From: Planctomycetia bacterium
GTDB taxonomy: Bacteria; Planctomycetota; Planctomycetia; Gemmatales; Gemmataceae
Assembly: GCA_005772955.1 (NCBI GenBank)
Contig: SXID01000075.1
Span: forward strand, 1-64,000
Length of the DNA stretch: 64,000 nt
Direction: 5' to 3'
The notes below the pieces were generated by a model. The model worked only from the letters and a program-made list of their open reading frames with translations, did not search any database and had not been told where the DNA came from. Shown here one piece after another: positions 1 through 64,000 of the stretch. Numbering within the stretch: the stretch's first letter is position 1; the number at the start of each line of letters is the position of its first letter. The translations under genes were made by a program, and so were the position numbers.

Positions 1-231
1 CCGACCCGCGGCGTGGACGTCGGCGCGAAGGCCGAGATTTACGCACTGGTGGACGAACTCGCGGGGCAGGGCGTCGCGGTGTGGATGATCACCAGCGACA
101 TGGAAGAGTTGCTCGGCATGTCCGACCGCGTCGTGGTGATGCACGAGGGTCGCGTGGCTGGCGAACTGACCGGCACGAAGTTAACCGAAGAAGCGGTGAT
201 GCGACTCGCGACCGGGGGAAGTGCGACATGA
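1..231 (+). CDS. Sugar ABC transporter ATP-binding protein, 3' part
   Basis: The last 76 codons of a gene that starts before the window. The residues [14 protein letters not shown] followed by [19 protein letters not shown] match the region after Walker B in the second nucleotide-binding domain of ribose/galactose-type (CUT2, RbsA/MglA) ATPases, in which the SE/SD..E..G.SDR stretch replaces the usual H-loop. The protein would hydrolyse ATP on the cytoplasmic face to drive sugar uptake. Its stop codon overlaps the start of the permease gene by four bases (ATGA), which implies translational coupling. The sugar cannot be told from this fragment. Confidence 0.9.
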
Positions 232-1205
232 AGCGGATTCTGGGCGTGCTGGGTCTGGTGCTGGTGCTCTACGGCGCGCTGTTCTCATCGCACGAGAAGG
301 CCGGCGAGGTCGGCAACCTGATCGACGTGGCCAACTACCAGGGCCAGTACGGGATCATCACGCTCGGCGCGGCGCTGATTATCATCACTGGTGGCATCGA
401 CCTCTCCATCGGCTCGGTGGTCGCGTGCGGCGCCGTGCTATTCGGCGTGCTGATGAGCCGCGGCGTTCACCCGTACGTCGCGGTGCCGATCGTTGTGCTG
501 TTCGGCGCGGGTGTCGGACTCGTGAACGGGTTGCTCATTACGCGACTCCGACTGCAACCGTTCCTCGTGACGCTGTGCGGCATGTTCATCTTTCGCGGCG
601 TCGCGCGGTTGCTCGGCGACACCGTCAGCATGTCGCGCGTTGCACAGGCACATCCGGAATTCAACGAGTCACTGCGATACCTGCGATACCTCCTGATCGG
701 CAAGGCTCCGACCGACGGCGAATTGCTGTTCCCGGCGCAATTCATCTTGCTGGTAGTTCTCGCGGCGGTGGTGGGATTCTTCCTGCACCGCACTGCATAC
801 GGGCGCTACTGGTACGCGATCGGACACAGCGAACTGGCCGCGAAGTACGCGGGGGTGAACGTGGACCGGCACCGCGTGGTAGTGTACGTCGCGTGTTCGG
901 CGCTGGCGGCGCTGGTGGGCGTGCTGTTGTTCCTCAACTCACCGTCGGTTCAGTCCGACAACGCCGGTCTGGGCTGGGAACTGTACGCGATCCTTGGCGC
1001 AGTGCTGGGCGGCTGCAGCCTGAAAGGGGGCGAGGGTACAGCAGTGGGGATGGTATTGGGCGCGATGGTGCTGCCGATCATCGAAAGCATCGTGAACTTC
1101 CGCGGCGACAAGAGCGACGTGATCCCCGCAGTGGTGGGTGTGACGCTCCTGGTCGGCACCGTCGTGGACGAACTGATACGGAGGCGCTCGCGGGTACACA
1201 GGTAA
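228..1205 (+). CDS. Ribose-type ABC transporter permease (RbsC family)
   Basis: A 325-residue, strongly hydrophobic protein with eight or more predicted membrane segments. It carries the CUT2 permease signature [14 protein letters not shown] near residue 45 and the late [16 protein letters not shown] loop that contacts the ATPase. It should form the membrane channel of a sugar importer together with the upstream ATPase, with which it overlaps by four bases. I use the ATG at 228 rather than an upstream in-frame start that would run far into the ATPase gene. A periplasmic binding protein is not in the window and probably lies upstream. Substrate unknown. Confidence 0.9.
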
Positions 1206-1222
1206 CTACGCCCTCCTCGGTG

Positions 1223-1252
1223 GCGTGAGTGACAACGCGTTGTCACTCACGC
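1223..1252. terminator. 30-bp perfect palindrome after the ABC permease
   Basis: GCGTGAGTGACAACG is followed directly by its reverse complement, with no spacer. It lies 17 bases after the permease stop and has no T-tract. It could be a terminator stem, a 3'-end stabilising hairpin, or a dimeric protein-binding site. Confidence 0.5.
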
Positions 1253-1462
1253 GGGACGCAGCACTCGCCGCACCTCAATCCGTGTAGCGGCGCTTGCTTT
1301 CCCCGTGCGGCGTCTCTACCATCAACCCATCGCCACGCCCGTTCGACGCGGTCAGTCACATGTGCGGCGCCCAGAGGACGGGCGACCGCGGTTTCGCTGC
1401 CGAGTGATCGGCGGCACGCCCAGACGCACGGTCCCTCCACCGCACTGCACGGAGGCGACTCT

Positions 1463-1855
1463 ATGGGGAGGAAAAAGGTGGACGCCTCCGCGGCTTCGCT
1501 CACCTCACTCCGGGCGGCGCGCCTGTACCGCCTGCTCACGCTGCTCCGTGGCAGCCCGCAGACGCGGGCGTCACTTCTCCGGCGCCTCAAGCTCGACGTC
1601 CGCGGGTTCTACCGCGACCTCGAATCCTTGCGCGCGCTGGGCATTGAGGTAAACGCCGGCGATGATACCAAGTACTCGCTCGTGGGCGAGGTCGATGACG
1701 CACTCGCGAAGTTGCCGTTCCCCGACCCAGGGCTGAACGTGCGGGACGCACTCCAACTCGCCAACGGCAGCACCACGGCACATCGCAAGTTGAAGCAGCG
1801 GGTGAACTCGTTCCTCAACGGCCCACGCGGCGGCGGTCCGAACAAGCCCCGCTAA
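1463..1855 (+). CDS. Small HTH regulator-like protein
   Basis: A 130-residue protein. Residues about 15-65 (LRAARLYRLLTLLRGSPQTR, then LLRRLKLDVRGFYRDLESLRALGIEV) resemble the N-terminal winged helix of DeoR/WYL-type regulators, in which one helix reads DNA and a short wing follows (KYSLVGEVDDALAKLPFPDP). The WYL ligand domain normally found after such a helix is absent; the C-terminus is only a short basic tail. A GGAGG ribosome binding site stands 7 bases before the ATG. It may be a stand-alone DNA-binding protein; the target is unknown. Confidence 0.65.
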   Translation: MGRKKVDASAASLTSLRAARLYRLLTLLRGSPQTRASLLRRLKLDVRGFYRDLESLRALGIEVNAGDDTKYSLVGEVDDALAKLPFPDPGLNVRDALQLANGSTTAHRKLKQRVNSFLNGPRGGGPNKPR

Positions 1856-1866
1856 ACGAGGCGCGC

Positions 1867-1939
1867 AACGCGTAACGAGCAAATGCAGAAGATCAAGAGC
1901 GAAATGGCTCCGGTTTTCTGCATTTGCTCGTTACGCGTT
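1867..1939. terminator. 24-bp inverted repeat between convergent genes
   Basis: Arms of 24 perfectly complementary bases (1867-1890 and 1916-1939, beginning AACGCGTAACGAGCAAATGC) enclose a 25-base loop. It separates the HTH gene from the convergent secreted-protein gene and probably ends transcription from both sides. Confidence 0.6.
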
Positions 1940-1951
1940 ACTCGCGACTCG

Positions 1952-2863
1952 TCACTTCTTCTTCAGGAACTCCCTCCGCATGGTGCGGACATTGTCTTGC
2001 ACCGCGATGGGCAACTTCGAGCCGAGCAGGTTGGTTCCGTCGAACCAGCCCTTGGGTTCGACAAACACGATGTGCTGCTCAACGAACATCGCGCCCGCTG
2101 GTTCCGCAAGTTTGGTCACTTTCACGTACATCGCGGCCCCACTCCACGGGTTCGGGTCGCCGATTTTCACCGCGCCGGTGTCCTTCGTGATTGAACGCCA
2201 CTGGTTCGGGAACTCCTTGTCGTTCAGGAACCGCGGGTCGATCTCGGCCGCGGCCACGATGGAGGTGTCGTTGCGGCTCCACATCGCGTGCCCGGTCGCC
2301 TTGAGCCGCACTTTCTCCAAAAAGTCGAACTCGATCGTGCCGTAGCTCTCTCGCTTCTCGTCGCCCTTCTTGATGACGATGTTCCGCGCGGCGAGTTCTT
2401 TGGGATCGAGCGGTCCGCCCTTCCCTCCGCCCCCGCCGGCCTTCCCCGCGGTCAGGAGCTTGTCGAGGAACTTGTCGTCGTCGAGCAACTTGACATCGCC
2501 GTGGACCACGAACCACACGTCCACCCCGCGCGCGGGGGTCTTCGGGTCCGCGCCCGCGACGTCCCGAATCTTCATCAGTTGCGGGGCGAGCACGGACACG
2601 CGCGTGAACTCGTCATACGCGTAGTCCTTCGCGATCAACCCCTTGATGATCTCGGTCTGCTTCTTCGCTTCGAGGCCGTCGGCCATGGTCGGCGCGGGGA
2701 ACTTGGTCTTCACTTTGGGGCCGACTTCGAGACCGTCCTCTACCAACCGCTTGAACAGCGGATTCTGTTCGTCGTGCTTGGCGGGCGCCGCGGGTTGCGC
2801 GGCCACGGAAAGAAGAGGGCCGAGAAGGGTGATCGCCAGCGCGGCACGAATTATCGCGTTCAT
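1952..2863 (-). CDS. Secreted protein of unknown function
   Basis: A 303-residue protein with a clear signal peptide (hydrophobic AALAITLLGPLLSVAA, cleavage near AQPA), so it is exported. The mature part is rich in charged residues, with a Gly/Lys stretch (AGGGGGKGGPLD) around residue 145 and no motif I can assign. It lies 21 bases downstream of another exported-protein gene on the same strand, and both may be co-transcribed. I do not recognise a family; it looks like one of the many planctomycete secreted hypothetical proteins. Confidence 0.75.
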   Translation of the reverse strand: MNAIIRAALAITLLGPLLSVAAQPAAPAKHDEQNPLFKRLVEDGLEVGPKVKTKFPAPTMADGLEAKKQTEIIKGLIAKDYAYDEFTRVSVLAPQLMKIRDVAGADPKTPARGVDVWFVVHGDVKLLDDDKFLDKLLTAGKAGGGGGKGGPLDPKELAARNIVIKKGDEKRESYGTIEFDFLEKVRLKATGHAMWSRNDTSIVAAAEIDPRFLNDKEFPNQWRSITKDTGAVKIGDPNPWSGAAMYVKVTKLAEPAGAMFVEQHIVFVEPKGWFDGTNLLGSKLPIAVQDNVRTMRREFLKKK

Positions 2864-2884
2864 TTTGGGTAGGCTTCCAGAGGA

Positions 2885-3820
2885 TTAGGGACGAGATTGC
2901 GCCGTCATTTTCCGCAAGCCGTCTTCGAGGGCATGAGCCTCGTCGGGGGTGAATTTCGTCTTCCCGGCCAGTTCGCGCAGTTCGGGCAAGAGCGGCATCT
3001 CTACCCGATACGGGGGCAGTTTGTCCACCGCGAACGACAGGTCCGAGGGCCGCCCGCCGTCGAACTCTTTGGGATCAGGAACCAACTCCGCCTCGTCGAT
3101 GCAGTTTGGCTCGATCCACACGACACGTGTCAGATCAGCGCATTCGCCGCCGTCGCCACCGAGAAGCCAGAGCAGCACATCGAGCGTGCCTGTTTTCGTG
3201 TCCACGAGCAGTGCGTAACGATAGCGGATTGTGCGGTGACGATCCCCGCAGCGGGAGATTACGGGCGTGTCGAGGATCGCAAACGACGGACCGTGTACCG
3301 GGATGACGGCTTGCTTCTGAATCCGGTAGCCGGTGGTCAGAACCTCGTCCTTGATAAAGTTCATCTCCACGCCATGTTGCCGTGCGGTTTCCGTCGTCAC
3401 GACCACGTCGCACCCTTTCGCGTTCGTGCCCAACCCCAACCCGATCGCGCGGAGCCGGTATCGCGTGTGTACGCCCTGACGCTCTTTCACCACATCCGCA
3501 GTGAACGCGGTGAACATCCACCCGACCATGCGCACGGTCAGATCGCGCCCGATGATGGGGACGCTCGGCACTCGCTCCACTTCGCTCAACCGCACACGCG
3601 GCAGGCTCTTGATGACAAGGTGCGACCAACCCTCCGGCGCGGACCGGTCCACAACTGTGCCTGGTGCGATCGTTTCCGGTGTCGTGGCGTTCACGTCGTA
3701 ATCGGTCGCCCACGCGGGCGGCACCAAGGTCGGGCGCAACGCGCGCACCGCTGCGCCAGCGGCGATGAGTGTCGCCAACACGACGCAACCGAGAGCAAGA
3801 ACAATCGTCCGATATCGCAT
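2885..3820 (-). CDS. Exported or membrane-anchored hypothetical protein
   Basis: A 311-residue protein with an N-terminal hydrophobic helix (TIVLALGCVVLATLIAAGAAV), which is a signal peptide or membrane anchor. The remainder is predicted to lie outside the cytoplasm. Several cysteines (for example NAKGCDVVV, ISRCGD, GGECAD, EPNCIDE) could form disulphides. No family is recognised. It precedes the secreted gene at 1952-2863 with a 21-base gap, suggesting a two-gene transcript. Confidence 0.7.
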   Translation of the reverse strand: MRYRTIVLALGCVVLATLIAAGAAVRALRPTLVPPAWATDYDVNATTPETIAPGTVVDRSAPEGWSHLVIKSLPRVRLSEVERVPSVPIIGRDLTVRMVGWMFTAFTADVVKERQGVHTRYRLRAIGLGLGTNAKGCDVVVTTETARQHGVEMNFIKDEVLTTGYRIQKQAVIPVHGPSFAILDTPVISRCGDRHRTIRYRYALLVDTKTGTLDVLLWLLGGDGGECADLTRVVWIEPNCIDEAELVPDPKEFDGGRPSDLSFAVDKLPPYRVEMPLLPELRELAGKTKFTPDEAHALEDGLRKMTAQSRP

Positions 3821-3915
3821 GACACCTCCGCGCGAAGCGGAGATGAAGATACCGCACGCGGCACGAATCGGGAAGCCACCACCGCTTCGTCTCGCCGAAA
3901 TGACCTACACAAAAG

Positions 3916-3945
3916 CGAAGGGGCCGGCATCCGCTGGCCCCTTCG
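3916..3945 (-). terminator. Hairpin terminator for the 90-residue membrane protein gene
   Basis: CGAAGGGGCC pairs with GGCCCCTTCG across a 10-base loop. On the minus strand the stem runs into CTTTTGTG, a T-rich tail, which fits a rho-independent terminator of the gene ending at 3974. Confidence 0.65.
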
Positions 3946-3973
3946 GGTGACTCGTTGCTGTCCGCTTTCGCGG

Positions 3974-4246
3974 TCACGGGCGATTGTTCGGTGACACGCC
4001 CAACATCGCGGCCCACAGTGGTAACAGAAGGTACTTTCCGGCCAGCGCGCACGAGACGCTCCCCAGAACCGTCCCCGCGGCGCCCAGAATCGCCGTCAGG
4101 TAAGTTCCGCTGGTCAGATCGCCCGCGAGACTCACGCCCGCGAGCGCACCCACCGCGGCCCCGGTCATCGCACCGAGTTGCAGAACCCCATCCCCGATCC
4201 AATCGCGGGTTCCGCATTCGTCCTTCGTCCACTGCGCTGTTGCCAT
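3974..4246 (-). CDS. Small glycine/alanine-rich membrane protein
   Basis: A 90-residue protein with two hydrophobic helices. The first, GAMTGAAVGALAGVSLAG, is a glycine-zipper-like segment; the second spans YLTAILGAAGTVLGSVSCAL with further hydrophobic sequence to the end. The soluble N-terminus has a single cysteine (DECGTRDW). It is probably an inner-membrane protein. No family is recognised, and the zipper pattern alone does not define a function. Confidence 0.65.
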   Translation of the reverse strand: MATAQWTKDECGTRDWIGDGVLQLGAMTGAAVGALAGVSLAGDLTSGTYLTAILGAAGTVLGSVSCALAGKYLLLPLWAAMLGVSPNNRP

Positions 4247-4697
4247 CTCACCATCCCCTCGTCTTCAGCTCCACGCTGCGTGTTGGGCACTCGCCCGAGT
4301 CGATTCCGCCGAATAACCGGCGAAAACCGCGTCCGAAACCGGCGACCGCTCGCATTCGTCACAGAACCCAAAACGCGATTCCGCTTGAGCTTAGTACGAA
4401 TTGAGAACGAATCTACCCGGTTCGCACACATTTCCTTCACACAATCTACACACAGTGTTTCGGCAATCCAAGCGGAAAAATCGACTCCCCGCTCAGAATT
4501 CCGTTGCCAACTGCGTGTTTCTTCCCTTTCCCACATTCACTTTCGCGCGAACTGTGCGATCCGTTCCGCCCAGTTCTTCCGGGGCGGGCTGCACGGGTCG
4601 GTCCGTGCGCCCTTCGATTGCCTCTCGATGACCAACTCTCGGTTGATCTCGAAGCCACCCATTCTTGTGCCACCGCGGACAGTTACGTCGAGTAGGA
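4247..4697. other. 451-base gap without a recognised gene
   Basis: Lies between two minus-strand genes. No frame gives a convincing protein, and I see no tRNA, repeat or strong hairpin. It should include the promoter of the 90-residue protein, but no promoter could be picked with confidence. Confidence 0.5.
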
Positions 4698-5801
4698 TCA
4701 CTCAGGTGCGGGCAGCGACAGCATCCACGCCGCGAACGACGCGAGCCAGTGCTCGCCGGCGTAGTCACCACTGGAGACATGCTTCAACCCGGCTTCGGAG
4801 TGCTTTGCCGCGGACGCGGCCAGCGTCTTGCGTGCTGCATCATCCTTCGGCAGCGCGGTGAGGATGCCTCGTAGGCACCACGCGCGGCTCAGGTTCAACC
4901 CGTCGAGGTGAACGAGTTGCGGGTCGGTGCGGTCGGTTACTGTTGCTGGCGCGAACAGGTTCGCAGGTTCGCCCTTCACGGCACCGGGCAGGTACTTGTG
5001 GAACCACCGCGAGAACTCCGCGGGCGGAAGCACGCGGCGCATCAGGTCCGCTTCACACAGGCTCGGCGAGAGAAAGTCAGCGCCATCAGGTTCCCACCGC
5101 GCGGGCGCATCCACGTCCTTCGCGTAGTAGGCTTTCGCCCGCTCCTCGATCAACTCTTGCAGTTTCTTGTTGCCGGTGGTCTTCGCGTAGTCGTGGGCGA
5201 ACGTGAGGCCGAACGCGGTGTTCGCGTGGACCCCAGCGCGGATCGGATACGTCTGCTTCGGGAAGTACTCGATGTAGCGGTTCGCGATCAGTTCCGCGAG
5301 CGGCTTGAGATTCTTTGACCACGTTCGCGCCTCGGCATCGTCCCACGTGTGCAGTTCCTCCGCGAGTTTGAGCAACCACGCCCAGCCGTAGGGCCGCTCG
5401 AACGACTTCGCTTCTGGCCGGTTGAAGTACTCCACCTCGGCTTTGATATTCGCAGCGGTGAGGTGTTCCGCGAGCACAGCGCGGATGTCTTTCGACTCCG
5501 GCAGAGCGGGGTGCGCCCGCAGTACGCGAACGAGCATCCAGTGTCCGTGGACCGCGGAGTGCCAGTCGTAGCACCCGTAGAACGCCGGGTGCAGCGCCTT
5601 GGGCGTCTTGGCGTCCTTGTCGTCGAGGAGTACGTGTCCGGGCTTGTTGGGATACTCCTTCTTCGCGCCCTTGAGCGCGAGCTTCGCGAACGCAGACGCC
5701 CACTCTCGTGTGAGTGTGTCGCCTTTGGGCGTGGGCGGTTCGGCTGCGGGCATGGCACTGCGAACCAAAAGGGGAATGAGGAGCAGAACAGACAGGCGCA
5801 T
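4698..5801 (-). CDS. DUF2891 family secreted protein
   Basis: A 367-residue protein with a signal peptide (MRLSVLLLIPLLVRSAMPAA). It carries the DUF2891 hallmark HPAFYGCYDWHSAVHGHW near residue 70, followed by the predicted alpha-helical repeats of that family and a late HLDGLNLSRAWCLRGI motif. The conserved His, Trp and acidic residues resemble an alpha/alpha-barrel glycosidase-like fold, but no activity is established for the family. The start was chosen at the signal peptide, where GGGAGAG precedes the ATG; a longer in-frame extension (to 5972) lacks a plausible N-terminus. Confidence 0.85.
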   Translation of the reverse strand: MRLSVLLLIPLLVRSAMPAAEPPTPKGDTLTREWASAFAKLALKGAKKEYPNKPGHVLLDDKDAKTPKALHPAFYGCYDWHSAVHGHWMLVRVLRAHPALPESKDIRAVLAEHLTAANIKAEVEYFNRPEAKSFERPYGWAWLLKLAEELHTWDDAEARTWSKNLKPLAELIANRYIEYFPKQTYPIRAGVHANTAFGLTFAHDYAKTTGNKKLQELIEERAKAYYAKDVDAPARWEPDGADFLSPSLCEADLMRRVLPPAEFSRWFHKYLPGAVKGEPANLFAPATVTDRTDPQLVHLDGLNLSRAWCLRGILTALPKDDAARKTLAASAAKHSEAGLKHVSSGDYAGEHWLASFAAWMLSLPAPE

Positions 5802-6114
5802 CGCAATGCTCTCCCGAGTTCGTGTTTGACGAGCCGGAAACGTCCGCGACAGACACTTTTTGCCGCCCGCGCCGCGCATCGTCTGCGGTGCAGTCTCGCT
5901 GCGCGGGCGGGCGTCACTGCCACTTCCGGCCCGTCCCAACACCTTGTCCTTCCCATCTCGCCCACGTTGCATCGCAGGCTGTTCCGGTTACGCGACTTTT
6001 TCTGATTATGTCGCATTTCGCTGTTGTGAGAAGTCTCCGGGAGTCGATACAGGATGAAACGCTTTCAAATGTTACTGCCCGCGCGACCTGCTTCAAACTG
6101 CCCTGAGACAATCG
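5802..6114. other. 313-base divergent intergenic region
   Basis: Separates the divergent DUF2891 and acyltransferase genes and should hold both promoters. No clear operator, hairpin or small gene is visible. Confidence 0.5.
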
Positions 6115-6936
6115 ATGAGCGGGTCTTCGCCCCCCCTAATGCATGCCGAGCAAGCCACTCCGCGAACGGCCGCGGATGAGGCGACGCCCCGGGCGTTCCA
6201 GTTCAGCGACCTGTCGGGCTACTCCTTCCAACAACGCCTCACGATTCGCGCTGTCAGTCGCGGAATGAAGGCCTTTCTTAATGCGCTCGCCCACACGATC
6301 CGTTTCGAGTTCGAGGGTCGAGAACACTGGGAGTCAGCCACCCACGGCGACCGGCTTCCCATCTACTCTTTCTGGCACGACTGCATCGCTCTGGCGACGC
6401 ACGTATTCCGTCGCCGGAACATCGTCGTGATGACTTCCCAGAGTCTCGACGGCGAGTACATCGCCCGTTGTATCCAGCGGTTTGGTTACGGCGTGGTGCG
6501 CGGTTCCTCGACGCGAGGGGGCATCGGCGCACTGATCGAGATGATCCGATTGGTACGTCAGGGGTACCCTGCGGCCTTCACCGTCGATGGCCCCAAGGGA
6601 CCGCGGCACGTCGCGAAGATGGGTCCGGTTCTGCTCGCCAAGAAAACCGGCCAACCAATTCTGCCCTTCGCCTGTGTTGCGTCGCGCAGTTGGACTCTGG
6701 GTAGCTGGGACCGGATGAGCGTCCCGAAGCCGTTCAGCCGGGCGCTGGTTGTGTTTGCCCCACCGATCACGGTCGAGCCAGACGCCGACGAGTCCATGCT
6801 CGAAAGTAAACGGGGCGAGTTGCAAGCCAGCCTCGACGCACTGGAACAACGCGGTCAACAGTGGCGAACGACCCAGAACGCTCGCTCGTGGTGGCGTAGA
6901 AGTTCCGTCGCCACGAACACCACGATGTGCCCGTAA
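6115..6936 (+). CDS. Lysophospholipid acyltransferase-like protein (DUF374)
   Basis: A 273-residue protein of the DUF374/LPLAT group. Visible family marks are FWHDCIALATHVFRRRN, where FWH(D) stands in for the HxxxxD acyltransferase motif, then MTSQSLDGEYIARCIQRFGY, RGSSTRGGIGAL, FTVDGPKGPRH and a late FSRALVVFAPPITV. Such proteins transfer acyl chains to lipid or lipid A precursors at the inner membrane. The N-terminal 60 residues form an extension before the domain. No strong ribosome binding site precedes the ATG at 6115; the ATG at 6139 is an alternative. Confidence 0.85.
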   Translation: MSGSSPPLMHAEQATPRTAADEATPRAFQFSDLSGYSFQQRLTIRAVSRGMKAFLNALAHTIRFEFEGREHWESATHGDRLPIYSFWHDCIALATHVFRRRNIVVMTSQSLDGEYIARCIQRFGYGVVRGSSTRGGIGALIEMIRLVRQGYPAAFTVDGPKGPRHVAKMGPVLLAKKTGQPILPFACVASRSWTLGSWDRMSVPKPFSRALVVFAPPITVEPDADESMLESKRGELQASLDALEQRGQQWRTTQNARSWWRRSSVATNTTMCP

Positions 6937-6961
6937 GCGGGAACGACACCCGCTCGCTTAC
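6933..6961. terminator. Short hairpin overlapping two convergent stop codons
   Basis: GTAAGCG pairs with CGCTTAC, and an inner AGCGGG/CCCGCT pairing is an alternative. It spans both stop codons of the convergent acyltransferase and TerB-like genes. Confidence 0.4.
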
Positions 6962-7356
6962 CCCCAGAAATCTGTCTGCTGCACCTGCATCACTTCGGTG
7001 TGCAGTCGCTCGAATTCTTTCCCGACACTGCCGGCTTCCGAACGCAGTCTGGTGATGAACTCCCGCTCCGCTCCACTCGCTTGCCCGTCCGACATTATCA
7101 CCTCGCGGAGCCACTGGGTTTCCGTGTCCGAGATGACCCCGTCGGCCCGGACGACCGAGCGGACGATCTGAAAAAGGAACTTGTCGAAGTCGGGGTGGAC
7201 GCTGTTCGCCTCCCGTTTGAGTCGGAGGAGGAACGCGACCTCCTCACGGTCCACCTTGTTGTTCGCCAGCACCGCCCGCCGGATGATCGCGGTTTCGGCG
7301 TCGCTGATCCGACCGTCGGCGAGCAAGTGTCGCCGAACGAATCCCGGCCAGTCCAT
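6958..7356 (-). CDS. TerB-like small protein
   Basis: A 132-residue all-helical protein. Two repeated acidic loops are seen: LLADGRISDAETAIIRRAV and VRADGVISDTETQWLREVI, the xxADGxIsxxE pattern of TerB/DjlA-type domains, which are often linked to metal binding and membrane-associated stress systems. The start is placed at MDWPGF, preceded by GGGGTGG, rather than at an upstream start that adds 28 unrelated residues. No other ter gene lies nearby, so the name describes the fold only. Confidence 0.7.
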   Translation of the reverse strand: MDWPGFVRRHLLADGRISDAETAIIRRAVLANNKVDREEVAFLLRLKREANSVHPDFDKFLFQIVRSVVRADGVISDTETQWLREVIMSDGQASGAEREFITRLRSEAGSVGKEFERLHTEVMQVQQTDFWG

Positions 7357-7791
7357 CTGCCACCCCGTTAACCGATGTTGAGTTACTGTAGGCGCGCAGG
7401 TATCGGAACGACGGCACCGACGCAACACCCTTTGTGGCAATGCGTTTCCGGTGTGGCGTCGCGAACTGTCGTGTCACGAACTCGGCAGCCCATCGTGCCT
7501 GGAAACTGTGGCTAACTCGCCGAGCCTCATTCGCCCGCGGTTCTCGGGGTTCACCCGATTTCTCGGTTCCTTTTTCCGACTCAATGCGTTTGCGTTTCTC
7601 GTATTGGCGCACGAAGTTCAGGTGTGACAATAATTTAGTCCCAATCACATGTACGCGATCCACCGATTTTTCCAGCAACTCCGGTTGTTTTTCTCGCCCC
7701 ATCCGAAATCGCTGTTCTAGACTCGCATCACCGGTTCCGCGCCTCTCTGCCGCGACATCGGCACCAAGACCGCCTCGACGTAAGGGCTTTC
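7357..7791. other. 435-base divergent intergenic region
   Basis: Lies between the divergent TerB-like and WD40 genes. No credible gene or repeat is visible. A TTCTAGACT sequence occurs about 75 bases before the WD40 start, but I could not pair it with a -35 element. Confidence 0.4.
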
Positions 7792-9690
7792 ATGTCCACA
7801 CGCGCTCCCCTACATACCGAAAACACTGGCCCCGTGCGTCCGTCACCGCTCGTGAATCGCGTGTTCGGCGAACCGCGATTCCACACCGACGGCGACATCG
7901 CGGGCATCACGTTCGCCGCCGATGGCTCGCTGTTCTCTATTGATGAGAGCGGCGTCCTGCGGCACTGGACGCCTGACGGGCGGTTGCTCGCCCGGCACTA
8001 CCTCAGCGATCTCGAAACGCTGTGGTGCTTCGGCCCCGGCGCGAAACTGCTCGCCAGCGGGAACGACGATCTCCTCCTGTGGGACGTGAGTACCGGTCAG
8101 CTCGTCAGTCGCATCGAACAACGCGGCGACGAAGATGCCTGGGTCACGGCCATCGCGTTCAGCGCGGACGGCCGCACCGTTGCCAGCGGGCACGACGACG
8201 GCAAACTCCGTTTCTGCGACACCACCGCGAACAGGTTCATCAGCGAAATCGCGGCGCACCCGCGAAAGGGTGTCGCGGCGGTGGCGTTCTCGCCGAATGG
8301 CGCGTTCGTCGCTACCGCGGGCGAAGACCTTCTGGTACGCGTGTGGGACACGGTCACCCACCAACTCGTTGCCGAACTGAGGAGCCACACCGACCGCGTT
8401 CCCGCGCTCGCGTGGAGTCCTGATTCGACGCTACTCGTCTCCGCGGGCTGGGACACGTCCGCGCGTGTGTGGCGCCCGCCGCATCTGGACCCGCTCATGC
8501 TGCTCAACAGCCACGCGGACCAAGTGGTGACAGTCGCGTTCAGCCCGGACGGCAAGTACCTCGCGTGCGCCGACTCGGACTTCGACATTCACCTGTGGCT
8601 CGACGCAGAATCCGCCACACGCGGCCCGGTTCTGCGCGGTCACAACGACGAAATCAAGTGCCTCGCCTTCAGCCCCGATGGAACGAAACTCGCGAGTGCC
8701 GGCGTGGATCGCGTGGTTCATGTGTGGGACGTGCGCGAGGGAAAACTGATTGCCGGACCGAACCCACGCGGCCGGCACGCGATCGCGGTCCTTCCTGGTT
8801 CGCCCCCCCACGCCCCCCTTGAGAGTGGTGGGAAGACCCCCCACGCCCCCCTACGTCTCGCAAGTTCAGGCTCAGCGAACGTGCGCGTGTGGGACGTTGA
8901 CACCGGGGACGAGGTCGCCCCTACAAACCTGTGCCCGGCGTTCTCGGTCGCAACCAGCCCGGACGGGAAGTGGCTCGGCATCGGCGGCACCGACCACTTC
9001 ACCCAACTCTGGAACGTGACCGACGGGCATCTCGCCGCATCGCTCGAAGCGACCAAGCCACCCATTGGGTTCATCACGTTCAGCCCGGACTCAAAGACGC
9101 TCGCGCACACCAGCACGGCCGACGGCCTCGTGTGGCTCTGGAACTGCGAGACCGGCCAACCAGATTTCATCATTGTCGAAGCGGCCGACGCCTGCACCCT
9201 CGAGACGCTCGCGTTCCACCCAAACGGCAAGTTGATCGCGTGCGGTGGCGTCGATTACATGTCCACCAGTGAGCGCGACGGCGCGGTGTGCGTGTGGGAC
9301 ATCACGACGCGGGAGAAACTCTGCACCTTCGACACGGGCGTGACCTCGCTCGCGTTCGACCCGCAGGGCAAGTACCTCGCGGGCGCCGGTCTCGACGACG
9401 CGGTGTACGTGTGGGACGCGGAGACGCAGCACACCATGTTCGTGTTCGGCGGCCATCAGCAGAACATCAACGTGGTGGTGTTCAGCCCCGACGGCAGTTA
9501 CCTGTTGAGCGGCGACGACGATGGCACCGTGCGGTGCTGGGACGTGCTGAGCGGCCGTCAGTTGGTGGCCCGCGCGTTCGATTGCCCGGTGCAGTCGCTC
9601 GCGTTCAGCCCCGACAGCAAGTACCTCTTCTGCGGCAACAGCAACACGACATGCTATCAGGTCGAGTTCAAGAAGTTCCTGGAGGAGTAA
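7792..9690 (+). CDS. WD40 repeat protein
   Basis: A 632-residue protein made almost entirely of WD40 repeats, each ending in forms such as LRFCD, VRVWD, VHVWD, LWLWN, VYVWD and VRCWD, with the usual H..(V/I)..(V/L)AFSPDG opening. About 13-14 units are discernible, enough for two seven-bladed propellers. There is no signal peptide, so it is probably cytoplasmic and a protein-binding scaffold. Residues around 340-358 (GSPPHAPLESGGKTPHAPL) are proline-rich, encoded by a C-rich stretch, and interrupt one blade. TAAGGG precedes the ATG. Confidence 0.9.
   Translation: MSTRAPLHTENTGPVRPSPLVNRVFGEPRFHTDGDIAGITFAADGSLFSIDESGVLRHWTPDGRLLARHYLSDLETLWCFGPGAKLLASGNDDLLLWDVSTGQLVSRIEQRGDEDAWVTAIAFSADGRTVASGHDDGKLRFCDTTANRFISEIAAHPRKGVAAVAFSPNGAFVATAGEDLLVRVWDTVTHQLVAELRSHTDRVPALAWSPDSTLLVSAGWDTSARVWRPPHLDPLMLLNSHADQVVTVAFSPDGKYLACADSDFDIHLWLDAESATRGPVLRGHNDEIKCLAFSPDGTKLASAGVDRVVHVWDVREGKLIAGPNPRGRHAIAVLPGSPPHAPLESGGKTPHAPLRLASSGSANVRVWDVDTGDEVAPTNLCPAFSVATSPDGKWLGIGGTDHFTQLWNVTDGHLAASLEATKPPIGFITFSPDSKTLAHTSTADGLVWLWNCETGQPDFIIVEAADACTLETLAFHPNGKLIACGGVDYMSTSERDGAVCVWDITTREKLCTFDTGVTSLAFDPQGKYLAGAGLDDAVYVWDAETQHTMFVFGGHQQNINVVVFSPDGSYLLSGDDDGTVRCWDVLSGRQLVARAFDCPVQSLAFSPDSKYLFCGNSNTTCYQVEFKKFLEE
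8800..8852. repeat. C-rich insertion within the WD40 gene
   Basis: Two copies of CCCCCCACGCCCCCCT separated by about 20 bases. The base composition differs from the surrounding gene, and the encoded PPHAPL...TPHAPL segment splits a WD40 unit while keeping the frame. Confidence 0.5.
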
Positions 9691-9704
9691 GTTGCGAGTT
9701 GGGA

Positions 9705-9754
9705 GCGAAACAGAAGAAGCCGGCGAGGACTCTCGTCGGCTTCTTCTGTTTCGC
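9705..9754. terminator. Strong hairpin between convergent genes
   Basis: An 18-bp perfect stem (GCGAAACAGAAGAAGCCG) continues through five more pairs to a GACT loop, 23 pairs in all. It sits after the WD40 stop and before the convergent DUF3472 stop, and probably terminates both transcripts. Confidence 0.7.
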
Positions 9755-9785
9755 ATTTTGCTTGTGACTCGTGACTCGCTACTCG

Positions 9786-10640
9786 TCACTGTGGCGAAGG
9801 CAGGTCCGCGGGCGGCTTTGCTTCTGACTTCACCTTGTCGCGCGCGATTTGTTCCTTCAGTTTCGTGGTCTTGTTCTCGATGTCCCCGCCGGTTGCGAGG
9901 AAGTAGCGCCCCGCGGTCGCGCCCGCGTCGATGTTCAGCACGGGGTTTGCGTCCGCGGTGAACCGCGCCTTGTCGAGCGGAACCCATTCGCCTTTCGCGG
10001 GCTTGATCCAGCCGTTCCCGAAGGTCGCGCATCGCTCCTTCGTCGTGGAGACTTTGTTCCGGCGGAAGTCTTCGACGAACGAGTAGCAGCCCTTGAGCAG
10101 ATCGCCTTTCGTGATCGTTGAGAACGTGACCAGGTGCTTCCACTCCTTCTTTTCGGGCACGAAGAAGTAACCGCTGTACGCGGTGCGGGTGTCGCCGTCG
10201 GGCTTCGCAGTCACGAGAAAGCGGTACGTCTCACCGGTCTTCCATTCGTAGTCGAAGAACGATTGCCCGCCAGTGCCCTCACCGCCGAACCGCTGCACGC
10301 GCACCGCTTCGTCCTTGTGGAGCATCTTCACGCGCTTTGTTTCCTCCACCTTCTTGGGGTCATCACCGGAAGTCGGATCCCACACGGAGAACAGCACGAG
10401 TTTCTTCCCGTTCGCGAGCTCTTGGATGCCGAAATACCCTTTGCCCCACCCCGCGGCCATGAAGTACGTGCCGTCCGCGGACTTCTCGACAGCCATCTCG
10501 TTGTAGAACGCGACCCCTTCCGGTGCCGGGTAGCCGAGGTGAACGGACCGGCACGCGATCCCCTTCAACTTCTCATCCGCCGGAGCGGAAGCGATGACAA
10601 GGGCGCCGAGCGCGAGTGCCGCGATTGCGAAGCGTGACAT
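9786..10640 (-). CDS. DUF3472 domain secreted protein
   Basis: A 284-residue protein with a signal peptide (FAIAALALGALVIASAPA). The mature part matches DUF3472: RSVHLGYPAPEGVAFYNEM, then GYFGIQEL, KLVLFSVWDP, a GGEGTGGQS turn, and WKTGETYRFLV with YSGYFF. The family is a beta-sandwich, possibly carbohydrate-binding, found in exported proteins. A charged C-terminal tail follows. It lies 63 bases downstream of the TIGR03067 gene on the same strand, but a strong hairpin lies between them, so it may have its own promoter. Confidence 0.85.
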   Translation of the reverse strand: MSRFAIAALALGALVIASAPADEKLKGIACRSVHLGYPAPEGVAFYNEMAVEKSADGTYFMAAGWGKGYFGIQELANGKKLVLFSVWDPTSGDDPKKVEETKRVKMLHKDEAVRVQRFGGEGTGGQSFFDYEWKTGETYRFLVTAKPDGDTRTAYSGYFFVPEKKEWKHLVTFSTITKGDLLKGCYSFVEDFRRNKVSTTKERCATFGNGWIKPAKGEWVPLDKARFTADANPVLNIDAGATAGRYFLATGGDIENKTTKLKEQIARDKVKSEAKPPADLPSPQ

Positions 10641-10665
10641 GGGTAGTGTGGTGAGAGGGGGAGTT

Positions 10666-10697
10666 GATTCGCGTCGTCGGTGGCGACGACGCGAATC
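10666..10697 (-). terminator. 14-bp hairpin after the TIGR03067 gene
   Basis: GATTCGCGTCGTCG pairs perfectly with CGACGACGCGAATC across a GTGG loop, six bases after the TIGR03067 stop on the minus strand. It has no T-tract. Confidence 0.55.
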
Positions 10698-10703
10698 GTG
10701 GGG

Positions 10704-11126
10704 TTACTTCGCCTTTTCCTTCTTCAATTCCCAGTAGAAGCCGGTCTTGCCGTCGAAGTCCTTCGGCCGCTTCTCCTTGTCCAGCGAGTAGGCCAGTTTC
10801 ACCAGGTCGCCTTTCACTTCGATGATGCCCACGGCCTTCGATCCCTTCGTTCCGTCCGGTCCTTCAAGGATCTCCATGTCGATCGCGGCCGGGGTCACCT
10901 TCGTGTCGATCTTGTAGCTCATCACGAACTTCATGTCGCCGCCCTTGATGGTGAACTTGTCAGCGGTCGCGGAGTACTCCGCTCGCTTCGCGATTTCGTC
11001 CACCGCGGCGCCGTTCTTCTTGCCGGTCACCAGCACGTACTTGCCCGTCAGGTCGGTCTTCTCGTCGGCGCGTGCCACCAGCGAACAGCACGCAACGAAT
11101 CCCACTGCCAGTGCGAACGTCTTCAT
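10704..11126 (-). CDS. TIGR03067 domain secreted protein
   Basis: A 140-residue protein with a signal peptide (MKTFALAVGFVACCSLVARA). The mature part fits the planctomycete TIGR03067 domain: an opening DLTGKYVLVTGKKNGAAV, alternating beta strands (KFTIKGGDMKFVMSYKID, AAIDMEILEGPDGTKG) and a closing KRPKDFDGKTGFYWELKKEK, where KRP.dF is typical. It is a small lipocalin-like beta protein of unknown role, exported from the cytoplasm. GGAGGATCAGG precedes the ATG. Confidence 0.85.
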   Translation of the reverse strand: MKTFALAVGFVACCSLVARADEKTDLTGKYVLVTGKKNGAAVDEIAKRAEYSATADKFTIKGGDMKFVMSYKIDTKVTPAAIDMEILEGPDGTKGSKAVGIIEVKGDLVKLAYSLDKEKRPKDFDGKTGFYWELKKEKAK

Positions 11127-11163
11127 CCTGATCCTCCACTGAGGTACATGCTCCAGACCACGC

Positions 11164-11300
11164 GAGTAGTTCGTTGCATCTCAAGGTAGGCAACTCGCTC
11201 CGCGAGTTGCGCGCTGGGGTGGCCGTGGTGCGTTGTGTCCGTCCCGAAGGTGTCACTCGCGGAGCGAGTGACCTACCTTGAGATGCAACGAACTACTCGG
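11164..11300. repeat. Palindromic MITE-like element, copy 1
   Basis: Terminal inverted arms of about 24 bases (TAGTTCGTTGCATCTCAAGG at one end, its complement at the other) lead into REP-like hairpins ACTCGC-TCC-GCGAGT on both sides. The centre includes GTGGTGCGTTG and GTCCCGAAGGTGTCACTCGC, both shared with the element at 40807-40990. It lies between divergent genes (TIGR03067 and TPR). No coding sequence is inside, so it would need a transposase from elsewhere. Confidence 0.75.
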
Positions 11301-11422
11301 GATTGTATGCGCCAACGGCGGGCCACCCACTCGCGCCGAAAGCGGCATGGCACCGGTTACACCGCGTCGGTAGAATCGTTACTACTGGTAGAGTTTCGCC
11401 AGCTTCCTTTTGGAGGAGCGCC

Positions 11423-12694
11423 ATGAGATTTGCGGGAGTGCGACGGGCGGTTCTGGTGATCGCCACGATCGGGTTCGCGGCCCTGCTCAACGCGCAGGCA
11501 CGCGGTGCCGACGACAAGAAAGACCCGCTGCGCGAGGAGTTGCTCAAGCTTAACTCCGTCACCGGCGACGACGCGCAACTCGAAAAACTGCGCTCGCTGG
11601 TGAAGGACAAGGAGAAGGCGAAGAAACTGGTGACTGAGGCCGGCAAGATGCTGAAGGAGGCGAAGGGCAAGGAGAACCCCTTCAACTTCAACGGCGGGAT
11701 CATGATCGCCCGGCTCGCGCACTTCAACAAGCAGTACGAGGTGGCCGAACCGTTCTACGAGTTCCTCGTTGAGGCCGCGACCAAGCTCAAGAGCGGCAGC
11801 AAGATGGTTCAGGCCTATAAGGGCCTCATCGACCTGTACTGGGATAACAAGAAGTACGCTCTCGTGTCCGAGACGTGCCAGAAGTACCTCGACGACATGG
11901 GGACAGAAGAGTACGAGCAGGAAAAGCCGTTCATCCTTGAACGGCTCGTGCAATCGACCGCCAAGGAAGGGAAGTTCGACGAGGCGCTGAAGCTCTCCGA
12001 CACGCTCATCGAACTCGACAAGGGCGGCTGGTATTTCATCCAACTCAAGGGCTGGGTGCTCCGCGAACAGGGCAAACTGCCGGCCGCTATCGAGGCCTAC
12101 ACCAACTCGCTCGAAAAGCTCGACGCGAACAAGCGTCTGAAGCCCGAAACGAAGGACATGATCAAGGACCGCACGCAGTACATCCTTACCGGGTTGCACG
12201 TTGATAACAAGGAGATCGACAAGGCCGCGAAGCACCTCCAGGCGCTCATCAAGCGGAACCCGGACAACCCCACGTACAAGAACGATCTCGGGTTCATCTG
12301 GTGCGACAACGACATGAACCTTGCGGAGTCCGAGAAGCTGATCAAGGACGCTATCGACCTCGACAAGAAAGAAAAAGAGAAGCTCAAGAAGGAAGGGAAA
12401 CTCGACGAGGTGAAGGCGAACGCCGCGTACCTCGACAGCCTCGGCTGGGTGCTGTTCAAGCAGAAGAAATACAAGGAGGCGCTGGTCCCGCTGAAGGAAG
12501 CCGCGGCCGACGACGATGACGGCAGCCACCTGGAAATCTGGGACCACCTCGCGGACTGTCACATGGCGCTTGGTCAGAAGAAAGAGGCCATCGCCGCGTG
12601 GGAGAAGGCGCTCAAGCACGAAGACCTGTCGAAGCGCGACGGCGAGCGCCGCCGCAAGGTGAGCGAGAAGCTCAAGAAGGCCCGTGCGGAGTAA
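11423..12694 (+). CDS. Secreted TPR repeat protein
   Basis: A 423-residue protein with a signal peptide (VLVIATIGFAALLNAQARGA). From about residue 80 it consists of helical pairs of the tetratricopeptide type, for example YFIQLKGWVLREQGKLPAAIEAYTNSLEKL, NAAYLDSLGWVLFKQKKYKEALVPLKEA and IWDHLADCHMALGQKKEAIAAWEKALK (each given by its positions around residues 195-225, 340-370 and 380-405). It probably acts as a protein-binding scaffold in the periplasm. The ATG at 11423 follows GGAGGAG; a longer reading would add residues ahead of the signal peptide. Confidence 0.85.
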   Translation: MRFAGVRRAVLVIATIGFAALLNAQARGADDKKDPLREELLKLNSVTGDDAQLEKLRSLVKDKEKAKKLVTEAGKMLKEAKGKENPFNFNGGIMIARLAHFNKQYEVAEPFYEFLVEAATKLKSGSKMVQAYKGLIDLYWDNKKYALVSETCQKYLDDMGTEEYEQEKPFILERLVQSTAKEGKFDEALKLSDTLIELDKGGWYFIQLKGWVLREQGKLPAAIEAYTNSLEKLDANKRLKPETKDMIKDRTQYILTGLHVDNKEIDKAAKHLQALIKRNPDNPTYKNDLGFIWCDNDMNLAESEKLIKDAIDLDKKEKEKLKKEGKLDEVKANAAYLDSLGWVLFKQKKYKEALVPLKEAAADDDDGSHLEIWDHLADCHMALGQKKEAIAAWEKALKHEDLSKRDGERRRKVSEKLKKARAE

Positions 12695-12710
12695 GGGCAT
12701 TTCGTCTTGG

Positions 12711-12747
12711 CTCTCGGGTAGGTTGTGCAGCACAACCTACCCGAGAG
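12711..12747. terminator. 18-bp hairpin between convergent genes
   Basis: CTCTCGGGTAGGTTGTGC pairs perfectly with its complement around a single A (effectively a 3-base loop). It lies between the TPR gene and the convergent methyltransferase gene. Confidence 0.65.
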
Positions 12748-12773
12748 CGTTTACGGTAACCGGACCACGCACT

Positions 12774-13952
12774 TCACATCACTTCGCCCAAACTCGGCAC
12801 CGGTGTCACGCCGTCCACCGCGAACAACTTCAACCGGTCCAACCGCATTGCGCCCGGCCCTTCCACGTGCGACACGCGAAGCGTGACCGTCGTTTCGCGG
12901 GGTAAGTGAAACGGCAGGTCGCGAGCGTTCGCCAGGAACCACCACGCGGTCACGTGCCACTTGCCTCGCAGCGCGCGGTCGAAGCTCACGTCGTAGGCAA
13001 GCGTGCTGTCCGCGTCCGCACTGACATCGAGTTCCGCAACGTACCGGCCTGCGGGCAAACGGAGTTGCAGTTCGTAGGTCATTGCGTCGGGCCGCGTCAG
13101 TTCCGCGCCCGCGAACTCCTTCACGGCACGCCGCGGCTTCCGGCCCGTGTAAGCGGTTTCGTGCAACCGGTCACGGTGGACGCAGACCACGTTCCGAATC
13201 GACGAACCAGCGGGGAAGTCTTTCGCTTCGCGGATGTCTTCGTAGGAGGCGCAGTCGAACACCTCGTAACCCAGTTCGCGCACGAGGTCGATCGCGTGCA
13301 TCTCGTGCGTCCGGTGTTCGAGTACGAGGTGCGGTTTGCGGCGTGCGAGGCAGCGCGCGAAGCCCTTGAGGGCATTAAACTCCGCGCCTTCGATGTCCAT
13401 CTTCACCACGTTCGGGAACAGCCCGTGGCGCTCGGCGAAGTCGTCCAACGCGAGTGTGGGAATCGCTAACTGGCGTGTGTCCGCGTTGACGGTGCCGGTC
13501 ACAGTTGCCGCGGCCGGCACGCCGGGCGGGATGAGCATCGTGACCCATTCGCCGGTCGTGTGCCACACGGCCGCATGTGTCAGGTGGACGTTGTTCAGCA
13601 CGTTCGCGCTACAGTTGTTGGTGAGTTTCGGCAGCATCCCAGGGTTGGCTTCAAACGCGCACACCGTGCCACGCGGCCCGGTCGCGCGCGACATCACCTG
13701 CGCCAGCGCGCCGTCGAACGCCCCCACGTCGAAGCACACGTCGCCGGGCTTGATCAGGTCGCGCAGAGCAAGATTCACGCCCGGTTCGCCGGCCACCGGT
13801 TCGTACCACGCGGGGATGTCGCGCACGAGCCACCCGGTTTCGGTGATGCGCGAGTCGAGCACGCCGCACAGCCGGTCGAACCGGTTGCGGCGCACGAGCC
13901 GCAGGTTGAACACCTTCAGCGCGGACTGCACAAGTGTGGTCGCGGTCTTCAT
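12774..13952 (-). CDS. FkbM family methyltransferase
   Basis: A 392-residue protein. Residues about 65-240 form an SAM-dependent FkbM-type domain: LIKPGDVCFDVGAFDGALA (SAM-binding motif I), GTVCAFEANPGMLPKL (motif II acidic residue), and NVVKMDIEGAEFNALKGF with PHLVLEHRT. The C-terminal 130 residues are an extra, probably beta-sandwich domain not typical of the family. FkbM enzymes O-methylate sugars or small molecules; the substrate here is unknown. No glycan gene cluster is next to it. Confidence 0.85.
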   Translation of the reverse strand: MKTATTLVQSALKVFNLRLVRRNRFDRLCGVLDSRITETGWLVRDIPAWYEPVAGEPGVNLALRDLIKPGDVCFDVGAFDGALAQVMSRATGPRGTVCAFEANPGMLPKLTNNCSANVLNNVHLTHAAVWHTTGEWVTMLIPPGVPAAATVTGTVNADTRQLAIPTLALDDFAERHGLFPNVVKMDIEGAEFNALKGFARCLARRKPHLVLEHRTHEMHAIDLVRELGYEVFDCASYEDIREAKDFPAGSSIRNVVCVHRDRLHETAYTGRKPRRAVKEFAGAELTRPDAMTYELQLRLPAGRYVAELDVSADADSTLAYDVSFDRALRGKWHVTAWWFLANARDLPFHLPRETTVTLRVSHVEGPGAMRLDRLKLFAVDGVTPVPSLGEVM

Positions 13953-14096
13953 GGGTCGCGGCTCCGGGTCTGAATTCGGACCCGAATTCTTACGGCGAAA
14001 TTACTCGCGACCACAAGCCCAACTCCCTTTCCGGTGTGGTATCATCGGCCAGTCGCGTTCGCCCAACCTCATTACCTCTCTGCCTGGAGTTCCGAA

Positions 14097-14813
14097 ATGC
14101 GTCTGTTCGTTCCGCTGCTGCTCGCGCTGGCCGCTAGTGTCGCGGTCGGTCAGGAGAAGAAGCCCGTTGACAAGAAGGAAGTCCCCGTTGTGAAACCCCG
14201 CGAGGGGAAGACGGAAACGATCAAGTTGTTCGACGGGAAAACCCTCGACGGCTGGGAAGGTTACTCCGACCTGTGGTCGGTCAAGGAAGGCGTGATCATC
14301 GCGAAGAACACAGAGGGACTGAAGTTCAGCACGTACCTGCTCACGAAGAAAAAATACACCGACTTCCGGCTCACGTTCGCTTCGAAGCTGGTCACGTCCG
14401 AAATGCACTCGGGCGTGAGTTTCTGGGGCACCGTGAAGCCGGACGTGAGCAAAGACCCGGAGAAGGATCGCACGAAGCACACCTACGCGGGGCACCTGGT
14501 GATGTTCCCGTCCGGGTACGGCATGTACGACCTGTTCGGTCGCAACGGGCTGGGTGTTGACGGCGGCCCCGCGAAGAAGGTCGGCAAGCAGCACGACTGG
14601 AACGACATCGAGATTCTGGCGCAGGGTAACCGCGTCCGGGTCGCGATCAACGGCACCGCGGTCGTGGACTGGCGCGACCCGCTCCCGGACCGCATCAAGG
14701 AAGGCCCGATCGGCCTGCAACTGCACTCGAACACGGTGCCGCAGGAACTTCACTGGAAGGGCCTGGTGCTGGAAACCTTCCCGAAGGAAGACAAGTTGCT
14801 CACCGTGAAGTGA
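14097..14813 (+). CDS. DUF1080 (3-keto-disaccharide hydrolase-like) secreted protein
   Basis: A 238-residue protein with a signal peptide (FVPLLLALAASVAVG). The mature part is a single DUF1080 domain: IKLFDGKTLDGWEGYSDLWS, then SVKEGVIIAK, YTDFRLTFASKL, HSGVSFWG, and GPIGLQLHSNTVPQELHWKG near the end. The domain has a concanavalin-like fold and is linked to extracellular carbohydrate breakdown. A CTGGAG site precedes the ATG. A hairpin follows the gene, indicating a single-gene transcript. Confidence 0.88.
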   Translation: MRLFVPLLLALAASVAVGQEKKPVDKKEVPVVKPREGKTETIKLFDGKTLDGWEGYSDLWSVKEGVIIAKNTEGLKFSTYLLTKKKYTDFRLTFASKLVTSEMHSGVSFWGTVKPDVSKDPEKDRTKHTYAGHLVMFPSGYGMYDLFGRNGLGVDGGPAKKVGKQHDWNDIEILAQGNRVRVAINGTAVVDWRDPLPDRIKEGPIGLQLHSNTVPQELHWKGLVLETFPKEDKLLTVK

Positions 14814-14831
14814 TCTCGGAGCTCTTCCCAA

Positions 14832-14860
14832 CACCCGCAAGGGAAGTTCCCTTGCGGGTG
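14832..14860 (+). terminator. Hairpin after the DUF1080 gene
   Basis: CACCCGCAAGGGAA pairs with TTCCCTTGCGGGTG around one base, 18 bases after the stop. No T-tract follows. Confidence 0.6.
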
Positions 14861-14995
14861 CTGCGGGCTGGTAGATTGCTTTCGCACCGCTCCTCCGAAA
14901 CGCAAATCTTCGTGCCGCACCTTCGATAGTAGGAACACGGCTCTCCGCCACCGCCCTCGTCGCGCGTCGGTTTCGCCGCAACGCAGAGGCAGACG

Positions 14996-15985
14996 ATGGG
15001 TGCCCAGATTACCGGTTGGATCGCGCCCACACCGGGCGCCCATTCGTCCCGCCAACCGGGCGTTCCCGCGAACCGCGACGCGGTGCTCGAAGCGATCCTC
15101 AATCCCACTCAACTCCCGTTGACCTCTGCGACCGCGGTGAAGGTCGCCGAAGTTTCCACGCAACAGGACTGCTTGCCGAGCGAGATCGGCGCGCTGATCG
15201 CCGCCGACCCCAGCTTCTCCGCGTTGCTGCTTCGCACCGTGAACTCGGCACGCGACGGCGCCGCGCGGTGGGTGAGTTCTGTGGAACGGGCCGTCCTCAT
15301 GGTCGGCTTGAACAAGGTTCGCGCGCTCGCGCTGAGTCTTGCGCTACCCTCGATGCGCCCGCAGAGCCGCGACAACCCCGCGGCGCGCGAACACTCGCGA
15401 TCGTCCATCAGCGGGGCCATCATCGCCCGCGAGTTGGCCGTTCGTCGCGGATATCCGACCCCGGACGACGACCTGCACGCCGCGCTCCTGCGTGACATTG
15501 GCGTTCTGCTGATTCAACAGACCTACCCGACCGAGTGGGCGGAACTGAGCGCCTGCCCCGGAGACCCGCTCGGCGCCGATGCGTGCGAGCGCGAACACGA
15601 AGTGTTCGGCACCGACCACGCGGAAGTCGGCGCGGAGGTACTAAGGCGCTGGGGTCTGCCCAATGAACTGGTCGAACCGATCCGGCACCATCATCACCCG
15701 GACCGGTTGGCCGGAACCCCGCACGAGGCGCGGGCCGAGTTGCTCTGGTTCGCCGGACTGCTGACGCGCCTGGAGTTCGTCGTCGAACACCCCGCGGCAC
15801 TCGACTTCATTTTGCTCACCGCGGCGAACCGGTTCGGGTTCACGGTCGGCGCGCTGGCGGATTTTCTCGACGTCGTGCGGCCGAAAATCAGTCAGTTCGC
15901 GGAGACGCTCAACCGCGAGATCGGCCGCTGCCCAGACTACGCGTCATTCCTCGCAACTGCGTCCGTGGAACTGTCACGCCTTTGA
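14996..15985 (+). CDS. HDOD domain signalling protein
   Basis: A 329-residue soluble protein. Residues about 30-240 form an HDOD domain: LPLTSATAVKVAEVSTQQDC, EIGALIAADPSFSALLLRTVNSA, SVERAVLMVGLNKVRALALS, HAALLRDIGVLLIQQ and EVGAEVLRRWGLPNELVEPIRHHH. The last part keeps an HHHHP run, but the HD metal pair of true HD hydrolases is not obvious, as is usual for HDOD proteins, which act as output or scaffold domains in two-component and c-di-GMP signalling. It is the only gene on its strand in this stretch. Confidence 0.85.
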   Translation: MGAQITGWIAPTPGAHSSRQPGVPANRDAVLEAILNPTQLPLTSATAVKVAEVSTQQDCLPSEIGALIAADPSFSALLLRTVNSARDGAARWVSSVERAVLMVGLNKVRALALSLALPSMRPQSRDNPAAREHSRSSISGAIIARELAVRRGYPTPDDDLHAALLRDIGVLLIQQTYPTEWAELSACPGDPLGADACEREHEVFGTDHAEVGAEVLRRWGLPNELVEPIRHHHHPDRLAGTPHEARAELLWFAGLLTRLEFVVEHPAALDFILLTAANRFGFTVGALADFLDVVRPKISQFAETLNREIGRCPDYASFLATASVELSRL

Positions 15986-16069
15986 CCAACGCAACAAGCG
16001 GGAGCGCCCGGCGACCGAATCACGGCTCGCCGCACACACCCGCAGAAGTTAACTATCGTCCTGCTTGCG

Positions 16070-17068
16070 TCAGTCCGGCAGTCCGCTGCGCGCCCCAGTC
16101 GGGAACAGCGCGTCGTCGTCATCCGGCAACCCGGGTAGTGTCTTTGCGCCAACGTTCGCCGGAACGCCCGCTTTCATTTTCGTTGCCAGCGCCGCCTTGC
16201 GCCGGTCCTTGTCGTCAGCGAGCCGCGATTGTAGCACCTTCGGAATCGCGCCCCACGCGGTCGCCAGATCCGGGAGCGTCTTCGCGGCGTTGAGCTTCTG
16301 GCGGTGGTGGTCTTCCGGCGAAACCGCTTCCACCGGTTCCGCGGACAGCCACCAGTCGAACAGCGGCTTCCAGAACGCGGGCCCGGGCGACTCGCACGTC
16401 TTGCCGTCCATCGCGGTACACCCGCGAACCTTCTCGACACGGGCCGCGTGGTTCTCGACCTCCAACCGAATCACCGCGTCGAACTCGTACTCGGTGTTCT
16501 CGCGCTGATCGGTCTTCATCCCCACCTTCTTGATCTTGGTCTTGCCCGCGTCGTCGATGCGTTCGTACTCGCTCTTCACGCGCATTGTGGCAATGCAATG
16601 CGCTCGCGGGTCGGTCATGGTGGTGAGCATCTTGCGTTGTTCCGGCGTGACCTGCGCCCAGCCGCCGAATTTGTCGCCACGGTTGGCCCGCGCGTAGGTG
16701 TCCACCTTCTCCATCGCGCCATGCCAGGCGTGCGAGAGCGAATCGAAGATGACGATATCGAACCCCGTGCTGACGAGGTACTCGTAGCACTCGGCGTACC
16801 CGACCGGGTGCTGCGCCGTGTGTGGGATGGGGCACACTTCGTACTCCCACTTCTCGCCGTCCATCTGCACGCCGTCGTACAACCCCGCCGACTCGTTCTC
16901 CGAATCAGCGATTACGATCTTCTTGCCGATACCGGCGCGTTTCATGGCGAACGCGAGCCGCAGCGCGCTGAACGTCTTGCCACTCCCCGAAAGGCCTTCG
17001 ATGCTGATCTTCAGCGGGCGGCGTTGCCGCTTCGCCTTGCGAACTTCAAACATGGTGCGGTTCTCCAC
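16070..17068 (-). CDS. Phage-type AAA/RecA-fold ATPase
   Basis: A 332-residue protein. A Walker A motif (EGLSGSGKTFSALRLA, residues about 24-39) and a Walker B-like FDIVIFDSLSHAW near residue 107 mark a P-loop NTPase of the type found in phage replication/recombination modules (AAA_24 or Sak4-like). The C-terminus has a short helical motif (LNAAKTLPDLATAWGAIP... DRRKAAL) that also occurs in phage single-strand annealing or ATPase proteins. Start may be 17068 or the internal ATG at 17053. No phage structural genes accompany it, so it is probably a prophage relic or domesticated gene next to tRNA-Sec. Confidence 0.75.
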   Translation of the reverse strand: MENRTMFEVRKAKRQRRPLKISIEGLSGSGKTFSALRLAFAMKRAGIGKKIVIADSENESAGLYDGVQMDGEKWEYEVCPIPHTAQHPVGYAECYEYLVSTGFDIVIFDSLSHAWHGAMEKVDTYARANRGDKFGGWAQVTPEQRKMLTTMTDPRAHCIATMRVKSEYERIDDAGKTKIKKVGMKTDQRENTEYEFDAVIRLEVENHAARVEKVRGCTAMDGKTCESPGPAFWKPLFDWWLSAEPVEAVSPEDHHRQKLNAAKTLPDLATAWGAIPKVLQSRLADDKDRRKAALATKMKAGVPANVGAKTLPGLPDDDDALFPTGARSGLPD

Positions 17069-17266
17069 GGGCGGTTGAACAGGAACAACGTTACTCCCGC
17101 CATCGTCGCGGCGCGCACTACCGTGTCATATGTTCGTTAGTTCAGTAGTGAACGAAAGATAGATCTGCCGCCCGCACAACCGGAACCGGGTGCGGAGAGA
17201 GGTTCTCGAAACGAAGAGAGCCAAGCGTGTTGCGAACCGACGTGGGGCGCGATCGTGCGAAGCAAG

Positions 17267-17361
17267 CGGGAGTGTATGGAAATCGAATCCACTGGGAGCG
17301 TTGTTCACACCCCCCACAGGTTTTGAAGACCTGGGCCGACACCAGTCGTGCAAACACTCCC
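17267..17361 (-). tRNA. selC: tRNA-Sec (anticodon UCA)
   Basis: The minus strand folds into a 95-base selenocysteine tRNA. The 8-bp acceptor stem GGGAGTGT/ACACTCCC is one pair longer than in normal tRNAs. The anticodon stem CAGGT/ACCTG holds the loop CTTCAAA, giving UCA, which reads UGA. A long variable arm of 8 pairs (GGGGGTGT with ACGCTCCC, including wobbles) follows, then a 5-bp T stem around TTCGATT. The discriminator is G, and CCA is not encoded. The D arm is weaker than expected: four clear pairs (CGAC/GTCG) and mismatches outside them. The gene implies selenocysteine use in this organism; selA, selB and selD are not in the window. Confidence 0.88.
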
Positions 17362-17460
17362 AAGTAACGATTGCCTTGATTGCTAGCCGTTCCATGCGAA
17401 GAAGGAAATGGAGCCGGACTTCTTACCCCTTTCGTTGTCCCCTTTGGCGAGGAGTCACTT

Positions 17461-17577
17461 ATGCCCCGCCAGCCGAAACTCCGCAAGAAAAAGGTCGGCC
17501 ACTCTACAGGCACGCGAAAGCGGGCAGGGACAAGTAACCCGGCAGCCTCGCGGAGGTCAAGCGCCAAGACGCGCTGA
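17461..17577 (+). CDS. Possible 38-residue basic peptide
   Basis: An ATG preceded by GCGAGGAG opens a 38-codon frame (MPRQPKLRKKKVGHSTGTRK...) that is very rich in Lys, Arg and Ser. It could be a small basic protein or the N-terminal remnant of a larger gene; it ends at a TGA and nothing recognisable continues in frame. Coding is uncertain. Confidence 0.25.
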   Translation: MPRQPKLRKKKVGHSTGTRKRAGTSNPAASRRSSAKTR

Positions 17578-17721
17578 AGGCGTTCGTCGCTCACCACTTT
17601 ACAGTCCGAGAATGAGACCGACAAGCGCCGCGTGACAGCCACCTCTGGACGCGACGCGACTCGCGTGGTACGCTGACCTCCCTTCGCCAACTTCGCCCTC
17701 CCCGCTTCAACATCCCTACCT

Positions 17722-20301
17722 ATGCGACGCGGCTCCCTCGTTGCTCTTGGTCTGGTCGCTGTCACCACCGGGCAGGCGCCCGCTGCGGAGCCGATTACTT
17801 TCGAGCAGCACGTCCGACCGATCCTCAAGACGTACTGCCTCGACTGTCACGGCGGCGGTGAGAAGCCCGCCAGCGGTCTCGACCTGCGACTGAAGCGATT
17901 CGCCGTCGCGGGCGGCAAGAACGGCGCGTCGTTCGTGGCAAAAGAGCCAGCAAAGAGCCTCCTCATCGAACGAATGAAGGCTGGCGAGATGCCGCCCGGC
18001 GAGAAGAAGGTACCAGCCGAACAGATCGCGGTCATCGAGAAGTGGATCGCGGCCGGCGCGCCGACCCTCCGCGGTGAACCCGCGACCCTCCCGCCCGGTC
18101 TCGGCATCACCTCGGAGGAACGCGCGTACTGGTTCTACCGGCCGCTCAAGCGACCAGCGGTGCCCGTCATCCCAAACTCGAAACAACGGATCCGCAACCC
18201 GATTGATGCGTTCGTTCTCGCCAAGCTCCGCGAAAATAACCTGGACTTCAACCCGGAGGCCGACCGCGCGACGCTGATCCGCCGTGCGGCGTTCGACCTC
18301 ACCGGGCTGCCACCAACGATCGCGGAGATCGAGCAGTTCGTGAAGGACCAGTCGCCCGACGCTTACGAGAAGCTCATCGACCGGTTACTCGTGAGTGAGC
18401 GGTACGGCGAGCGTTGGGGGCGTCACTGGCTCGACGTGGCCGGCTACGCGGACAGCGAGGGCGATGGCAACACCGATACCGTCCGCCCATACGCCTGGCG
18501 GTATCGCGACTACGTCATTCGGGCGATGAACACCGACAAGCCACTGAATCAGTTCGTCATCGAGCAACTCGCGGGCGACGAGTTGGTTCCGCGCCCGTGG
18601 ACCAACCTGAAACCAGAACACGTGGAACTGCTCGCCGCGACCGGCTATCTGCGCACCGCGCCAGACGGCACACCCACCGGCGCGACCGACGCCGAACAGG
18701 TGATGACCGACGTACTGAAAGTGGTTTCGTCCGGGTTGCTCGGTACGTCGGTCGGGTGTGCGCAGTGCCACGACCACCGCTATGACCCAATCCCGCAGCG
18801 CGACTACTTCCAACTTCGCGCGGTGTTTGAGCCTGCGCTCGATCCCGGCAAGTGGCGCAAACCCGCGGAGCGGCTCGTGTCGCTTTACACCAACACGGAC
18901 CGCGCGAAGGCAGACGCGGTCGACGCGGAAGCGAGCAAGATGCAGACCGCGTTCAACCAGAAGCAGACCGCCGCAGTGCGGGCCGCGTTCGAAAGAGAGC
19001 TTGAGAAATTCCCCGAGGGCAATCGCCCGAAACTCAAGGCCGCGTTCGACGCGCCTGCCAACAATCGCACCGAGGAGCAAAAGAAACTGGTCGCGTCGAA
19101 CCCAAAGCTGAACATCACACCGGGCGTGCTGTATCAGTACAACGCGAAGGTCGCGGACGAATTGAAGGCGGAGCAGGCGAAGATCGCTGCCAAGAGAGCC
19201 GAACGCCCGGCCGAGGGGTTCGTGTCCGTCACGACCGAGATGATTGGCCGCGTGCCAGAAACGAAACTGTACTACCGCGGCGACGCACGCCACCCCAAAG
19301 GCCCGGCCCTCGCCGCCGCAGACCTCACCATAGCGGCTCCCGATGATAAGCGGTTCGAGATCGTGGCCAAGCCCGCGACCGACCAGAGTACCGGGCGCCG
19401 ACTCGCGTGGGCAAAGCACCTCACCGATGGAACGCACCCGCTGTTCGGGCGCGTGATGGCGAACCGCGTCTGGCTGAATCACTTCGGCCGCGGGATCGTG
19501 GACACCCCGGGCGAGTTCGGCAAACTCGGACAACTTCCGACGCACCCGGAACTGCTCGACTGGCTCGCCACCGAGTTGGCGAACCCCGGCCGCAAGGCCG
19601 GGGGGGACGCACAAGCCGATGGTGACGCGAAGCCGTGGAGCCTGAAGAAGTTCCACAAACTCATCATGACCTCGGCCACCTACCGGCAGTCATCAAGGCG
19701 CGACCCGGCGAAAGACGCGGTCGATCGCGGGAACGCGCTGTACGGCCGGTTCCCGGTGCGGCGGCTCGAAGCGGAGGCCGTGCGCGACCGACTGCTGCTC
19801 GCCGCGGGCCGGCTCGACCTCACGCCGTTCGGGCCACCGGTCGCGGTGGTCGAAGACGGAACCGGGCAGGTCGGCACACCGGACGATAAGCCGCGGCGCA
19901 GCGTGTACCTCCAAGTGCGCCGCACGAAGCCGGTCGCGTTCCTATCCGCGTTCGACGCACCCGCGCTCGAACCGAACTGCGACCGCCGCAACGCGACCAC
20001 CACCGCCCCGCAAGCACTGATGTTGCTCAACAGCGCATTCGTGCGGGCGCAAGCCGGGCACCTCGCGGCTCGTGTTCGCGCCGAAGCGAAGCCCGGCTCG
20101 CCCCCGGAGGCGCTCGCCGCAACCGCGTGGCGGCTCGCCTACCTGCGTGCCCCCACCACCGACGAATCGAACCTCGCCGCGGCATTCCTCGTGACGCAGA
20201 TCGCCTCGCTCAAGACCCCGGCAAAGGACGCCCAACTCGCGGCCCTGACCAACCTGTGTCAGATGCTCCTGACCTCGAACGAGTTGCTCTATGTGGACTG
20301 A
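17722..20301 (+). CDS. Planctomycete cytochrome c/DUF1549/DUF1553 protein
   Basis: An 859-residue exported protein. After a short hydrophobic leader comes a cytochrome-c-like module with one haem motif, CLDCH (residues about 37-41, in ILKTYCLDCHGGGEKP), then DUF1549 from about residue 165 (NPIDAFVLAKL, RAAFDLTGLPPTIAEIEQF, YGERWGRHWLDVAGYADSEG, GCAQCHDHRYDPI) and DUF1553 from about residue 560 (ATGRRLAWAKHLTDG-type sequence, NRVWLNHFGRGIVDTPGEFG, HPELLDWLATELA, RPRRSVYLQVRR-like, RNATTTAPQALMLLNS). These proteins pair with DUF1501 proteins throughout planctomycetes; a role in degrading complex sulphated or other glycans is proposed but unproven. It overlaps the next gene by 11 bases. Confidence 0.92.
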   Translation: MRRGSLVALGLVAVTTGQAPAAEPITFEQHVRPILKTYCLDCHGGGEKPASGLDLRLKRFAVAGGKNGASFVAKEPAKSLLIERMKAGEMPPGEKKVPAEQIAVIEKWIAAGAPTLRGEPATLPPGLGITSEERAYWFYRPLKRPAVPVIPNSKQRIRNPIDAFVLAKLRENNLDFNPEADRATLIRRAAFDLTGLPPTIAEIEQFVKDQSPDAYEKLIDRLLVSERYGERWGRHWLDVAGYADSEGDGNTDTVRPYAWRYRDYVIRAMNTDKPLNQFVIEQLAGDELVPRPWTNLKPEHVELLAATGYLRTAPDGTPTGATDAEQVMTDVLKVVSSGLLGTSVGCAQCHDHRYDPIPQRDYFQLRAVFEPALDPGKWRKPAERLVSLYTNTDRAKADAVDAEASKMQTAFNQKQTAAVRAAFERELEKFPEGNRPKLKAAFDAPANNRTEEQKKLVASNPKLNITPGVLYQYNAKVADELKAEQAKIAAKRAERPAEGFVSVTTEMIGRVPETKLYYRGDARHPKGPALAAADLTIAAPDDKRFEIVAKPATDQSTGRRLAWAKHLTDGTHPLFGRVMANRVWLNHFGRGIVDTPGEFGKLGQLPTHPELLDWLATELANPGRKAGGDAQADGDAKPWSLKKFHKLIMTSATYRQSSRRDPAKDAVDRGNALYGRFPVRRLEAEAVRDRLLLAAGRLDLTPFGPPVAVVEDGTGQVGTPDDKPRRSVYLQVRRTKPVAFLSAFDAPALEPNCDRRNATTTAPQALMLLNSAFVRAQAGHLAARVRAEAKPGSPPEALAATAWRLAYLRAPTTDESNLAAAFLVTQIASLKTPAKDAQLAALTNLCQMLLTSNELLYVD

Positions 20302-21739
20302 CACCCCCGCCACGCGCCGCTCGTTCCTCGCACGTACCGCGGGCGGAGTCGGGTTCTTTGCGCTTGCGCACTTGCTCCATCGCGAAGGTTTGCTCGCCGC
20401 CGAAGGGCCGGGCAAGCCGGGCGAGAACCTCCCCGCCAGCCTGGCCCCGCGGAAGCCGCACTTCGCGCCCAAGGCGAAGGCGATGATCTCGCTGTTCATG
20501 CACGGCGGGCCGAGCCACGTCGATCTCTTCGACCCAAAGCCCGAGTTGACCAAGAACTCCGGCAAGGAGTACGCGGGCGACGTGAAGTACAGTTTCGTGA
20601 ACCGCGCGAGCAAGAAACTGTTCGGAAGCCCGTGGAAGTTCGCCAAACACGGGAAATGCGGCACTGAAGTGAGCGAACTGCTCCCGCACACCGCGGGCAT
20701 CGTGGACGACATCGCGGTAGTCCGTTCGATGCACACCGGGTTCAACGGGCACGAGGTGTCGATCCGCTACTTCCACGGCGGCATCGCGGGCGTCACCGGG
20801 CGGCCCACGATGGGCAGTTGGATCGTCTACGGGCTGGGCACCGAGACCCAAAACCTCCCCGCGTACATGGTGCTGTCGGACCCCGCCGGGCCACCGGTGG
20901 ACGCCGCGCACAACTGGAACTGCGGGTTCCTTCCGCCGCTCTATCAGGGCACGGTGTTGCGCCCGCAGGAGCCGCGCATTCTGAACCTCGACCCGCCAAG
21001 CGACGCAGCCGGCGAGGTGCAGAAGCAGAACCTCGCGCTACTCGCCGAACTGAACTCCAAACACCTTGCGACGCGCCCCGGCGAAGCGGACCTGGAAGCC
21101 CGCATCGCGAGCTACGAACTGGCCGCAATGATGCAGACTTCTGCGAAAGAAGCGCTCGACGTGTCGCGCGAACCTGATCGCGTGCGTAGCATGTATGGGC
21201 TTGACCGGCCCGAAACGCGCGACTACGGGACGCGGTGCCTGATCGCGCGACGTCTGATCGAGCGTGGGGTGCGGTTCGTGCAAATCTTCCTCGGCAACCA
21301 GCCCTGGGACAACCACAACACCATCACCACCGGCCTCCCGGCGATCTGCAAACGCACCGACCAACCGGCCGCAGCGCTGGTCAAGGACTTGAAGCAGCGC
21401 GGGCTGCTCGATTCCACACTCGTTCACTGGGGTGGGGAGATCGGCCGCCTGCCCGTATGCGAGGGAGAGTTGGACGCGAAGGCGGGCCGCGACCACAACG
21501 GCCAGGGCTTCACGAACTGGCTCGCGGGCGGCGGGATCAAGCCCGGGATCACCTACGGCGAAACGGATGAGGTCGGCCACAAGGCCGCGGTGAACGTGGT
21601 TACGCCCAACGACTTCCAGGCCACGGTGCTGCACCTGCTCGGGCTGGACCACGACAAACTCGTGTACCACCACGGCGGGCGTGCCCAGCGCCTGACCGAC
21701 GGCCGCCCGGCCCGCGTCGTGAACGAAATCCTTGCCTGA
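20291..21739 (+). CDS. DUF1501 protein with Tat signal
   Basis: A 482-residue protein. The N-terminus RRSFLARTAGGVGFFALAHL is a twin-arginine signal, so it is exported folded. DUF1501 features follow: AMISLFMHGGPSHVDLFDPK, VDDIAVVRSMHTG, GRPTMGSWIVYGLG, RGVRFVQIFLG, HWGGEIGRLP, GRDHNGQGFTNWLAGGGIK and TVLHLLGLDHDKL. The His and Asp residues in HGGPSHVD and GRDHN place it near the alkaline phosphatase/sulphatase fold, though substrates are not known. It is translationally coupled to the upstream DUF1549/1553 gene and probably works with it in the periplasm. Confidence 0.92.
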   Translation: MWTDTPATRRSFLARTAGGVGFFALAHLLHREGLLAAEGPGKPGENLPASLAPRKPHFAPKAKAMISLFMHGGPSHVDLFDPKPELTKNSGKEYAGDVKYSFVNRASKKLFGSPWKFAKHGKCGTEVSELLPHTAGIVDDIAVVRSMHTGFNGHEVSIRYFHGGIAGVTGRPTMGSWIVYGLGTETQNLPAYMVLSDPAGPPVDAAHNWNCGFLPPLYQGTVLRPQEPRILNLDPPSDAAGEVQKQNLALLAELNSKHLATRPGEADLEARIASYELAAMMQTSAKEALDVSREPDRVRSMYGLDRPETRDYGTRCLIARRLIERGVRFVQIFLGNQPWDNHNTITTGLPAICKRTDQPAAALVKDLKQRGLLDSTLVHWGGEIGRLPVCEGELDAKAGRDHNGQGFTNWLAGGGIKPGITYGETDEVGHKAAVNVVTPNDFQATVLHLLGLDHDKLVYHHGGRAQRLTDGRPARVVNEILA

Positions 21740-21835
21740 TTGTTTTCAACTTCCCACGCCAACCAACTCGGCGTCACGCGCGGTACGTTGCAAGTCGTCT
21801 GAACCGGTGATGAGAGCAGTTCCAGGGGACGATCG

Positions 21836-23938
21836 ATGACCGCCCGTAGCTGGATCTGCTTGGTTCTCGCGTTTACAGCACTTGCCACGGCACAGCCCGC
21901 GTTCGCTCAACCACTGAAGGCCGAACCCGCGAAGCCTACGGGGATCAGCGCCGTGAAGCACGAGCCGGTTGCGCCAAAGCCCGATGTGCCGGTGCTGGTT
22001 ACCGCCAAACTCGCGGAAGGGTTGACCAAGCCCGTCTTGAAACTCCAGGCGGTCGCGCCGGGGAAGTACGTTCGCAAGACCGACGCCGAGTACGAGAAGG
22101 ACTGGACCGACCTGCCGATGCACGACGACGGCAAGGACGACGACGCGAAGGCCAACGACGGCGTGTACACCGTTCGCGTGCCGGCGACGTACCAGAAACA
22201 CCGCTGGCTGCTGCGCTACCGCGTCACCGCGACCGACAAAAGCGGAAAATCCGTGCGCGTGCCGGCCGCTGACGACACGTGTCCCAACTTCGCGTGGTGG
22301 TGCGACGCGGGTCCGACCGCGTGGAGCGGCTCGCGCGAACCGGGCAAAGCCCCCGCAGTAAACTTCTCCGCGGAGTTCCTCGGCACACTGCAATCCATGC
22401 ACCTCGTGGCGCGCGCCGAAGACGTCGCGAAGAGCCAGTGGGACGGCAACGCACACAGGCAGAAGCAGCAGGGCACGCTCGTCTATCGCGGCGTTGTGTA
22501 TGACCACATCCAGTACAGCAATCGCGGACAGGGCAGCGCCCACATCGCGGGCAAGAACAAGTGGGGGTTGAAGTTCAACGACCACAGCGTGCCGCTCGTC
22601 AATCACGACGGCGTACCGTTCCCGGCCGCGTGCGACAGCCTCAACCTGAACCCCGGCGGCTCCACACCATACCTGCCGGTGCATCGCGGTATTTCTGGTC
22701 TCGACGAAATGCTATGCGTGCGGTCGTATCGGCTTGCCGGCGTTCCCAGCCCGCCGGCCACGTGGGTGCAGTGGCGCGTGGTCACCGGGGCCGACGAAGT
22801 AAACGCGAAGGATCCGTACGCCGGCGACCTGTGGGGCTTGTACGTGGCGCTCGGCGACATGGAGCCGAAGTTGCTCGCCGACAAGAGGCTCGCGGACGGC
22901 TTGACGGTCAGTGCGCAAAGTGGGATCAAGCACACGCCCAAAGAGATGCCGATGGCCGACGCCCCGAAAGAGTGGGAGAAGTTCCTCAACGGGATGCGGT
23001 CCAACCCCAAGGAAGACTGGTGGCGGAAGAATCTCGACCTGCCCGCGTACTACAGCTTCCACGCGCTGAACCGGTTGCTGGGCAACGTCGATCTGCGGCC
23101 CGACGGCAACCACGGGTACTACCGCCACCCCGACGGCCGCTGGGCGCCGATCCCGTGGGACATGGACATGACGTTCGTTCCGCGACACCACCAGCCCGGC
23201 TACATCGAAGCCATCCGCTGCCTGTCGCACCCGGCGATCGCGCTGGAGTACCGTAACCGGGCACGCGAGATTCTCGACCTGTTCGCCGCGGACGCCACCG
23301 ACCGCGGCGGCCAGGTGGGGCAACTGGTGTCGGACCTCGGCGGGGTGCTGACACCCAAGAAGCATGAAGTTGACTGGTCGCGTTTGGACGAGGCGCGGTG
23401 GAACTTCGCCCCGCGGATGAATCAGAAGGGGTCGTACTTCGTCAACCCCGCCAGCGGTGCCTACTTCGGCGGGCAATTCAAGCGGACGCTGGCGACCGCC
23501 GACTTCGCGGGGTTCCGCAAGTATCTCGTGGACTTCTGCACCGACTCGCGCCCGGTCAAGAACTACGCCCCGAACGACGGCGACCAACGCGGCTACGGTT
23601 GGGGCTACCTCGCGCACGAAGCGAAAGACGACAAGATCCCCGCGAAGCCGACGGTGACGCGACCCAAAGCCGACGCCTACAAGTTTGAAGCGGCGGAGTT
23701 CGCGTCCGCCGGTGGGCAGAAGTCCGCGGCGCTGGAATGGCGAGTGGGGCGTGTCGGCAAGAACGGCTGGTACGAACTCGATGAACACTGGCGGAAGGAG
23801 ATCGCCGAGGGCCGCACGGTCGATATCCCCCTGGCGGTATTCGGCGAGAAAGGCGAGTACCGCGTCCGCGCCCGCTGGCGTGACGCCACCGGCCGCTGCG
23901 GGCACTGGAGCGCGCCGGTCGATGTCAGCGTGAAGTGA
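21836..23938 (+). CDS. CotH kinase family secreted protein
   Basis: A 700-residue protein with a signal peptide (ICLVLAFTALATAQPAFA). The N-terminal 120 residues form a beta-rich domain with an acidic DDGKDDDAKANDGVYTV stretch. The CotH kinase domain spans about residues 190-500: YSNRGQGSAH, NKWGLKFNDH, SLNLNPGG, YRLAGVPSP, NLDLPAYYSFHALNRLLGNVD and PIPWDMDMTF, which holds the metal-binding Asp pair of atypical CotH kinases. A further beta domain closes the protein. CotH phosphorylates a spore-coat protein in Bacillus; here the partner is unknown and would be extracytoplasmic. It starts 96 bases after the DUF1501 gene. Confidence 0.88.
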   Translation: MTARSWICLVLAFTALATAQPAFAQPLKAEPAKPTGISAVKHEPVAPKPDVPVLVTAKLAEGLTKPVLKLQAVAPGKYVRKTDAEYEKDWTDLPMHDDGKDDDAKANDGVYTVRVPATYQKHRWLLRYRVTATDKSGKSVRVPAADDTCPNFAWWCDAGPTAWSGSREPGKAPAVNFSAEFLGTLQSMHLVARAEDVAKSQWDGNAHRQKQQGTLVYRGVVYDHIQYSNRGQGSAHIAGKNKWGLKFNDHSVPLVNHDGVPFPAACDSLNLNPGGSTPYLPVHRGISGLDEMLCVRSYRLAGVPSPPATWVQWRVVTGADEVNAKDPYAGDLWGLYVALGDMEPKLLADKRLADGLTVSAQSGIKHTPKEMPMADAPKEWEKFLNGMRSNPKEDWWRKNLDLPAYYSFHALNRLLGNVDLRPDGNHGYYRHPDGRWAPIPWDMDMTFVPRHHQPGYIEAIRCLSHPAIALEYRNRAREILDLFAADATDRGGQVGQLVSDLGGVLTPKKHEVDWSRLDEARWNFAPRMNQKGSYFVNPASGAYFGGQFKRTLATADFAGFRKYLVDFCTDSRPVKNYAPNDGDQRGYGWGYLAHEAKDDKIPAKPTVTRPKADAYKFEAAEFASAGGQKSAALEWRVGRVGKNGWYELDEHWRKEIAEGRTVDIPLAVFGEKGEYRVRARWRDATGRCGHWSAPVDVSVK

Positions 23939-23943
23939 AGTGC

Positions 23944-23984
23944 AGCGTGTCGCGGAACCAACTCGGCGTTATCCGCGACACGCT
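23944..23984. terminator. Hairpin between convergent genes
   Basis: AGCGTGTCGCGGA pairs with TCCGCGACACGCT across a 15-base loop, between the CotH gene and the convergent cyanophycinase-like gene. Confidence 0.6.
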
Positions 23985-24014
23985 ACAACTCAGCCAAAGC
24001 CCGGACCAATAGCG

Positions 24015-25601
24015 TCACCGGCTCGGCGGAGGAGCCTTGATTTTGCGACGCTCCTTCAGGTCGTACTTCTCGCCCGTGAGCACCTCCTCGTAATCCTTCT
24101 CGCCGTCCGGCTTCTTCTTCGTGTCGTAGAATGCGACCTTCGTGCGGCCAATCACCTCCGCGGTGGTGCCGGTCACGACGATCGCGGTGCCCTCGTCCAG
24201 CCCGATACCCAGGTACTGCGGGTACTGCTTCATCAGGCCGGTCATGTCGGCGGTGCGTTTGCGCGCGAAGAAGTGCTGATCGACCGCGCAGCCCGGAAGG
24301 TAGCCGAACCCGCGTTCGTAACCTTCAGCGGCCATCACGGTGTTGCCAAGCGGGTGCCCTCGCGGCATGAACTCACTCTGAATGCTCGCCCCAGCAGAAC
24401 TGCCGCCGATCACGCCGCCGCGGTCCAGCACCTCGCGGAACCGTTTTTGGGTCAGCGTGTCTTCATAGGAATCGACGAACCGCCACTGCCGACCGCCGCT
24501 GAACCACACGCCCTTCGCCTTCAACAGCACGTCGGAGAACTTCGGGTCGTCGGCTACCTTGCGGTCGCGGGTGTGCAGCGCGACCACGTTCTTTGCCCCG
24601 TACTTCTTGAGAATCTTTTCTTCCACCGATTCCGGCGCGAGCGGGTCTTCCATCGCGGTGGTGACGACCACGATTGTGGAATCTTCACCGCCCGCGAGTT
24701 CGATGAACTTCTTCCAGATGTCCGCGCTGGCGCCGCCCCCGCCGACGATCACGAGCGAGCCTTTCTTGACCTCCGCCGCGGGTGGGCGCGACGGCGGGAA
24801 CGACTCTTTCGCGGTGCGGTTGAGCGCGGCGCGCTGAAGCTGACAGAGATCAAGGAGCGACCCGGCCTTGTACTCATCGTTCGCGGCCGACTTGCCGGCG
24901 CCCTTCGCGACGTGAACGCTGACCGCTTCTTCGCCGATGACGCGAGCCACGCGTCCGCGAACCACGACGCCCGCGCCGTCGGGGATGCGCAGCCCGACGT
25001 AGGCGGGCCGTTCGGCGATCGCCGCGTTCAACCGTTCCTTTGGGTCGATAATGAAGCCCGGTAGCAGCCCGAAAGCTTCGACGGGTTTCTCTTCGCCGCC
25101 CGCGAACGCGAGACCGCCGATCATGCCCGCGCCGCCGGCCGCGCTGCCGATCACCCCGCCACGCGTGTGGAGTTTCTTCAACTCCTTCTCGAAAAGCGTT
25201 CCGCGATACGCATTCAGGACGCGATCCGTGTGCCCGTTCACGAACCACACGGCGGTGGCGTCCGCGAGCGGCTTGACGAAGTCCGGGTCGTTCGCCTTCT
25301 TCGGGTCGCGCGTGTGAAGTACGACCACGGACGCGGGCTTCATGTCTTCCCACACTTTCACGAACGGTTCGACGGTCTTGGCGTCGTCGGCGGTGGCGAG
25401 CGCGGTGGGGATCACGACGATCTTCGCCTTGTCTTTGCCGGCGAGGTCGAAGAACGCCTTGCTCACGTCCTTCGGCAGGTTCTTGCCGCCGGTAAGCACG
25501 AGCGGTCCCGGTAGCCCACGCGGGTCGAGCGGGGTGGGGTCCGCGGCGCTCAGGTGCGGCGCCGCGAGCGCCACAATGAGTAGAGGGAGAAGGTGACGCA
25601 T
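24015..25601 (-). CDS. Two-domain cyanophycinase-like protein (peptidase family S51)
   Basis: A 528-residue protein with a signal peptide (HLLPLLIVALAAPHLSA), hence exported. It contains two S51-type domains in tandem (about 30-270 and 275-515). Each has the VLTGGK/LVIVGGG opening, the VVLHTRD/VALHTRD strand, VWFVNGH/VWFSGGRQ and a GGVIG nucleophile loop. The second domain has GGSSAGAS with the catalytic serine; the first has GSAAGGAG, with alanine in that position. Family members cleave cyanophycin or small peptides. Only the second domain is expected to be active. The start is at the signal peptide; a 42-residue upstream extension is unlikely. Confidence 0.85.
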   Translation of the reverse strand: MRHLLPLLIVALAAPHLSAADPTPLDPRGLPGPLVLTGGKNLPKDVSKAFFDLAGKDKAKIVVIPTALATADDAKTVEPFVKVWEDMKPASVVVLHTRDPKKANDPDFVKPLADATAVWFVNGHTDRVLNAYRGTLFEKELKKLHTRGGVIGSAAGGAGMIGGLAFAGGEEKPVEAFGLLPGFIIDPKERLNAAIAERPAYVGLRIPDGAGVVVRGRVARVIGEEAVSVHVAKGAGKSAANDEYKAGSLLDLCQLQRAALNRTAKESFPPSRPPAAEVKKGSLVIVGGGGASADIWKKFIELAGGEDSTIVVVTTAMEDPLAPESVEEKILKKYGAKNVVALHTRDRKVADDPKFSDVLLKAKGVWFSGGRQWRFVDSYEDTLTQKRFREVLDRGGVIGGSSAGASIQSEFMPRGHPLGNTVMAAEGYERGFGYLPGCAVDQHFFARKRTADMTGLMKQYPQYLGIGLDEGTAIVVTGTTAEVIGRTKVAFYDTKKKPDGEKDYEEVLTGEKYDLKERRKIKAPPPSR

Positions 25602-25624
25602 GAAGGTTCTCCGAGGGTGGTGAT

Positions 25625-27268
25625 TCAAGCGCGACGTTTTGCGGTTTTCGGCAGGCCGGTCACACCAGGGCGCACGCGAAGTTTGCGCACTACCGGCGCC
25701 GCGATCGGGTTGCCGCCAAGCGAACACGACGCAAGATCCGGCAGCACGGACGGGTCGCCCAAGTTCTTCGGCCCGACCTTCAAGCCATTGTCGTTCAGGT
25801 CCAGTTGAATCAGGTTGCGCATCGCGGGGGCACCAACCAGCGCCGCGACCGCCGTGTCAGAGAGTTTACAGCCTTTAAGGGCGAGCCGGCGGAGCGAAGC
25901 GAACTTGGGAGCCGCGAGCTTCTTCGCGGCGGTCGCACCCACCGGGCACCCGGACAGGTCGAGGTGCCGCAGATCCGGCATGTTCAGCTTCGCGAGGAAC
26001 TGGTCGAGGTGCGCCGGAGTCAGCCCGTTGTAGTCGAGTGGGCAAGCCAGTTGCAGTGCGCGAACCCCGCGCAGCGCCGGGTTCGCCGCGAGCGCTGACA
26101 GCCCGGTTGCGCTGAGCGCGCCGCCGGACAGGTCGAGGTGTTGGAGGCTGGTGAATCGCTTGCACGCGGTGATCGTTTTAACTTCCGACCGCGCAAGTGA
26201 GTTCTGGGAGAGGTTCAGGATTCGGAGCGATGAGGCCCACGGCGCGCAGGCGAGATTATCGACGAACGCTCCGGTCCCACACCGGGCGAGGCTCAGAACG
26301 CTCAGCGCAAACCCCATCGCGGCGACGAGCGAGTTGGACCGCGTACCGACGAAGTTCCCGTCGTCACAGACGAGTTTCGTGAGCGCCGGGAACGTACGTG
26401 TGCGGGAGAACGCTTCCCACGCGGACTCGGTGAAGTCGTTGCGCGACAGGTCGAGCGTGTGCAAGCGCGGGAACGCCGGCAGGTGCGTGAACGCCTCAAA
26501 CGTGTTGGATGGCAGTCCGTCGTCGAGTGTCAGCGCCGGCAGACGTCGGAACCAGTCCGCACTCGCCAGGGCGCGCAGCCCGGCGGGCGAGATCGCGTGG
26601 CACGTCAGAGAGAACCATTCCAGGTTGCTCCACGGCGCGTTCGCCAGAGATTCGCACCCCACATCGCTGCACGTGACCGCCAGCGACAGCCCACGCAGGT
26701 TCCGCAGGTGCCGACACCCGGCCAGCGCCTTCGCCACCGTGTCCGCTTCGTCCTCGGTCGTGTCGAGCTGCACCGTGAGGTGCGATAACCCCACGAGCAC
26801 TGGTTGCTTGAGCAACGCGACCAGTTGCGCGGTGGTGACGTAGCGCACGACGAGCCAACGCGTCGGCAGCGCGTCGAACGCACGCTCCAGCGCCGACGCC
26901 AGGCCACGCATCGCCTTCACGCCATACCGCTCGTAGCCGTCGAACTCAAGGAACCGGGGGAACCCGCGGTGCGATTGCCACCACCATAGCGGGCCGCCGT
27001 CCACAGACAACCCGCCGGGGAAAGTCGGCCGCGGGCCGGGCGCGTGCGTCTTGAGCCACAGCCGCAGTTCCTCGTCGCGGTCGATGAGTGCCGGGTATTC
27101 CGGGTCGTTCGGTTCGGTCGTCGCGAGCCGACACTGCGTGCGGACGAACTCGCCTTCCTCGGTGCGGCCGTTCTCTTGAAGCCAGTCAGCGTATGCGAGG
27201 CGCGCGGTGTCGTCGTCCGGGTTGCGGGCGATCGCGCGGAACAGGGCGAGTTCGTCGGGGTCGATCAT
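25625..27268 (-). CDS. TIGR02996 domain protein with leucine-rich repeats
   Basis: A 547-residue cytoplasmic protein. The first 50 residues (DPDELALFRAIARNPDDD, then TARLAYADWLQENGRTEEGE) are the TIGR02996 repeat-companion domain common in Gemmata. Leucine-rich repeats follow, for example LHTLDLSRNDFTESAWEAF, LQHLDLSGGALSATGLSAL, LRHLDLSGCPVGATAAKKL, LRRLALKGCKLSDTAVAAL and LIQLDLNDNGLKVGPK. It is probably a protein-binding surface; partners are unknown. Large expanded families of this type exist in the group. Confidence 0.88.
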   Translation of the reverse strand: MIDPDELALFRAIARNPDDDTARLAYADWLQENGRTEEGEFVRTQCRLATTEPNDPEYPALIDRDEELRLWLKTHAPGPRPTFPGGLSVDGGPLWWWQSHRGFPRFLEFDGYERYGVKAMRGLASALERAFDALPTRWLVVRYVTTAQLVALLKQPVLVGLSHLTVQLDTTEDEADTVAKALAGCRHLRNLRGLSLAVTCSDVGCESLANAPWSNLEWFSLTCHAISPAGLRALASADWFRRLPALTLDDGLPSNTFEAFTHLPAFPRLHTLDLSRNDFTESAWEAFSRTRTFPALTKLVCDDGNFVGTRSNSLVAAMGFALSVLSLARCGTGAFVDNLACAPWASSLRILNLSQNSLARSEVKTITACKRFTSLQHLDLSGGALSATGLSALAANPALRGVRALQLACPLDYNGLTPAHLDQFLAKLNMPDLRHLDLSGCPVGATAAKKLAAPKFASLRRLALKGCKLSDTAVAALVGAPAMRNLIQLDLNDNGLKVGPKNLGDPSVLPDLASCSLGGNPIAAPVVRKLRVRPGVTGLPKTAKRRA

Positions 27269-27289
27269 GCGGCGCGGTCAGTGGCTCTT

Positions 27290-27345
27290 GGTTTTCACCC
27301 CAAAGGGTGTGACATAACTCAGGGCAACGCCCTTCGGCTTCAATC
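27290..27345. repeat. Possible dispersed repeat fragment
   Basis: The stretch TTTTCACCCCAAAGGGTGTG followed by CAGGGCAACGCCCTTCGG contains two short self-complementary parts and resembles short intergenic repeats I associate with planctomycete genomes. Only one copy is in the window, so this rests on recollection. Confidence 0.3.
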
Positions 27346-27374
27346 TCGCCCCAACCTCCTTCTTGGGTTAAAGG

Positions 27375-27782
27375 TTATTTCTTCTCTCCCTGCGGAAACA
27401 GTTCCACCGGTTTGCGATCGGGAGTGGACAGATCCACGCCAACAAACACGCCCTCGGCGGAGGTCACGTGAATCGTCTCCGCGCCGCGTTCGGCGTGGAC
27501 CTCGATGTAAACGGTCATCGACGTGCGCCCGACTCGCGTGACACTTGTCTCGAAGCGAACCACGTCGCCGACCAGCACCGGTTTCTTGAACTCGACGCGA
27601 TTGATCGCGACCGTGACGAACGACGCATTCGGGTTGCCGCCGCGGAGCTGTAACTCTCGCTGCGCGGTGATCGCGCCTGCAAGGTCGATGTACGACAGCA
27701 GCACGCCGCCGAAGATGGTCCCGTGCCGGTTAGTGTCCTTCGGCATCATCGGTATCTGAATGGCAACGTAGGGCTGAGACAT
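27375..27782 (-). CDS. Acyl-CoA thioesterase (hotdog fold, YciA-like)
   Basis: A 135-residue protein. The motif NRHGTIFGGVLLSYIDLAGAI (residues about 17-37; key residues G-IFGG and D) followed by VGDVVRFETSVTRVGRTSM is the standard hotdog thioesterase pattern, with Asp as the probable catalytic acid. It would hydrolyse acyl-CoA in the cytoplasm. The start at MSQPYV is chosen because alignment with the family begins there; an upstream extension of 38 residues is not conserved in type. It stands alone, 106 bases before the LRR gene. Confidence 0.87.
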   Translation of the reverse strand: MSQPYVAIQIPMMPKDTNRHGTIFGGVLLSYIDLAGAITAQRELQLRGGNPNASFVTVAINRVEFKKPVLVGDVVRFETSVTRVGRTSMTVYIEVHAERGAETIHVTSAEGVFVGVDLSTPDRKPVELFPQGEKK

Positions 27783-27853
27783 CGGCGACCTCGCGTGACG
27801 GGCATTGCGGGTAGAATGCGGATCGCACCGCGACGCGAACAGGGGGACGCACG

Positions 27854-28135
27854 ATGACCGAAGAGGAGTGGGGGAAGTGTTGCGAACCAAAACCAATATT
27901 GGGGTTTCTGCCAGGCAAGGTGAGGGACCGGAAAATGCGGCTCTTCGCGTGTGTACTTACTCGTCGGTGTCCGGGCTTTCTTGCCGATGAGGGACGTAAG
28001 TGCGGTGTGAAACTCGCTGAGCAGTACACGGACGGAATGTCGCATGACGAGGAGAGACGCGTTCACGCACCCGGCGGTTGCCAGGACACATCGACACGCG
28101 CGTGTGGCGGGTTCGCAGACGCCATCATCTGCTGA
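27854..28135 (+). pseudogene. Truncated copy of a Gemmata paralogous family (MTEEEW type)
   Basis: The first ~60 residues (MTEEEWGKCCEPKPILGFLP, then GKVRDRKMRLFACVLTRRCP and KLAEQYTDGM) resemble the N-terminus of a large Gemmata protein family that usually reads MTE.EWL...P..ML.FL.GK.SDRKLRLFA..CCRR. After DGM the similarity stops, and the frame runs into the 3' end of the convergent kinase gene. It is probably a decayed or truncated copy. A second decayed copy lies at 62740-63313. Confidence 0.6.
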
Positions 28136-31100
28136 TACGCCCCGCGCGCGTACTCGCCCAACTGCGGCAGGTCCATCAACGTCAACTGCGGATACTCGCG
28201 ATAGAAACAGATGTCGTCCGGCAAGTGCGCGGAGACGAACTCCGTTCCTGGCAGCGCGATACTCGCGAGTTCCTTCAAGCGATCGCCGTCCGGTCCGGGC
28301 GGGGCGCCCAAGACCACCATCTCGGAGAGCGGCGAGAACACGCTGGGGCCCAGTTGCGGCGCAGCCTCCTCGAACGCCTCACCCAACAACGGTTGCGCGC
28401 TCCCGTTCTCGGTCCTCGAGTTGAAGAACACCGTCGCCGGGTCGGAGTGGTCGAGCTTTGCGTCGAGGAACTCACGAGCCTTGTTCAGCAGCATCTCGCG
28501 GAACACCGACCCCTTCTCCACGGGTTTGAGGCACACGTTCCCCAACCCGCGGAACTTTCGGGTGATGTCCTTCTGGAGCGACCGGTCGAACGCCAGGAGG
28601 TCGGCCGGCGCCAGCGCTGCCAGGAACTGGTCAGCGGCCTCGTCCAGGTCCTTGCACCCGTCCGGAAGGATCAACTTGCCCGGTGCGCCGTCCGCGTCAC
28701 CCGGTCCGCCGATATTCCCCAACTCGGCGTGCATATCAGTCAGTGTGGACCGGCAGAAATTGATCTCTCGCAAATACTCCGGCGCGTTACCGGACATCCG
28801 GTGGAACACCGACAGCGCCAAATCCAACATGTGCAGTTGCAACCGCTTCTTGGCATACGTGCGGAGTAGGTCGACCACCTCGGCCGCATTCGCCCGGCGC
28901 CCCGCCAGCGCGCCGAGGCCGGTGCCACCCAAGCTACCGATCGCGTGGAGCAGACGCGTGTAGATCGAGCGTACCTCCTTATCGAGATCGACCCGCACCG
29001 ACTCCAGCGCATCGACCTGCCCCTTCAGCCGCTCGCTGATCTGCCGCACCGCTTCCTCAGCGCCGGGCAACCGGTACTGCGGCACCTCCAGAAACGTCGC
29101 GGCCATCACCGAAACTTGCCCCTCAGTTTCCTTCGCAAGCTCCTCGAACCGGGCGCTCATCGCCACACGGAACGAACACGGGAGCAAGCCGTTCTCGGTG
29201 TCCGGTTTGCCAACCAACTTGATGAGTTGAGCAAGGACGTTGCACGCGGACGTGGGGTCCATCCGGCCGCCAGACGGGGTGCGCAGCGGATCGATGAACG
29301 CATCGAACACGCGGTCTGGGTCTTCGCACAGCGCCGCGTGCGCAACGTCCCGGAGAGCCTCGACGATGGCGTCGAACGACAACTTGCGTTCCGCCCACTG
29401 TTCCGTCAGCCACCCGGCGATGTGTTCGCGCAGGTGCCCCGCGTCCTTCCCGCTCCAGTTATGGAGTTGCCGCTGCGCGAACCGCCTCGTCGCGGACGCG
29501 AGCACCTCCGGACGCGGCCAACACAACCGGAACAAGCCGAACGTTTGGCAGGTGGGTGTATCGACCGGGTACGCGTTGCGGTACGCGTCGCGTCTTTCGT
29601 CTGCCACGCGCCCGACCGGCGTGAACAGTTCGTGGAACAGCGCGCGGGCGGCCGCCGCGAGCACTGGGCGCGACGCGATCGCGTCGGTCCCCTTCGGCAA
29701 TTGCGAAATCACAGTGCGCGCAAACGGCGGGTCGCCGTCGATGATCGGCGCCTCGGACTTGTCGAACACCGTGGCATACCGTGTCTTCTTCGACTGAAAG
29801 TGATGTAACTCAGCGAGTGCAGCGTAGGTGTTCGCCATCGCGTTTGAACGCGGCGCGAACGCGTCAGCGGGTGGCACAAAGAACATTCCGACCACTTCGG
29901 GGCGTACGTACCCGACCTGTCTCATTTCGTGGCGCACAAGGTACGCCACGTCGAGGAACATGCCGCTGCCGGTCCCGCCCGCGAGGCACGCGACGATGTA
30001 GACACGCGGTCGGTTGGTCCGCAGCCCACGCTTCGTGACCTTGTCCGCCTGTAACAGCGGAGCGTCGGTCAAGAACGTCTCGATCTCTTGGCGAACGCGC
30101 TGGACGATGGTGTGGTAGTGGTCAAACAGCGCAAGCCGACCGAACGCCCGCACACCGGCGGCCGGCCCGGGGTTACGCGGAAGTTTGTAGAGCAATCCTG
30201 ACGGCATCCACTGTTCAACTGGAGGCAGCGTGTCCCGCTGCATGTAGTGGGTCGCACGGTTCAACCGGGCGGGGACCACCTCGCGCGCCGTGAGCGCCCC
30301 GGGGTTGTCCGGGGCCGGCACCGCAGCGCCTGGGTCCGGGTCCGTGTCGATGTAAAGGATGCGCACGTTCGGCACGCGCTCACTCGAAATGTATCGCTCT
30401 GTAATCACCCGCTTCAAGTGTTCCGCTACCCGATACCCGGTATGACCAATGGCAACGACGAGCGCCGGGAACAGCGAGCCGTCGCCGGACTTCTCCGGCG
30501 GGGCGATGTCCAAGGTGCCCATCCGCCCGGTCTGAAGGACGACGGACCGGGTGAGCGTCTGTGCGGGATTCTGTGTGGTCGAGGTGCAAGGGGTCACGAA
30601 CCGAATGCCGGAGTTGGATGGGACGAACCCTGGCAGCGGCGAGCCGTTCACGCTCTGGCCAGGTTTCACGAGTGGCGGCAAGTGTGTTGGTGGCGGGGTC
30701 TGCTCGTGGTTCGACGCTGCGGGCGCGGACCCCAGCCGGCCCGACCCACTGGCCACGCGAGTCGCCTGGATTGAATCGGTCAGCGCGTGCCCGGCTGGGT
30801 TGGGCATGGTCGCCGCACCGGACTCCGGCGTGCTGCGAGCCGGGCGTGGACCGGGCGTTGGCGGAGTCGCCTGTGGGGTAACCGATGCTTGAGGCGACCC
30901 ACTCGTCTTCAGCGCGTGAATCAGTTCGCTGCAGGTCGGCCACCGATCATTCGGTTTTTTCGAGAGCGCGCGTCCGATCAGCGCGCGGTCGTTAAGCGGC
31001 AGCGCACTCAACTCCGGTGTGCCGTTGATGTGCTGCATGAGCAACTGGCGGGTGTTCGCGCCGTTGAACGGCCGGCGCCCGGTCAACAACTCTTGGAACA

Positions 31101-31725
31101 CGATCGCGAGACTGTACTGGTCGGAGAACCTGGACACCCAGCCCTCGAAGGTCTCCGGTGCCGCGTACACCGGCGTGACACCCCCCGTGACGGTCGCACG
31201 CACACCTTCCAATACCTTCGCCAATCCAAAGTCGGCAACCTTTACGTGGTTGAAGACCAGGAACAGGTTTTGAGGCTTAACGTCGAGGTGCTGAATCTGA
31301 TAGTGGTTGTTCATCAGATCAAGACCTTCTGCGGTTTCCTCCAGATACCGCAGAAGCTCCTCGCGCGGGATGCCCTGAAGCCCCTGCCCGCGACACTCGC
31401 GGTACCGGTCCCAGAGGTTGCGGTCGGCCAGTTCCATCACGATAATGAGTTGGCCGTCGATGACCCTGAACTGTTCGAGCGTGAGGATGTACGGGTGGCG
31501 GATAAGTTTTACCCGCTCCAGTGCCTTGAGTTCCTGCTCGGCCGGGCGGCTGTCCTCGTTCATTGCTTCGAGGTCACCGAAAACGAACTTGACCGCCTTG
31601 AGCATCCCGCCCGGCGCTTCGACCTTCCACACCTCACCGAACCCGCCGCGACCGAGTCGTTCAATCAGTCGATACCCGTCAAGCGGGGCTGGGAGTTCTT
31701 CGTGGCTGACCAAGCGAACCGACAT
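28063..31725 (-). CDS. Serine/threonine kinase fused to a tubulin-like domain
   Basis: A 1220-residue protein. Residues 18-275 form a Hanks-type kinase: glycine loop GRGGFGEV (25-32), Lys in KAVKF (46), HLDVKPQN (146-153), DFG (165-167) and APE (189-191). The catalytic loop has HLD instead of HRD. A Pro/Ser/Thr-rich linker covers 275-415. From about 416 a tubulin/FtsZ-like domain begins: FPALVVAIGHTGYRV, an ILYIDTDPDPGA strand, and the GTP-phosphate loop GGTGSG (583-588), followed by about 600 mostly helical residues. No membrane helix or signal is seen. I start at the ATG 31725 because the frame upstream of it is antisense to the ASCH gene. It may couple phosphorylation to a GTP-binding filament. 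Confidence 0.85.
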   Translation of the reverse strand: MSVRLVSHEELPAPLDGYRLIERLGRGGFGEVWKVEAPGGMLKAVKFVFGDLEAMNEDSRPAEQELKALERVKLIRHPYILTLEQFRVIDGQLIIVMELADRNLWDRYRECRGQGLQGIPREELLRYLEETAEGLDLMNNHYQIQHLDVKPQNLFLVFNHVKVADFGLAKVLEGVRATVTGGVTPVYAAPETFEGWVSRFSDQYSLAIVFQELLTGRRPFNGANTRQLLMQHINGTPELSALPLNDRALIGRALSKKPNDRWPTCSELIHALKTSGSPQASVTPQATPPTPGPRPARSTPESGAATMPNPAGHALTDSIQATRVASGSGRLGSAPAASNHEQTPPPTHLPPLVKPGQSVNGSPLPGFVPSNSGIRFVTPCTSTTQNPAQTLTRSVVLQTGRMGTLDIAPPEKSGDGSLFPALVVAIGHTGYRVAEHLKRVITERYISSERVPNVRILYIDTDPDPGAAVPAPDNPGALTAREVVPARLNRATHYMQRDTLPPVEQWMPSGLLYKLPRNPGPAAGVRAFGRLALFDHYHTIVQRVRQEIETFLTDAPLLQADKVTKRGLRTNRPRVYIVACLAGGTGSGMFLDVAYLVRHEMRQVGYVRPEVVGMFFVPPADAFAPRSNAMANTYAALAELHHFQSKKTRYATVFDKSEAPIIDGDPPFARTVISQLPKGTDAIASRPVLAAAARALFHELFTPVGRVADERRDAYRNAYPVDTPTCQTFGLFRLCWPRPEVLASATRRFAQRQLHNWSGKDAGHLREHIAGWLTEQWAERKLSFDAIVEALRDVAHAALCEDPDRVFDAFIDPLRTPSGGRMDPTSACNVLAQLIKLVGKPDTENGLLPCSFRVAMSARFEELAKETEGQVSVMAATFLEVPQYRLPGAEEAVRQISERLKGQVDALESVRVDLDKEVRSIYTRLLHAIGSLGGTGLGALAGRRANAAEVVDLLRTYAKKRLQLHMLDLALSVFHRMSGNAPEYLREINFCRSTLTDMHAELGNIGGPGDADGAPGKLILPDGCKDLDEAADQFLAALAPADLLAFDRSLQKDITRKFRGLGNVCLKPVEKGSVFREMLLNKAREFLDAKLDHSDPATVFFNSRTENGSAQPLLGEAFEEAAPQLGPSVFSPLSEMVVLGAPPGPDGDRLKELASIALPGTEFVSAHLPDDICFYREYPQLTLMDLPQLGEYARGAYQQMMASANPPHARVDVSWQPPGA

Positions 31726-31837
31726 GACGGGAATCGTCTCTCGAGGGCGTGACCGCACCCGCCGGCCGAGTTTCGGCGCGGACGGTCCCAAGTTGGGGGC
31801 TACTACTCTGTAGTTCAGGCTGTGAGGTTTGGCAACA

Positions 31838-32308
31838 ATGAGGAAGTCCGACTCAAACTCCGTTCGCGCCACACATGAACGCCTTCCCTCGCCGGGACAA
31901 TTCCTTGCGATTTCCGTGAAGCAACCGTGGGCCGCACTCCTTGTTGCCGGCGTGAAAACGGTCGAGGTCCGCACCTGGCGAACCCGCAAGCACGGGCCGA
32001 TTCTGATCCATGCGGCGAAAATTCCCGACAACCGCCCCGAAGGTTGGGCGCTAATTACCACGCCAACACTCAAGGAACTCGCACGCCTCCAAGGCGGGAT
32101 CATCGGGGTCGCGAACCTCACCACGTGCCTAAAATACAGCACCCCGGAGGTATTTGCGAAGGCGGAGGACGCGCACCGAAACGCGCCCGACTGGTTCCGC
32201 GAAGGGGGACTTTACGGGTTCGTGTTCCAAGATGCCCGCCCGATCGCGTATCATGCCTGCCCCGGACGGACATTATTCTTCACGGTGGAAGGAATCACCC
32301 TCTTATGA
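31838..32308 (+). CDS. ASCH domain protein
   Basis: A 156-residue protein. FLAISVKQPWAALLVAGVKT followed by VEVRTWRTRKHGPILIHAAK is the ASCH signature (beta strand, then the G.K..E.R.W motif with Lys and Arg lining an RNA-binding groove). ASCH domains bind RNA or modified nucleotides. The stop overlaps the start of mfnB by four bases (ATGA), implying coupled translation. The ATG at 31838, preceded by GAGG, was preferred to a TTG three codons earlier. It is divergent from the kinase-tubulin gene, 112 bases away. Confidence 0.82.
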   Translation: MRKSDSNSVRATHERLPSPGQFLAISVKQPWAALLVAGVKTVEVRTWRTRKHGPILIHAAKIPDNRPEGWALITTPTLKELARLQGGIIGVANLTTCLKYSTPEVFAKAEDAHRNAPDWFREGGLYGFVFQDARPIAYHACPGRTLFFTVEGITLL

Positions 32309-33015
32309 GCACCACGCCCGGACTGTTGGTCAGCGTGCGGTCGGCAGACGAAGTCGCGGCCGCGATCGAAGGCGGCGCCGATCTGATCGACGTAAAAGAA
32401 CCCGCAAAAGGTCCTCTCGCCGCGGCCGAAGCGGAGGTCGTCGCGGCCGTCATCGACGCCGTTGACGCTCGCGTCTCGGTCAGCGCCGCACTCGGCGAAT
32501 GGTCCCCCAACGCCATCACCGAAGCACACTGGCACCTCGAACTGCCGCTTCAGTACGTGAAGTGGGGACTCGCCGGGTACGCGCCCGCGCCCGGTTGGGG
32601 CGAAGACCTGCTCGACACACGGCGCGAACTACCGATCGGTACGGAGATGGTCGCGGTGGCGTATGCGGACTGGGAGCGGGCGAAGTCGGTGCCACCCGCC
32701 GAGGTCGCGAAGTTCGCAAAACGGTTCCGCTTCAAAGCGTTCCTGCTCGACACGTGGGGCAAAGACGGCAAGACACTGCTCGACTTCATGACCGCGAAGG
32801 AAATCGCCGGCCTCGTGGACAGCATGAAACGCGTGTCCACAACGGTGTCCATCGGCGGTTCAATCCGGCCGGAGCAGATCAAGCAACTCAAGGGCGTAGC
32901 GCCAGATTACTTCGCGGTGCGGACCTCCGCGTGCGCCGCGGGCAAGCGCGACGGCGTGATCGACGCGACCCGCGTGCGGAAGTGGAAAGAAGTCCTCGCG
33001 GGGGTGAAGGTGTGA
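32305..33015 (+). CDS. mfnB: (5-formylfuran-3-yl)methyl phosphate synthase (MfnB)
   Basis: A 236-residue TIM-barrel protein. The opening LLVSVRSADEVAAAIEGGAD and then LIDVKEPAKGPLAA matches MfnB (DUF556), with Lys31 of DVKEP as the Schiff-base lysine; a second conserved lysine lies in LQYVKWGL, and DTWGKDGKTLLDFM and VSIGGSIRPEQI follow. MfnB joins two glyceraldehyde-3-phosphate molecules to make the furan of methanofuran. In planctomycetes and methylotrophs this serves the tetrahydromethanopterin/methanofuran C1 pathway. Other genes of that pathway are not in the window. Coupled to the ASCH gene upstream. Confidence 0.88.
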   Translation: MSTTPGLLVSVRSADEVAAAIEGGADLIDVKEPAKGPLAAAEAEVVAAVIDAVDARVSVSAALGEWSPNAITEAHWHLELPLQYVKWGLAGYAPAPGWGEDLLDTRRELPIGTEMVAVAYADWERAKSVPPAEVAKFAKRFRFKAFLLDTWGKDGKTLLDFMTAKEIAGLVDSMKRVSTTVSIGGSIRPEQIKQLKGVAPDYFAVRTSACAAGKRDGVIDATRVRKWKEVLAGVKV

Positions 33016-33112
33016 AGAACCTCTCCCCCCAACCCCCTCCCCTAAGAAGGGAGGGGGAGCAAGACTCCGAAGCCCCTCCCTTCTTAGGGGAGGGGTTGGG
33101 GAGGGGTTCTTC
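33014..33112. repeat. Long palindrome filling the gap between mfnB and the next ATG
   Basis: An inverted repeat with arms of about 40 bases (starting GAAGAACCTCTCCCCCCAAC and ending with its near-complement GGGGAGGGGTTCTTC). It begins inside the mfnB stop codon and ends at the base before the next ATG, so the GGGGAGGGG of its right arm is the only possible ribosome binding site of the following gene. Confidence 0.75.
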
Positions 33113-33631
33113 ATGACCGACCCGTTCCTCACGCTCGTTACCGAAGCACTGAACCTGATGCACCCGCGATTCGCCGCGGCGCACGGCTTGGCGTACTCCG
33201 CGAGCGAAGCCGAAGAACCGCCCGCGGCGCGCAAGGTGCGCGAGCGGTCGTTCGTGATGGAGTTCTACCACGAGTTTCGCCGGATGTGGGATCAGGCCGT
33301 GCCCGTGCAACGCGGGCTGGGCCACGTCTTGATTCAAGCCGACCCCGACGCCGGCGCGCGAACGCCCGACTTGCTCTTCTGGAAGCTCGGTGAACGCGGC
33401 GCACACGACGAACGCCTCGCGGCGGTGTCGTTCGCGTTCCTGACGAACCCGAACGCGGTGAACGCCGATCAGACGCTCCTGGCGAGGTTCCGCGACAAAC
33501 CGGGGTATTCTCGCGCGATAAGCGTCGTGATTGGGCAGCGTGCGGACCTGCCAGCCGACGATGTGCGTACGCCAGATGGCGTCGCAGTGCTGTTCTTCGA
33601 TACTGAGAAGTGGCAAGCGGTTGGGGCGTAA
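33113..33631 (+). CDS. Hypothetical protein, possible nuclease fold
   Basis: A 172-residue soluble protein that I cannot place in a family. It has RERSFVMEFYHEFRRMWDQA (E residues at about 46 and 50) and HVLIQADPDAGARTPDLLFWKLGE, a layout that loosely resembles a PD-(D/E)xK nuclease core (E, then PD, then a strand), but the order and spacing are not convincing. Both ends are bounded by inverted repeats. The start codon directly follows a palindromic element. Confidence 0.65.
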   Translation: MTDPFLTLVTEALNLMHPRFAAAHGLAYSASEAEEPPAARKVRERSFVMEFYHEFRRMWDQAVPVQRGLGHVLIQADPDAGARTPDLLFWKLGERGAHDERLAAVSFAFLTNPNAVNADQTLLARFRDKPGYSRAISVVIGQRADLPADDVRTPDGVAVLFFDTEKWQAVGA

Positions 33632-33637
33632 ACGAAG

Positions 33638-33667
33638 CAAGCCGCCCCATCGCAATGGGGCGGCTTG
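33638..33667. terminator. Hairpin between convergent genes
   Basis: CAAGCCGCCCCAT pairs perfectly with ATGGGGCGGCTTG around CGCA. It lies seven bases after the stop of the 172-residue protein gene and faces the convergent sigma-factor gene. Confidence 0.65.
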
Positions 33668-33723
33668 GTGGCTTTATTCACTTCTGCGAAGCGGGTTTGA
33701 ACTCCTTGGGGGGAAGCGGGCAC

Positions 33724-34731
33724 TCACTCCAGCAGGAGGGTCGGCTCCCAGCCAACGCGTTCGGCGTTGGCCTTCAGCTTTTCCAGCGCGCGATTCTGAA
33801 TCTGGCGGACCCGCTCCTTCGAAATACGGAGCAGGTGGCCGATCTGGCGCAGGCTGTGGGTGCCGTTGCCGGTCAGCCCGAAGCGGAGGTCCAACACCTT
33901 CCGCTCACGCGGCCGGAGGTTCTCCATCAGGAACGCGAGCGCTTCTTGCCGCTCGTTGTTCTCCTGCATCACCAACGTGCCCGTGTCCGGCATCGCCTCG
34001 GTCAACTTGAAATCGCTGTCGTCGTCGAGGACGGCGTTAAGGCTGACGGGCGTGCGGGTCGCGGTCTGAAGGTGGGTGAGGTGTTCGAGCGAACTACCGG
34101 TACGGCTGGCGAGTTCTTGCGGGCTGGGCAGGTGCTTCCCGCCGTGCGCCAAGGCTTCGCTCTCCTGCTGAAGGAGACCAAGTTCCTGAAGGTGGTGCGG
34201 GCTGAGGCTCACGAGGTGCGATTGACGAGCAACCGCGATCTGGAGCGTTTGACGAATCCACCACGTCGCATAGGTCGCGAGGCGAGTGCCGTGGCTCACG
34301 TCGAAGCGATCGATCGCCTGCATCAGGCCGCAGACGGCTTCTTGGAGGAGATCGCTGTAGGCGAGGCTGTGGTGGCGGAACCGCTTGGCAACGTGGGCCG
34401 CGAGCCGGATGTTGGCGCTGGCGAGTCGGTGCTTGTAGTGAACGTAGCGGTCGCGGAGGCGGCGGACGGCAATCACATCACAGCGGGCTTCGGTGCAGTG
34501 TTCGCGGATGAACTGGGCCATCGGCCACGGTTCAAGCGGCGGCCGCACGGCGCGAAGTTCGTTCGGGTAGTGGCGGAGAAGAACGCGGACCAGTTCGCTC
34601 TTACAGTCCCAGAAACTGGTAAGTAACTCGCGTTCTTCTTCTGGCGTCAGCAGGTCCGAGGAGAATGTCGTGAGGGATGTATCTTCAACCTTCGCGGATT
34701 GTCCGGATCGCGTTCGCCTGGCAGTCTTCAT
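33724..34731 (-). CDS. Sigma-70 family RNA polymerase sigma factor
   Basis: A 335-residue protein. Region 2 is clear (SLAYSDLLQEAVCGLMQAID, then RFDVSHGTRLATYATWWIRQ, residues about 130-170), including the -10-binding helix. Region 3 (PSPQELASRTGSSLEHLTHL) and region 4 (LRPRERKVLDLRFGL, then LRQIGHLLRISKERVRQIQN) follow, so the -35-binding helix-turn-helix is intact. Region 1.1 is missing and the N-terminus before region 2 is unusual, which suggests an alternative (group 2/3) rather than the housekeeping factor. No anti-sigma lies beside it. Confidence 0.9.
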   Translation of the reverse strand: MKTARRTRSGQSAKVEDTSLTTFSSDLLTPEEERELLTSFWDCKSELVRVLLRHYPNELRAVRPPLEPWPMAQFIREHCTEARCDVIAVRRLRDRYVHYKHRLASANIRLAAHVAKRFRHHSLAYSDLLQEAVCGLMQAIDRFDVSHGTRLATYATWWIRQTLQIAVARQSHLVSLSPHHLQELGLLQQESEALAHGGKHLPSPQELASRTGSSLEHLTHLQTATRTPVSLNAVLDDDSDFKLTEAMPDTGTLVMQENNERQEALAFLMENLRPRERKVLDLRFGLTGNGTHSLRQIGHLLRISKERVRQIQNRALEKLKANAERVGWEPTLLLE

Positions 34732-35310
34732 AGCGCCGTTTCCTGTTTACGTCGGATGAGGTTCATGGATGGTTACCGGGCTTCGCGCCGGAACTTACAA
34801 ACGGGATACGGTGGTGGCGTTGCCTCGCGCAATTTGTTGGCGAGGGGGAAAAAAAATCCCCGACTCGATCTGAGAGTCTTTGCGAGTCAACGGTTTCGTC
34901 CCCAATCCGGCGGGTCGTAAGATGGCCGGTTGTGGGCAATTCCGTCGGTCGAGACGGCCCAGTCGAGCCGGCGGCAGCACGGCTCGTATCGCGTGGTATT
35001 CCGGGGGTCGGCCCCCATTTAACAGACCGATTGTAGGCGGTATTTCTCCGCCGATCAAGCGGCAAGACGAATAAAATCGACAATTTCTCCTCTCCTTCTC
35101 CACTCTTTTTTCAGAGTCGCTCCAGTTTTCCGAACGGACATCCCCCAAATCCTTCCAGAGCATAAACTTCCCAAAACACCCGACCGGTAATTTTCGCCTC
35201 TTCGCTTAAAGTTACGTCCGGTGCGCAACGGTTGGTCGGTCGTGTTCTAGATTGCGCCCATGTATCCCGTGCTCCCGCAACCTTCTGCCCGGGTGGGGGC
35301 AGGCCCGTTC
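34732..35310. other. Long divergent intergenic region
   Basis: Nearly 580 bases between the divergent sigma-factor and REC-GGDEF genes. It should hold both promoters. AT-rich runs occur near 34850 (a run of eight A) and at 35070-35110. No gene, tRNA or strong hairpin is visible. Confidence 0.45.
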
Positions 35311-36378
35311 ATGAATGTGACCCGCTACAAGTGTTCGGCGCTTGTGATTGACGACGACCCCTCGATCCTGGCCGTTCTGACGGGCCAACTCGGGGCCGAC
35401 TTCGACGTGATCACAGCCTGTACTGCCGAGCAGGCGCGCGCAATCCTGTCGCAACGGTCCGTTGACATCGTCCTGTCGGATCTGCTGTTACCCGACGAAA
35501 CCGGCTTGTCGCTGCTCGACTGGGTTCGCCGCACCTCACCCCGCACCGCACGCGTACTCATCACGGGCGCCGCCAAGATGCAGGACGCAGTGGACGCCAT
35601 CAACCACAGTCAGGTCCACCGGCTCGTGCTCAAACCGTGGCGCGCCGAGGATCTGCTCATGACGCTCCGCGCCATCGCCCGCAATCTGCTCATGGAACGC
35701 AGCCACGAACACCTGCTGGACGAACTCCGCAACCTCAATCTGGAACTGGAGCAGCGGGTTCAGACGCGAACGCAGGAACTCGAACACGCACTCGGCCAAC
35801 TCCAACAAGCGAACCTGATTCTGGAAAAGATGGCCGCGACCGACCCGCTGACCGGGCTGGCGAACCGGCGTGCGATCGACACCCTCGCGCGCAAGGAACT
35901 CCAGCGTCGCGCCCGGCTCCCGGTGCCGATCGCGGTGCTCTGGGTCGATGCGGACCACTTCGGGCGCATCAACAAGGACTATTCCCAAATTGCCGGCGAT
36001 CAGGTGCTGGTCTGGCTCACGGACATCTTGCAGTCGTCGCTCCGCACGACCGACTCGCTCGGGCGCGTGGGCGGGGAAGAGTTCCTGGTACTCGCGCCAG
36101 GCACGGACCTCACCGGCGCGGAGGTACTCGCAGAGCGTCTGCGAGCGAGCGTCGAGTCTGCGGGAACCGCGTACAATGGCCACCCAATCCGCATGACAGT
36201 CAGTCTCGGCGTCGCGGTCGCGGAGGCTGGCACGTCCACCAGTTACGAGCAACTCCGCGAGATCGCGGCCGACGCGCTCCGCGAGGCGAAGCACACCGGG
36301 CGCAACCGCGCGGTGATCCGCCTCATCCCGCCCACTTCGGAAGAGAAAGGGAAAGGGGGAGAAAGGATGAAGGGATGA
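35311..36378 (+). CDS. Response regulator with GGDEF diguanylate cyclase output
   Basis: A 355-residue protein if the ATG at 35311 (preceded by GGGGGCAGG) is used; an upstream ATG at 35260 would add 17 residues but has no ribosome binding site. A REC domain (ALVIDDDPS acidic pocket, VLSDLLLPDETGL phosphoacceptor Asp, VLITGAA, VLKPW lysine) is followed by a coiled coil (LELEQRVQTRTQELEHALGQ) and a GGDEF domain with DPLTGLANRR, VDADHFGRINKDY and the active GGEEF. An RTTD inhibitory site stands five residues before GGEEF. It should make c-di-GMP when phosphorylated. The last residues (PPTSEEKGKGG...) come from a palindrome. Confidence 0.92.
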   Translation: MNVTRYKCSALVIDDDPSILAVLTGQLGADFDVITACTAEQARAILSQRSVDIVLSDLLLPDETGLSLLDWVRRTSPRTARVLITGAAKMQDAVDAINHSQVHRLVLKPWRAEDLLMTLRAIARNLLMERSHEHLLDELRNLNLELEQRVQTRTQELEHALGQLQQANLILEKMAATDPLTGLANRRAIDTLARKELQRRARLPVPIAVLWVDADHFGRINKDYSQIAGDQVLVWLTDILQSSLRTTDSLGRVGGEEFLVLAPGTDLTGAEVLAERLRASVESAGTAYNGHPIRMTVSLGVAVAEAGTSTSYEQLREIAADALREAKHTGRNRAVIRLIPPTSEEKGKGGERMKG

Positions 36379-36451
36379 CAGGAGCAATGGCAGCGCCTCC
36401 GTTTTGTCTCCCTCCCCTCTCCCTTCACTCCTTCTCTTCCGAAGTGGGCGG
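36328..36451. repeat. Inverted repeat spanning the ends of two convergent genes
   Basis: Perfect 20-base arms (CCGCCCACTTCGGAAGAGAA at 36328-36347 and its complement at 36432-36451) flank a purine-rich/pyrimidine-rich centre. The arms encode PPTSEEK at the C-terminus of both the GGDEF protein and the convergent MFS transporter. It also acts as the only apparent transcription stop between them. Confidence 0.75.
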
Positions 36452-37687
36452 TTCGCGGAACAACACCGCGAACACCACCAGCGCGACGACGTAGCCCACC
36501 AGCGGCACCAACCACACCGCCGACCAGTTCGTCGCAGTGCCCACGCGGTTCGCCTGCACCACGTTCCCCGCGAGGAAGTTCCCCACCAGCACGGCCGGAC
36601 CGCTGCCCAGGAACGTCACGAGCGATTGCGCCCCGGCCCGCAGATGCGGCGGCGCCTCGCGGTCCACGAAGTACGAGCCGAGCAACCCGTAAAACGCATA
36701 CCCCCACCCGTGCATCGGCAGCCCGACCGCCACGATCCCCGGCACGTTCGCCGCGTACAACAGCGCGTTTCTCAGGACCAACCCAACCAAGCCCACGAGC
36801 ATCAGGTGTTTGAGCTTAAACCGGCGCAACAGAAACGGCGTCGCGGCCATGCAGCCGATTTCGCACACCTGCGCCAGGGTCATGATCACCTCTGGCGAGA
36901 GTTGCCCATACGCGCCAAGGTCGACTTCCACGCCGAGATCTTTCAAGTAAGGTGAAACGAACAACCCATAGAACTGATTCATCAAATTACACAACAGCAG
37001 CACGCCCGCGAACACCACGAACGACCGGTCGCGGAACATCTTGATCGCGGGCAGCCCGATCACTTCGCGAATCGGGCGCCCGTGGCCCTTCGGCGGCGTG
37101 TGCGGCAGCGCCAGCGCAAACACCGCGAGGACGCCCGACGTGATCGCTGAAAGGTAAAGCGGTTGGGGCGAGATTGGGTTCATCACCCACCCCGTCACGA
37201 TGCCCGCGACAACCCACCCAACCGTGCCCACGAGCCGCACGTACCAGAACGTGCCGCCCTCCCCGGGCAGGTTGCGGAAGCTGATGACAACGGTGAGCGT
37301 GAGCGTGATCTGCGTGCCAATCGCGTAGCCCAACACAAGCCAGAACAGCGGCCACACGGCGTCGTCGGGGTTCGCCGTGGTGCCGTCGTAGGTGTCGCAC
37401 CAGACCGCGGCGCCACCCATCAGAGCCGCCATGACCGCGTGCGTGACCGCGATCACCTTTTCCACCGCGAACCATCGGTCAGCGAGCAACCCGACGACCA
37501 TCGGCGTGACGATCGCGCCGACGCAGAACGTTGCATAGATGTAACCGACGTGTGTGGGTTTGAAGTCCAAGCCGCCGGCGCCCGCGACGGTCTGAAGATA
37601 TCGCGTCAGCGGAACGATAAGCCCCGCCAGCCCGAAGTACTGTAGGAACATCATCGCGGCGAGCCGTCCTGGCACCGAACCGAACAT
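36425..37687 (-). CDS. MFS transporter, nucleoside:H+ symporter-like
   Basis: A 420-residue protein with about 12 membrane segments. The opening LAAMMFLQYFGLAGLIVPLTRYL, a central split loop (LPHTPPKGHGRPI) and PMHGWGYAFYGLLGSYFVDRE resemble the NupG/XapB (NHS) branch of the major facilitator superfamily, and the sequence lies close to planctomycete nucleoside-type MFS proteins. Likely inner-membrane uptake of nucleosides; substrate not proven. The start at MFGSVP has GGGAGA before it. The final REPPTSEEKE is encoded by an inverted repeat shared with the facing gene. Confidence 0.82.
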   Translation of the reverse strand: MFGSVPGRLAAMMFLQYFGLAGLIVPLTRYLQTVAGAGGLDFKPTHVGYIYATFCVGAIVTPMVVGLLADRWFAVEKVIAVTHAVMAALMGGAAVWCDTYDGTTANPDDAVWPLFWLVLGYAIGTQITLTLTVVISFRNLPGEGGTFWYVRLVGTVGWVVAGIVTGWVMNPISPQPLYLSAITSGVLAVFALALPHTPPKGHGRPIREVIGLPAIKMFRDRSFVVFAGVLLLCNLMNQFYGLFVSPYLKDLGVEVDLGAYGQLSPEVIMTLAQVCEIGCMAATPFLLRRFKLKHLMLVGLVGLVLRNALLYAANVPGIVAVGLPMHGWGYAFYGLLGSYFVDREAPPHLRAGAQSLVTFLGSGPAVLVGNFLAGNVVQANRVGTATNWSAVWLVPLVGYVVALVVFAVLFREPPTSEEKE

Positions 37688-37710
37688 CGGATCTCCCGCT
37701 GGCACGTGTG

Positions 37711-37809
37711 ATACCAAGTCGGGTTGAAGCGTAACCGTGTGCTTGTCTGTTGCCCTCTCCCGCAAGGGGAGAGGGACAGTGCGCGGTTACTCCCAACACG
37801 ACTTGGTAT
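37711..37809. repeat. Palindromic element upstream of the MFS gene
   Basis: Outer arms ATACCAAGTCGGGTTG and CAACACGACTTGGTAT match with one mismatch. Inside are GTAACCG/CGGTTAC and a central CCCTCTCCC/GGGAGAGGG hairpin. It starts 23 bases before the MFS start codon (minus strand) and has no coding capacity. Confidence 0.65.
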
Positions 37810-37953
37810 GAGAGACACCCCGGTGTTGTATCGACGCCACGCGGAACGGATGAGGACAACCAAAAGTGCAGCCCGACGCGCTGACCACGCTTGCATTTTC
37901 GCGGCACTGCGGTTCAATAGTCGTGAGCAACCCACCGACATCCTGAGGCTGCA

Positions 37954-38469
37954 GTGCCTATTACCTTCGATTGTGCGTGCGGGAAGTCACTCCGCGTCCC
38001 CGATGAACACGCCGGACGCCGGGTAAAGTGCCCCGCGTGCAGTGTCATCAGCATCGTGCCCGCGCCGGAACCGCAGTTCGAGGTGGTCGAAGACACGTCC
38101 GTTCCGCTCGTCTCGCCTCCTCCGAGGGCCCGACCCGTTGCGAAGCCGGCCACCTCCCAAACCGATGATGACGACGATGACGACGACCGCGCGTATGGCG
38201 TGGCGAAGTCGAACCGCCACGACGATGACGACGAGGAAGAAGAACGCCCGCGCAAGAAGAAAAAGAAGAAGCGCCGCCCGCCGCCGCAGGATGACTCCGG
38301 GGGCAGTTCCGGGGGCGGGGGCGGGGTGGCCGGCGGCGCCCTGATGATGCTGATCGCGGTCGTGTGGTTCGTACTCGGATTGGTGAACGACTGGGTCTTC
38401 TTCTACCCACCGATCCTGTTCATCCTCGGCCTCATCGCGTTCTTCAAAGGCTTGGCCGGCGAGGAATAG
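37954..38469 (+). CDS. Zinc-ribbon protein with acidic/basic linker and membrane helices
   Basis: A 171-residue protein starting at GTG. The N-terminus FDCACGKSLRVPDEHAGRRV and then KCPACS is a zinc ribbon (CxC...CPxC) typical of planctomycetes. A highly charged linker follows: a run of eight Asp, then DDDDEEEERPRKKKKKKRRP. After a Gly-rich stretch come two hydrophobic helices (LMMLIAVVWFVLGLV and PPILFILGLIAFFKGLA). The ribbon probably faces the cytoplasm with the C-terminus in the membrane. Function unknown. It heads a group of three small membrane-protein genes. Confidence 0.75.
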   Translation: MPITFDCACGKSLRVPDEHAGRRVKCPACSVISIVPAPEPQFEVVEDTSVPLVSPPPRARPVAKPATSQTDDDDDDDDRAYGVAKSNRHDDDDEEEERPRKKKKKKRRPPPQDDSGGSSGGGGGVAGGALMMLIAVVWFVLGLVNDWVFFYPPILFILGLIAFFKGLAGEE

Positions 38470-38546
38470 GAGACCCGAATCCCGGTGGCCCGCGCCGCGT
38501 CCCGGGTACGATGCACCCCATCTGGTGTCGCGGGGGCGAGGCGCAA

Positions 38547-38978
38547 ATGGAACTGGCAGGCCTGTTTCTCGGGTGCGGGGGCGCGCTAGTCGCGCTGTTC
38601 GTCGGCCTGTTGCTCGCGTCCGTGATCTTGCGCGGGGCGGTGGCGCTCGCGAACCGCCTCCTGGGCCCGGTCAAGCCGCCCGACATGTTCGGCCAGTGGG
38701 ACGACTGGGACTCGGACGAACCCGCCCCGAAACCGCGAAAGAACCCGAACCGAGCGATCCCCGAACCGAACCTTGCAACCGCGATGCTCGTCGCCTTCAT
38801 CTCCGGAATCGTCAACTGTTGCGGCTACATCGTCTGCGTGATCCTCGCGGAGGAGACGTTCGACCTTCGCGGACTGGATGCGTGGGCGCCGTTTGCGATG
38901 CTCCTCGTCCTCAGCCTGCCGATCACCGGCTTGATCCTGACGATAGAGCGCGTTTGGGAACGGGGTAGCGTTGTTTAA
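38547..38978 (+). CDS. Membrane protein, paralogue of the next gene
   Basis: A 143-residue protein with about four hydrophobic helices. An N-terminal helix (LFLGCGGALVALFVGLLLAS) and RGAVALANRLLG, an acidic cytoplasmic loop (WDDWDSDEPAPKP), then IPEPNLATAMLVAFISGIVN. The layout and the IPEP(N/D)L motif match the gene at 39325-39945, so the two are paralogues. Start at 38547 is preceded by GCGAGG; an ATG at 38511 is possible. Function unknown. Confidence 0.7.
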   Translation: MELAGLFLGCGGALVALFVGLLLASVILRGAVALANRLLGPVKPPDMFGQWDDWDSDEPAPKPRKNPNRAIPEPNLATAMLVAFISGIVNCCGYIVCVILAEETFDLRGLDAWAPFAMLLVLSLPITGLILTIERVWERGSVV

Positions 38979-39038
38979 CGAGCCGCGACCGCAAGGGAGT
39001 GGTTGAGCTTTGCCGCTCCCTTGCGGTCGCGGTTCGTT
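38977..39038 (+). terminator. Long hairpin overlapping a stop codon
   Basis: AACGAGCCGCGACCGCAAGG... pairs over 23 positions (one G-T) with CTCCCTTGCGGTCGCGGTTC..., around a 16-base loop. It begins within the TAA of the upstream gene and separates it from the gene remnant downstream. Confidence 0.65.
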
Positions 39039-39069
39039 GAGGTGCTACGCATTTCCGGAAAGCGCTCTA

Positions 39070-39204
39070 GTCCTCGTGGTACTCCTGCCGACCACGTTCT
39101 GGCGGGCCGCGCTTGTCGCGTTCCTGCACTCCATGATCGTCTTCGTCATCGCGTTCGTCGCCGTGGGCGCGGTGTTCCTGGCGTTGGACACGGTCGGACC
39201 GTAA
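39070..39204 (+). pseudogene. C-terminal remnant of a third membrane-protein paralogue
   Basis: The frame reads VLVVLLPTTFWRAALVAFLH, then a hydrophobic helix ending at a TAA. This matches the end of the next gene (GLLPTSFPRALLVTLFLYLE, then a hydrophobic helix). The N-terminal two thirds are missing, so it appears to be the surviving tail of a deleted copy, possibly lost by recombination between paralogues. Confidence 0.55.
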
Positions 39205-39324
39205 CTCGCACCGGGACTCCCCGCGCGCGAAGACCGGTTTCGTTCTTGCTGGCATCTGGCGGAACCTTACAATCGCGTGAGTGTCGCACAATCAGGGTGC
39301 AATCTAGCCCAGGTTCTAACACGA

Positions 39325-39945
39325 ATGTTCGCGGAGGTTCCGGTGGGACTTCTCTTCGGTTGCGTCTGCGTTTTAATAGGCGCCTTCATCGGTCTCCTCA
39401 TCGTGTCGATCCTCCTCCGGGCCGCGGTGTGGATCACGAATAAGTGTCTCGGCTCGTCCGGCGGGTCGGGGCGCCGGCGGTCGTCCTACGAAGACGAGTG
39501 GGACGACGACTACGACCGCCCGTCGCGGCGGTACGGGAGTTCCTCGTCGGGCGGTATCCCGGAACCGGACCTATTCAAAGGCATGGGGATCACGCTCCTC
39601 GTCGGGATCGCCAATATTGTCATCGGCGTCATCATCGTTTTCGCGATGGTCGCGGTGGGTGGCGGAGGGGGCGGCGGGTTCGGTGGAGGCGGCGGGAACA
39701 ACCCGTTCGCGCCACAGCCCGGAGTTGACCCCGCGGTGCAAATCCTCGCGAACTGTTGCAGCACCATCCTCGGGTTCTTGATCTGGGCCGGCATTCTCAC
39801 GGGGTTGCTGCCAACCTCTTTCCCTCGCGCGCTGTTGGTCACGCTGTTCCTTTACCTGGAATTTTTCGCGCTCGGCATCATCCTCGTCATCATCGCGTTC
39901 GTCATCGGCTTCGCGGGTGCTGCCGGTGGCGGTGGGTTCCGGTAA
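39325..39945 (+). CDS. Membrane protein with Gly-rich loop
   Basis: A 206-residue protein with about five hydrophobic helices: LLFGCVCVLIGAFIGLLIVS, MGITLLVGIANIVIGVIIVF, a mid helix near LANCCSTILGFLIWAGIL, and two at the C-terminus. A charged loop (YEDEWDDDYDRPSRR) and the IPEPDLFKG motif follow the first helix, as in its upstream paralogue. A GGGGGGGFGGGGG loop sits mid-protein. The start could be the ATG at 39325 or a GTG at 39277; neither has a good ribosome binding site. Function unknown. Confidence 0.7.
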   Translation: MFAEVPVGLLFGCVCVLIGAFIGLLIVSILLRAAVWITNKCLGSSGGSGRRRSSYEDEWDDDYDRPSRRYGSSSSGGIPEPDLFKGMGITLLVGIANIVIGVIIVFAMVAVGGGGGGGFGGGGGNNPFAPQPGVDPAVQILANCCSTILGFLIWAGILTGLLPTSFPRALLVTLFLYLEFFALGIILVIIAFVIGFAGAAGGGGFR

Positions 39946-39949
39946 CTGC

Positions 39950-40783
39950 TCAGTCGTTGCTCGCTACAAACACCGGCTCCGCGCGTGGGCCGGTGAGGAT
40001 GCACGCCGTAAGCGGCTCGCGCATCCCGCCGCTCGTGTCGATGCGAATGCGCACCGCGTTCGCATCGGGCGCGTCCACCATGATGTGACCACTCACCTGC
40101 ACCTTCCCCGGCAGCGGGAGTGGGTGCGCTGACAACTTCTTGTCGGCGCCCAACCACACCGGGTATTCAGGCTTGAACAGCCGGTCCGTCTCGGTGCCGA
40201 ACCGCGGATTCACCGCGGCGCGATCCCACACCTTGCGATGCAAGCATTCGAGTTGCACCGTCGCGGCGCAGTCCAGTTCCGGCGACAGTCCGTTGTGCAA
40301 AAAGATGTGCCCTTCCGCCTCCGCGACCCACGGCAGGCTCGCGAGGAACGCGCGGTGTTCGACCGGCATTGATTCCTTGAGTGCCGCGAGTTCTCGCTCC
40401 CACTTCCCCTGCGGCATGTAATCCGGGGTGCGACCCAGGTAACTCAAGAACGTGTACCGGTTGTCGTAGGCCGCACCGTACCGCCATACCCAGTAGGCCG
40501 GTGGCGGACCGTCGTGCAAGCCGACCGCGTTCGACAGCGCGAGGTCGTGGTTGCCCATCACGCACGTGCTCCCGGGCTTCTCCGCGATCAACTCCACCAC
40601 ACGCGACACGAGTTCCTTTACGGTGGAATGCCGGTCCACGAGATCACCGAGGAAGACGAGCTTCGCGTTCGGCCACTCGGGGCGCCGCCGCAACTTCACG
40701 AGAAGCTTGTCGAGCCACTCGACACGCCCGTGCAGGTCACCGATAGCGATGACGGGATAACTCACCTGAGTTGGCAACTGCAT
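39950..40783 (-). CDS. Calcineurin-like metallophosphatase
   Basis: A 277-residue protein with the complete metallophosphatase set: GDLHGR (Asp and His metal ligands, residues about 15-20), GDLVDR (about 46-51), GNHD (about 77-80), a later histidine in IFLHNGLSPEL, and SGHIMVD near the end. The GDLVDR and GNHD forms are those of PPP-type Ser/Thr phosphatases and diadenosine tetraphosphatases. It is cytoplasmic, with no signal. The substrate could be a phosphoprotein or dinucleotide. The stop lies four bases after the convergent membrane-protein gene. Confidence 0.87.
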   Translation of the reverse strand: MQLPTQVSYPVIAIGDLHGRVEWLDKLLVKLRRRPEWPNAKLVFLGDLVDRHSTVKELVSRVVELIAEKPGSTCVMGNHDLALSNAVGLHDGPPPAYWVWRYGAAYDNRYTFLSYLGRTPDYMPQGKWERELAALKESMPVEHRAFLASLPWVAEAEGHIFLHNGLSPELDCAATVQLECLHRKVWDRAAVNPRFGTETDRLFKPEYPVWLGADKKLSAHPLPLPGKVQVSGHIMVDAPDANAVRIRIDTSGGMREPLTACILTGPRAEPVFVASND

Positions 40784-40806
40784 CAGTCTCTCACCTTCCG
40801 AACGTG

Positions 40807-40990
40807 TGGTTCATTCCAGCTCAAGGTAGGTCACTCGCTCCGCGAGTGACACCTTCGGGACAGTCGCAACGCACCACAACCGTAAACGCGCAACCCGCGG
40901 AGCGAGTCGCCTACCTTGAACTGCAACGAACCACAACCGTAAACGCGCAACTCGCGGAGCGAGTCGCCTACCTTGAACTGCAACGAACCA
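40807..40990. repeat. Palindromic MITE-like element, copy 2, with a 57-bp tandem duplication
   Basis: This is the same family as 11164-11300, in opposite orientation: the reverse complement carries GTGGTGCGTTG, GTCCCGAAGGTGTCACTCGC and GTGACCTACCTTGAG. The arms read TGGTTC..CAGCTCAAGGTAGG and its near-complement. Internally a 57-bp unit is repeated twice in tandem (40870-40926 and 40927-40983) with two differences. It lies between divergent genes and has no coding capacity. Confidence 0.78.
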
Positions 40991-41038
40991 CTAGATTGCA
41001 CACTGACATGTTACTTGATCGACACGCGGAGAGCCGCC

Positions 41039-41485
41039 ATGCGGGTGGACCTGTTCGGGCTGGTAATGGAAACGCCGAGTGTTACCTTTTACCTGTGGTC
41101 GCCGTGGCGCTGTTCCGCGATCGAACACAAGATGTTCGACGCGCTGAAGGCGTTGCCCAACGTCACGGCCGAAGCCGCGCCGGACGAGGTGCGGTTGCAC
41201 ATCACCGAGAACAAGAGCTGGCGGGTCGCGGTGCAGAACCTGTCCCGCGTGTTGAAGGGCTGGCAAGAGGAGGCGACCGACGGCGGGAAGGACGAGCGCC
41301 GCAGTTGGCGCTGGTTGATCGAAGCCGACACGGACGCGAGCGGGTACGACATGCAAGGCGAGAAGACCAGTTTCTGGGCGTACGTGCGGCTATCGGTCGA
41401 TCGCGGCGGACCAGGCGAAACGGAGAAGGGCGAAGACATCGACCTGAATGGCTTCGGCGTGCAGGTGTGTGGGGAGGAGGAGTGA
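41039..41485 (+). CDS. Hypothetical protein
   Basis: A 148-residue soluble protein that I do not recognise. The opening RVDLFGLVMETPSVTFYLWS and then PWRCSAIEHKMFDAL, with later WRVAVQNLSRVLKGW and SFWAYVRLSVD, suggest an alpha/beta fold rich in aromatic residues. GGAGAG precedes the ATG. The upstream MITE-like element lies about 50 bases away and could affect its promoter. A short hairpin follows. Confidence 0.65.
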   Translation: MRVDLFGLVMETPSVTFYLWSPWRCSAIEHKMFDALKALPNVTAEAAPDEVRLHITENKSWRVAVQNLSRVLKGWQEEATDGGKDERRSWRWLIEADTDASGYDMQGEKTSFWAYVRLSVDRGGPGETEKGEDIDLNGFGVQVCGEEE

Positions 41486-41512
41486 GAGTTACGCCGTGAG
41501 GATCGTTTCCCA

Positions 41513-41532
41513 CACAGGGCGGAAGCCCTGTG
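41513..41532 (+). terminator. Short hairpin
   Basis: CACAGGGC pairs with GCCCTGTG around GGAA, 27 bases after the stop of the 148-residue gene and 12 bases before the convergent ferredoxin stop. Confidence 0.5.
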
Positions 41533-41543
41533 ACCAACGTGAT

Positions 41544-41966
41544 CTAGTGGTGGCCTTCCTTCACCTCGTTGCGGTTCCACCGCGGGATGAGCACAATCAG
41601 ATCCTGGCGGCCGTTGGGCACACACTGGCACGCGAGCCGCGAGTCCATCGACAGATCCGGGGCCTTGTCGAGTTCGTCTTCTTCGTTCTCCGTTGCGCGC
41701 GAACAACCGTCGCCACCCTTCTGAACGTGAACGTGGCAAGTCGAGCAAGCACACACACCACCGCAGGAATGGTTGATCTCGATCCCGGCACCGTCGGCGA
41801 TGTCCAGCACGCTGCCTTCCAGCCCGATGCTGCCAAGCGGGAACGTGGCCGGGTCCACCGCGATCTCGGTGCTCTTACCGGTCGCCTCGTTCACGAACGT
41901 GATCTTGAATGGCTGGGTCGCCTTCGGCGCCGGCCCCTTCTGGATATACGGGTTCACGCCCGCCAT
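41544..41966 (-). CDS. [2Fe-2S] ferredoxin
   Basis: A 140-residue protein. Cysteines at 68, 74, 77 and 113 (in HSCGGVCACSTCHV and LACQC) fit the C-x5-C-x2-C-x35-C spacing of adrenodoxin/ISC-type ferredoxins. Extra cysteines at 72, 88 and 115 are unusual. It should be a soluble one-electron carrier. The N-terminal 20 residues are an extension before the KITFVNEATGKS strand. No partner enzyme is adjacent. Confidence 0.9.
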   Translation of the reverse strand: MAGVNPYIQKGPAPKATQPFKITFVNEATGKSTEIAVDPATFPLGSIGLEGSVLDIADGAGIEINHSCGGVCACSTCHVHVQKGGDGCSRATENEEDELDKAPDLSMDSRLACQCVPNGRQDLIVLIPRWNRNEVKEGHH

Positions 41967-42032
41967 GCTCGCCGTCCCGCGTCGGTGAAAAGTGGTTCGC
42001 CCGATGTATTGTATCTACCTGCGGAAACGAAA

Positions 42033-42059
42033 AAGCCCGCGAACTGTGTTCACGGGCTT
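42033..42059 (-). terminator. Rho-independent terminator of the BON-domain gene
   Basis: On the minus strand AAGCCCGTGAAC pairs with GTTCGCGGGCTT (one mismatch) and is followed by TTTTTCG. This is the clearest classical terminator in the window. Confidence 0.8.
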
Positions 42060-42085
42060 CGGTACCGTTCAGTTTCGGCCGTGCG

Positions 42086-42850
42086 CTACTTGCTCGCGAC
42101 CGGGAACGTGAGTTCGTTGGTGATATTCCCAACGCCGGGCGTGAGCCGAACGAGTCCCTCGGCGAGCCGCGCCTCCTCGTCATCTTTCACGGTGCCTCGC
42201 AGGACGATGTTGGTCCCGTTCGCGATGACCTGCACGGTCTTCGAGTTGGTCAAACCGCCCGTGTCGATAACAACGCGAAGATCGGCCTGGAGTTTGGTCG
42301 CGGGAATGGCGGGCGTCGGGAACCGCATCTGGGCGGTGTAGTGAATTTGCACCGGAAGCGGGATCAGGATGCCGCTCTGGGTGTTGGCGGCCTGACCGCC
42401 ACGACCGCCAAGCGCGCCGGTTGCGCCCGCTCGCGCGCCGGTGGTCCCGGTGCCGCCGGTGGCGGGGTACAGCGCCGTCCCAAAGCCGCCCGGTAAGACG
42501 TTCCGCGCGGTGTGATCCTTCCCTTGGAAATACGGGTTGCCGTAGAACTTGCCCATCACCGGGTCGCGTGAGGAACTGGTTGTCCCGACCGGCGCGGTGA
42601 TCTGCGGAGCAACTTCGATCTGTGGGAGTGTCGCCCCGCCCTGCCCGCCACTTGCGCCACCGGTTCCGAAGCCGGTGCTTCCCGCTCCGCCACCGATGCC
42701 GATGCCGATGCCGGTTGGGGCAGCGCCGCCGCTGGTGAGTCCGCCAGTGGTGGGGCGGGTCGTGCCGGTCGTGCCGGTCGGTTGGGCGGACGCGGGCGCC
42801 GCGAGCGCCGCGATCACGGCCGCCCACGCCCAGCTCTTGAGCCCACGCAT
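42086..42850 (-). CDS. Secreted BON-domain protein with Gly-rich region
   Basis: A 254-residue protein with a signal peptide (SWAWAAVIAALAAPASAQ). Residues about 20-75 are a low-complexity Gly/Thr stretch (TGIGIGIGGGAG). The last 70 residues (LRVVIDTGGLTNSKTVQVIA, GTNIVLRGTVKDDEEARLAE, then TPGVGNITNELTF) form one BON domain, which binds membranes or envelope structures. It is probably anchored in the envelope. The start at 42850, with AGAGAG before it, puts the signal peptide at the N-terminus. A proper terminator follows. Confidence 0.82.
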   Translation of the reverse strand: MRGLKSWAWAAVIAALAAPASAQPTGTTGTTRPTTGGLTSGGAAPTGIGIGIGGGAGSTGFGTGGASGGQGGATLPQIEVAPQITAPVGTTSSSRDPVMGKFYGNPYFQGKDHTARNVLPGGFGTALYPATGGTGTTGARAGATGALGGRGGQAANTQSGILIPLPVQIHYTAQMRFPTPAIPATKLQADLRVVIDTGGLTNSKTVQVIANGTNIVLRGTVKDDEEARLAEGLVRLTPGVGNITNELTFPVASK

Positions 42851-43046
42851 GAAGCACTCTCTTTCTTTCACGGCACGCAGTGGTATGCTGCGGCGAGCCA
42901 CGACTTCACCACATTATCGACGATCGGCTCGCACGAGTCCAGTCATCCCTTGATGAGAAATGGCCATTGCTCACTGGTCCTTTGTCATAAATCGGATGCC
43001 CGAAACACGGGTATTCCCCACTCCATGACCAACAACGAGGTGTCCC

Positions 43047-43955
43047 ATGCAACTCGGCTTCGTATCGGCGATCCTGGGCGACCAACCACTCGAGCAGGTA
43101 CTCGCGTTCGCCGCGAACGAGGGATTCGCCTGCGTTGAACTGATGTGCTGGCCGCCGGGCAAGGCCGACCGGCGGTACGCGGGCGTGACGCACCTGGACG
43201 TGACGAACTTCACCGACGAAGCCGTCGCGAGCATCCAGGACTTGCTCCGCATTCACCGCGTCGCCATCTCCGGGCTGGGCTACTACCCGAACCCGCTCGA
43301 CCCGGACCCGGCACACCGGGCGCTGGTGGCCGACCACCTCATCAAAGTCATTGGAGCCGCGGCGAAACTCGGCGTGGGCGTGGTGAACACGTTCATTGGG
43401 CGCGACCCGGCCGGAACAGTGAACGCGAACTTCGAGTTGGCCAAACAGGTGTGGCCACGCGTGCTGGAAGCCGCGAAGGAAGCCGGCGTGCAGATCGGCA
43501 TCGAACACTGCCCGATGCTGTTCAGCGAGAACGAATGGCCCGGCGGGAAGAACGTGGCGTTCAACCCGGCGAACTGGCGGCGTCTCTTCGACATGTTTCC
43601 GGACGCGCCGTTGGGTCTGAACTTCGACCCGTCGCACCTGATCTGGCAATTCATCGACTGCGGTAGGGCCGTGCGTGAGTTCGGTTCGCGGATCGTCCAC
43701 GTCCACGCGAAGGACGAACGCATCGACACCGCCCGGCTCTACGACGTTGGCGTGATGGGTTTGGGCTGGCATGTGCCGAAGTTGCCGGGGTTGGGCGACG
43801 TGAAGTGGGGCGAGTTCTTCGCCGCGCTGACCGACGTGAACTACACCGGCCCGGTGTGCATCGAGGTCGAAGACCGCGCGTACGAAGGCTCGCTCGCCGA
43901 CCGCCAGCGCGCTCTCCGCCAGAGCCGCAAGTTCCTCGAACAGTTCGTGGGGTAA
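43047..43955 (+). CDS. Sugar phosphate isomerase/epimerase-like (xylose isomerase-like TIM barrel)
   Basis: A 302-residue protein. The fold signs are LGFVSAILGDQPLEQVLAFA, FACVELMCWPPG, VAISGLGYYPNP, VVNTFIGRDP, IGIEHCPMLFS, GLNFDPSHLIW and HVHAKDERID, ending GPVCIEVEDRA. The Glu, Asp, His and Glu residues in IEH, FDPSH, HAKD and IEVED would be the metal ligands. Such enzymes isomerise or epimerise sugars or inositol derivatives in the cytoplasm. The neighbours give no hint of the substrate. Confidence 0.88.
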   Translation: MQLGFVSAILGDQPLEQVLAFAANEGFACVELMCWPPGKADRRYAGVTHLDVTNFTDEAVASIQDLLRIHRVAISGLGYYPNPLDPDPAHRALVADHLIKVIGAAAKLGVGVVNTFIGRDPAGTVNANFELAKQVWPRVLEAAKEAGVQIGIEHCPMLFSENEWPGGKNVAFNPANWRRLFDMFPDAPLGLNFDPSHLIWQFIDCGRAVREFGSRIVHVHAKDERIDTARLYDVGVMGLGWHVPKLPGLGDVKWGEFFAALTDVNYTGPVCIEVEDRAYEGSLADRQRALRQSRKFLEQFVG

Positions 43956-44014
43956 GGGGACAGAGCAGAGGACAGAGGACAGAGGACAGGGACAGAGATC
44001 AAAGATCAAAGGCA

Positions 44015-44075
44015 GTTTAGCGTTCGCCCCAGCGGGGCGAAGAGCTTTTTCGCCCCGCTGGGGCGAACGCTAAAC
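44015..44075 (+). terminator. 27-bp perfect inverted repeat
   Basis: GTTTAGCGTTCGCCCCAGCG... (44015-44041) pairs perfectly with 44049-44075 around a 7-base loop. It is flanked by purine-rich GGACAGAGGACAGAGG runs on the left and complementary CTGTCCTCTGTCC on the right, which extend the palindrome imperfectly. It follows the isomerase gene. Confidence 0.65.
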
Positions 44076-44197
44076 TTCTGTCCTCTGTCCCCCTGTCTTC
44101 TATCCTGACTGCACTGCTGGCGTCTTGCGCGCCAACGGCGTATCATCCAAATACGTTCTTCAGGACACCACTCCCATCTCGCCGACGAGGACAGATC

Positions 44198-45349
44198 ATG
44201 CGACGCTGGTTAGTTGCCCCGGCCGTCTTTCTCGCCGCCGTTGTATTCCTGTCTGTTCACGCACCGTCGGTTGCGGCTCAGCCCCCCACGCCCAAGGAGG
44301 AATCGTTCCCCACTGCCGACAGCGTTCAACTGAAGGGCATTTTCCACGCGACCGACAAGAACCCGAACACCGCGCCTGTGGTGGTTCTCCTGTACCCGCC
44401 CGGTCCCGACCGCGACATGACGAAGGGAGACTGGGCAGGGTTGGCCAAACGGCTCACCGAGGCCGGGTATCACGTGTTCCGGTTCGACTGGCGCGGCCAC
44501 GGCAAGAGTACGAAAATCAATGACACGGCGAAGTTCTGGGAGAACCCATTCCTGAACGGGAATAACGCCAACTACAACGCCAACATCACGGGCGGGCCGC
44601 CCAAGAAACCGACCAAGGAGGAGATCTCCTTCAAGGATCTGAAGCAGCCCAATCGGTACTTCCCGGCGTACCTGAACGATCTGGCCGCAGTCCGCGTTCA
44701 CCTGGACTCGAAGAACGACAACAAGTCGTTGAACAGTAGTTCGATCTACCTCATTGGCGCCGGCGACGCGGCGACCCTGGGCATGGCGTGGCTGGCGTCC
44801 GAGTGGCAGCGCCCGGCGATCTTCCCCACGGGGAAGATGGGGATGATTGGACTGGCACCCATAGCCGACTACCGGTTCGTGCCCCAGCAAATCTTCGGGG
44901 AGTTCCCGGCAGAGGGCGGACAGGACATCTCCGGGGCCGTGTGGCTCAGCCCTAACCGCCCCGCCTCGGTCCCCGAAGCGACCGTCAAGAAGTGGGTCTC
45001 CACCCAGGCGCCCAAACTTCGCGGGAATAGCCAGATGCTGTTCCTCCACGCCGACAAGGACGATGCGGGAAAGCGGATGAGTAAGTTCTTCTACGACGAC
45101 GTACTCGTCGCGAACCCGAGGAAGGGATCCGATCTCAAACCGCTCAAGCAAACGTTTATCAAGGAAGTGAAGGGCGGGAACACACTGAGCGGCGTGAAGT
45201 TGCTCGACAACGCGGACCTGAAGGTTCAGGACGACATCGTCAACTTCCTGAACGAGGTCCAGAAAGTGCGGGCCGATTTGACCCCTAAGGATCGATTGTA
45301 CAAAACCCCGTACTACATCGATACGCGGACCTACGGCTTCTTCCCATAA
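44198..45349 (+). CDS. Secreted alpha/beta-hydrolase-fold protein, nucleophile apparently lost
   Basis: A 383-residue protein with a signal peptide (LVAPAVFLAAVVFLSVHAPS, cleavage near VAAQPP). The fold is clear: PVVVLLYPPGPDRD (oxyanion strand), GYHVFRFDWRGHGKS, a long insertion (residues about 110-165), the elbow strand IYLIGAGDAATLGMAW, and FLHADKDDAGKRM. The elbow would normally be G-x-S-x-G; here it reads GAGDA, with glycine where serine is expected. It may be inactive or use another residue. It would act outside the cytoplasm. Confidence 0.75.
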   Translation: MRRWLVAPAVFLAAVVFLSVHAPSVAAQPPTPKEESFPTADSVQLKGIFHATDKNPNTAPVVVLLYPPGPDRDMTKGDWAGLAKRLTEAGYHVFRFDWRGHGKSTKINDTAKFWENPFLNGNNANYNANITGGPPKKPTKEEISFKDLKQPNRYFPAYLNDLAAVRVHLDSKNDNKSLNSSSIYLIGAGDAATLGMAWLASEWQRPAIFPTGKMGMIGLAPIADYRFVPQQIFGEFPAEGGQDISGAVWLSPNRPASVPEATVKKWVSTQAPKLRGNSQMLFLHADKDDAGKRMSKFFYDDVLVANPRKGSDLKPLKQTFIKEVKGGNTLSGVKLLDNADLKVQDDIVNFLNEVQKVRADLTPKDRLYKTPYYIDTRTYGFFP

Positions 45350-45356
45350 CGCAGGA

Positions 45357-45430
45357 CAGAGGGCAGAGGAGGTCGGATTGGGGGACCCTTAATTGGGGCG
45401 AACCCAAAATCCGACCTCCTCTATCCTCTG
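45357..45430. terminator. Inverted repeat between convergent genes
   Basis: Arms of 23 bases (CAGAGGGCAGAGGAGGTCGG... and its complement, 21 of 23 matching) end one base before the stop codon of the convergent gene. They resemble the purine-rich flanks at 43960-44010. Confidence 0.6.
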
Positions 45431-47419
45431 TTACCCATCGACGAACTTCCGAACCTCCTGCTCGAGCGCGGCCATCACCTTGCCGACATTGGTCGCGTCG
45501 ACTGCCAGTTTGCGGTCGACCTCGCTGGCCGGGTCGAGCGGGGCCACCAGGTCGTTAAGTTTCGCCGCCGCAGCGGTGAACACAGTGAGCAACTTGCGCA
45601 ACGCCCACACGTCGCCGTGCTTCTTGCACACGTCTACCGCGGAGCGAATCTGCGGCAGGCTGTCCTTGAAGTCCGCGATCGTCGCGACTACGGGCCACGT
45701 CTTCAACAGGTAGTCGCGGGCTTTCTGGTGAGCGTCGTCCTTGATTTTCCACTCGGTCGCGAGTTTGTCCTTGCGCGTTTTCACGTCCGCGTCGCCGGGC
45801 AGCAGCGCGAAGAGTTGGTCGTAGGCCGCGAGCGCCTCGTCCACGTCGCCGCGAGCGAGCAACAGCGTGATGCGCGCGTTGATCGCATTCGCCTGAACTT
45901 CCTTCGCCGCGATGGTTGGGTCGTTCTCACGCCGCACCACGTCCTCGATCACCTTGACATGCGTTCCGAGTTGCGTGTTGTACACCTTCAGCGCCGCGAG
46001 GTTCTGCTCCATCTTGGCGAGGATCGCGTCCACACCCTCGGCCTTCTGAACGGTTTTGGCCTGCTCTTTCAACCGGGCCAGTTCGTCGGTCAACCTCTTG
46101 TCGGCATCGTCCGCGGCATTGAACCCGCCCTTCGCGCGGGCCAGCGCGTCGGCGTTCCTCTGCTTCTTGATCAGGTCCGCGACCACCTCGAAGCATACCG
46201 ACTGCGCGAGCCGGGCATCGGCCGCGTCGCTCGCCACCTTGAGTACCGACCGCTCGAACGCGGCCCGCTCTTCCTTCGCCGGGTCGATGTCGAACGGAAG
46301 CGTGATCGGTTCGTCGTTCAGAATCGGCACGGGGAACTGCTTCGCTTGCGACGGCCCCAGCGCGACCGTGATGCACGCGACGCCCGACATCGCACGGTCC
46401 GAGCGGAACTGCGCCGTTGGTGAGTCGAACTTACACACGTCCTTCTGATCGCCCGCGCCGCCGACCACGAAGCCGCTATCGCTGGCGCGCACGTTCACCG
46501 CCGAGGCGGTCTTGTACACCGTGCCCTCACTACTCACCAACCGCACCGCGACAGGGGCCTTCACCGTGCCGAGTTTCATCGCGCGGTAGCCGACCACGCC
46601 GCCGGTCGCGGGCATTGCGTTTGCGTAACGTGTGAGAACCGTGCAGCGGAGTACGCCATCGGCGCCGACATCGAGCACCTTCAACAGCGTGAAGTCGCGC
46701 GGGGTCGAGGTGAGGCCGGGCGGCGGTACGGACCCCGGCAGCGGCTCTTTGATCTTGCCCGTCGCGGTCCGAACAGGTGGCGGCGCCGGGCGGTTCGTCT
46801 TCCGCACGGCCGCAATCGCGAAGACGTCGCCGTTCTGCACCATGTGCTTCACCGACTCAAGCCCCGCGCCGCGCACCACCACCTCCACCTCGTCCACTTT
46901 CCCGGCAATCGCTTTCACAGTTCCGACAAGGCCGAAGTCGCGGTCGAGCATCAACCCCGCGGTGCGGCCCACGAGTTCCGGCGCGCGTGTCGATTGGGCA
47001 CGCACGAGTGGCGAGGAAAGCCCGGTGAACCCGTCGTACTGACGTGACTCGACGTGAATCTTGCCGTCGCGGTATTCGACCTTCAGGAAATGCGTCTTCG
47101 CGCCGGTGAGGTCGCGCGGGGCGTCGAGCGCGGCGAACCCCTTGTCGTCGAACTGCTGCCACAGCGGTTCCCACTTGTCACGCGCGAGGTCGGTGAGGTC
47201 AATCACCTCGACCGCACCGAGGTTCCCCAAACCCGGCTGGAGCGCAGCGAGTACGTCGCGCTTGAGCCGGTCGCGGAAGTCTTGCGTAAGTAGCGGGTGC
47301 GGCTTCACCGACAGCACGACCCGCCACAGGTACGGTTGCTTCGGTTCGGGGTCGAGTTGGGCGAACGCGGGCGCGCCGGCCAGAACTACGACAACAAGGG
47401 TAGCCACGTAGCGGAACAT
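45431..47419 (-). CDS. Large secreted protein of unknown function
   Basis: A 662-residue protein with a signal peptide (VATLVVVVLAGAPAFAQLDP). The N-terminal half is beta-rich (WRVVLSVKPHPLLTQDFRDR, THFLKVEYRDGKIHVESRQY, GKVDEVEVVVRGAGLESV). The C-terminal half is helical, with coiled-coil character (LTDELARLKEQAKTVQKAEG, then VDAILAKMEQNLAALKVYNT). I recognise no family. The start at MFRYVATL follows GGAGGTT; an upstream extension of 38 residues would bury the signal. It is divergent from another secreted protein gene, 138 bases away, so the two may share control. Confidence 0.75.
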   Translation of the reverse strand: MFRYVATLVVVVLAGAPAFAQLDPEPKQPYLWRVVLSVKPHPLLTQDFRDRLKRDVLAALQPGLGNLGAVEVIDLTDLARDKWEPLWQQFDDKGFAALDAPRDLTGAKTHFLKVEYRDGKIHVESRQYDGFTGLSSPLVRAQSTRAPELVGRTAGLMLDRDFGLVGTVKAIAGKVDEVEVVVRGAGLESVKHMVQNGDVFAIAAVRKTNRPAPPPVRTATGKIKEPLPGSVPPPGLTSTPRDFTLLKVLDVGADGVLRCTVLTRYANAMPATGGVVGYRAMKLGTVKAPVAVRLVSSEGTVYKTASAVNVRASDSGFVVGGAGDQKDVCKFDSPTAQFRSDRAMSGVACITVALGPSQAKQFPVPILNDEPITLPFDIDPAKEERAAFERSVLKVASDAADARLAQSVCFEVVADLIKKQRNADALARAKGGFNAADDADKRLTDELARLKEQAKTVQKAEGVDAILAKMEQNLAALKVYNTQLGTHVKVIEDVVRRENDPTIAAKEVQANAINARITLLLARGDVDEALAAYDQLFALLPGDADVKTRKDKLATEWKIKDDAHQKARDYLLKTWPVVATIADFKDSLPQIRSAVDVCKKHGDVWALRKLLTVFTAAAAKLNDLVAPLDPASEVDRKLAVDATNVGKVMAALEQEVRKFVDG

Positions 47420-47557
47420 CGAGAACCTCCGACGAACGGTGTCGTGAGTGTACCAGATTCCCGACGCGCCTACGAAACCCGTTTCGCGGTGCGCGCCGGC
47501 GCGGTATCTTGATTCCCAATAGTCGCTTTGCACCGGTTTCGCATCCGAGGCCCCCCC

Positions 47558-48700
47558 ATGCGTGCGTGCGGTCGTATCGTCCTCAGCGGGTTGGCAGTAG
47601 GTCTTGTCGCGGTATTATCGTCGGCCGCGGCCGACGACCCGGCGCCGCTCCTGAAGCCTGTCGTTCCCACCGGCACGCAGGTTCGCGTGCGCGTCGTCGT
47701 CGAGGGCGGCGCGCCCCGGACGATGCAGTTCAAGGCGCAGGTGCCCCACGGCAAGACCAAGGCCGAAATGGTCGCGGTCAGCGTGGCCATCGACACGCAA
47801 GGGGGTCGGAGTTACGTCGCGGCCAAGACGGTCGAAGCGTGGGGGTACGAGGTTCCAAAGAACAAGGAGTTCCTGCTCCCGGAACTGTTGGTTCCGGCCG
47901 CGCAACTCGCCCCGACGAAGAAGGGCGGGCGCGACGTGCTGATCCGCATCACCAACGTCAAACTGTATGTGGCTGAACCGCCCGCCGAAGCCAAGAACAA
48001 CATCTTCAACTGCACCTTGTCGCTTTGCGCGGCGGACTTGTACAAGGGCGCCGAGCGAACGATGGAACCGCGACTCGCGTTCGCGAGCCACTTCCTGGAA
48101 CTCACGATCCCCGCGACCGGGCTCAAGCGACTCGACACGGACGACACGCCACTCCCAGCCGTGACAGCCGACGCGACCCCGACGCTCATACCGGCCGCGG
48201 GTCCGACGATCCGCCGCCAGGGCAACCCGGTGTTCGCCTACGCCGCCGTGAACGGGCAGGAATCGTACAAACTGGGCAACGGCACTGTGGTGCCATTGCA
48301 CGTTAGTGTCGGGTCGATCAACAACTGGGACACCGGCGTGATCATCAGCATCGGTCTAGCCCGCGGGTGCAAGGTGGAAATGGACGAGAAAGGCACCGCG
48401 GGAACGGCCACGGGCGCGGAGTCGAGTTCCACCGTGATCCCTGGCAAGATCAAGGAACTGCGGCTCGGCTTGTACACCGGCCCCGACCTGAAGGTGCAGA
48501 AGGATTTGGTGCTGAAAGACATACCCGTGGTTGTGGACCAGCACGTATCCGAGGGGTTCGTCTCGCTCGGGCCGAAGTTCGTCGAAACGTACTTCAAGGA
48601 CGGCGTCTACGGGAGCGGCACCGACGGTGTCTGGAAGCTCCACGGCCGCTGCAACCCGGAGTTGCTCTTCGACATCAAGACGCGCCCGAAGAAACCTTAG
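47558..48700 (+). CDS. Secreted protein of unknown function
   Basis: A 380-residue protein with a signal peptide (RIVLSGLAVGLVAVLSSAAA). The mature chain is beta-rich throughout (VRVRVVVEGGAPRTMQFKAQ, GRDVLIRITNVKLYVAEPP, HFLELTIPATGLKRL, TGVIISIGLARGCKVEM). It has one CNPELLFDI near the C-terminus. I recognise no family. A hairpin follows the stop. It is divergent from the larger secreted protein gene upstream. Confidence 0.7.
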   Translation: MRACGRIVLSGLAVGLVAVLSSAAADDPAPLLKPVVPTGTQVRVRVVVEGGAPRTMQFKAQVPHGKTKAEMVAVSVAIDTQGGRSYVAAKTVEAWGYEVPKNKEFLLPELLVPAAQLAPTKKGGRDVLIRITNVKLYVAEPPAEAKNNIFNCTLSLCAADLYKGAERTMEPRLAFASHFLELTIPATGLKRLDTDDTPLPAVTADATPTLIPAAGPTIRRQGNPVFAYAAVNGQESYKLGNGTVVPLHVSVGSINNWDTGVIISIGLARGCKVEMDEKGTAGTATGAESSSTVIPGKIKELRLGLYTGPDLKVQKDLVLKDIPVVVDQHVSEGFVSLGPKFVETYFKDGVYGSGTDGVWKLHGRCNPELLFDIKTRPKKP

Positions 48701-48705
48701 CCTGT

Positions 48706-48790
48706 AAGTTCCAAGTTCCAGAGTTCCAAGTTGAAGACGCAAGCAGTTTGTCTGCTGTCTTCAACTTGGAACTTGGAACTCTGGAACTTT
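48706..48790 (+). terminator. Inverted repeat after a secreted-protein gene
   Basis: Near-complementary arms built from TTCCAAGTTCCAGAGTTCC and TTGAAGAC flank an 18-base loop. The right arm is followed by TTTAAAAACAG. It begins six bases after the stop and may serve as terminator for the secreted-protein gene. Confidence 0.6.
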
Positions 48791-48882
48791 AAAAACAGAA
48801 CCCGCCCAGGCTCCTCACCTGGGCGGGGAAGATCGACCGAGCGAACGGGAGGCCCGGTCGGTCGTACTCGTTGTTACCCAAC

Positions 48883-50037
48883 TTAGCGGCAGCAGCCAGC
48901 CGCTGCACCGCGGTGGGCCGCGGGGGCGCCGCCGCAGTCAGTCGCACAGCCCTTCTTGCCGAACTTGCCCTTCAGGCTGCCGAACTTATCCTTCAGGCGG
49001 TCGAGGATCCCGGCCTTGCTGGGGCAGCAAGCCACGTCCTTCTCAACCACGCGAGCCACCATCTTCGTGACCTTGACCTTCTCCTGCACCGCGACGCACT
49101 CGGTCACCTGACGGGTCGCCTGGTAGGCCACGCACTTGCGGACGTTGACGGTCTTGGTCACGGTCTCGACGGTCGGGACGCAACGGGTCTTGCACACCGT
49201 TGTCGGGACCGTCTTGGTGACACACTCGTAGGTGCAGACGGTCTTCTGGACCGGGCGGCACTCCCACGTGCACACCGTCTTGGTGACCGGCACGCACTCG
49301 GCGACCTTCTTGCAAACGGTGACCGGTTCGCACACGGTTTCACGGTGCTTCTCGGTGCGGCAGCCGCTCACGGTGCGCGGGCACGGCGTGTAGCACGGGT
49401 CGCAGATCTTGTGCAACCGGTCCGCGAAGCTCAGCCCCTTGGTTTCGGAATACGGCACCGAGACCTTGTGCGACACGGTCTTCGACTTCATCTCGGTGAC
49501 CATCACCGTCTTCCAGCGTGTCTCGTTCACGGTGATCGTCTTCTGCACCGGAACCCGCTCGTTCACGGTGATGACCTTTTGCACCGCAACCCGCTCGGTG
49601 ACGGAGCGGTTCTCGACCACCTTCTCCGTGACCAGCTTGTTGACCGTCACCTTGCAGGTGACTGTTTCCGGCACACACTCCCACTTGTGCGCCGTGTAGG
49701 TCTCCGTCTTGGTGACGGGCTTCATCACCGTGACGGTCTCTTCGACGACCGTGGGCACCCACTCGGTGACCTTGACTTTTTGCGTGGCCGGGGCCACCGC
49801 GACCGCTGGGGCGGACGGTGCCGGGCACGGGTTGCAGTCGCCGCGACCGCCGAGGTTGGCAAACCAGCCGCGAAGGCCGCCCTTGCCGTCGGCACATGGA
49901 TCGGCGCACGGGGTGGCGCACGCATCCTTCTTGCTGAACAACTTGCCGCAGAACGCGTGTGCGTCCCCGGCCGCCAAACCGATCAGGCCCGCACATGCGG
50001 CGGACATGATCCACGCCTTGATACGCAGAACGCTCAT
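48883..50037 (-). CDS. Cys/Val/Thr-rich repetitive exported protein
   Basis: A 384-residue protein with a hydrophobic leader (AWIMSAACAGLIGLAAGDAHA). From about residue 85 it consists of short strand-like repeats rich in Val, Thr, Lys and Cys: KVKVTEWVPTVVEETVTVMK, VAVQKVITVNERVPVQKTIT, CVPVTKTVCTWECRPVQKTV, CTYECVTKTVPTTVC and so on. The pattern is similar to the YTV-type repeats reported for planctomycete cell-surface proteins. About 35 cysteines suggest disulphide cross-linking outside the cytoplasm. It ends in a basic, Cys-containing tail. Structural envelope role inferred. Confidence 0.75.
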   Translation of the reverse strand: MSVLRIKAWIMSAACAGLIGLAAGDAHAFCGKLFSKKDACATPCADPCADGKGGLRGWFANLGGRGDCNPCPAPSAPAVAVAPATQKVKVTEWVPTVVEETVTVMKPVTKTETYTAHKWECVPETVTCKVTVNKLVTEKVVENRSVTERVAVQKVITVNERVPVQKTITVNETRWKTVMVTEMKSKTVSHKVSVPYSETKGLSFADRLHKICDPCYTPCPRTVSGCRTEKHRETVCEPVTVCKKVAECVPVTKTVCTWECRPVQKTVCTYECVTKTVPTTVCKTRCVPTVETVTKTVNVRKCVAYQATRQVTECVAVQEKVKVTKMVARVVEKDVACCPSKAGILDRLKDKFGSLKGKFGKKGCATDCGGAPAAHRGAAAGCCR

Positions 50038-50519
50038 GGTGACCTCACTGCTCCGGGTTTAGCACGCCGTCACGGTCGTCGCGACCATCCGTTCGCCGCT
50101 GATTACGGCCGTGGGTCCCGGTGTGCTTGTGATAGATATGACCGCGCCGCGTAATTTGGGAAAGCGAACCAAGGTCGGTAAGGCGCGGAAATTCGAGAAT
50201 CTGTGTGGCGATCTGACGCTTGGCGAGAAGCTCGCAGTTATGCGGGTTCTACTTATCAGCGAACATCACACAGTCCTAGGGAATCGAGATGGCAATTGAT
50301 GGGGTTCCCCTCACGCACAGTTTCGCTGATTGATACAACAGGAACCGGGGACGCAACGGTACGCTATCCCAACTTCCGTGACCGGAAGGGACGAACTCGG
50401 GGCTTTTGCTCGAGTCGCGCCCATTTTCATTTTCGGCCCACTGCAACTTGCAACTTGGCACTCCGCGCAAACGCCGGTAGCATCGCGGTTTGGTTTTCAC
50501 GCTGACCAAGGTCTCTCCC
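50038..50519. other. 482-base divergent intergenic region
   Basis: Separates the Cys-rich protein gene from the lactate permease gene. No coding frame longer than about 60 residues is convincing, and no tRNA or long hairpin is seen. It presumably holds both promoters. Confidence 0.45.
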
Positions 50520-52451
50520 ATGCTGCAGTTCGCTTTCGTACAAGACCTGAATCCGTTGGGGAACAGGGTGCTTTCCACCGTCGTTGCCGCGTTGCCGGTG
50601 GTGGTGCTCTTCTATCTCCTGGTCGGGCGGCGGTGGCTCGCGAGTTTGGCCGGCGCTACCGGGGCGGTGGTCGCGATCCTGCTCGCGTGGCTCGTCTACA
50701 AGATGCCACTCGACATGGCGGGCGCGTCGTTCGTCCACGGCATGGTGTTCGGCCTACTGCCGATCGGCTGGACCGTGTTCGCCGCGATGTTGCTCTACAA
50801 CATCACGGTCGAGACAGGGCAGTTCGCGATCATCCGCCGATCCATCGGCGCGCTGAGCGGCGACGGACGCGTGCAGGCGATTCTGATCGGGTTCTGCTTT
50901 GGGGCGTTCATGGAAGGGGCGGCCGGGGCCGGGTCACCGGTCGCGATCTGTGGCGCGATGCTCGTCGGGCTGGGCATGCCGCCGTTCCGCGCTGCGGTGA
51001 TCTGCTTGATCGCGAACACATCGCCGGTGTGCTACGGCGGCTTGGGCGTCCCGGTGCTCACGCTCGAAAGCTCCGCCGGGTTCCCCGTGACGGGCGACAA
51101 GATCAGCATCATGTGCGGGCACCAGCTCCCATTCCTGTCGTGCCTGATCCCGCTCTACATGGTCAAGACGATGTGTACCTGGCGCCAGACGCTCCAGGTG
51201 TGGCCGGCACTTCTGGTCGGCGGCGGGTCGTTCGCGATTGCCCAGTTCTTCTTCGCCACCGCGCACGCTTACGGGCTTCCCCCGATCTGGCCGCTCACCG
51301 ACATCTGCGGCGCGATCTTCTCGATGGTCACTCTCGCTCTGTTCCTCAAATTCGTCTGGAAGCCGCGCGAAGAGTTGAAGAGTTCGGATCTCGCGCCGCT
51401 GGGCGAAATCAAACCGACCGCGCCGGTTGTGCCGCATGACCCACAGGCCGAACACGCGAAGGAAGAAGTCGCGGCGATGGCTGACGCGCTAAGCGACAAG
51501 GACGCCAAGCCACTAACCGCGGGGAGCGTCTTCCTGGCGTGGTCCCCGTGGATCATCATGGCCGTGTTCCTCGTTTTCTCCGGGTGGGTGAAACAACAGG
51601 AAAAGAAGGGCGCGATCGACCTGGGAATCGTGGACTCGTTCTACATCGTGGACGTGCCCACGCTGCACGACAGAGTGGAGCGTGCCTACCAGTTGCAAAA
51701 GCTCGCACCCACAGACCTCATCCCGGTGCCCGGTTCGCCCGACCAGTTCCAGGACAAGAACGGGAAGCCCGTACCGGTTCAGGAGGGATCGCAGGGGAAG
51801 AAGTTGCGCGAGCGCGAGGAGGCGAAGTTCAAGTTCACCTGGCTCACCGCGCCCGGCACGCCGGTATTGTTCGCGGCGATCGTCTCCGTTTTCCTCTTGC
51901 GAATGTCACTCGCGCAGGTCGGCAAGGTGATACGCAAGACCGTCGTGCAGATGAAGGTGCCAATCCCGACGATCGCGTGCATGTTGGGCTTGAGTTACGT
52001 GACGAAATACGCGGGCATGGACGCGACGCTCGGGGTGGCGTTCGCCGCGACCGGCGTGTTCTACCCGTTCTTCGCCGCAATCCTCGGCTGGCTCGGCGTG
52101 TTCCTGACCGGGACCGACGCGGGCAGCAACGCGTTGTTCGGCAGTTTGCAGAAGATCACCGCGACCGAAGTGTGGAACGAACACGGGCAGTCCAACGGCG
52201 CGATGAGTAACCTGACGCTCGAACAGGCGCAGATACTCATCTGCACCGCGAACAGCACCGGTGGTGTAATGGGAAAGATGATCGACGCGCAGAGTATTTG
52301 CGTCGCGACCGCGGGGACGAATCAGGTGGGCAAGGAAGCCGACATCTTCAAGGCGGTGATCTGGCACAGCATCTTCCTGGCGAGCATCGTCGGGTTGATA
52401 ACCGCGCTGCAAGCGTTCGTGCTGCCGTTCACGCTGATGGTTCCCAAGTAG
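50520..52451 (+). CDS. L-lactate permease (LctP family)
   Basis: A 643-residue protein with 12 or more membrane segments. Family signs include LPVVVLFYLLVGRRWLASLA, FGLLPIGWTVFAAMLLYNIT, IGFCFGAFMEGAAGAGSPVA, LIANTSPVCYGGLGVPVLTL and, near the end, GWLGVFLTGTDAGSNALFGS and NSTGGVMGKMIDAQSICVA. It should import lactate or glycolate with protons. A hydrophilic loop of about 130 residues (370-500) interrupts the membrane region and is longer than in Escherichia coli LldP. The start at MLQFAF is favoured over an upstream GTG. No lactate dehydrogenase gene is nearby. Confidence 0.92.
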   Translation: MLQFAFVQDLNPLGNRVLSTVVAALPVVVLFYLLVGRRWLASLAGATGAVVAILLAWLVYKMPLDMAGASFVHGMVFGLLPIGWTVFAAMLLYNITVETGQFAIIRRSIGALSGDGRVQAILIGFCFGAFMEGAAGAGSPVAICGAMLVGLGMPPFRAAVICLIANTSPVCYGGLGVPVLTLESSAGFPVTGDKISIMCGHQLPFLSCLIPLYMVKTMCTWRQTLQVWPALLVGGGSFAIAQFFFATAHAYGLPPIWPLTDICGAIFSMVTLALFLKFVWKPREELKSSDLAPLGEIKPTAPVVPHDPQAEHAKEEVAAMADALSDKDAKPLTAGSVFLAWSPWIIMAVFLVFSGWVKQQEKKGAIDLGIVDSFYIVDVPTLHDRVERAYQLQKLAPTDLIPVPGSPDQFQDKNGKPVPVQEGSQGKKLREREEAKFKFTWLTAPGTPVLFAAIVSVFLLRMSLAQVGKVIRKTVVQMKVPIPTIACMLGLSYVTKYAGMDATLGVAFAATGVFYPFFAAILGWLGVFLTGTDAGSNALFGSLQKITATEVWNEHGQSNGAMSNLTLEQAQILICTANSTGGVMGKMIDAQSICVATAGTNQVGKEADIFKAVIWHSIFLASIVGLITALQAFVLPFTLMVPK

Positions 52452-52461
52452 CGCAGTGATG

Positions 52462-52556
52462 AATGTGCACGGCACGCACTTTGGTGTGATCGCGTGGCGC
52501 CCCTCTCACCCGCCTTCACCCGCGGGGGAGAGACACACACACCAAAGCACGTGCCA
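52462..52556. repeat. Inverted repeat after the lactate permease
   Basis: GGCACGCACTTTGGTGTG pairs with CACACCAAAGCACGTGCC (one or two mismatches) around a centre that includes CCCTCTCACCCGCCTTCACC. It probably serves as terminator but resembles the other palindromic elements. Confidence 0.5.
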
Positions 52557-52639
52557 TTGCGCGACTCTGCTCTGTACCACGAAACCAAAAGGCTCGGTTG
52601 AGGCGTGGCCCCTGCGGGGCTGACGCTAAACAATCGACA

Positions 52640-53290
52640 TCAAGATTCGAGTGGAGGAGACGTCGAGAGTAACTGGAGTAGTTCGTCGAACGAACCAAGC
52701 GTCAAATCCGGCGCCTCGCCGTTCTCGGTCGTGCCTGTGGGCACGAACCACACGGTCACCCCGGCGGCGCGTGCGGTCCGCACGTCTACGACCATGTCGC
52801 CGACGTAAACCGCTTCGGCGGCTGAAACTCCAAGCCGGGTCAGCCCCTCCAAGAGCATGGCGGGGTCCGGCTTGGCCCGGTCGCCGACATCGTCCGGGCC
52901 GAGCACGTGCGCGAAGTAATCGCCCAGGCCGAGAGCGATCACCAGTACTCGCGTGAACTCGACGCGCTTGTTGCTGCACACCGCGAGCTTCACCCCACGG
53001 TTCGCGAGTTCGCGGATCGTTTCCGCCACACCCGGCATCAGGCGAGTTTCCGCGACCATCGTGCGCGCGTGGTGCTCGCGGTAACACCTGACGGCTTCGT
53101 TCACCGGCGCACCCGGTGCGAGGTCGGCCATGAGTTTGTCGAGACCGTAACCGACGTACCCACGCACTTCCGCTTCCGGCAGTGATGGAAGCCCGTAACT
53201 CTGGCGAACGTAGTTGGTGCTGGCCGTGATCGCAGCGAAGCTGTCCGCGAGCGTGCCATCGAAGTCGAAGAGCGCGGCTTTGATCGGCAT
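52640..53290 (-). CDS. HAD hydrolase, phosphoglycolate phosphatase-like
   Basis: A 216-residue protein of the HAD superfamily. Motif I is FDFDGTLADS (residues about 8-17), motif II VCSNK, motif III RAKPDPAML with the conserved lysine, and motif IV VGDMVVDVRTA. The cap is of the small helical type seen in Gph and beta-phosphoglucomutase. It is cytoplasmic. The likely reaction is dephosphorylation of phosphoglycolate or a sugar phosphate; the exact substrate cannot be read. It is convergent with the lactate permease, a possible glycolate/lactate connection but not evidence of one. Confidence 0.87.
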   Translation of the reverse strand: MPIKAALFDFDGTLADSFAAITASTNYVRQSYGLPSLPEAEVRGYVGYGLDKLMADLAPGAPVNEAVRCYREHHARTMVAETRLMPGVAETIRELANRGVKLAVCSNKRVEFTRVLVIALGLGDYFAHVLGPDDVGDRAKPDPAMLLEGLTRLGVSAAEAVYVGDMVVDVRTARAAGVTVWFVPTGTTENGEAPDLTLGSFDELLQLLSTSPPLES

Positions 53291-53377
53291 GGAGTTCGCG
53301 TGGGGATCGAGGCTTGGTGGGCCGTGACGCTGAGATTATCGTAGAGAGCGTTCGCCCCGCCGCCCGCGAGTTACCGC

Positions 53378-53941
53378 ATGGTCGCACCACTACCCGAAAC
53401 GCTCACGCCGGAACTGGTGTTCCACGAGTACGCGCCGCGGATCTACAACATCGCCCGCCGGATGCTCGGTAACGACACCGACGCCGAGGACGTGACGCAG
53501 GACGTATTGCTTCAGGTAGTGCGAAGGCTGGACACGTTTCGCGGGGATTCGCAGATTGCGACGTGGCTGCACCGCGTCACGGTGAACGCGGCGTTGGCGC
53601 ACCGCGAGAAGCGTGCGAACCGGCAGAAGCACGAAACCGGCGACGTGGACGACGTGCTCGAAACGGCCGCGCCCGAGTCGGAAGTGAAACGCTGGAACGT
53701 GTCGCCCGACGAACCGGTGCTCGCGGCCGAGCAGCACGCGATCATCGAGAAGGCGATCAAGGAACTGCCTGAACCGTTCCGCGACGTGTACCTTCTGGCC
53801 GACGTGGAAGGGCTACCGAACGCGGACATCGGCAACATGCTTGGTCTGAGCGTGGCCGCCGTGAAGAGCCGCCTGCACCGGGCGCGAATGCGGATGCGCG
53901 ACCTGCTGGCCCCGCACTTTGAAGAGAGGGACGCATCATGA
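53378..53941 (+). CDS. ECF-type RNA polymerase sigma factor
   Basis: A 187-residue protein. Region 2 (YAPRIYNIARRMLGNDTDAE, then DVTQDVLLQVVRRLDTFRGD, residues about 20-60, with STWLHR-type IATWLHRVTVNAALAHRE) and region 4 (IIEKAIKELPEPFRDVYLLA, then LPNADIGNMLGLSVAAVKSR) are complete and separated by a short acidic linker, as in ECF factors. The stop overlaps the next gene, an anti-sigma factor, by four bases. It is divergent from the HAD gene, 87 bases away. Confidence 0.93.
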   Translation: MVAPLPETLTPELVFHEYAPRIYNIARRMLGNDTDAEDVTQDVLLQVVRRLDTFRGDSQIATWLHRVTVNAALAHREKRANRQKHETGDVDDVLETAAPESEVKRWNVSPDEPVLAAEQHAIIEKAIKELPEPFRDVYLLADVEGLPNADIGNMLGLSVAAVKSRLHRARMRMRDLLAPHFEERDAS

Positions 53942-54180
53942 CGTGCGAAGAATTGATGGCGGTGCTGGCGGATTACGTGGGCGGCGAGTTGGTAGTCGAG
54001 CATCACGCGACGGTGAAGATTCACATCGACGGGTGCGCGAAGTGCGGCAGCTACGTCGCGACCTACACGCACACGATCCGCATTAGCCGCGCGCTGCCGA
54101 AGTGCGGGCAACTCTCGGCCGCGTTCGAGGCGAAACTGCGGGCCGCCCTCGCCGAGCATTTGGGCGAAGCAACGTCTTGA
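53938..54180 (+). CDS. ZAS-type anti-sigma factor
   Basis: An 80-residue protein. The HIDGCAKC sequence (residues about 32-39) is the H-x3-C-x2-C zinc-binding motif of ZAS anti-sigma factors, and the first helix EELMAVLADYVGGEL fits the usual start of the domain. There is no membrane helix, so it is a soluble anti-sigma. It overlaps the ECF sigma gene by four bases (ATGA). The zinc site may act as a redox or metal sensor that releases the sigma factor. Confidence 0.85.
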   Translation: MTCEELMAVLADYVGGELVVEHHATVKIHIDGCAKCGSYVATYTHTIRISRALPKCGQLSAAFEAKLRAALAEHLGEATS

Positions 54181-54573
54181 CGAGCCGGAAGCGTGAGCAA
54201 CGGACAGCACGGTCCGTCGCTCACGCTCTATGAAGTTGCGCTCAACAACTGCTCACGAGGAGTTGGCTTTTGGTTTTAGCCCCGGAGGGGCGCAGGATGG
54301 TAGCCAGGGGTGAAGTGAGCGCAGCGAACGCAACCCCTGGAACCACACGGAAAAAGATGCAAGCCCCGTAGGGGCGACGGAAACCTCGGGCGAAGATTCG
54401 GTCGCCCCAAACGGGGCTTCTGGTTTGTCATCATCGTCTTCCAGGGGTTGCGCGAACCTTTGGTTCGCTTCACCCCTGGCTACCATCCCGCGCCCCTCCG
54501 GGGCTAAAACCAAAAGCCAATTCGGCTTGGACAGGCATCGAGCGCAACCTCAAAACTCACGCTTCCGGCTCGT
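54180..54573. repeat. 394-base composite palindrome between convergent genes
   Basis: Outer 18-bp arms (ACGAGCCGGAAGCGTGAG and its complement) sit at both ends, one touching the anti-sigma stop and the other the convergent stop. Inside are long complementary stretches including GGCTTTTGGTTTTAGCCCCG and GATGGTAGCCAGGGGTGAAG on the left with their complements on the right, then a central GCCCCGTAGGGGCGAC/GTCGCCCC... hairpin. No frame inside looks coding. Confidence 0.8.
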
Positions 54574-55382
54574 TACTTCGCGCACGGGACGATCACCTCT
54601 TCCGGTATCCAACCGATCATGCCGCCGGGCAACTTCACCTGAACCCAGCCGCCGCGGCGCGATAGTTCGCGGACTTCTGCGCCCTTCGGTAAGGCAGGTT
54701 CGATCCGCGGCGCGTACTCGGTCGCGTTCCCCTTCCGCAAATGCACGTCGGTGGTCACGACCAACAGCGGAAGCGATTCGTCGCGCTCGCGTTGGCGCAC
54801 GTCCTGAAGCCACAGCGCGCCCAGGAACGCGAGTGCGACCACCCAGAGCGCCGTGAAGACGAGCCAGACAGCGTTTCGCGTCATCGCGAAGCGAACCACG
54901 CCGGCGCACGCGAGCAGCCACGCGAACCCCGACGCGACCCACGCATCCGCCGGCGACATGCGTGTACTCACGGTGCGAATCGGGCGCGGTCGGCACTGCG
55001 TCGTGAGTTCGCCTTCGATGGGGTACAGCACGCGGGAGCGAGCGTCGTCGAGTTCCACCTGAAGCGGGCGTGAGAACCGGGCGACGGCTAACCCTTCGTG
55101 AAGCGCCGCGAGGCCGCGTGGCAGGTCGCCCGCGAGTCGGTGCGCCCGACTGCGGTTCAGCGCGAGTTCGGGCGTGTGGTATCCGCGTGCCCAGAGTTCG
55201 TCGTAACTGGCCGCGGCCCGCGCGAACGCCGGCTTCGCGCGATCGGAATCGTGACGCAGTTCCACGCCTTCCGCGAATGCTCGCTCCGCGTCCGCGAGCG
55301 TGTCGGGCGCGGACGCGCCGAACGCGGGGGCGGCCGAAAAGAGAAAGGCGATGAGAAGCGCGAAGCGGGCGAGTCCGTTCAC
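54573..55382 (-). CDS. BatE-like protein (TPR plus SH3-like domain)
   Basis: A 269-residue protein starting at GTG. A signal peptide (FALLIAFLFSAAPAFGA) is followed by a short TPR-like helical region (LADAERAFAEGVELRHDSDR, ELALNRSRAHRLAGDLPRGL), two membrane helices (VASGFAWLLACAGVVRFAM and VWLVFTALWVVALAFLGALW), and a C-terminal SH3-like domain (VVTTDVHLRKGNATEYAPRI, WVQVKLPGGMIGWIPEEVIV). This order matches BatE of the Bacteroides aerotolerance operons. GTGA overlap with the batD-like gene. Last gene of the operon. Function unproven; linked to stress and envelope roles. Confidence 0.8.
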   Translation of the reverse strand: MNGLARFALLIAFLFSAAPAFGASAPDTLADAERAFAEGVELRHDSDRAKPAFARAAASYDELWARGYHTPELALNRSRAHRLAGDLPRGLAALHEGLAVARFSRPLQVELDDARSRVLYPIEGELTTQCRPRPIRTVSTRMSPADAWVASGFAWLLACAGVVRFAMTRNAVWLVFTALWVVALAFLGALWLQDVRQRERDESLPLLVVTTDVHLRKGNATEYAPRIEPALPKGAEVRELSRRGGWVQVKLPGGMIGWIPEEVIVPCAK

Positions 55383-56413
55383 GCGAGCGCCTCCAGCCGG
55401 GCGACAGCGGCTTTGGCACTCGCGACAAGTGACAACCCATTGTCACACGCCGGCGCGAACCTGGCGCGGTCGCACGCGCGGAAGACGTCGCCGGTCTCTT
55501 CGGCAATCTCGTCAGGCACGTTCCGTTCTTTCAGCGCAGCGGCGATCTCCGAGGGCGTTACAGCCGCTTCGGGGATCGGGAACCGCGTTCGCAGGTAGCC
55601 CAGCACCGCGTTCGCGACGGCTGCGGGCGGGTCCGGCATGCGGTTCGCCTTGCGGATCGCGTCGGTTGCGCGGCGCGCGGCGCGCGATCGGCGCATTCGC
55701 GCGAGTTGTGCGGCATCGGGAAACACGCGACGCCACACGAGGAACCAGCCGAAGCATACGAGCGGGCCGAAGCACACCGCCGCGAGCCACGCCCACTGGC
55801 ACGGCACAAACGGCCCGCGACCGATCACGTCCGGGCCAGTCGCGGGGTGAAAGAGGAACTCCGGGGCTTCGATGGGGACGATGGACCGCTCCGCCTTCGG
55901 CGGTTCCGTCACAATGATCTCGACGGCGTCAGTTCGCGTGGACGGGAACCGCTTTCCCTCCGCGGCGAACTGGTTGTAGTAGTGGAACTTGAGCGCGGGC
56001 ACTTCCGTCACGGACGTGTCTCGCGGAGCGAGTTTGTACCCGAACCGCACTTCCTTCGCGGTCGCGTTGCGAGGCGGGTCGGGAACCTCAGTGATCTTGA
56101 ACACGTCGAACGGCTTCAGCTTCCGCAGGTCGGGCTTCACAATCTCGGTGGGATTCTGCGCGCCAGTGACGACCAGTGTGACCGTGAGATCGCTGCTCAC
56201 GTGAACCGTCTTCGGCTCGACCTCCCACCGCACGCTGATGCCCCGCCCCTCCGCCTTGTAGTAGTCCACCGTCGGTTCGCCGGGCCGGACCGGCCCATTG
56301 GCAAGGGTGAAGGATGAAGGATGAAGGATGAAAACAACACTGATGAGCGCGGCGCGGCGAAAACTTCGTGCGAACTCGCACCGGCGACGAACCTGGTTGG
56401 TGTCCGTTTTCAT
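55379..56413 (-). CDS. BatD-like protein
   Basis: A 344-residue protein. After an N-terminal hydrophobic leader (AALISVVFILHPSSFTLANG) come beta-sandwich segments (HVSSDLTVTLVVTGAQNPTE, VRFGYKLAPRDTSVTEVPAL), a membrane helix (WAWLAAVCFGPLVCFGWFLV) and a helical cytoplasmic tail. That layout is BatD. The start codon lies inside the arm of an inverted repeat, and the leader is partly encoded by the other arm. It overlaps batE by three bases and follows batC by 28 bases. Confidence 0.8.
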   Translation of the reverse strand: MKTDTNQVRRRCEFARSFRRAALISVVFILHPSSFTLANGPVRPGEPTVDYYKAEGRGISVRWEVEPKTVHVSSDLTVTLVVTGAQNPTEIVKPDLRKLKPFDVFKITEVPDPPRNATAKEVRFGYKLAPRDTSVTEVPALKFHYYNQFAAEGKRFPSTRTDAVEIIVTEPPKAERSIVPIEAPEFLFHPATGPDVIGRGPFVPCQWAWLAAVCFGPLVCFGWFLVWRRVFPDAAQLARMRRSRAARRATDAIRKANRMPDPPAAVANAVLGYLRTRFPIPEAAVTPSEIAAALKERNVPDEIAEETGDVFRACDRARFAPACDNGLSLVASAKAAVARLEALA

Positions 56414-56424
56414 CCTTCATCCTT
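56317..56424. repeat. Inverted repeat spanning the start of the batD-like gene
   Basis: Perfect 19-bp arms (AAGGATGAAGGATGAAAAC at 56317-56335 and its complement at 56406-56424) with a 70-base spacer. The right arm contains the start codon and the only ribosome-binding-like bases; the left arm encodes part of the signal peptide (VFILHPS). Confidence 0.72.
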
Positions 56425-56441
56425 TCCCGAATCCTTCCGAG

Positions 56442-57353
56442 TCACCAGTCCCGCACGGTCGGCCGGTCGGGGCCATAGAGCGTTCGCAGAAGTGATTGCT
56501 GTTCGCGCTTGATGCGCTTCGCGGTCTCGGCCAGGTTCGTGCGTGCGTCCCTCTCGCTGAGCGATTGAACCTTGTCGTCGTCCTTGAGCACTTCGAGGTT
56601 CGCGTTGTTGCCGACCGTGGGCTTCTCGGTTTCGGTCGGATTCGTGGTGTCTTTGGGTACCTGCTTCGGTTGCGCGCCGCCTTTCTTGGGCGTGGTCTCG
56701 TCCTTCTTGGCCGGGTTGGTTTCGTCGCCGGGTTTGGTTTCGTTGCCGCCGGCGCGGTTCTCCGGTTGCGGCTTCGGCTGGTTGCTCTCCTCCGGCGGCA
56801 CGTCCGTGTTCGGCGTCTTCTTCTTGTTCCGTTCCTTCTTGCGTTCCTCGTTCCACAACAGTTTGGCGAGTTCAAGGTTGTCGGCGGCGCGATCCTTGAG
56901 TTGTTCGTCGGCCGCGGGGTTGTCGAGCGTGTGCTCGAAGCACGCGATGGCCACGCGGTACACCTCGATGGAGCCGCCGCGATGTAGCAGACAGGTGCCG
57001 CGGTTGTACCACGCCTTCGCGGCTCGCTCCGACGGGCACGCGGCGTCCTTCAGCACGCGCGCGTAACTCAGTTCGGCGTCGCGATACTGCTTGCGGTCGA
57101 ACTGGACCGCGCCGCGGTTGAACGCGACCAGCCCGGGGTCGGTGGTGCGTTCTTCTGCGGCCGTGTAGAGCCTGTCCGCGGTGTCCTTGTCGCCGGCGCG
57201 GAACACATCGTTCGCACGCCGAATCAGATCGTCCGGCGTTTCGACCTGGGGCGGTGCCGCCGCAAGGAGCGTCGCGCACATGACAAACGGGAGAAGGTAC
57301 CGCGTAGTCCGGGCACGCGCCGGATGGCGTTGTGTCGTGTTCATGATCTTCAT
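56442..57353 (-). CDS. BatC-like TPR protein
   Basis: A 303-residue protein with a hydrophobic leader (RYLLPFVMCATLLAAAPPQV). TPR-type repeats follow (DDLIRRANDVFRAGDKDTAD, VAFNRGAVQFDRKQYRDAEL, KAWYNRGTCLLHRGGSIEVY, residues about 35-130). The rest is a long, charged low-complexity region (RKKERNKKKTPNTDVPPEES, then ETNPAKKDETTPKKGG) and a short helical C-terminus. The position between BatB and BatD and the TPR content fit BatC. GGGAG precedes the ATG at 57353. Confidence 0.78.
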   Translation of the reverse strand: MKIMNTTQRHPARARTTRYLLPFVMCATLLAAAPPQVETPDDLIRRANDVFRAGDKDTADRLYTAAEERTTDPGLVAFNRGAVQFDRKQYRDAELSYARVLKDAACPSERAAKAWYNRGTCLLHRGGSIEVYRVAIACFEHTLDNPAADEQLKDRAADNLELAKLLWNEERKKERNKKKTPNTDVPPEESNQPKPQPENRAGGNETKPGDETNPAKKDETTPKKGGAQPKQVPKDTTNPTETEKPTVGNNANLEVLKDDDKVQSLSERDARTNLAETAKRIKREQQSLLRTLYGPDRPTVRDW

Positions 57354-57385
57354 CTTAACTCCCGCCGCTCTTCGTTGAAATTGCT

Positions 57386-58480
57386 TTACCGACCGCGAAG
57401 CCAGCCGACGAGGAACAGCACCAGCGCCGGCGTCAGGAACCACGGGTAACGCTCCTTCGGCTGCGGAACCTGATCCTCGCCGACGATGGTGCGAGGCGTC
57501 TGTCCCTCGATACGGTTGTGGAAGAACTCGCCGAGTTGCGGCGCACCGGTGCGAGCCGCAACGTAGTGCCCGTTCGTGTCCGTGGCGCTCTGCTTCAAAA
57601 GATCCTCTTGCAACTGTGTGCTGAATACTTCCGCCCCGTCGTGGTCAGGTTCGGGCACGGTCGCTTGGGTCGGGTGGCCGACACCAACGGTGTAAACCGG
57701 GATGTTCGCGGTCCGCGCAGCGTTCTTCCCGCGAACCCATTCCTTGTCACCCTCGTCTGGGTCGTCACCGTCGGAGATGAGGAAAATGTCTTGCGAACCG
57801 GTGAACCGCGAATCGTGCGTTTCGATGGCTGCAACGAGCGCGGCGCCGATGCGCGTGCCAGACGTGATGTTCGGGTCCGCGCCGGCCTTGCACTCCGGTG
57901 GCGGGAACCGGCCGTGAATGTCATTCAGAATCGCCTTCACGTGCTTGTAGTCGGTCGTGAGCGGGCAAATCACTTTCGGCTTCGACGCGAACACCACCAC
58001 GCCGACGCGATGCCCGCCACGCCGCGCGATCGCGCCGAGCAAGTCCAGCGAGCCGGCGCGAGCACCTTCCCATCGCGTTTTGGCTTTCGGGTCGGTCATG
58101 TCCTCGGCGAGCATCGAGCGGCTCAGATCGATCACGATGACGATGTCCCTTCCCACCGCGACGCCGGGTTCGTCGCTCTTACCCCAGCGCGGCCCGCTAA
58201 TGCCGAGAATCAGGAAGACCCACGCGAGCGGATACGCCAGACCCAACCATCGGCGTGTGCGGCGCGGGTGCGTGAGTTGTCCGGCGACCGCCGCGGGCCG
58301 CCCGATAGCCGCGAACGCGCGATTGCGCTGTCGCGCCGCGAACCGGTTCAGCAAGGCGAGCAGCGGAAGCAAGAGCAACAGCCACAGCGCGTCCGACCGG
58401 GCCAACCGCACGGCCGCGAGGAACTCTCGCCCGTCGGTCAGCAACCCAGACAGCCCGGATGATGTGGCCAGAAGAAGCAT
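57386..58480 (-). CDS. BatB-like von Willebrand factor A protein
   Basis: A 364-residue membrane protein. Two N-terminal membrane helices (ALWLLLLLPLLALLNRFA, WLGLAYPLAWVFLILGI) precede a VWA domain with the MIDAS motif DLSRSM (residues about 117-122), a TSGTRIGAAL threonine site and FLISDGDDPDEG. One C-terminal helix (FLTPALVLFLVGWL) ends it. The VWA domain would face the periplasm and bind metal and partners. The start abuts an inverted repeat and has no Shine-Dalgarno sequence. Confidence 0.87.
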   Translation of the reverse strand: MLLLATSSGLSGLLTDGREFLAAVRLARSDALWLLLLLPLLALLNRFAARQRNRAFAAIGRPAAVAGQLTHPRRTRRWLGLAYPLAWVFLILGISGPRWGKSDEPGVAVGRDIVIVIDLSRSMLAEDMTDPKAKTRWEGARAGSLDLLGAIARRGGHRVGVVVFASKPKVICPLTTDYKHVKAILNDIHGRFPPPECKAGADPNITSGTRIGAALVAAIETHDSRFTGSQDIFLISDGDDPDEGDKEWVRGKNAARTANIPVYTVGVGHPTQATVPEPDHDGAEVFSTQLQEDLLKQSATDTNGHYVAARTGAPQLGEFFHNRIEGQTPRTIVGEDQVPQPKERYPWFLTPALVLFLVGWLRGR

Positions 58481-58482
58481 GA

Positions 58483-58595
58483 ATTAACCACAAAGGCACA
58501 AAGGACACAAAGAAGACAGCAGAGAACGCAGTGTTCTCAATTCATGGTGTCCGTGTCTTTCTCTTCTTTGTGTCCTTTGTGCCTTCGTGGTTAAT
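58483..58595. repeat. 34-bp inverted repeat between batA and batB
   Basis: Arms of 34 bases (ATTAACCACAAAGGCACAAA... and its complement, 33 of 34 matching) enclose a 45-base centre. The element fills almost the whole gap: one arm ends two bases from the batB start codon, the other 12 bases from the batA stop. Both genes are on the minus strand. Confidence 0.78.
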
Positions 58596-58607
58596 CTCTT
58601 CGCGCCT

Positions 58608-59681
58608 TCACGTGACGGCGCGCCAGAGAGTACGGTCGAGCGCGTGAGCCAACAGAAGTAAGACGATCGCGGCCCCGGCAAACCACGCGTAGTACTCGAA
58701 GTACCGGCGGTAGATCGGAGCCGCCTCCGGTCCCTTCTCCAGCATGCTGATGTCGCGATACGCCGCGAGCAACTCGGTTCCGCTGGTTGCGTGAAAGGTC
58801 TTGCCGCCGGTCATGTCGGCCACGTCCTGTAGTGCCTTGCGCCCGGCGTTCCGCTGCGCGATCATTTCCGGTGTCGCGCCCGGTGGTGGCTCGCCGCCCG
58901 CGTCGATGGTGTACACCTTGATGTTCAGGTTCGCGGCGAGTTGCGCGGCCTCGCGCGGCTTCAGCGTGCGGTCAATGCCCGGCTTCTTCGCGTCCGGCAC
59001 GTCTTCCTTGAAGACGTTGTGTTCGCCGTCGCTCAACAGGATCAGCACGCGAGCCTTCTTCGGGTTATCGACCGCGTCGAGTCGGATGATCGCTTCGGCG
59101 AGGGAATCTCCGATGTTCGTGCCCGCGTCGATCCCGCCCTTCGGCTGAAGTGAGTCCGCGACCTTGAAGAGCACGCTGTGGTTGAGCGTGAGCGGGCACA
59201 CGGTCTGCGGCACCGCCGCGAACGCGACCAGGCCCACGGAATCGCCCGGGCGTGGGGGGAACTTCGTGCCGTCCGGGGCTTCGCCGCCCGCGAGGAACAA
59301 CTTCAGCGCGCGCCGCGCGGCTTCCATGCGCGACACCGGCGGGCTATTGGGGTTCCACGCGACATCTTCGGTGCCCATGCTGCCGCTCACGTCGAGCGTC
59401 ATCACGATCGCGATGCCTTCGGCGGGGAGTTGCGTTCTCAGGTCGGGACTGCGAGGCCCGGCACACGCGACGATCAGAGAGAAACACGCCCAACCGCGAA
59501 TCGCCGGTCCCAGCCAACCCGCGAACGACGCCCGCCGGCCGGTACGCGAGCCGAAGCCGCTCACGTCGCTGAAGCGTAACGCCGGGCGCGAGCGCCGGCG
59601 CCACCACCACGCGATGACGAGCGCCAGCGGCGACAGTAACAGGAATTCGGGGTTCGTGAACGAGAGCATCAACTTCAGCAT
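58608..59681 (-). CDS. BatA-like von Willebrand factor A protein
   Basis: A 357-residue membrane protein. An N-terminal helix (EFLLLSPLALVIAWWW) and a second (GWACFSLIVACAG) precede a VWA domain with DVSGSM MIDAS (residues about 95-100), DAGTNIGDSL and LILLSDGEHNVF. A C-terminal helix (WFAGAAIVLLLLAHAL) closes it, as in BatA. It is the first gene of the Bat operon in the window. MoxR and DUF58 genes, usually just upstream, are absent; a flavoprotein gene faces away instead. Start taken at 59681; 59669 is possible. Confidence 0.86.
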   Translation of the reverse strand: MLKLMLSFTNPEFLLLSPLALVIAWWWRRRSRPALRFSDVSGFGSRTGRRASFAGWLGPAIRGWACFSLIVACAGPRSPDLRTQLPAEGIAIVMTLDVSGSMGTEDVAWNPNSPPVSRMEAARRALKLFLAGGEAPDGTKFPPRPGDSVGLVAFAAVPQTVCPLTLNHSVLFKVADSLQPKGGIDAGTNIGDSLAEAIIRLDAVDNPKKARVLILLSDGEHNVFKEDVPDAKKPGIDRTLKPREAAQLAANLNIKVYTIDAGGEPPPGATPEMIAQRNAGRKALQDVADMTGGKTFHATSGTELLAAYRDISMLEKGPEAAPIYRRYFEYYAWFAGAAIVLLLLAHALDRTLWRAVT

Positions 59682-59714
59682 GCGCGAAGGGACGAAGGGA
59701 GACAAGGATTCTTC

Positions 59715-59770
59715 GCGTAGCCGCGACCCGAAGGGGAGCGCGAACGCTCTGGTGCGCGTCGCGGCTACGC
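59715..59770. repeat. Inverted repeat in the divergent promoter region
   Basis: GCGTAGCCGCGAC pairs with GTCGCGGCTACGC across 30 bases, between the divergent batA and flavoprotein genes. It could be a regulatory site or another dispersed palindrome. Confidence 0.45.
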
Positions 59771-59815
59771 AATCGAGTTACACATTCTGCTACTCTCTTT
59801 GGTAGGAGAGTGTTC

Positions 59816-61054
59816 ATGCCATCCTTCGACTACGACGCGATCATCGCCGGGGCGGGCGCGGCCGGATTGGTCGCGGCCATTCACGCGGCCGAGCGCGGAC
59901 GCAAGGTGCTGCTTCTGGAGAAGGGCAAGAAGCCCGGCGTGAAGATCCTCATGTCCGGCGGCACGCGGTGCAACATCACACACGACTGCGACAGCCGCGG
60001 CATCGTTCAAGCGTTCGGCGCGAACGGGAAGTTCCTTCACTCCGCGCTCGCCGCGCTTGGGCCGCGCGAAACGGTCGCGTTCTTCAACTCTGAGGGCGTA
60101 GCAACGAAAGTGGAAGACACCGGCAAGGTGTTCCCGGTCAGCGACCGCGCGATTGACGTGTTGGACGCGCTGTTGAAACGGCTCGCGCGCAGCGGAGCGA
60201 TACTCGCGCTCCTCGAACCACTCAAGGACGTGGAACCACACCCCGAAGGCGGGTTCCGCGTTCACACGCCGACACGCACGCTCACCGCGGAACGCGTGCT
60301 CCTCACCACGGGCGGGAAGTCGTACCCCGGTTGCGGCACCACCGGCGACGGCTACGTGCTCGCGACCAAATTCGGCCACACGATCAGGCCCACAAGCCCC
60401 GCGCTCGTGCCGCTCACGGTTCAGCCCACCTGGATCAGCGAGCTTCGCGGGATCACGCTCCCCGACGTGAACCTCAAGGTGTTGCCGCCCGAGGGAAAAA
60501 CTCTCACGCACCGGCGCGGGTCGATGTTGTTCGCGCACTTCGGGCTGACTGGACCGGCTCCGCTCGACGTGAGTCGCGCCGTCAGCGGACACGCGAAGCC
60601 ATCGTCGCTCATCCTCGAAGCGGACTTCTTGCCGAACGAACACGAGCAAGCGTTCGATGAGTTCCTGCGCGCGGAATCGCTCGCTTCCGGCAAGAAGCAA
60701 CTCGCGGTGGTCCTCGCGGAGAAACTCCCGCGGCGCCTCGCGGATCAGTTGTTGGTGCTGTGCGGCATGGCGGTCGATCGCAAGGCCGCGGCGCTGGCGA
60801 AACCGGACCGGCTCGCGCTCGTCGCCGCCGTGAAGCATCTGCGGTTACCGCTTCGCGGCACGCTCGGTTTCGAGAAGGCCGAAGTGACCGCCGGCGGCGT
60901 GCACCTCGACGAGGTGGACTCGCGCACGATGCAAAGTAAGTGCGCGCCCGGGTTGTACTTCGCGGGCGAGGTACTGGACCTGGACGGCTGGATCGGCGGG
61001 TACAACTTCCAGTCCGCGTGGAGCACCGGCTGGCTCGCGGGAAAGCAGTTGTAG
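59816..61054 (+). CDS. HI0933/YhiN-family flavoprotein
   Basis: A 412-residue protein. The N-terminus YDAIIAGAGAAGLVAAIHAA is the FAD-binding dinucleotide fold, followed by LLEKGKKPGVKILMSGGTRC and NITH, a hallmark of HI0933-type NAD(P)/FAD proteins. Later signs are TTGGKSYPGCGTTGDGY, FAHFGLTGPAPLDVSRAVSG, TAGGVHLDEVDSRTMQSK and GLYFAGEVLDLDGWIGGYNF. The family is cytoplasmic; its reaction is not well established. AGGAGAG precedes the ATG at 59816, favoured over a GTG two codons earlier. Confidence 0.92.
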   Translation: MPSFDYDAIIAGAGAAGLVAAIHAAERGRKVLLLEKGKKPGVKILMSGGTRCNITHDCDSRGIVQAFGANGKFLHSALAALGPRETVAFFNSEGVATKVEDTGKVFPVSDRAIDVLDALLKRLARSGAILALLEPLKDVEPHPEGGFRVHTPTRTLTAERVLLTTGGKSYPGCGTTGDGYVLATKFGHTIRPTSPALVPLTVQPTWISELRGITLPDVNLKVLPPEGKTLTHRRGSMLFAHFGLTGPAPLDVSRAVSGHAKPSSLILEADFLPNEHEQAFDEFLRAESLASGKKQLAVVLAEKLPRRLADQLLVLCGMAVDRKAAALAKPDRLALVAAVKHLRLPLRGTLGFEKAEVTAGGVHLDEVDSRTMQSKCAPGLYFAGEVLDLDGWIGGYNFQSAWSTGWLAGKQL

Positions 61055-61185
61055 CGGCTTGGCGAAGCATGGCTCACGGGTGCGGGGCGAACACAACGCT
61101 TTCTCCAATTCAAGAACTGATCTTCCACTTCGGCAACCATCGATTTACAACCCTCCCTTCGCCCCTCTATTCAGGGAGAATTCTG

Positions 61186-61707
61186 ATGAAGACGATCCGT
61201 TTTTTCTGTGCGGTTGCGGTGGTCGCGGTACTGGTTTCACCCGCGGCGCGGGGTCAGGAAGGCCCGAAGCCCGGTGCGGAACACGAGATCCTCAAGAAGA
61301 TGGAGGGCAACTGGGATCTCGTGATGAAGTTCGGCGGGAACGAGTCGAAAGGGACCGTGACGTACAAGATGGAACTGGGCGGGCTGTGGCTGGCCGGGTC
61401 GCTGGAGAGCGAACTGTTCGGCGCGAAGTTTCAGGGGAAGAGCCTCGACACCTACGACGCCGGCAAGAAGAAGTACATTGGCGTGTGGGCCGACAGCATG
61501 GGCACGCAACCGATGATTCTGGAAGGCACCTATGACAAGGAAAAGAAGACCCTGACGATGTCGGGCGATGGCCCCGGAATGGACGGCAAGCCGACGAGGT
61601 ACCGCTCGGTGTCCGTGTTCACCGACGCGAACACGACCAACTTCCGCATGTACGTCGGCGACGGAAAAGACCCGGCGTTCACAATCGTCTACAAGCGGAA
61701 GAAGTAG
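61186..61707 (+). CDS. DUF1579 secreted protein
   Basis: A 173-residue protein with a signal peptide (FFCAVAVVAVLVSPAARG). The mature part is a single DUF1579-like beta barrel: HEILKKMEGNWDLVMKFGG, YKMELGGLWLAGSLESELFG, KSLDTYDAGKKKYIGVWAD, GTYDKEKKTLTMSGD and RSVSVFTDANTTNFRMYV. It is probably a lipocalin-like exported protein of unknown ligand. AGGGAGAA precedes the ATG. Confidence 0.87.
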   Translation: MKTIRFFCAVAVVAVLVSPAARGQEGPKPGAEHEILKKMEGNWDLVMKFGGNESKGTVTYKMELGGLWLAGSLESELFGAKFQGKSLDTYDAGKKKYIGVWADSMGTQPMILEGTYDKEKKTLTMSGDGPGMDGKPTRYRSVSVFTDANTTNFRMYVGDGKDPAFTIVYKRKK

Positions 61708-61710
61708 CTT

Positions 61711-61838
61711 TTGGTGTTTGGTATTTGGTGTTGAGTGTTTAGTGTGTTGGTTTCTGGGTTAGCCACGAGCCGCAGGCGAGCGTGTGCGTTCGCACACCCC
61801 TGCGGGGTTGCGGCTAACCAAACTACACCAAACACCAA
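61711..61838. repeat. Palindromic element ending at a start codon
   Basis: Outer arms TTGGTGTTTGGT and ACCAAACACCAA match exactly; inner GGTTAGCC/GGCTAACC and a GTGTGCG-TT-CGCACAC hairpin follow. It fills the gap from four bases after the DUF1579 stop to two bases before the amidohydrolase ATG. Confidence 0.72.
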
Positions 61839-61839
61839 C

Positions 61840-62736
61840 ATGCTCACTCGTCGCCACTTCCTCGCTTCCGCTATCGCACTCCCTTTTGCCGCGCGTGCCC
61901 GCGGCGCGGACCCGAAGACGCTGGTCGTCGATACGCACCTTCACTGCTTTGCGGGCAAGGACGACCCGAAGTTCCCCTACCACAAAGACGGCCCGTACCA
62001 ACCCGCGGACCCGGCCACACCGGAACATCTCCTGAAGTGCATGGCCGATGGCGGTGTGGATTACGCGATCGTCGTTCACCCGGAACCGTACCAGGACGAT
62101 CATCGTTACCTTGAACACTGCCTCACGGTTGGGAAGGGCAAGCTGAAGGGAACGTGTCTGTTCTTCTCGGGGCGCAAGGGCGCGCTGGACGAAATAAAGG
62201 CCCTGGCGAAGAAGGTGCCGCTCGTCGCGGGTCGGATTCACGCGTACAACCCGGAGCGCCTTCCGCCGTTCGGTAAGCCAGAACTCACCGCGATGTGGAA
62301 GCAAATCGGCGAACTCGGCCTCGCGGTTCAACTGCACTTCGAGCCGAAGTACGCGGAGGGCTTCGAGCCGCTCATCAAGGAGTTTAAGGACACACGCGTA
62401 CTCATTGACCACTTGGGCAGGCCTTTTCAAGGCACGGAGAAGGAGTACGCGGTGGTGCTGAAGTGGGCGAAGTACACCAACGTGACGATGAAGTTATCCG
62501 CGGTGCCAGACAAGAAGACGTACCCGCACAGCGACCCGCAACCGGTGTTGAAGCAGTTAACGGAAGCGTTCGGTGCGGACCGCTTGATGTTCGGCGGCGG
62601 CTACAACGACAAGGCGACCGGCAAGAGCTACAAGGCGGAACGCGACCGCGTCGCGGCGCTGCTCGCACACCTGAGCGAAGCCGACCGCGCAAAGGTCTTC
62701 GGTGGCACCGCCGCGAAGCTGTTCAAGCTGGGGTGA
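61840..62736 (+). CDS. Tat-exported amidohydrolase family protein
   Basis: A 298-residue protein. LTRRHFLASAIALPFAARAR is a twin-arginine signal. The TIM barrel begins LVVDTHLHCFAG (the HxH metal site), continues VDYAIVVHPEPYQDDHRYLE, VAGRIHAYNPERLPPFGK, VLIDHLGRPFQG with a metal histidine, and DRLMFGGGYND near the end, where an Asp ligand is expected. It fits the amidohydrolase-2 group (lactonase or decarboxylase-like). Substrate unknown. No ribosome binding site is visible because a palindrome ends directly before the ATG. Confidence 0.85.
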   Translation: MLTRRHFLASAIALPFAARARGADPKTLVVDTHLHCFAGKDDPKFPYHKDGPYQPADPATPEHLLKCMADGGVDYAIVVHPEPYQDDHRYLEHCLTVGKGKLKGTCLFFSGRKGALDEIKALAKKVPLVAGRIHAYNPERLPPFGKPELTAMWKQIGELGLAVQLHFEPKYAEGFEPLIKEFKDTRVLIDHLGRPFQGTEKEYAVVLKWAKYTNVTMKLSAVPDKKTYPHSDPQPVLKQLTEAFGADRLMFGGGYNDKATGKSYKAERDRVAALLAHLSEADRAKVFGGTAAKLFKLG

Positions 62737-62739
62737 CCC

Positions 62740-63313
62740 ATTACGGAACAGGAATGGCTGAACGAAGACGACCCTGCGTCGATGCTGGAGTTCGTTACGC
62801 CCGCGTTGAGCCACCGCAAGGCGCGGCTGATCATTTGCGAGGTGCTTCGGAGAGCCAATCTTCAGGGCGTCGCGGTTCAGCAATCGATCGAACTGGGCGA
62901 GCGGTTAGCAGACGGTCAGGCAACCGGCGATGAGGTTGCGGCGTTCCGACGGGCAACGCTCGATAGCTACCCCCGGGTCGCGGTGGTCGGCACTCACGAC
63001 CGACTCGACCGAGTCGCTCAAGGTGGCGAACTCCAGCGGATCCCAATATCGACCGTGGATACCTTTCCTTTTGCGCGAATGCGTCGGCAACCCCTTCCGC
63101 CCCGTGACGCTCGATCCCACTTGGCTCACGTCCACCGTCGTCGCGCTCGCAGAAGGCATCTACCAAGACCGTGCGTTCGACCGGATGCCGATTCTCGCGG
63201 ACGCGATCCAAGACGCGGGCTGCGATAACGACGACATCCTCACCCACTGCCGCGACGCGGCACGCACGCACGTTCGCGGGTGTTGGGTCGTAGACTTGGT
63301 ACTGGGAAGGTAG
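62740..63313 (+). pseudogene. Frameshifted copy of a Gemmata paralogous family
   Basis: Two frames together make one full-length member. Frame one reads ITEQEWLNEDDPASMLEFVT, then ALSHRKARLIICEVLRR and ERLADGQATGDEVAAFRRAT, but begins with ATT in place of ATG. Around 63040-63070 the reading moves to the second frame: LRECVGNPFRPVTLDPTWLT, then STVVALAEGIYQDRAFDRMP and ILADAIQDAGCDNDDILTHC, RGCWVVDLVLGR. The final TAG is the start of the palindrome at 63307. Loss of the start and a frameshift indicate a pseudogene. Confidence 0.75.
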
Positions 63314-63406
63314 GCGACTCGCTGTCGCACACTTCGGCGCGCGACAGCGGTTCCCCAAGGCGGCACCACTCTCGAAGCATCACTCGCGGAGCGAGTGACC
63401 TACCTT
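63307..63406. repeat. Palindromic MITE-like element, copy 3 (diverged)
   Basis: AAGGTAGGCGACTCGCT on the left and AGCGAGTGACCTACCTT on the right match the terminal hairpins of the copies at 11164 and 40807. The centre differs and the outermost TTCGTTGCA arms are missing. The left end lies within the 3' end of the pseudogene at 62740-63313. Confidence 0.65.
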
Positions 63407-63485
63407 TTTCGCGGGCCGCTATAACCTTTCTTACCCGTGCCTCGTCTTATCAGGTGGGCACCGTACTCCCCGCAGAAGGCGGATC

Positions 63486-64000
63486 ATGTTCGTTCCGGTC
63501 AGTTGCACCGCGTGCGGCAAGCCGTTCCAGGTTCCCGACGCGGCGCTCGGCAAACCTACCCTCTGCCCGTGGTGCCAGGCCGTCGTCACCGCGCTGCCGG
63601 TGGCCGCGACCGTCGAACCGCCCCCGGCGCAACCCGACCCGCTCTCTCCGCCACAACCGGAAACGCCGAAGCCGGTCATCCCAGTCGAACTGCAACCGCT
63701 CTCGCTCGATGACGAACCCAGGAGGCCGCGGGCGCGGCCACCGCGGATGCCCACCCCACCGCGCGCGAAGTCGTGGGTCTTCCACCCGCTCGTGATCGTC
63801 GCGGCTTTGGCGGTCTCGGTCACGGCGATGGTGGCAACGGTGGCGATCCTCGGCTACGGGTCCGGGCGCGTGCAGGAACGCGGTTGGACCGAGTTCACCC
63901 CGTTAGACGGTTCGTGTTCCGTGCTGCTCCCCGGTTCGCCGTCCGAGGAGCAGGTGGACGCGAACGCCACTGGTTCCGTGACCGGCGGCAAGCGGTTCAC
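63486..64000 (+). CDS. Zinc-ribbon membrane protein, 5' part
   Basis: The first 171 codons of a gene cut by the window end. A zinc ribbon opens it (VSCTACGKPFQVPDAALGKP, then TLCPWC, residues about 6-31). A proline-rich linker (residues about 40-85) leads to one membrane helix (PLVIVAALAVSVTAMVATVA, about 99-118) and the start of an outside domain (FTPLDGSCSVLLPGSPSEEQ). Such zinc-ribbon/single-helix proteins are common in planctomycetes. The role is unknown and the C-terminal domain is not in the window. AGGCGG precedes the ATG. Confidence 0.75.
   Translation, partial: MFVPVSCTACGKPFQVPDAALGKPTLCPWCQAVVTALPVAATVEPPPAQPDPLSPPQPETPKPVIPVELQPLSLDDEPRRPRARPPRMPTPPRAKSWVFHPLVIVAALAVSVTAMVATVAILGYGSGRVQERGWTEFTPLDGSCSVLLPGSPSEEQVDANATGSVTGGKRF

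Follow-up and report, generated by a model that had tools for sequence, protein, structure and literature searches.

The tRNA-Sec gene and its surroundings

The window, that is, the whole stretch of 64,000 nucleotides that was analyzed, carries a tRNA-Sec (selC) gene on its minus strand at positions 17267 to 17361. ARAGORN reports a tRNA-Sec with a UCA anticodon at 17266 to 17361, and the Rfam tRNA-Sec family RF01852 matches 17268 to 17361 over the full length of its model, scoring 71 bits (E value, 1.6e-12) against a gathering score of 47 bits. Both agree with the sequence-only reading, which had called a minus-strand tRNA-Sec here and had named a covariance model score as a check. No other Rfam family exceeded its threshold in the whole window, tRNA-Sec being the sole match.

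On the minus strand, the gene reads GGGAGUGU UU GC-A-CGAC UGGU GUCG-GC C CAGGU CUUCAAA ACCUG ... G. Its minimum free energy (MFE) structure coincides with the centroid structure and is the bacterial 8/5 cloverleaf, with an energy of -45 kcal/mol, a z score of -4.1, and none of 200 shuffled sequences equally stable. In this fold, just as had been read from the bare letters, the acceptor stem has 8 bp, the T stem 5 bp, and the variable arm 8 bp, and the anticodon UCA lies in the loop CUUCAAA (CTTCAAA in the DNA; 17322 to 17328, minus strand), which is also assigned by ARAGORN and Rfam. The anticodon stem has 5 bp, and the acceptor and T stems together make up 13 bp (8 + 5). The discriminator G73 is present as the G that follows ACACUCCC. 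CCA is not encoded by the gene, and an encoded GCCA is also absent from 51 of the 67 tRNA-Sec genes of relatives that could be parsed. The locus is a bona fide, ordinary bacterial tRNA-Sec gene.

Directly downstream of selC, at 16070 to 17068 and on the same strand, lies a gene for an AAA_24 ATPase. AAA_24 ATPases of this kind are often seen in phages. The possibility that selC served as the att site for this adjoining gene was considered and rejected, no repeat of the tRNA of at least 14 bases being found elsewhere in the window. Judging by its PSCyt1/PSCyt2/PSD1 and DUF1501 genes, the organism appears to be a planctomycete.

Architecture and distribution of the D-stem bulge

The D arm occupies 17335 to 17351 on the minus strand and is assigned by the covariance model, the MFE fold, and covariation as GC-A(bulge)-CGAC, loop UGGU, and GUCG-GC. 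It thus has six pairs, a 4-nt loop, and one bulged A, at window position 17349. The bulge sits on the 5' strand between pairs 2 and 3 from the acceptor side, with a G-C and a C-G pair outside the CGAC/GUCG helix.

The sequence-only reading had instead described four clean pairs with mismatches outside, which would make this a divergent tRNA-Sec with a truly shortened D stem. In favor of this view, CGAC/GUCG is the sole uninterrupted D-stem helix and, if no bulge is allowed, the next two positions become A.G and C.C. The tRNA-Sec genes of relatives, taken from an Rfam search of 99 genomes, speak against it. In the 61 of 64 distinct tRNAs that share one segment length, the outer two positions pair in the bulged register in 61 of 61 relatives, compared to 4 of 61 when the bulge is left out. 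The pair types, moreover, change in a compensatory manner: the outermost pair is G-C in 57, C-G in 3, and A-U in 1, and the next pair is C-G in 53, U-G in 7, and G-C in 1. Upon shuffling of the columns, the observed pair count was matched in 0 of 2,000 shuffles for the outermost pair and in 32 of 2,000 for the next; since such shuffles ignore relatedness, the compensatory pair types weigh more than these counts. With the MFE fold and the covariance model also giving six pairs, the covariation in relatives rules out the four-pair stem, and we consider a shortened D stem very improbable.

The six-pair, bulged stem is also less unusual than had been supposed. In this planctomycete lineage, the bulge is close to fixed. 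Of 109 parsed tRNA-Sec among the matches listed from many phyla, 60 form their six pairs without interruption, and 29 form six pairs around an internal 5'-strand bulge. These classes follow our own parsing rule, and the sample, drawn from genome contigs by sequence pattern, does not give an unbiased frequency. Santesmasses and colleagues (PMC5330540), who name a six-pair D stem as standard for bacteria, describe a bulged D stem in Clostridiales tRNA-Sec. Their bulge at position 13a and the one described here both place a bulged base in the D stem, but the Clostridiales cases are reported among tRNAs with a 12-bp acceptor-T stem, whereas selC here has the standard 13 bp and carries its bulge between D-stem pairs 2 and 3. 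Because the bulge is common in the bacterial sample and has been published, it counts as variation of a known type that many other bacteria share, and the earlier description of the D arm as unusual was overstated. Hence, a single D-stem bulge, being common among bacterial tRNA-Sec, should not be taken for a short D stem. Compared to the bacterial tRNA-Sec described by RF01852, the gene is alike in its 8/5 stems, UCA anticodon, long variable arm, six-pair D stem, 4-nt loop, and G73, and differs in the bulge of the 5' D-stem strand and in the unencoded CCA.

Conceivably, the bulge is not neutral but functional, co-adapted with the N-terminal domain of SelA that binds the D arm, although we regard this as unlikely. 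A review (PMC7609411) describes the fifth and sixth D-stem pairs as aiding SelA activity whatever their sequence, and both are present here.

Selenocysteine genes and a probable formate dehydrogenase selenoprotein

All three protein genes that had been named as a check on selenocysteine (Sec) decoding were found in the genome, scoring above curated cut-offs and free of internal stops: selA on contig 34 (551 bits; cut-off, 268; SelA domain), selB on contig 8 (381 bits; cut-off, 242; SelB-wing_3 domain), and selD on contig 124 (386 bits; cut-off, 125; AIRS domain). Inspection of its N-terminal motif showed that SelD carries Cys rather than Sec. With selC on contig 44, the four genes lie on different contigs of this draft genome. 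In the 99 genomes, with tRNA-Sec scored above 60 bits and selA above its cut-off, 63 have both genes, 25 have neither, 3 have the tRNA only, and 8 have selA only; six of the eight selA-only genomes are fragmented assemblies, and two of the three tRNA-only genomes contain partial selA matches. In the part of PMC4807772 considered here, full Sec insertion gene sets are already reported for Gemmata obscuriglobus and Isosphaera pallida, likewise Planctomycetes, and the D arm of the tRNA is not described there.

A formate dehydrogenase gene (FdhA) on contig 137, recognized by the formate dehydrogenase alpha profile, contains one in-frame TGA. This codon falls at the known Sec position within SCNRT-U-HAPSVVGL, which fits the motif UHxP given for formate dehydrogenases that contain Sec. 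The search of 99 genomes yielded eight orthologues spanning the Sec site (71 to 92% identity) in addition to the gene of this genome, and all nine copies have exactly one TGA, at the Sec codon; the orthologue of one additional relative (68% identity) comprises the C-terminal part only.

A SECIS-like hairpin follows the UGA, with a GGUCU loop 18 nt downstream. Its tip is identical in seven of the nine copies and differs by one base in the other two. E. coli fdhF shares both the GGUCU loop and the 18-nt spacing, the compared stretch being confirmed as fdhF in E. coli genomes. The hairpin also falls within the constraints on loop, spacing, and energy described for bacterial SECIS elements (PMC13188914). 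Given its composition, the hairpin is of unexceptional stability (z score, -0.89), and the case for this candidate SECIS element is made by conservation and by the likeness to fdhF, not by stability. FdhA thus fits the combination of an in-frame TGA and a SECIS hairpin for which a genome search had been proposed, even though hairpin stability alone is not significant.

The catalytic subunit itself appears split and permuted at this locus (minus strand, about 3.5 to 8.5 kb on the contig). The order is the Sec-bearing molybdopterin part (PF00384 and PF01568), a NuoE-NuoF fusion, and a 339-amino-acid protein with 2Fe-2S, 4Fe-4S, and Molybdop_Fe4S4 (PF04879) domains. In all nine copies spanning the site, the FdhA frame opens just some 90 to 150 codons 5' of the TGA.

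Probable UGA decoding and tRNA-Sec-like genes of relatives

UGA is very likely decoded as selenocysteine in this planctomycete, as had been proposed from the tRNA gene; this is well supported because selA, selB, and selD are present and are joined by the FdhA TGA, conserved in every copy spanning the site, and by the SECIS-like hairpin. We are nearly certain that selC specifies a functional tRNA-Sec with a six-pair, bulged D stem that is used at least for the UGA of the NuoEF-linked formate dehydrogenase. By homology, the selC transcript would be trimmed, supplied with CCA, and charged with serine by SerRS. SelA would then convert Ser-tRNA to Sec-tRNA using selenophosphate provided by SelD, and SelB would bring Sec-tRNA to UGA codons with a SECIS hairpin after them, that of the formate dehydrogenase presumably being one such target. 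Expression, charging, and Sec insertion may all be expected on these grounds.

One might argue that selC is a decaying relic or an opal suppressor tRNA unrelated to Sec, given that CCA is absent from the gene and that no selenoprotein candidate was seen within the window. Yet all of its stems are intact, encoded GCCA is likewise missing in most parsed relatives, and the genome holds both the sel machinery and a Sec-type FdhA, so that we see hardly any likelihood in this explanation. The expectation that some UGA-terminated genes are longer selenoproteins holds for the genome, by virtue of FdhA; inside the window, none was seen among extensions past TGA and frames before it. The read-through frames considered there did not show the GC pattern by codon position that the window's genes have. 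Since some UGA codons very likely mean Sec in this organism, stop-terminated gene calls, such as that of formate dehydrogenase, need correcting.

Elsewhere in the genome, no match to the SelW/T/H family was found, nothing scored above the cut-off for ArsS, and the AhpC/TSA matches had no in-frame stop. In the search of 99 genomes, Sec-type FdhA was not found in most relatives with tRNA-Sec and selA, and some other selenoprotein therefore probably maintains the Sec trait in these FdhA-less relatives.

Two relatives (G066 and G041) carry a second, tRNA-Sec-like gene besides tRNA-Sec (L081:201-293 and L082:201-294). These genes resemble the published selC* tRNA-Cys group (PMC7609411). They have a long variable arm, an extended D stem, and a GCA (Cys) anticodon, and they match RF01852 and are called tRNA-Cys by ARAGORN.

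Follow-up and report, generated by a model that had tools for sequence, protein, structure and literature searches.

The window analysed here, a 64,000-nucleotide stretch of a Gemmataceae genome, encodes on its minus strand a protein that joins a Ser/Thr kinase to a relative of tubulin and FtsZ, and the question that this locus raises is whether the two parts make up one working protein and what it might do in the cell. The reading frame of the gene (28063..31725, minus strand) is open from the ATG at 31725 to the stop codon at 28063–28065 and encodes 1220 amino acids; a methionine is found at the position of this start in 92% of 64 homologues. Both the Pfam Pkinase match (residues 18–268, E = 9.1e-33) and the Tubulin_2 match (PF13809, residues 422–752, E = 2.3e-42) fall within this single ORF, in agreement with the original prediction of a kinase and a tubulin-like domain in one polypeptide. 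The PF13809 match scores 146 bits against a curated cut-off of 27 and covers positions 1–353 of the 356 in the profile. The two domains are connected by a linker (residues 276–415; 30481..30900, minus strand), in which Pro, Ser and Thr make up 41% of residues, as had been noticed earlier. The linker is poorly conserved, with a mean identity of 18% and a length of 44–150 residues among the 64 homologues, so that no fixed phosphorylation site is visible in it.

The kinase domain (residues ~15–275; 30901..31683, minus strand) contains all the motifs expected of it: the G-loop GRGGFGEV, K46, HLDVKPQN (residues 146–153), DFG (165–167) and APE. It is of Hanks type, judged by its catalytic Lys, Asp and Asn and the Asp of DFG. 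K46, D148, N153 and D165 are identical in all 64 homologues, which together with the Pfam E-values shows that the domain assignments are not due to chance. The Arg of RD-class kinases is absent, and the earlier remark that HRD is replaced by HLD holds for the whole family, as L147 is found in 63 of the 64 sequences. Conservation is highest in the kinase, at a mean identity of 62%; the GTPase part reaches 35%, the C-terminal end 28% and the insert described below 23%. This conservation and the fixation of all catalytic residues suggest that the kinase activity is under selection and argue for a working, non-RD kinase, which is most likely soluble and catalytically competent.

Kinase and tubulin-like part are almost invariably found together in the relatives. 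In the 60 neighbourhoods collected, the kinase is present in 67 of 68 family ORFs, the one ORF without it being the latter half of a gene broken by a frameshift, and the same genome encodes another fused kinase-Tubulin_2 protein (L002, contig C90, 445–3966, plus strand). A misassembly, considered with the original prediction, or a chance fusion was rejected on these grounds. A profile search of public genomes, which relied on an alignment narrower than the full 64-sequence set, found 64 of 68 loci to be fused, the other four belonging to Armatimonadota and a cyanobacterium; among the named carriers of the fusion are Gemmata sp. IIL30, Limnoglobus roseus, Zavarzinella formosa and Planctomycetes bacterium Pan216. 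Outside the class to which the window belongs, no fusion was found in the phylum. Tubulin_2 was detected in 48 of the 59 relatives searched, mostly in three copies per genome within the genus and the family. The phylogenetic tree contains three main paralogue clades, A (with the window gene), B and C, which are old and have been kept over a family of genera. Clades A and B are in tandem in several deeper genera. The genome studied here has clade A and clade C (the copy on contig C90) only, and the next-best match in it to a clade B protein is a kinase from the same subfamily that lacks a tubulin part. A gene on contig C86 (L096, 8379–10397, plus strand) encodes a kinase of this subfamily, with 52% identity to a clade B kinase, whose C-terminal part differs; by eye the end resembles PilZ, but Pfam matched only the kinase.

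The GTPase part (residues 416–760; 29446..30480, minus strand), delineated by Pfam, hhalign comparison to FtsZ, structure prediction and motif counts, has recognizable loops T1 (GHTGYR), T2 (IDTDP), T3 (GVRAFGRLAL), T4 (GGTGSG) and a T7-like segment (LFTPVGRVADERR). The predicted phosphate loop GGTGSG is indeed located at residues 583–588 and is followed by 632 residues, close to the 600 estimated earlier; AGGTGSG at 582–588 fits the GGGTG(S/T)G-like GTP-binding pattern. Loops T1–T4 are conserved within clade A. T4 is of the GG(T/S)G type in most of the 64 aligned sequences (more than half have GGTGSG or GGTGGG); in about 15 of them, including the clade C copy of the same genome, it is one residue short (GGSG-G), so some members of the family may not bind nucleotide. 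The T7-like segment TP.GR..D..R precedes strand S7, and its acidic position is D or E in 52 of 64 sequences. For the FtsZl1 proteins, as Tubulin_2 proteins have also been called, Makarova and Koonin (2010, PMC2875224) found that T6-H7 and the C-terminal domain could not be identified by sequence. Likewise, hhalign comparison to FtsZ (E about 5e-6) covered T1 to T4 only, and with the insert columns removed it aligned the N-terminal half but not the C-terminal domain of tubulin, so the reading of the latter rests on predicted structure. A sequence-profile search of solved structures yielded no Tubulin_2 structure, its matches being chance matches to helical proteins, and weak similarity to FtsZ-like phage proteins was the only result among viral structures. 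The protein ends with a conserved PH.R.DV.W tail.

The AlphaFold2 (AF2) model of residues 405–1220, built from the 64-sequence alignment, has a pLDDT of 90 and was compared with solved structures by VIA-align. The tubulin-like fold proposed from the sequence was recovered in this model: its best match is CetZ (3zid; Z = 26.4, rmsd 3.5, 298 of 342 residues, model residues 14–800 against CetZ 1–343), followed by tubulins and FtsZ. In a control prediction of residues 405–760 alone, that is, the GTPase part without the insert and the C-terminal end, the match to CetZ decreased to Z = 19.9 (rmsd 3.2) with 222 residues aligned to CetZ 1–245, and the strand at model residues 321–331 was lost. Seventy-six more residues, and CetZ residues 246–343, align only when the residues after 760 are present, which indicates that the C-terminal tubulin domain is completed in the model by residues located after the insert. 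The predicted structure thus suggests a whole tubulin fold whose C-terminal domain is split by a helical insert of ~370 residues. We read the order of elements as S7-H9 at model residues 321–353, a stretch of ~370 helical and coiled-coil residues, and S8-H10-S9-S10 within model residues 732–778. The insert (residues ~761–1128; 28342..29445, minus strand), delimited by predicted secondary structure and aligned lengths, is 359–413 residues long across the 64 sequences and contains long helices at model residues 481–529 and 533–600, forming the coiled coil and largely helical region that follows the FtsZ-like domain. The putative C-terminal end of the fold (residues ~1129–1220; 28066..28341, minus strand) is delimited by the model, by the VIA match extending to model residue 800 and by conservation. 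The split C-terminal domain, as seen in predicted models only, is the most useful addition of this analysis.

The FtsZ/tubulin-type profile PF00091 had no match in the genome that contains the window. It had a match in only one of 41 genomes of the family, to a Tubulin_2 protein at the same place as the Tubulin_2 match, so that no tubulin-superfamily protein other than the fusions was detected in these genomes. In the whole phylum, a PF00091 match was found in one of 118 genomes. A conserved, catalytically complete kinase combined with a predicted complete tubulin fold makes the fused protein a testable candidate for a role in the division or organisation of such bacteria, for which the clade-specific neighbours scpA, parA and FHA genes offer the first hypotheses about partners.

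These neighbours provide leads clade by clade but do not define a system. In most loci, clade A genes are transcribed divergently from genes for an ASCH-domain protein and a 4HFC-P synthase. In the window, the ASCH gene (31829..32308, plus strand; assigned by Pfam and by synteny with clade A) is followed by the 4HFC-P synthase-like gene, the two spanning 31829–33015, and this divergent arrangement is kept across the family; the ASCH gene was also seen in another family of the order. The ASCH gene is probably not part of the function of the fusion. In four Gemmataceae genera (L045, L047, L055 and L085), scpA lies directly downstream of the A-B tandem and in the same orientation, –88 to +30 bp away, and a ParA-type gene is upstream on the same strand in all three loci of the Pan216-type clade (L067, L079 and L080). 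Neither link was found in the genus of the window organism, both being confined to particular clades. In two loci of another clade, an FHA-EAL gene (L068) or an FHA gene (L069) is located 109–166 bp upstream of the fused gene. FHA proteins adjoin fused genes at L068 (7062–8267, plus strand), L069 (10986–12083, minus strand) and L071 (4778–5896, minus strand), two of them with an EAL domain. FHA domains bind phosphothreonine, and these neighbours are possible candidates for phosphothreonine readers. In nine clade C loci, an FtsH gene is convergent to the fused gene.

How might the two parts work together? The computed basis for any answer consists of both domains, their conservation and the predicted fold, and the reading that we favour, if tentatively, is that assembly of the GTPase part puts the tethered kinase in place and activates it. 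A flexible linker would hold the kinase to a Tubulin_2 (FtsZl1) GTPase resembling CetZ and FtsZ, and this part would bind GTP and assemble as a filament or a smaller oligomer. Assembly would fix the protein at a particular place in the cell and bring kinase domains together, a gathering of kinases that the original prediction had also suggested, so that they could be activated by proximity; the non-RD kinase would then act on partners and might also phosphorylate the linker or the tubulin part of its own chain, with feedback on assembly, in a role that may lie in the organisation of the nucleoid or the cell. The tubulin fold is by itself no proof of polymerisation, and the 370-residue insert in the predicted C-terminal domain could stand in the way of the contacts, longitudinal or lateral, on which FtsZ and tubulin rely. 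That insert is also the starting point of a less probable explanation, in which the tubulin-like part no longer assembles and serves the kinase as a regulatory domain or scaffold that responds to GTP. As a switch, in monomeric or dimeric form, it would control the kinase according to how much GTP is present or whether a partner is bound to the insert. The shortened T4 loop of one paralogue clade would suit such a switch, and Makarova and Koonin allowed, as the less likely case, that FtsZl1 proteins form no filaments (PMC2875224). However, the whole tubulin fold appears to be kept in the model, and one would expect the mostly acidic T7-like position to act on the adjoining subunit; we consider this explanation rather doubtful.

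Another explanation, which the original prediction put first and which is equally doubtful to us, makes the tubulin-like part and the linker, in the same or neighbouring molecules, the main substrate of the kinase, with phosphorylation of the linker or the insert switching assembly on or off. The intact kinase and the abundance of Ser, Thr and Pro in the linker are consistent with it, as is the implication of serine/threonine kinases in FtsZ phosphorylation (PMC2875224), but conservation is concentrated in the kinase rather than in the supposed target, and the linker, at 18% mean identity and 44–150 residues, has no site that stays fixed. The general proposal for FtsZl1, a membrane-remodelling or vWA system, seems improbable for the fused protein. 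A vWA gene does adjoin the Tubulin_2 gene in the unfused relatives examined in the same phylum (L098, L101 and L103), which is the association described in PMC2875224; such a neighbour is common in the family but does not define it. Still, the fused genes keep different company, and a pattern search found no vWA-type motif in the ORFs adjoining them in the loci examined, only distant ones. In the window, an ORF with the vWA MIDAS-like motif VIDLSRSM (57386–58480, minus strand) is about 26 kb from the gene. Kinase activation by assembly, our preferred reading, can be extended to a bolder and quite unlikely picture, in which the duplicated fusion forms, in these FtsZ-less bacteria, a self-regulating cytoskeleton driven by GTP and ATP, with a kinase on every filament subunit and the insert as a lateral arm, organising the nucleoid or cell with partners of the ParA/ScpA type.

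Among known systems, the closest are the planctomycete FtsZl1 kinases. Makarova and Koonin (2010) described four planctomycete FtsZl1 proteins with an additional N-terminal kinase (PMC2875224), and this architecture was repeated in papers of 2023 and 2024 (PMC9871819, PMC11032199). The fusion was thus already published in 2010, although the original prediction did not mention it and named unfused Tubulin_2 proteins; what this analysis adds is a model in which residues beyond the insert complete the tubulin C-terminal domain, together with the three paralogue clades and the neighbours. A literature search confined to open-access papers turned up no study on the function of a kinase-tubulin protein from planctomycetes. 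The published proteins, likewise cytosolic, have the same order of N-terminal kinase, FtsZ-like domain, coiled coil and mostly helical C-terminal part, and do not differ in architecture from the window protein. The kinase domain also scores against the phage-defence profiles MAD6 and PD-T4-6; a phage-defence role was rejected because these matches are generic and the likeness is limited to the kinase part, with the NCBIfam MAD6 equivalog profile giving 88.7 bits against a cut-off of 460. Unfused proteins of the same Tubulin_2 family, found in other planctomycetes and also in Armatimonadota and cyanobacteria, lack the kinase, and the unfused planctomycete loci examined have the vWA neighbour that the fused loci do not. 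The nearest solved fold is that of the archaeal CetZ (PDB 3zid, 4b45 and 4b46; Z = 24–26, rmsd 3.5–4.1 over about 300 residues), which has only 11–14% identity to this protein and possesses neither the kinase nor the 370-residue insert.

Follow-up and report, generated by a model that had tools for sequence, protein, structure and literature searches.

A palindrome between a DUF1579 gene and an amidohydrolase gene of a Gemmataceae bacterium is probably one copy of a dispersed REP-type element

The window analysed here is a stretch of 64,000 nucleotides from a Planctomycetia bacterium of the family Gemmataceae (contig SXID01000075.1). It holds a gene for a DUF1579 protein of 173 amino acids (61186-61707, forward strand; Pfam PF07617, E 1e-32), which ends with the stop codon TAG at 61705-61707, followed by a gene for an Amidohydro_2 protein of 298 amino acids (61840-62736, forward strand; Pfam PF04909, E 2e-35). 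At this junction (61705-61840), 132 bases lie between the stop codon and the ATG at 61840, and a palindromic element (61710-61839) takes up 130 of them, so that only the first two bases are outside. The element opens with a left heptamer array (61710-61751, forward; TTTGGTG, TTTGGTA, TTTGGTG, TTGAGTG, TTTAGTG and TGTTGGT), which is both a direct repeat and the outer arm. After a short joint follow a REP unit with the tag GTTAGCC and an imperfect hairpin with the inner stem GCC-GCA-GGC (61758-61784, forward), a spacer of 7 nt read from the sequence (61785-61791) and an inverted REP unit of the subtype with a 4-5-bp stem, ACCCC-GCA-GGGGT (61792-61818, reverse). A second short joint leads to the inverted heptamer array (61826-61839, reverse), whose units CACCAAA and CACCAAC are the reverse complement of left units. 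Both REP units are defined by unit alignment and pair counts, the second also by folding. The outer arms TTGGTGTTTGGT (61711-61722) and ACCAAACACCAA (61827-61838) are exact over 12 nt, 100% complementary and 104 nt apart, as a preliminary description of the window had it; they end, however, one base before the ATG and not two, and this base, C 61839, is part of the second CACCAA(C) unit. The RNA fold of 61690-61860 reaches -72 kcal/mol (z -4.06) and the DNA fold of 61710-61839 a z of -4.74, with none of 200 shuffles equal in either case.

The ATG at 61840 is the likely start codon, as the alignments with orthologs (81-92% identity) begin at residue 1-3, where a TRR motif is conserved; by reading, this N-terminus carries a Tat signal. 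Translation into the element from the in-frame GTG at 61735 was ruled out, since the orthologs begin at the TRR motif. It is true that no Shine-Dalgarno sequence precedes the ATG. Such an absence is common in this genome (G000), because only 172 of 385 well-scored genes have AGGA, GGAG or GAGG at -16 to -5 (26 of 385 in a control window), counted with a gene caller that gives a small bonus for such motifs. Between 61600 and 61900 we found no promoter or terminator-like site, and the interval lacks the GC-rich stem followed by a T run of an intrinsic terminator. The element gives no Rfam match above the gathering score, the sole match in the window being a selenocysteine tRNA at 17268-17361 (reverse strand). 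On the other side of the amidohydrolase gene, the gene segment 63067-63310 has many repeats in all six relatives searched.

The element is a dispersed repeat with 22 matches in its own genome, several of which represent a single place matched on both strands or by both arms. Matches occur in 13 of 41 genomes searched, all of them among the 19 of the same genus, and in none of the 22 genomes of other genera. In an alignment of nine copies the inverted REP pair with its short spacer is common to all, and often the heptamers are as well. Among the 16 copies placed in G000, a stop side could be assigned for 13, and in 11 of them the stop codon is no more than 15 nt away, the extragenic position near 3' ends expected of a REP. 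For the hairpin itself, 51 units were picked by the GTTAGCC tag alone, so that its presence in all units follows from the selection; after removal of ten with low similarity to the rest, 41 remained, a short imperfect hairpin in many copies. The inner stem has 3 bp in 32 units and 4-5 bp in nine, and the pair in column 12 is G-C in 27, C-G in eight and T-A in two, i.e. with changes on both sides; the subtype was set by the better-pairing register, which biases subtype and pair counts towards pairing. The tag is neither of the tetranucleotides GTAG or CGTC used to define REPs, GTAGCC being found only in a sister family.

REP-type hairpin pairs are believed to owe their dispersal to a domesticated transposase, the RAYT, an HUH, Y1 tyrosine transposase of the IS200/IS605 lineage. 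In the sister genome G001, GTTAGCC REPINs directly adjoin a RAYT-like gene (L280:1501-2097) on either side, an arrangement not found in G000. A palindrome adjoins seven of the eight Y1_Tnp loci of G000, each with its own palindrome family and at four loci on both sides (L011, L013, L014, L016); L009 is a locus without one. Seven RAYT-like proteins of G000 were scanned with the profile NF047646. All have the HUH motif and score 22-64 bits, below the curated cut-off of 80, and they are divergent RAYTs. A RAYT for the GTTAGCC family with more than 58% identity to the G001 protein was not found in the G000 contigs by the motif near Y1 loci, the profile or the G001 protein as query. The G000 protein closest to that of G001 is L013 (58% identical); its gene has copies of the sister family GCGTAGCCGCGACC, which has a GTAG tag, on both sides. 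Two related RAYTs likewise carry TTTAGCCGCGAC repeats, L301 on both sides and L299 on one. L297 was rejected as a candidate as it is 96% identical to L014, and at the Y1 loci of relatives GTTAGCC appears only as lone motifs, in L170 and L185. In the relative G007, ten 20-kb stretches (L333-L342) contain 14 long palindromes per 100 kb, and its genome gives no Y1_Tnp or RAYT match. Since it is rich in palindromes all the same, some palindromes of the genus may not depend on RAYTs.

The arms are a feature in their own right. Left arms repeat at a lag of 7 and more weakly at 14, and no other lag from 2 to 15 exceeds a z of 2.4. The z at lag 7 is 10.7 for the gap palindromes of G000, 17.6 when palindromes outside gaps are added (155 arms) and 7.4 for 85 arms of relatives; it is not significant for the 22 arms of G007 (1.2), and the comparison samples comprise only two arms in E. 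coli and one in G019. The heptamer units are unlike each other (TTTGGTG, AAGGATG, GTGGGCA, GAGTGAT, AAGTTCC, GAGGGAT). A few palindromes also have GAAGAC where the arm ends on its inner side (7 of 134 against 0.86 in shuffles). All eight heptamer-armed palindromes of relatives that were read, and a further one in G000 (L314), lack the GTTAGCC core; arms and core are therefore separable modules. To our knowledge, heptamer arrays are not a known feature of REPs, and in the open-licence PMC literature we found no paper on inverted heptamer arrays as arms or on REPs or RAYTs of Gemmata.

At a threshold score of at least 48, a G000 sample of 693,526 bp (28 stretches, 513 called genes) contains 164 palindromes, or 23.6 per 100 kb, compared with 0.1 in a single shuffle of the same DNA, 0.5 in a Gemmataceae genome of another genus (200-kb sample) and 2 in E. 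coli (100-kb sample). Placement was evaluated for the 134 palindromes in gaps between called genes, with the other 30 excluded. Stop-side edges lie within 5 nt of the stop in 67 of 156 cases, against an expectation of 44.4 if palindromes were placed at random within their own gaps (none of 5,000 trials reached this count), whereas start-side edges lie within 5 nt of the start in only 8 of 112 cases, with 19.6 expected (0 of 5,000 trials as low). The start positions carry some calling error (58480 was predicted at 58444), which does not touch the stops. In tandem gaps of G000, 70 of 84 palindromes are nearer to the stop and 14 nearer to the start (p = 4e-10), in G007 nine of nine are nearer to the stop, and among G000 gaps of at least 80 bp a palindrome is most frequent in convergent (30/52), less so in tandem (77/205) and least in divergent ones (14/75). 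The comparison of palindrome distances with random placement that the preliminary description had called for thus does reveal non-random placement, but the boundary concerned is the stop codon and not, as supposed there, the start codon. This gene-end position is real and already known for REPs: section 15 of PMC3733652 describes them as neighbours of 3' ends, located between convergent or unidirectional genes and in some cases touching stop codons. For E. coli, PMC12306157 reports lowered translation where a REP lies no more than 15 nt from a stop.

All four start codons said to be bordered by palindromes (33113, 56413, 58480 and 61840) are indeed so bordered, and by reading the four palindromes are unlike in sequence. 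As sequence and junction comparison indicate, the one at 33013-33113 fills a stop-start gap; the genes overlap by 4 nt in G001, three unlike palindromes separate stop and start in G000, G015 and G010, and G007 has a 719-bp gap without a palindrome. This palindrome is a high-copy one, and copies up to 97% identical in G001 and G015 suggest, as far as sequence identity can tell, recent spread. The second, with AAGGATG heptamer arms, extends over the 5' end of the 56413 gene (56317-56424; sequence and relatives): the start codon falls in one arm, and a stretch of the likely signal peptide is encoded by the other. Both arms differ jointly between G000/G015 (AAGGATG) and G001 (AGTGATG), and by reading the arm encodes a hydrophobic signal-peptide part in either version. 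The third, of the ACCACAAAGGCACAAAG type (58483-58595; sequence and relatives), begins 2 nt from the ATG at 58480, and its counterpart in G001 and G015 reads like the G000 palindrome with CGCAGAG in place of every CACAAAG on both sides. Elsewhere in the window, 40806-40991 and 11163-11299 are two copies of one palindrome family. In G001 and G007, the junction around the former (40783-41039) is a palindrome-free gap of 82 bp, and G015 carries a different palindrome there at almost the same offset; an origin of the 40806 palindrome as an inverted duplication of the host flank was rejected by eye, its outer arm recurring at 11163.

Across 107 orthologous pairs, covering 39 of the 52 junctions of the window and six relatives, a palindrome is present in both species in 20, in G000 only in 26, in the relative only in 12 and in neither in 49. 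With 26 + 12 one-sided pairs, most palindromes are dispensable between species, and since the gap is mostly longer in the species that alone has the palindrome, insertion is favoured. Co-occupied pairs exceed expectation (12.7, p 0.006, G000 status shuffled within gap type), and 19 of the 20 have no blastn similarity at E 1e-3, an upper bound for unlike pairs because the 58.5 kb palindrome of G001/G015 reads as a rewritten G000 one. The earlier formula that position and not family is shared therefore holds in that unlike palindromes occupy a common gene-boundary position, but two of the 20 pairs may be one element rewritten in concert. The amidohydrolase junction itself carries GGCGAGCG-type palindromes in G015 and G018 and a ACCACAGAG-type one in G010, and in G001 the amidohydrolase gene sits behind another gene. 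G006 and G007 have no palindrome there and by reading show a terminator (hairpin and T run), a -10-like TATACT and a different leader. The relatives' leader is thus absent in G000, which is half of what the idea of a replaced leader implies; the insertion itself may or may not have removed it. Together, these data suggest turnover of unlike palindromes at the same junction; against turnover in place, insertions may simply be tolerated at these junctions in every species, and the species compared are related.

Structure, dispersion, position and the RAYT flank place the element with the REPIN/RAYT systems, and in our assessment 61710-61839 is quite probably one copy of a dispersed, non-autonomous REP-type element with a REPIN core in inverted heptamer arrays. 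The core is a REPIN of two inverted copies of the GTTAGCC-tagged hairpin, nested in inverted heptamer arrays that likewise surround other cores. By analogy with the known family, a RAYT would recognise the hairpin as single-stranded DNA and spread it in trans, and such elements would land, or survive, mainly just behind stop codons; that this one also abuts the amidohydrolase ATG is due to the shortness of the gap. The amidohydrolase gene may thereby be left with no promoter or Shine-Dalgarno sequence of its own and with a strong hairpin in a read-through transcript. Several observations fit this explanation less well, namely the 58% identity of the closest RAYT in the G000 contigs, the profile scores below the cut-off, a tag GTTAG in place of the classical GTAG, the poor fold of the first REP unit of the window when alone, the G007 palindromes without Y1 or RAYT match, and the heptamer arrays.

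The palindromes might instead be selected functional 3'-end structures (terminator, RNA stabiliser or insulator) whose sequence is swapped or rewritten, in which case the one at 61710-61839 would have taken over the job of the G006/G007 terminator. The bias towards stop codons and convergent gaps, the excess of mostly dissimilar co-occupied junctions and the hairpin with T run in G006 and G007 agree with such a role, which we regard as possible but clearly the weaker account, given that 61600-61900 has no terminator-like site, that so many palindromes are one-sided and that shared tolerance of the same junctions also explains co-occupancy. Rather doubtful, to our mind, is that the junction palindromes of the genus are long-lived and have both arms rewritten together, so that position persists while sequence turns over and the class is defined by period and symmetry. 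Inverted 7-nt arrays of many unlike sequences around unlike cores (the REPIN, the signal-peptide coding stretch at 56.4 kb) would be its hallmark, the arms presumably being kept perfect by arm-onto-arm copying, whether through a RAYT-like nickase or by template switching at hairpins. A MITE derived from an ordinary insertion sequence of the DDE type, with terminal inverted repeats, would also have inverted arms around a core and dispersed copies; this is very improbable, as the empty sites show by eye no clear target-site duplication, the core consists of paired REPs whose twin flanks a RAYT gene, and the arms are variable heptamer arrays and not fixed ends. The least credible alternative is a mechanism that targets start codons, which the four palindrome-touching starts in the window had brought to mind and which the depletion at start sides contradicts.

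Compared with the REPIN as characterised in PMC3116915, the element shares the inverted REP pair with a short spacer, the dispersed and extragenic distribution and the twin copies flanking a RAYT gene, and it differs in its heptamer-array frame, its unlike stem subtypes and a cognate RAYT only in the sister genome. The GTAG-tagged REP superfamily and the TIRs of TIRYTs, for which PMC3733652 names Planctomycetes among the hosts, have the same position by 3' ends, in convergent and unidirectional gaps, and RAYT flanks; their tag differs from the GTTAG found here, GTAG being that of the sister family beside the RAYT L013. The heptameric tandem repeats of Xanthomonas and Nostoc described in PMC4692102 are also intergenic 7-nt units that vary between close relatives at the same junction; in contrast, those described here form inverted pairs around a core and comprise many unlike units. 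The element's heptamer frame is unusual, its tag differs from GTAG, and the contigs of its own genome contain no close RAYT.

A striking palindrome at a gene boundary is hence explained by a known kind of element, and the boundary that matters moves from the start to the stop codon. The genus is crowded with long palindromes, many of its RAYT-like genes are each associated with a distinct family, and one junction can carry unlike palindromes in different related species. In consequence, the spread of REP-type elements becomes testable in this genus, as does the question whether gene ends are their target or only the place where they persist.
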